A stretch of 10,891 nucleotides of DNA from Oscillospiraceae bacterium (GTDB lineage Bacteria; Bacillota; Clostridia; Oscillospirales; Oscillospiraceae), in assembly GCA_017378975.1 (NCBI GenBank), contig JAFNXT010000183.1, forward strand, positions 1 to 10,891, written 5' to 3'. The position numbers and the translations under genes were made by a program. This document shows, one piece after another, positions 1 through 10,891 of the stretch. Each line of letters begins with the position of its first letter. Position 1 is the stretch's first letter. The notes under the pieces are model-generated. The model searched no databases. It worked only from the letters and a program-made list of their open reading frames with translations, and was not told where the DNA came from.

Positions 1-405
1 GATCACATCCTGGATGAGGATATGCTCCTCAAAAAAGGCCTCCATCCCCGCCTGATCCAGCGTGGTCACATACATCCAGTCTCCAAGACTCAGGTCTCCC
101 AGACCAAACTGCCCCATAAGACTGAAGAACCACAGGACCGTGACCACCAGCAACACGATGGACACGACCTCCACGATGATGCTCAGGGTCAGCAGGACCT
201 TCCGCTTGGACTTGTTCTGTCCCTTGGCCACATACCGGTACTGATCGGAAATACAACCAAGGACCCAGACGTTCACCAGCGGGATCCAGGCCAGCCACGG
301 ATTCCGGATCCCCCGCCGCTTGGCCACGGAATACAGGCCCACCGCCATCAGCACATAGGTGACCAAACTAATGACGATGGAACCAAGATTCAACAGGATC
401 TGCAT
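1..405 (-). CDS. Small multi-pass membrane protein, 3' end outside the window
   Basis: The reading frame is open from an ATG at 405 to the window edge, giving the first 135 residues. The start is supported by GGGAGGAG six bases upstream. I see hydrophobic stretches at about residues 4-25, 38-53 and 72-97. Between them lie a basic motif (AKRRGIRNPWLAW, residues 28-40) and a lysine-rich loop (KGQNKSKRK, 61-69). The AKRRGIRNPWLAWIP region resembles uncharacterised membrane proteins I associate with Oscillospiraceae. No catalytic motif is visible and I assign no function. The gene has its own promoter just downstream of the htpG stop, so it need not be co-transcribed with htpG. An 89-residue open frame inside it (29-298, minus) is a shadow. 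The gene itself is reliable; its role and full length are unknown. Confidence 0.8.
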   Translation of the reverse strand, partial: MQILLNLGSIVISLVTYVLMAVGLYSVAKRRGIRNPWLAWIPLVNVWVLGCISDQYRYVAKGQNKSKRKVLLTLSIIVEVVSIVLLVVTVLWFFSLMGQFGLGDLSLGDWMYVTTLDQAGMEAFFEEHILIQDVI

Positions 406-443
406 ACAGATCTCCTCCCATCTTTTCTCTTTTCTATAGAGAT

Positions 444-472
444 ACTATACCACACATACGACCCTGATGCAA
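444..472 (-). promoter_or_regulatory. Extended -10 promoter for the small membrane protein gene
   Basis: On the minus strand the -10 is TATAGT (449-444), preceded by TGG, which makes an extended TGn -10. A weak -35, TTGCAT (472-467), lies 17 bases upstream. It fits in the 79-bp gap between the htpG stop and the ATG at 405, about 40 bases ahead of that ATG. Confidence 0.55.
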
Positions 473-484
473 TCAAATTTTCGC

Positions 485-2362
485 TCAAATCACCAGCCGG
501 CACACCAGTTCGGTATAAGCCACAGGGTCCTCGATGGGAAGCTCCGCCATGAGCTGGGCCTGATAGCACAGAAGCTGTGCCAGATCCTTCGCCCGCACGG
601 GGTCGGAGGTCATGGTGGAGAGCACCGCCTTCACGGTCTCATGCTCCGGGTTCAGCTCCAGGATCCGGCCCACGGGATAGGCGAAGTTCGGATCCATCCG
701 CTTCATATACTTCTCCATCTCGAAGCTCATACCGGCCTCCGGCACCATGGCCACAGGATGCTCCCCCAGACTGGAGGACAGCCGTACCTCCTTGACCTGC
801 TGATCCAGGCTCTGCTGCAGGAAGGTCAGGAAGCCCTTGAGCTCCTCAGTCTTCTCCTCCAGCGCCTTCTTCTCATCCTCGGTCTGCAGGCCCAGATCCT
901 CGGTGGCGGCGTTACAGAAGGACTTCTCCTCATATCCCATCAGGGTATTGGGGATGAACTCGTCCACATCCTCGGTGCAGATCAGCACATCATAGCCCTT
1001 GGCGGCGAGGGTCTGGACCTGCGGCAGCTTGCCCAGCCGGTCCCGGCTCTGACCCACCACATAGTAGATCTTCTCCTGCCCCTCAGACATGGCTTCCACA
1101 TACTCACGCAGAGCGATCAGCTTCCCCTGCTTGTGGGACCAGAACATCAGCAGATCCTTGGTAGAATCCTTATGGGCGCCGTAGTCCGCCACGGTACCGT
1201 ACTTCAACTGACGGCCGAAAGCGGCGTAGAACTTCTCGTATTTCTCCCGGTCGCTGTCCATCATGCTCTTCAGCTCGGACCGGATCTTCTTCTCGATGTT
1301 CCGGGCGATCACCATGAGCTGACGGTCATGCTGGAGCATCTCACGGCTGATGTTCAGGGAAAGATCCTGACTGTCCACCACGCCACGGACGAAACGGAAA
1401 TGCTCCGGAAGCAGATCCTCACAGGCCTCCATGATCATGACACCGGCGCTGTAAAGCTGCAGACCCCTCTTGAAGTCCTTGGAGTAGAAGTCCATGGGCG
1501 CCCGTCCGGGGATATACAGCAGAGCCTTGTAGCTCACCGTACCCTCGGCGCTGGTGTGGATGCAGTGCAGTGGCTTCTCATAGTCGAAGAACTTCTCACG
1601 GTAGAAACCCTCGTACTCTTCCTCCGTTACATCCTTCCTGGCCCTCTGCCACAGAGGCACCATGGAGTTCAGGGTATCTTCCTCCATATAGGACTCGTAC
1701 CCATCCTCGTCCTCCTTCTTCCGGGACTTGGACACCTCCATGCGGATGGGATAACGGATATAGTCGGAATACTTGCGGACCAGCTCCCGGACCTTGTACT
1801 CCTCCAGGAACTCGGAGTAGTTCTCCTCCTCCGTGTCCTCCTTCAGGGTCATGATGATCTGGGTGCCGGGGGCATCCTTCTGAGCCGGACTGATCGTATA
1901 GCCGTCCGCACCGTCGGACTCCCACTGCCATGCCTGATCCTCGCCGTACTTTCTGGAGATCACCGTCACCTTGGATGCTACCATGAAGGCAGAGTAGAAG
2001 CCCACACCGAACTGACCGATGATGTCGATGTCCTCGCTCTTCTCCATGGCCTGCTTGAAGCTCAGAGAGCCGGACTTGGCGATGGTGCCCAGATTCTCTT
2101 CCATCTCCGCCCGGCTCATGCCGATGCCGTCATCGGACACGGTGATGGTACGGGCAGCTTCATCCCGCACGATGGTGATCGCCATCTCCTGCCGGGAGAT
2201 GCCCACCTGATCGTCCGTCAGGGCCAGATAAGCCAGCTTGTCCATGGCGTCACTGGCGTTGGAGATGATCTCCCGGAGGAAGATCTCCCGATGGGTATAG
2301 ATCGAATTGATCATCAGATCCAGCAACCGCTGGGACTCTGCCTTGAACTGCATCTTTTCCAT
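485..2362 (-). CDS. htpG: HtpG, Hsp90-family molecular chaperone
   Basis: This is a cytoplasmic ATP-dependent homodimeric chaperone of the Hsp90 family. At 625 residues it is full length (E. coli HtpG is about 624). The N-terminal GHKL ATPase motifs are intact: EIISNASDA with the catalytic Glu31 and Asn35, SDDGIGMS at 76-83, and GQFGVGFYSAF at 116-126. The middle domain carries the expected SLNISRE-type segment that contacts the ATP gamma-phosphate. The ATG at 2362 is chosen because an in-frame TGA lies two codons upstream. The nearest Shine-Dalgarno (AGAAGGA) is about 13 bases away, rather far, so the Met at position 4 is a possible alternative. The gene stands alone behind a promoter with a CIRCE operator, which points to control by HrcA. 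Confidence 0.97.
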   Translation of the reverse strand: MEKMQFKAESQRLLDLMINSIYTHREIFLREIISNASDAMDKLAYLALTDDQVGISRQEMAITIVRDEAARTITVSDDGIGMSRAEMEENLGTIAKSGSLSFKQAMEKSEDIDIIGQFGVGFYSAFMVASKVTVISRKYGEDQAWQWESDGADGYTISPAQKDAPGTQIIMTLKEDTEEENYSEFLEEYKVRELVRKYSDYIRYPIRMEVSKSRKKEDEDGYESYMEEDTLNSMVPLWQRARKDVTEEEYEGFYREKFFDYEKPLHCIHTSAEGTVSYKALLYIPGRAPMDFYSKDFKRGLQLYSAGVMIMEACEDLLPEHFRFVRGVVDSQDLSLNISREMLQHDRQLMVIARNIEKKIRSELKSMMDSDREKYEKFYAAFGRQLKYGTVADYGAHKDSTKDLLMFWSHKQGKLIALREYVEAMSEGQEKIYYVVGQSRDRLGKLPQVQTLAAKGYDVLICTEDVDEFIPNTLMGYEEKSFCNAATEDLGLQTEDEKKALEEKTEELKGFLTFLQQSLDQQVKEVRLSSSLGEHPVAMVPEAGMSFEMEKYMKRMDPNFAYPVGRILELNPEHETVKAVLSTMTSDPVRAKDLAQLLCYQAQLMAELPIEDPVAYTELVCRLVI

Positions 2363-2387
2363 AATTCAAAACACATCCTTCTAAATC

Positions 2388-2414
2388 TTAGCACTCTTTT
2401 GAGTTGAGTGCTAA
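2388..2414 (-). promoter_or_regulatory. CIRCE operator (HrcA binding site) upstream of htpG
   Basis: TTAGCACTC and GAGTGCTAA flank a 9-base spacer, a perfect match in both arms to the CIRCE consensus bound by the heat-shock repressor HrcA. It starts one base after the -10 hexamer and ends 26 bases before the htpG ATG, so it covers the transcription start. HrcA would block initiation and release it on heat shock. The well-known CIRCE targets are groESL and the hrcA-grpE-dnaK operon; htpG is a less usual one. Confidence 0.95.
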
Positions 2415-2415
2415 T

Positions 2416-2443
2416 ATTATACCGCATCCTTCCAAAAAAGCAA
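2416..2443 (-). promoter_or_regulatory. htpG promoter
   Basis: The minus strand has a perfect -10 TATAAT at 2421-2416, immediately before the CIRCE. A weak -35 TTGCTT (2443-2438) lies 16 bases upstream. The overlap of start site and operator is the normal arrangement for HrcA-repressed genes. Confidence 0.75.
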
Positions 2444-2486
2444 GCCCTAAACGTGAAAATTCAAACTCAGTTCACATCAAAAGCGA

Positions 2487-2568
2487 ATGTCATCGCGAGG
2501 ATCGAAGGGATGTGGCGATCCCCAGTCTTATGGAGATCGCCACGTCCCTTCGGTTCTGACGATGACAT
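2487..2568. repeat. 82-nt near-perfect palindrome between the MBOAT gene and htpG
   Basis: The arms 2487-2524 and 2531-2568 pair over 38 positions with three mismatches and a six-base loop (GTCTTA). The outer module reads ATGTCATCG and the inner one GTGGCGATC. It begins five bases after the MBOAT stop codon, so it could end or stabilise the operon mRNA. It is far longer than a standard intrinsic terminator and is followed on the minus strand only by a weak CTTTTG. The inner module recurs at 9583-9623 and the outer one at 10187-10245, which suggests a dispersed REP- or MITE-like repeat family rather than a plain terminator. Confidence 0.85.
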
Positions 2569-2573
2569 ATTAC

Positions 2574-4175
2574 TTAAAACTGATTATAAATGAACTGTCC
2601 CGCATCGAAGCCGATGCCGTAAGCGCCGAATATCAGGATGACCGTCACCAGCACCGCAATCGCAGAATAGAACAGCGTGCTGTGGGCATACAGCCCGTCC
2701 CGGACGGAGCCGTGCTTGCGCTTGTACAGGCTCACCGCCAGCACCGCCAGCAGGCATACCGCCAGCAGGATATAGTCCGCCACACTGAGCCCGATCTGGA
2801 GCAAAGAACCGTCTCCGAAGATCCTCAGATCGAAGGAAGTGAACATGGACCCCACCTTGCGGAAGGTCAGCGGCACATCCCGGTAGCAGTCGAACATCCG
2901 GATCATGCTCATGAGCAGGAAGGTCCGGATCACTTGGAACAGCTCATAAGGGAGCTTCCCTTTCACCTTGAACCGGCCATGGAACTTCTCATACAGGGGC
3001 TCCAGCTCCTGAGACACCATGATCACGACCCAGTTGGCAAGGCCCCAGACGATGAAATTCCATGCGGCACCATGCCAGATGCCGGTGGTGAGCCACACGG
3101 CGAAACTGCTGAGGTACACCGTCACCCGCTTGCCCACGGCCTTGCCCAAATGATCTCTGGACCACTTGGACAGCTTCAGCATGGGCTTACAGACGGAGAT
3201 GGGATAGAAGATGTAATCCGTGAACCAGGTGCCCATGGTGATGTGCCACCGGTTCCAGTATTCCTTGATGTTCCTGGAGAAGAAGGGCAGATCGAAGTTC
3301 TCCGCCAGCCGGATCCCCATAGTCTCAGCGATACCGATGGTGATATCGATGCCGCCGGTGAAATCGCAGTAAAGCTGGAAGGCATAGAACACCATGGCAA
3401 CGAACACATATGCGCCGTCATAGCTCATGGTGACACCGCCCACAGTCTGTCCCCCGATCAGGGTCAGCACACCGCTGAGGAGACGGTCCGCGATCACGAC
3501 CTTCTTGAAGTAGCCCCAAACGATCCGCATCAGGCCGTAGGATACCGTCTTACGCTGGAAGCTGTGGGGCTCATACAGACTTTTGCTCAGATCGCCGTAA
3601 CGGCTGATGGGACCTTGCACCATCTGGGGGAAGAAGGTGACGAAAAGGGTCAGCTTCAGAAGATCCTTCTGGACCTCCTGCTTGCCCCGATACACGTCGA
3701 TCACATAGCCCACGGTCTGGAAGGTGTAATAGGAGATGCCCATGGGCACGATCATATCCACCATGGAAAGCTGAGAAGCATCCGAGAGGAAGACGTTGAT
3801 GTTGCCGATCACGAAGTTCGTATACTTGGTCACCGCCAGGATGCCCAGATCCAGACCAAGGAACAGAAGGAGCAGATGCCACTTTTTCGCCTTGACCTTG
3901 GCCTTATACGCCTTCTTCTCGTCCTTCGACAGATCCGCCTTATGAGCGGCGAGATAACTTTTTTGATCCTGCTCGATCTTCTGGAGCCACAGCGTAGCGC
4001 CATAGGCGGACAAGGTGGTGACGCCAACGAAGATCAGATACCGGGGATCGGCACACCAGTAGAAATACAGGCTCGCCACCAGCAACAGTCCCCACTGCCA
4101 CTTCTTCGGCACCAGATAGTACCCAAGGACCACCACCGCCATGAAGACGATGAAGTCAAATGATGTGAACAGCAT
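2574..4175 (-). CDS. MBOAT-family O-acyltransferase (AlgI/DltB-like)
   Basis: This is a polytopic membrane-bound O-acyltransferase that should move an acyl or aminoacyl group from a cytoplasmic carrier to an acceptor outside the membrane. The N-terminus (MLFTSFDF then a hydrophobic segment) is typical of AlgI/PatA-type proteins. Family signatures are FPQMVQGPISRY at 182-193, WNRWH with His311, and GIWHGAAWNF with the presumed catalytic His368. A lysine-rich cytoplasmic insert lies at about 65-99. At 533 residues it is longer than DltB (about 400) and closer to AlgI. It is the last gene of the operon, three bases after the carrier protein stop. Its Shine-Dalgarno is poor, so translation is probably coupled. 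The aminoacyl substrate is inferred from the neighbouring ligase and carrier. The usual SGNH-type partner (DltD, AlgJ or PatB) is absent from the window. Confidence 0.93.
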   Translation of the reverse strand: MLFTSFDFIVFMAVVVLGYYLVPKKWQWGLLLVASLYFYWCADPRYLIFVGVTTLSAYGATLWLQKIEQDQKSYLAAHKADLSKDEKKAYKAKVKAKKWHLLLLFLGLDLGILAVTKYTNFVIGNINVFLSDASQLSMVDMIVPMGISYYTFQTVGYVIDVYRGKQEVQKDLLKLTLFVTFFPQMVQGPISRYGDLSKSLYEPHSFQRKTVSYGLMRIVWGYFKKVVIADRLLSGVLTLIGGQTVGGVTMSYDGAYVFVAMVFYAFQLYCDFTGGIDITIGIAETMGIRLAENFDLPFFSRNIKEYWNRWHITMGTWFTDYIFYPISVCKPMLKLSKWSRDHLGKAVGKRVTVYLSSFAVWLTTGIWHGAAWNFIVWGLANWVVIMVSQELEPLYEKFHGRFKVKGKLPYELFQVIRTFLLMSMIRMFDCYRDVPLTFRKVGSMFTSFDLRIFGDGSLLQIGLSVADYILLAVCLLAVLAVSLYKRKHGSVRDGLYAHSTLFYSAIAVLVTVILIFGAYGIGFDAGQFIYNQF

Positions 4176-4178
4176 CCC

Positions 4179-4406
4179 TTATTCTTCTTCCAGACGGGTC
4201 ACCAAAGCATAGAGCGCCTTGGCGGAGTTGAAATTGTCAGGGATGATCTCCTCGGCAGGGATCACCACATCGAAGGTCTCGTTGATCTCAGAGATGATGG
4301 TGATGATGTCGAAGGAATCCAGGATCTTATCATCCACCAGCGTGTCGCAGGTGTCGAAGTCCACCTCAGGGTGCAGGTCTTCCAGGATCTCGATCAGTTC
4401 TTCCAT
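4179..4406 (-). CDS. Acyl carrier protein (DltC-like)
   Basis: This 75-residue acidic protein has the four-helix carrier fold pattern. The phosphopantetheine attachment motif is LDSFD with Ser31, similar to the LDSF of DltC. It would carry an aminoacyl group as a thioester between the adenylating ligase and the MBOAT protein, at the inner face of the membrane. The ATG at 4406 has AAAGGAG nine bases upstream, and the gene is three bases from both the ligase stop and the MBOAT start, so the three are tightly coupled. A carrier for fatty-acid synthesis is unlikely in this setting. The nature of the carried group follows from the ligase and is not readable from this protein. Confidence 0.93.
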   Translation of the reverse strand: MEELIEILEDLHPEVDFDTCDTLVDDKILDSFDIITIISEINETFDVVIPAEEIIPDNFNSAKALYALVTRLEEE

Positions 4407-4409
4407 GTT

Positions 4410-5936
4410 TTATTTCTCCTTTTTTTCACTTTCGTACATATTTTTCAGGGCCACACGGTCCAGCTTGCCATTGGCCGTCAGGGGCATGGTCTCCAGCCGG
4501 ATCACCTTATTGGGGATCATATACCGGGGCAGCTTCTCCCGAAGCACCGTCACCAACGTCTTCATCTCCATATCGCCCACATAATACAGGACGATCTTGT
4601 CCGTCTCCTTGTGGTAGATACAGCAACTGGTCTGGATGCCGTCGAGCATGTTCACATTGACCTCGATCTCGCCCAGCTCGATCCGGTGGCCCATGTGCTT
4701 GATCTGATAGTCCTTTCGGGATACGAACACCAGCTCGCCCCGCTCGTTCCACTTGCCCAGATCTCCGGTGCGGTAGATCAGCTCCGGATACCGGTCGTTG
4801 AGGGGGTTCTGGACGAAGACCTCGTTGGTCTTCTCGAAATTGTGATAGTAGCCCAAAGTCAGACAGGTGCCACGGATGCAGATCTCACCCACGGCCCCAT
4901 CCTCCGCCAGCTTGTTCTCACCGTCCAGCAGGAGGATCTGGGTATTGCGGAAGGGACGGCCCACAGGGATCGCCTCGTCCAGCTCAAAGTCCCGGTCCAC
5001 GTGGTAGAAACAGCTCATGCCGGTGCACTCCGTAGGACCGTAAAGGTTGGTGAACCTGGCCTCCGGCAGAGCCTGCCGCCACAGACGGAACTGCTTGATC
5101 GGGAACACCTCAGAGCCAAAGGCGATGGTGTCCAGATACTGGGGCTTCACCTTCTCGAAGGTCTTGAAGGAGGAGATCATGGTCAGCGCGGACACCACCC
5201 AGCACACGGTGTTGACCTTGTGCTCGTTCAGATACTCCACCAGCTTGATCGGGAACATGAACAGGCTGTGGGGCACGATGTAGGTAGTAGCACCGAACTT
5301 GATCGTGGGATACAGCTCCTTCAGACAGGCATCGAAGTACAGCGGCGCCTGATTGGCGAAGACCGTATGCTCCCCGAAGCCCAAGGTCTCGGACAGGTTC
5401 TCGATATAGTCGATCACAGACCGGTGACAGGCCACCACGCCCTTGGGCACACCGGTGGAACCGGAGGTGAAGACGATGTAGATGGGGTCCGTGTCCAGCT
5501 GACGCGCCCGGATGAAAGCGAGCATCGCTTCCTCGATGGGCTCCTGTGCCACCTGATCGTAGATAAGGATCTGACCGTCGAAATCGAAGGTCTTGGCCAT
5601 CTCCACGGTATCGTCATCGCAGATCATCACCCGGGGCTTCAGGTTCTGGAAGATCAGCTCGATCCGGAACCGGGGCATCTCCTCATCGATCGGCACATAG
5701 TAACAGCCGCCGTACACACAGCCGAAGAAGGCCGGCACACACTTGGGGTGCTTACGCATGAACACCACCACAGGTTCGTTGTAATAGCCGTCCTTAGCCA
5801 GTCGGGAACCAACGGCACGGCTCTGATCAAAAACTTCCGCAAAGGTCAGCCCCTCGGTACCATCCGAGAAAGCCAGCTTCTGCGGCACTCTGGGGGCGGT
5901 CCGTTCCAGATATTCCAGCACGTTCATTTGTTGCAT
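4410..5936 (-). CDS. Amino acid-activating ligase of the DltA/NRPS adenylation family
   Basis: This stand-alone ANL-superfamily enzyme (508 residues, the DltA size) should adenylate an amino acid and load it on the adjacent carrier protein. The core motifs are intact: FTSGSTGVPKGV (156-167), YFDACLKELYP (200-210) with Asp202 for the alpha-amino group, YGPTE (299-303), YRTGDLGKW (388-396), QIKHMGHRIELGEIE (411-425) and ANGKLDR (488-494) with catalytic Lys491. I chose the ATG at 5936 because GGAGGAG sits seven bases upstream; the longer frame from 5978 lacks such a site and overlaps the racemase. By hand alignment the D-Ala-selecting Cys of DltA (in FCGEV) is Gly274 here (FGSEV), and Lys206 is in the pocket. 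This suggests a substrate other than D-Ala, possibly acidic. There are no condensation or carrier domains, so it is not an NRPS module. Confidence 0.92.
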   Translation of the reverse strand: MQQMNVLEYLERTAPRVPQKLAFSDGTEGLTFAEVFDQSRAVGSRLAKDGYYNEPVVVFMRKHPKCVPAFFGCVYGGCYYVPIDEEMPRFRIELIFQNLKPRVMICDDDTVEMAKTFDFDGQILIYDQVAQEPIEEAMLAFIRARQLDTDPIYIVFTSGSTGVPKGVVACHRSVIDYIENLSETLGFGEHTVFANQAPLYFDACLKELYPTIKFGATTYIVPHSLFMFPIKLVEYLNEHKVNTVCWVVSALTMISSFKTFEKVKPQYLDTIAFGSEVFPIKQFRLWRQALPEARFTNLYGPTECTGMSCFYHVDRDFELDEAIPVGRPFRNTQILLLDGENKLAEDGAVGEICIRGTCLTLGYYHNFEKTNEVFVQNPLNDRYPELIYRTGDLGKWNERGELVFVSRKDYQIKHMGHRIELGEIEVNVNMLDGIQTSCCIYHKETDKIVLYYVGDMEMKTLVTVLREKLPRYMIPNKVIRLETMPLTANGKLDRVALKNMYESEKKEK

Positions 5937-5940
5937 GATG

Positions 5941-6672
5941 TCACTCCTCCTCCGAGAACGGGACGAACAATACTTCATACTCCGGCTTCACCGGCTTACC
6001 GCAGGCGATCACCGAGGTCTTTGCCAATACATCCAGCACATCCAGGATCCCGTCTCCCAGATCCACCTGCTTTTTCAAGAGAGAAAGCTCCGTACAGCCC
6101 AGGATCACCACCTGTGCCCCTTCACCCCGGAGCCGGTCCCGGATCTGACCGAACAGCGCCATATCCGCCGGCAGACCGGCCTTCACCTGATCGTAGATCA
6201 GGGTCATGACACCCTTCTGATCCTCCTCACCGGGCAATATCACCGAGAGCCCTTCCCTCTCCAGTTCCTTTTGGAAGATGCCGCTTTGGACCGTACCGTC
6301 GGTAGCCATGAGCCCCACCCGGCAGATCCCTGCCTGACGCAGGAGGCCTGCCGTCTCCCGGATCACATGGATCACCGGCAGACCGATCCCCTTCTGGAGC
6401 TCTTCGTGGAAATAGTGAGCGGTGACGCAAGGCGTGGCCAGGATCGTGGCCCCCATCTGCTTCATCTGCTCCCCTGCCCGGATCATGGGCACCACGGGAT
6501 CTTCCTCGCTGTTCCCCAAGATATAGGCAGTACGGTCCGGGATCGTAGGGATGTCCATGAGCACGATCTCAGGATGATCCTGATCTCGCCGCGCATCGGT
6601 CATGGCGACCACCAGCTCCAGATAATATACCGTCGCCATGGGTCCCAGACCGCCGATCACACCCAAACGCAT
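5941..6672 (-). CDS. Aspartate/glutamate racemase family protein
   Basis: This is a cytoplasmic PLP-independent amino-acid racemase of 243 residues, the usual family size. The N-terminal IGGLGPMAT (6-14) is the family signature. Both catalytic cysteines are present: Cys82 in ATPCVTAHYF and Cys193 in LGCTELSLL. These are nearly the positions of the proton-transfer pair in archaeal aspartate racemase (Cys82 and Cys194, as I recall). It may interconvert L- and D-Asp or Glu; the substrate cannot be read directly, and hydantoin racemases are distant relatives. The stop lies four bases before the ligase ATG and contains that gene's Shine-Dalgarno region, so the two are probably translationally coupled. 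This suggests the racemase supplies the D-amino acid that the ligase activates. The start has AAGGTG eight bases upstream, and the gene follows the transglutaminase gene by 21 bases. Confidence 0.92.
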   Translation of the reverse strand: MRLGVIGGLGPMATVYYLELVVAMTDARRDQDHPEIVLMDIPTIPDRTAYILGNSEEDPVVPMIRAGEQMKQMGATILATPCVTAHYFHEELQKGIGLPVIHVIRETAGLLRQAGICRVGLMATDGTVQSGIFQKELEREGLSVILPGEEDQKGVMTLIYDQVKAGLPADMALFGQIRDRLRGEGAQVVILGCTELSLLKKQVDLGDGILDVLDVLAKTSVIACGKPVKPEYEVLFVPFSEEE

Positions 6673-6693
6673 CCCGTCACCTTCTCTTTCGCT

Positions 6694-8067
6694 TTAGTTT
6701 TCTACGATCTGTCCCTTCGCGTAATCCACCATGTCCTGCACGGACTCCGTGGCACGGTCGGGATACAAACTGCCATCAAAAATATGGCTGTTCTTGTTCT
6801 TCACGGAGTAAGCCTCCAGCTCCGCGTCGGTGTTCATGAAGAACTTGCCCGGATTGGACCGGGGGGTGCAGTCCACATGATACCAGCCACCACCGATGTC
6901 GATCAGGCTCCAATAGTGGTGGGAACGGGAGGTGTCGCTCTTGACGACATCCACATTAGGGATCCCAGCCACATCGAAAAGGGCTTTTGCCGCGGCGAAG
7001 TAGTTGTAGCAGTCACCGGACATCTCCGTGAAGGCCTGATAGGCCGCACCGGTCCAGCTGGACTTGTCGGAGCTACCCACATAGCCGATGTTCCGGCTGG
7101 TCCAGCGATAGATGGCGAAGGCCACCTCCATCTTGGACATCCCCTCAGTGGTGATCTCGTCCAGCACCTCCTGTGCCAGACCGTAGACCACATCAGGCTC
7201 CACATAGCCCTCGGGCTTGTCCACCAGCGTGAACTGCACCGTCACGGAAGCCTCGTTCCCGGCGGCATCCTTTGCGGTATAGATCACGGGATAGGTCCCG
7301 GCCTTCTCCGTATCCACCGCGTCACGGTCCACAGAAAGGGTGGCTTCGCTCTTGTCGTCCACCGCCAGGACCTCAGGATACTCGTTGCCGTTCTGGTCTT
7401 TATAAGCGCCGGTATAGACGATGGGATCGCCCACATAGAAAGTCCGGTCCGTGGCTCCCTGGACCTCCGGCGGTACCGTATCATCGATGATGGTCAGCGT
7501 CACAGCGATGACGGAGCTGTTGCCTGCCTCATCGGTGAGCTTGACCTGCGCCACGACCTTGCCGCCCTTGGACACATCCGGTGCCACCTGATAGGAAGCG
7601 GACACCAGACCCACATCACGGACATTGGTCACAAGAAATTCAGGCGCGGGCATCAGACCGGCATTGATGGTCATCTCCACAGGATCTGCCGTGGGAGGCA
7701 CCGTATCCCGTACCCGCATGATGGTGGTATGGGCTTTACCGTTGACGTAGATCTCCACAGTATAGTCGCCTTCCTTGGACATATCGAAAGCGGCCATATT
7801 GGACTTATAATACACCTCGGAGCCGAAGGCCAGACCGGGCTGTGCCAGGAAACGCTCGGGCTCCACCACGGATCCGGCTTCCACCGTCAACGAATCCACC
7901 AGCGGACGGTAACGGGTCAGCGCGATCAGAACGACCACTCCGATCACCAGCACGATACTCAGGATCACGCTGATGGTGGCGAGCATCGCTCTGCGCTGTT
8001 TCGCCTTCCGGATCCGGGCCATCTCCGCCCGCCGTGCCTTCAGGTCTTCTAATCTTCGCTGTTCCAT
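6694..8067 (-). CDS. Membrane-anchored transglutaminase-like protein with Ig-like repeats
   Basis: This 457-residue surface protein has a basic cytoplasmic tail (1-28), one transmembrane helix (about 29-50) and a long outer part. Two bacterial Ig-like or cadherin-like repeats are visible, one ending near 195 and one at about 197-283 (DDTVPPEV to TYPVIYTAKDAAGN, DUF5011/Big type). The C-terminal transglutaminase core keeps the triad Cys353 (SGDCYNY), His384 (SRSHHYW) and Asp399 (YHVDCTP). Such domains act as cross-linking acyltransferases or peptidases; which applies is unknown. I chose the ATG at 8067 because GGGAGGG lies six bases upstream; the frame extends to 8169 but that part overlaps the promoter. 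It is the first gene of the operon, 21 bases before the racemase. That suggests an envelope role, but its link to the aminoacylation genes is only by co-transcription. Confidence 0.9.
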   Translation of the reverse strand: MEQRRLEDLKARRAEMARIRKAKQRRAMLATISVILSIVLVIGVVVLIALTRYRPLVDSLTVEAGSVVEPERFLAQPGLAFGSEVYYKSNMAAFDMSKEGDYTVEIYVNGKAHTTIMRVRDTVPPTADPVEMTINAGLMPAPEFLVTNVRDVGLVSASYQVAPDVSKGGKVVAQVKLTDEAGNSSVIAVTLTIIDDTVPPEVQGATDRTFYVGDPIVYTGAYKDQNGNEYPEVLAVDDKSEATLSVDRDAVDTEKAGTYPVIYTAKDAAGNEASVTVQFTLVDKPEGYVEPDVVYGLAQEVLDEITTEGMSKMEVAFAIYRWTSRNIGYVGSSDKSSWTGAAYQAFTEMSGDCYNYFAAAKALFDVAGIPNVDVVKSDTSRSHHYWSLIDIGGGWYHVDCTPRSNPGKFFMNTDAELEAYSVKNKNSHIFDGSLYPDRATESVQDMVDYAKGQIVEN

Positions 8068-8083
8068 GGTGGTCCCTCCCTGA

Positions 8084-8115
8084 CCGGCTTCGCCGGAAAA
8101 ATGCCCCAAGGGCAT
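8084..8115 (-). promoter_or_regulatory. Two short hairpins in the operon's 5' leader
   Basis: The leader between the predicted start (near 8130) and the ATG at 8067 contains two perfect palindromes: ATGCCC/GGGCAT around three bases (8101-8115) and CCGGC/GCCGG around three bases (8084-8096). The second ends four bases before the Shine-Dalgarno site. They may stabilise the mRNA or affect ribosome access. I recognise no riboswitch or T-box. Confidence 0.4.
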
Positions 8116-8136
8116 ATAATCACATAGTACATTCGC

Positions 8137-8165
8137 ATTATACCACGCCCCAAAAAGCATGTCAA
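8137..8165 (-). promoter_or_regulatory. Consensus sigma-A promoter of the five-gene operon
   Basis: The minus strand has TTGACA (8165-8160), a 17-base spacer and TATAAT (8142-8137), a perfect match in both hexamers and spacing. It should give strong, constitutive transcription from about 8130 through the transglutaminase, racemase, ligase, carrier and MBOAT genes. I see no clear operator over it. Confidence 0.88.
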
Positions 8166-8232
8166 TCACCCATCCGGGCCGATCCCATCCAAAAAAATAA
8201 CACCATCCCCCCTATTTTTTGCACCCTGCTTA

Positions 8233-8241
8233 TGATATACT
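8233..8241 (+). promoter_or_regulatory. Extended -10 promoter of the NAGPA-domain gene
   Basis: TGATATACT is an extended -10 (TGn plus TATACT) 29 bases before the ATG at 8271. No good -35 is visible at the right distance (TATTTT at 8213-8218), which is common for extended -10 promoters. It diverges from the operon promoter, with the two -35 regions about 50 bases apart. Confidence 0.5.
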
Positions 8242-8270
8242 CCATACATCTTTTGAAAAGGAGCACTGAT

Positions 8271-9197
8271 ATGGAACGAAAGCTTCGCATAGGCGGCTTG
8301 CTCTATGCGCTGGTGCTGACACTCTTCACCGTCTACGTCCTGCTGGACACCTTCGTGATCGCCCGTGTGGAGACGCAGGTCCCTTCCACGCCCCAGATCT
8401 CCACGACACCGACCAACGTCCCCAACGAAGGACCGGTCATCTCCGACGAAGGACCGGATACCCCCAAGATCACCGACCGTACTTACCGTGACCGGAACAT
8501 CTCCATCACCCTGACCGAATACCGGGAACATGATACCGACATCTATGTGGCAGAGATAAAGATCGCTTCCGCAGACTACCTGAAGACCGCCTTCGCCAAA
8601 AACGCCTACGGCAGGAACATCAAAGAGACCACCTCCGACATGGCAGAGAACAACGGCGCGATCCTGGCGATCAATGGCGATTATTACGGATCCCGGCAAA
8701 AGGGCTATGTCCTTCGTAACGGCATACTATACCGCATGGACGGCGACCCCAAGCGACAGGACCTGATGATCGGCAAAGACGGCGATTTCCGGATCTATTC
8801 CGAAGCCAACGTCTCCGCCAATATGCTCAGCAGCTTCGACGCGTGGCAGGTCTTCTCCTTTGGCCCTGCCCTTTTGCAGGAGGGCCAGATCTCGGTAGAT
8901 AAAAACGCAGAGGTGGATCAGGCCACCACTTCCAACCCCCGGACCGCCATCGCTCAGGTGGGCGAGCTCCATTACCTGATGGTGGTGTCCGACGGCCGTA
9001 CGGACCGGAGCGAAGGTCTGTCCCTGTACCAGCTGGCCACGTTCCTGCAAACCCTCGGTGCCAGCACCGCCTACAATCTGGACGGCGGCGGCTCCTCCAC
9101 CATGTGGTTCAACGGCAACGTGATCAACCAGCCCGTGAACCATGGAAGCGAAGTCAGTGAAAGGAAGGTCAGTGACATTGTCTACATCGGCTATTGA
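8271..9197 (+). CDS. Exported phosphodiester glycosidase (NAGPA-domain) family protein
   Basis: This 308-residue protein has a short basic N-terminus and a hydrophobic signal anchor (about 8-30). A Thr/Pro-rich linker (36-70) follows, then a NAGPA domain (DUF2233 type). Domain motifs are AINGDYYG (133-140), NPRTAI (222-227), VVSDGR (238-243) and NLDGGGSSTMW (269-279). Members cleave sugar-1-phosphodiester bonds, as the mammalian uncovering enzyme does, and bacterial relatives are often annotated as exopolysaccharide proteins. It probably acts outside the membrane on a phosphate-linked glycan. The start at 8271 has AAAAGGAG seven bases upstream; the longer open frame from 8034 is spurious. It diverges from the aminoacylation operon and overlaps the next gene by about 20 bases, so those two are likely co-transcribed. 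The native substrate is unknown. Confidence 0.93.
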   Translation: MERKLRIGGLLYALVLTLFTVYVLLDTFVIARVETQVPSTPQISTTPTNVPNEGPVISDEGPDTPKITDRTYRDRNISITLTEYREHDTDIYVAEIKIASADYLKTAFAKNAYGRNIKETTSDMAENNGAILAINGDYYGSRQKGYVLRNGILYRMDGDPKRQDLMIGKDGDFRIYSEANVSANMLSSFDAWQVFSFGPALLQEGQISVDKNAEVDQATTSNPRTAIAQVGELHYLMVVSDGRTDRSEGLSLYQLATFLQTLGASTAYNLDGGGSSTMWFNGNVINQPVNHGSEVSERKVSDIVYIGY

Positions 9198-9570
9198 GAA
9201 AAAAGCGACGCGGCTCGCATTGATCTACCTGCTCATCTCTGTCCTCTGCGCCCTGTTTGGCTGTATCTATGAGCATTTCAGCCACGGTGTCTATTCCTAT
9301 CATATGATCTATGCCTTCGCCTACCCTCTGGTGGGCGGCACCCTCCCTGCCCTGTGGGCGGTGGTCTTCGGATGCAAACGCCCTCCGGCGGCGTTACCAA
9401 GGCTCCTGTACCACTGCGGCATCGCTACCTTCACGGTGGGAAGCATCATCACCGCCGTGCTGGAGATCTACGGGACCTCCAGCCCTCTGACCACCTGCTA
9501 CTGGGCCGTGGCTATGCTCCTGACCCTCAGTTCCGTAGTGCTCCACCTGTCCCCCCGGCGCAGATCATGA
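9178..9570 (+). CDS. Four-helix integral membrane protein of unknown function
   Basis: This is about 130 residues, with hydrophobic stretches at roughly 12-31, 42-65, 77-99 and 107-124 and a basic C-terminus (PRRRS). A motif HGVYSYHMIYAFAYPLVGG lies between helices 1 and 2. I recognise no catalytic residues. The start is uncertain. A TTG at 9178 has AAAGGAAGG nine bases upstream and is my choice. A GTG at 9172 is too close to that site, and the ATG at 9142 (142 residues) has no Shine-Dalgarno. With the TTG start it overlaps the NAGPA gene by 20 bases in another frame, which points to translational coupling and possibly a shared envelope role. Confidence 0.75.
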   Translation: MSTSAIEKKATRLALIYLLISVLCALFGCIYEHFSHGVYSYHMIYAFAYPLVGGTLPALWAVVFGCKRPPAALPRLLYHCGIATFTVGSIITAVLEIYGTSSPLTTCYWAVAMLLTLSSVVLHLSPRRRS

Positions 9571-9582
9571 CCGTGCCAACTA

Positions 9583-9623
9583 AAACGTGGCGATCCCCTC
9601 AGTTCGGGAGGATCGCCACGTTT
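9583..9623 (+). terminator. Hairpin after the membrane protein gene, sharing a repeat module
   Basis: Arms starting AAACGTGGCGATCC (9583) and ending GGATCGCCACGTTT (9623) pair over 18 positions with one mismatch and one G-T, around a five-base loop. The stem sits 13 bases after the stop at 9570 and is followed by TTTCTT in part within the arm, so it can act as an intrinsic terminator. The core CGTGGCGATC is the same as the inner arm of the palindrome at 2487-2568. The remaining 124 bases up to the next gene hold no clear promoter or gene. Confidence 0.7.
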
Positions 9624-9747
9624 CTTCGTGCTTCACCATACGCTTCCGATCCGGCCAGATCCGGATCCCATGATGTGTCGCTTTTTTCATGAGGTCCCCT
9701 TCTTTCGGGCATACTGATACCATCCGAAGGAAAGGGAGCGATGATGA

Positions 9748-10182
9748 ATGATCGAACAAGATACTGTGAAACTGCTCAGGGAATGTGATGCCGGGATCAA
9801 AATGGGCATCTCCTCCATCGATGATGTGCTGGACCGGGTGGAGGACCGGAAGCTCCGGGAGCTTCTGGGCGACTGCAAAGCCCAGCACGAGGAGCTCCAG
9901 ACCCAGATCATCGGCCTGCTGGCCGACTACCACGACCGGGGCAAGGATCCGGCACCGATCGCCAAGGGCATGAGCTGGATGAAGACCAATCTGAAGATGA
10001 CGCTGGAGGGTGGCGATGCCACCATCGCCGATCTCATGACCGACGGCTGTGACATGGGCGTCAAATCCCTCAGCCGTTACCTGAACCAATACGAAGCCGC
10101 CGACGAACGCTCCAAGGACATCGCCAAGAAGCTGATCGCCGCGGAATCCGACCTGTCCATCGCCCTGCGCGACTGGCTGTAA
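9748..10182 (+). CDS. Predicted four-helix bundle protein, ferritin-like/DUF2383-like
   Basis: This is a soluble protein of 144 residues, almost entirely helical by composition. It has no signal peptide or membrane segment. Features include LLRECDAGIKMGISSIDDVL near the N-terminus, CKAQHEELQ, DYHDRGKDPAP in a loop, MSWMKTN, and DLMTDGCDMGVKSLSRYLNQY near the C-terminus. His and Glu residues on several helices (for example HEEL and YHD) recall ferritin-like or hemerythrin-like bundles such as DUF2383. I cannot see a complete metal-binding set, so the family call is tentative. The ATG at 9748 has AAGGGAG nine bases upstream. Two overlapping ATGs just before it are in another frame. It stands alone and converges on glnA. 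Confidence 0.85.
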   Translation: MIEQDTVKLLRECDAGIKMGISSIDDVLDRVEDRKLRELLGDCKAQHEELQTQIIGLLADYHDRGKDPAPIAKGMSWMKTNLKMTLEGGDATIADLMTDGCDMGVKSLSRYLNQYEAADERSKDIAKKLIAAESDLSIALRDWL

Positions 10183-10186
10183 AAAC

Positions 10187-10245
10187 CGCCGTCATCACGG
10201 GGAGCACCAAAGAGCCACACAGCTCCGCTCCCCGCGATGACAGCG
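10187..10245 (-). terminator. Intrinsic terminator of glnA, with repeat-like arms
   Basis: Arms 10187-10205 and 10227-10245 pair at 17 of 19 positions. On the minus strand the stem is followed by GTTTTT (10186-10181), a proper U-tract, so it should end glnA transcription. In the plus direction there is no T-run, though the stem may still protect the 3' end of the four-helix protein mRNA. The arm sequence TGTCATCGCG with GGG after it resembles the outer arm of the palindrome at 2487-2568. Confidence 0.8.
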
Positions 10246-10259
10246 TTCACACTACGGTA

Positions 10260-10891
10260 TCACAGATTATAGTACTTCTCGAACTCCGCGGGATGGGGGA
10301 TCGCGGCCATCTGACGGCACTCAGCCCGCTTGCCGGCGATGAAGTTCTTCAGCAGTTCCTCCGGGAACACGCCACCGGCGGTCAGGTAATCGTGATCGGC
10401 CTCCAGCGCATCCAGCGCCTCCTCCAGAGAGGTGGGCAGATGGCTCAGCTTGGCCTTCTCCTCGTCACTCAGGTGATACAGGTTCACATCGTAGGGGCCC
10501 CAGCCGTTGGCATGAGGATCGATCTTATTCTTCACACCGTCGAGGCCTGCCATCAGGATGGCGGCGTAGCAGAAGTAGGGGTTGCAGGTGGCATCGGGGT
10601 TCCGAAGCTCGAACCGACGCTTGTCCGGGCTCTTGGCATAGGCCGGGATCCGGATGACGGCACTGCGGTTGGAGGTGGCATAGCCCACGGTGACCGGGGC
10701 CTCGAAGCCGGGCACCAGACGCTTGAAGGAGTTGGTGCTGGGGTTGGTCAGAGCGCACAGAGAAGCGATGTGCTTCAGCAGACCGCCCATGAAGTAATGC
10801 GCATCTTTGCTTAGGTGTGAGTATCCGTTATCGTCGGAGAAAACGGGCTGTCCGTCCTTCAGTAAGAGCATGTGAACATGCATTCCGTTAC
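10260..10891 (-). CDS. glnA: Glutamine synthetase type I, C-terminal part
   Basis: This is the C-terminal 209 or so residues of the ATP-dependent enzyme that makes glutamine from glutamate and ammonia; the 5' end lies beyond the window. The frame runs through the right edge, where NGMHVHMLL matches the GS active-site motif with a metal-binding His. Downstream come NSFKRLVPGFEAP, SAVIRIP, RRFELRNPDATCNPY and ILMAGLDGVKNKI, all typical of bacterial GSI. An apparent Met start at 10883 is internal and not a true start. NLYHLSDEE aligns with the segment that carries the adenylylated Tyr in enteric GS, though that control is not expected in Bacillota. Its regulation cannot be judged because the promoter is outside. 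It ends at a terminator hairpin. Confidence 0.97.
   Translation of the reverse strand, partial: NGMHVHMLLLKDGQPVFSDDNGYSHLSKDAHYFMGGLLKHIASLCALTNPSTNSFKRLVPGFEAPVTVGYATSNRSAVIRIPAYAKSPDKRRFELRNPDATCNPYFCYAAILMAGLDGVKNKIDPHANGWGPYDVNLYHLSDEEKAKLSHLPTSLEEALDALEADHDYLTAGGVFPEELLKNFIAGKRAECRQMAAIPHPAEFEKYYNL

Follow-up and report, generated by a model that had tools for sequence, protein, structure and literature searches.

A Dlt-related operon of gut Clostridia with a ligase pocket suggestive of an acidic amino acid substrate

Operon layout and comparison set

The window, meaning the whole stretch of 10,891 nucleotides that was analysed, comes from a gut bacterium and carries an operon that is a relative of the operon for attachment of D-alanine to the cell wall (Dlt). 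Five genes lie on the minus strand in the order transglutaminase-like protein, racemase, ligase, carrier and MBOAT acyltransferase, and are separated by 3 to 21 bases. The features referred to below are as follows.

6694..8169, minus strand: gene for a transglutaminase-like protein that has a single hydrophobic stretch at its N-terminal end, together with Ig-like and transglutaminase-like domains (PF01841, PF16403, PF07523)
5941..6672, minus strand: gene for a PLP-independent racemase of the aspartate racemase type (matches to TIGR00035 and 1jfl)
4410..5936, minus strand: gene for an AMP-forming amino acid ligase (adenylation domain) of 508 aa, read from Met15 of the ORF 4410-5978
5331..5333, minus strand: codon for Asp216 of the ligase (GrsA Asp235, amino-group anchor), placed by alignments to GrsA and DltA
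5319..5321, minus strand: codon for Lys220 of the ligase (Lys206 in the earlier numbering; GrsA position 239), placed by alignments
4464..4466, minus strand: codon for Lys505 of the ligase (GrsA Lys517), placed by alignments
4179..4406, minus strand: gene for an acyl carrier protein (PF00550), with Ser31 as the presumed phosphopantetheine site
2574..4175, minus strand: gene for a DltB-like MBOAT membrane acyltransferase (PF03062)
2577..2594, minus strand: C-terminal FIYNQF of the MBOAT protein, an FXYXXF acyl-shuttle motif

Beside the operon lies a divergent gene (8034-9197) whose product contains a phosphodiester glycosidase (NAGPA) domain; it is also present in two other loci (L004 and L005). 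The usual downstream continuation in the clostridial operons is a gene for an SGNH protein followed by one for a lipoprotein. The SGNH gene is absent from the window and is present, with the lipoprotein gene, on another contig of the same assembly (G000:C294, L144); because this assembly is only 75.7% complete, absence of a gene there carries little weight. The SGNH gene was also missing from L006 and L043, which are among the closest relatives of the window and have enough downstream sequence.

A genome scan returned 391 related stretches, and the best 80 of the 391 were taken. Counted anywhere on the strand of the ligase within each locus, several loci being cut by contig ends, the genes occurred in the 80 loci as follows: transglutaminase-like protein 76, racemase 69, carrier 74, MBOAT 75, SGNH protein 66 and lipoprotein 62. 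Of the 80 loci, 9 also have an asparagine synthase-like gene inside the operon or next to it (11 loci by clustering), and one copy (L117:5981-7819) passes TIGR01536. The open-licence literature in PMC yielded no paper describing this operon.

Reading and conservation of the ligase pocket

The ligase ORF spans 4410-5978 on the minus strand; a start at Met15 (ATG 5934-5936) fits the 508-aa homologues and the numbering used in the preliminary description. The pocket was read by alignment to GrsA (a 174-residue segment of which was checked against 1amu) and to the DltA rows. In ORF numbering, the residues at GrsA positions 235, 236, 239, 278 and 299 are D216, A217, K220, C259 and A286, and those at 301, 322, 330, 331 and 517 are G288, L312, G320, M321 and K505, which gives the code DAKCAGLGMK. 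The ten residues named in the preliminary description (D202, A203, K206, C245, A272, G274, L298, G306, M307 and K491) were all exact, since they equal the ORF numbers minus 14, and the alignment at 278 and 330, flagged there as uncertain, holds, with 278 corresponding to Thr240 and 330 to Val301 of Bacillus cereus DltA.

Conservation was assessed in 80 rows, made up of the window and 79 loci; L059 was left out because its ligase frame is split. The exact code was present in 75/80 rows, the other five varying at 299, 301 or 331, and Lys239 as well as Asp235 and Lys517, the marks of alpha-amino acid domains, were found in all 80. Mean identity was 98.9% at the eight variable code positions and 76.9% over all columns. 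Column sets of this size drawn at random were equally conserved with P = 0.0006, a value which, because the rows are related, measures constraint and not the number of independent events. Among 50 further database proteins (alignment A1), two deviated from the code, one at 331 and one at 235. Judged from this near-uniformity, the pocket has been kept for a single substrate in MAGs and isolates alike, under record titles of Lachnospiraceae, Oscillospiraceae and other Clostridia. Gut commensals in culture that have the operon include strains of Sporofaciens musculi (L081) and Cuneatibacter sp. (L029).

In the ligase, the eight variable code positions include no acidic residue; Glu221, which adjoins Lys220 outside the code, is invariant in the 80 rows. 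Two further genomes (L164 and L178) have Arg at 239 (DARCAVLGIK) and lack a racemase beside the ligase, and their codes suggest that positive charge is the property kept at this position. The predicted structure of the ligase had a pLDDT of 79.6 overall and of 54 in block 211-220, which includes Lys220, and its fold-match lists held many A domains at tied Z, with no single substrate indicated.

Comparison with the DltA pocket and with known codes

Since the gene content is Dlt-like (ligase, carrier, MBOAT and SGNH protein) and the DltA and DltB models were among the top matches, the possibility was considered that the operon is a divergent form of Dlt and its ligase activates D-alanine. All three proteins scored far below the curated cut-offs, the ligase with 264.8 bits against 559.85 for DltA (TIGR01734), the MBOAT protein with 151.1 against 375 for DltB (TIGR04091) and the carrier with 27.8 against 68 for DltC (NF003464). 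The pocket code also differs from that of the Dlt system of teichoic acid D-alanylation (DltA, DltC, DltB, DltX and DltD): identity with DltA is confined to 235 and 517, and no informative residue is common to the two. Gly288, at position 301, takes the place of Cys269 of B. cereus DltA, a residue that takes part in the selection of D over L substrates according to the available text of PMC9338922, and Lys takes the place of DltA Met201, where it would be expected to crowd and charge a methyl-sized pocket. The alignments thus support the view that this is not a D-alanine pocket, and D-alanine, which we regard as very improbable, was rejected as the substrate on the model cut-offs and the pocket residues.

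For the glutamate domain of surfactin module 1 the code was taken as DAKDLGVVDK, its last two letters being as given in the preliminary description. The first eight letters, also given there, were found printed as DAKDLGVV, with an assignment to Glu/Asp by prediction, in the available text of PMC10548584. This code was the top match of the 19 compared, with 5/10 positions identical (Asp235, Ala236, Lys239, Gly301 and Lys517); Val-type codes and homoserine codes each matched at 4/10. Codes of the microcystin domains, which were not found in open-licence PMC, were left out of the comparison. The D-A-K start and Gly301 on which the preliminary description had based its likeness to the Glu code are therefore present, but the two codes differ at the other 5/10 positions, and the ligase is free-standing, with a separate carrier and no condensation domain. 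Asp235 and Lys517 are kept across alpha-amino acid domains generally (PMC12283262, available text), which leaves only three informative matches, two of them common to Val-type codes; as Ala236 and Gly301 are also seen in unrelated codes of the comparison, Lys239 is the sole informative match to the Glu code.

A lysine at 239 does not in itself identify an acid, and the same residue in the homoserine codes DLKNVGSDVK and DLKNLGTDVK (PMC12283262, available text) counts against that assignment. The substrate might instead be a related amino acid that is polar but without charge (homoserine, asparagine or glutamine, for example), to which Lys239 would donate a hydrogen bond and not form an ion pair. 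The available text of PMC12283262 also gives Asp and Asn domains with the common code DLTKVGHVGK, while that of PMC3207962 yields one Asp code only. The asparagine synthase-like genes could be counted for such a substrate, but they occur in a minority of the loci. Asp stands at 278 and 331 in the Glu code; in the homoserine codes it stands at 330, where it could neutralise Lys239, and the window ligase has Gly there. With no variable code position acidic here, unlike in the Glu and homoserine codes, an acid is favoured, although Glu221 could pair with Lys220, counter to this reading. On balance a polar uncharged substrate appears unlikely.

Related ligases

Loci of sister ligases were picked by similarity to P0001 and to a DVK ligase, and many of them span only about 1.5 kb on each side. 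Within these loci, free-standing ligase groups have codes that go with their neighbour genes. In the DVK...NK group (DVK(I/T)..CNK; for example L121 and L124) a LysA-like PLP decarboxylase gene was found beside the ligase in 12/12 genomes and a carrier was seen in 11/12, which possibly indicates decarboxylation of a carrier-bound substrate. Two of these decarboxylases were checked against Pfam, and one, run against NCBIfam, scored 175.8, below the LysA cut-off of 297.9. The DAKLFALVDK group had N-acetyltransferase-like genes beside the ligase (2/2 genomes, one genus), the DNLFLALVDK group a KAS III-like gene (3/3), and the SM(S/L)YLALDIK group a carrier and an MBOAT protein (3/3, one also with an SGNH protein). 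Lys239 recurs in MBOAT-linked groups, and MBOAT linkage also occurs without it.

Racemase and the choice between acidic amino acids

The neighbouring Asp/Glu racemase reported in the preliminary description is real and of the aspartate type. It scored 216.3 bits against TIGR00035 (cut-off 93.1) and matched aspartate racemase 1jfl with E 7.9e-54, against 6.5e-9 for glutamate racemase 1b73, a difference that points to aspartate. Cys82 and Cys194 (the catalytic cysteines), Arg48 and Lys164 are kept in 70/70 operon racemase rows and are common to the Pyrococcus horikoshii enzyme 1jfl. Asn83 of that enzyme is replaced in 69/70 operon racemases (Ile in 54, Val in 10 and Met in 5, with Asn in 1), so the window racemase reads PCVTAH in place of the active-site motif PCNTxH. 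Unlinked racemases from genomes without an operon racemase had PCNT in 8/8 of those read, out of 12 matches. The operon racemases thus look like a distinct subfamily and, given the residues at position 83, their substrate may not be plain aspartate. This replacement, together with the fact that YgeA of Escherichia coli, a member of the same superfamily, is known for homoserine, speaks for the polar uncharged substrates discussed above. Cysteate was also considered, because the racemase scored 193.4 against the CuyB model (cut-off 190), and was given little weight, since three unlinked racemases that were tested pass this cut-off as well and the TIGR00035 score is higher.

Ligases with the same code occur without an adjacent racemase in 11/80 loci (among them L059, which is cut just upstream) and in 4/14 genomes of the relatives survey; six further genomes of the family with this code comprised four without a racemase, one with it and one cut by the contig start. 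In genomes lacking the adjacent gene, some racemase match was found in 10/11 searched (E 3e-56 to 2e-16). These ligases may use either an L-acid or D-glutamate, or a racemase may act in trans. When loci with and without the racemase were compared, the code was unchanged in the 80 rows and in the six further genomes; in the relatives survey both Arg239 genomes lack the racemase. The comparison gave no support for a substrate set by the racemase, which tells less about the substrate than the preliminary description supposed. The retention of the code without it, along with the exchange of the D-alanine-selecting Cys for Gly, also speaks against a simple D-acid reading.

Glutamate, the substrate suggested by the preliminary description, would explain why the code is retained where the racemase is missing, since D-glutamate is available from peptidoglycan synthesis and needs no extra racemase. 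Codes of sister groups that are nearer to the Glu code (DAKLFALVDK and DSKDMCIVDK) could be added to the best match among the 19 in its favour. Set against the aspartate-type racemase and the few informative code matches, however, activation of glutamate seems rather unlikely. An acidic substrate remains coherent with Lys239 in every row, the lack of acidic code positions and the type of racemase; glutamate in particular did not find support. Because the racemase is of the aspartate type, aspartate would fit at least as well as glutamate. The combination of a positively charged pocket with such a racemase also makes an acidic amino acid more likely than D-alanine to be attached to the cell surface. 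Two natural-product pathways, neither of which is known to use MBOAT export, offer parallels: an aspartate racemase (McyF) accompanies a D-methylaspartate ligase domain in microcystin biosynthesis, and vicenistatin biosynthesis combines an acidic amino acid ligase, a carrier and a decarboxylase (VinN/VinO/VinL).

Carrier, membrane acyltransferase and SGNH protein

The carrier gene sits between those for the ligase and the MBOAT protein; its product matched PF00550 with 22.4 bits (cut-off 20.8), and Ser31 is conserved in at least 95% of 74 rows. In the MBOAT protein His368 is conserved in the row alignment, and the C-terminus reads FIY(N/T/G)(Q/R)F in 71/74 rows; the three rows without this motif (L004, L052 and L055) are short sequences that reach the end of their locus. 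The motif agrees with the FXYXXF acyl shuttle described in the available text of PMC12148441, where MBOAT/SGNH pathways other than Dlt are without a similar carrier protein. The present operon, with both a carrier and a fused shuttle, does not fit the division made there, in which the carrier-fed pathway has DltX and CoA-fed systems have the motif fused. It shares the C-terminal motif with the CoA-fed systems yet has a carrier, and it differs from PatA/PatB and other acyl-CoA-fed MBOAT-SGNH systems in that carrier and ligase are encoded beside the MBOAT gene. From Dlt, where the shuttle is on the DltX peptide, it differs in the fusion of the shuttle to the MBOAT protein, in the added racemase and transglutaminase-like protein, and in the SGNH protein. 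The latter (predicted fold; L067:11371-12438 and others, 57 genes, together with the copy from the genome of the window) has GDC instead of GDS in 60/61 read, so that Cys (Cys59 in the L067 copy) probably stands where Ser is expected. No Pfam or NCBIfam match was obtained for the L067 copy. The lipoprotein-like protein encoded after it (L067:12533-13027, 165 aa) has a conserved E-x-x-S-C-A stretch.

In the transglutaminase-like protein, Cys387, His418 and Asp433 are conserved in at least 95% of 76 rows and are the likely triad; their triad roles and the anchoring of the protein in the membrane are putative. The frequency of this gene (76/80 loci) and its conserved residues, with the KAS III-like genes that adjoin relatives of the ligase in other genomes, could mean that the product of the operon is a small aminoacyl metabolite or a modified protein, not a polymer, in which case this protein would act as the transferase. 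We consider this improbable, because the ligase travels with the MBOAT (75/80 loci) and SGNH (66/80) proteins, a pair known for acylation of envelope polymers (PMC12148441, available text).

Proposed pathway and distribution

Taking the gene order, the conserved residues, the shuttle motif, the predicted SGNH fold and the lack of a DltA pocket as a starting point, we lean somewhat towards a Dlt-like system that loads an acidic amino acid, most likely aspartate, for export by the MBOAT and SGNH proteins to a surface acceptor. The ligase would adenylate this amino acid (D-aspartate where the racemase is adjacent) and transfer it to the operon's own carrier protein. In the pocket, Lys220 would bind the carboxylate of the side chain; the amino group would be gripped by Asp216 and the activated end by Lys505. 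The MBOAT protein would then take over the aminoacyl group from the carrier, place it on Tyr530 within the FIYNQF at its own C-terminus, and so bring it across the membrane. From this putative acyl-Tyr the SGNH protein, encoded elsewhere in the genome, would take the group, presumably as an acyl-SGNH intermediate, and hand it to a candidate surface acceptor; the transglutaminase-like protein may also contribute.

More tentatively, and with some doubt, many gut Clostridia may use a third type of MBOAT-SGNH system to put D-aspartyl groups, or those of another acidic amino acid, on a surface polymer. Such a system would be carrier-fed, as Dlt is, and have an acyl-Tyr shuttle fused to the MBOAT protein and a cysteine SGNH protein. 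D-alanylation is the textbook route by which Gram-positive bacteria tune envelope charge. If the proposal is true, its charge logic would be the opposite, as each added amine would bring a free carboxylate, and charge, metal binding and host recognition might be affected. The ligase offers a direct biochemical test of this reading. Gut bacteria would then have a new surface chemistry in the addition of acidic amino acids, with a patchy distribution: at E 1e-200 the operon was found in 7/150 genomes of the family of the window, including the window's own.
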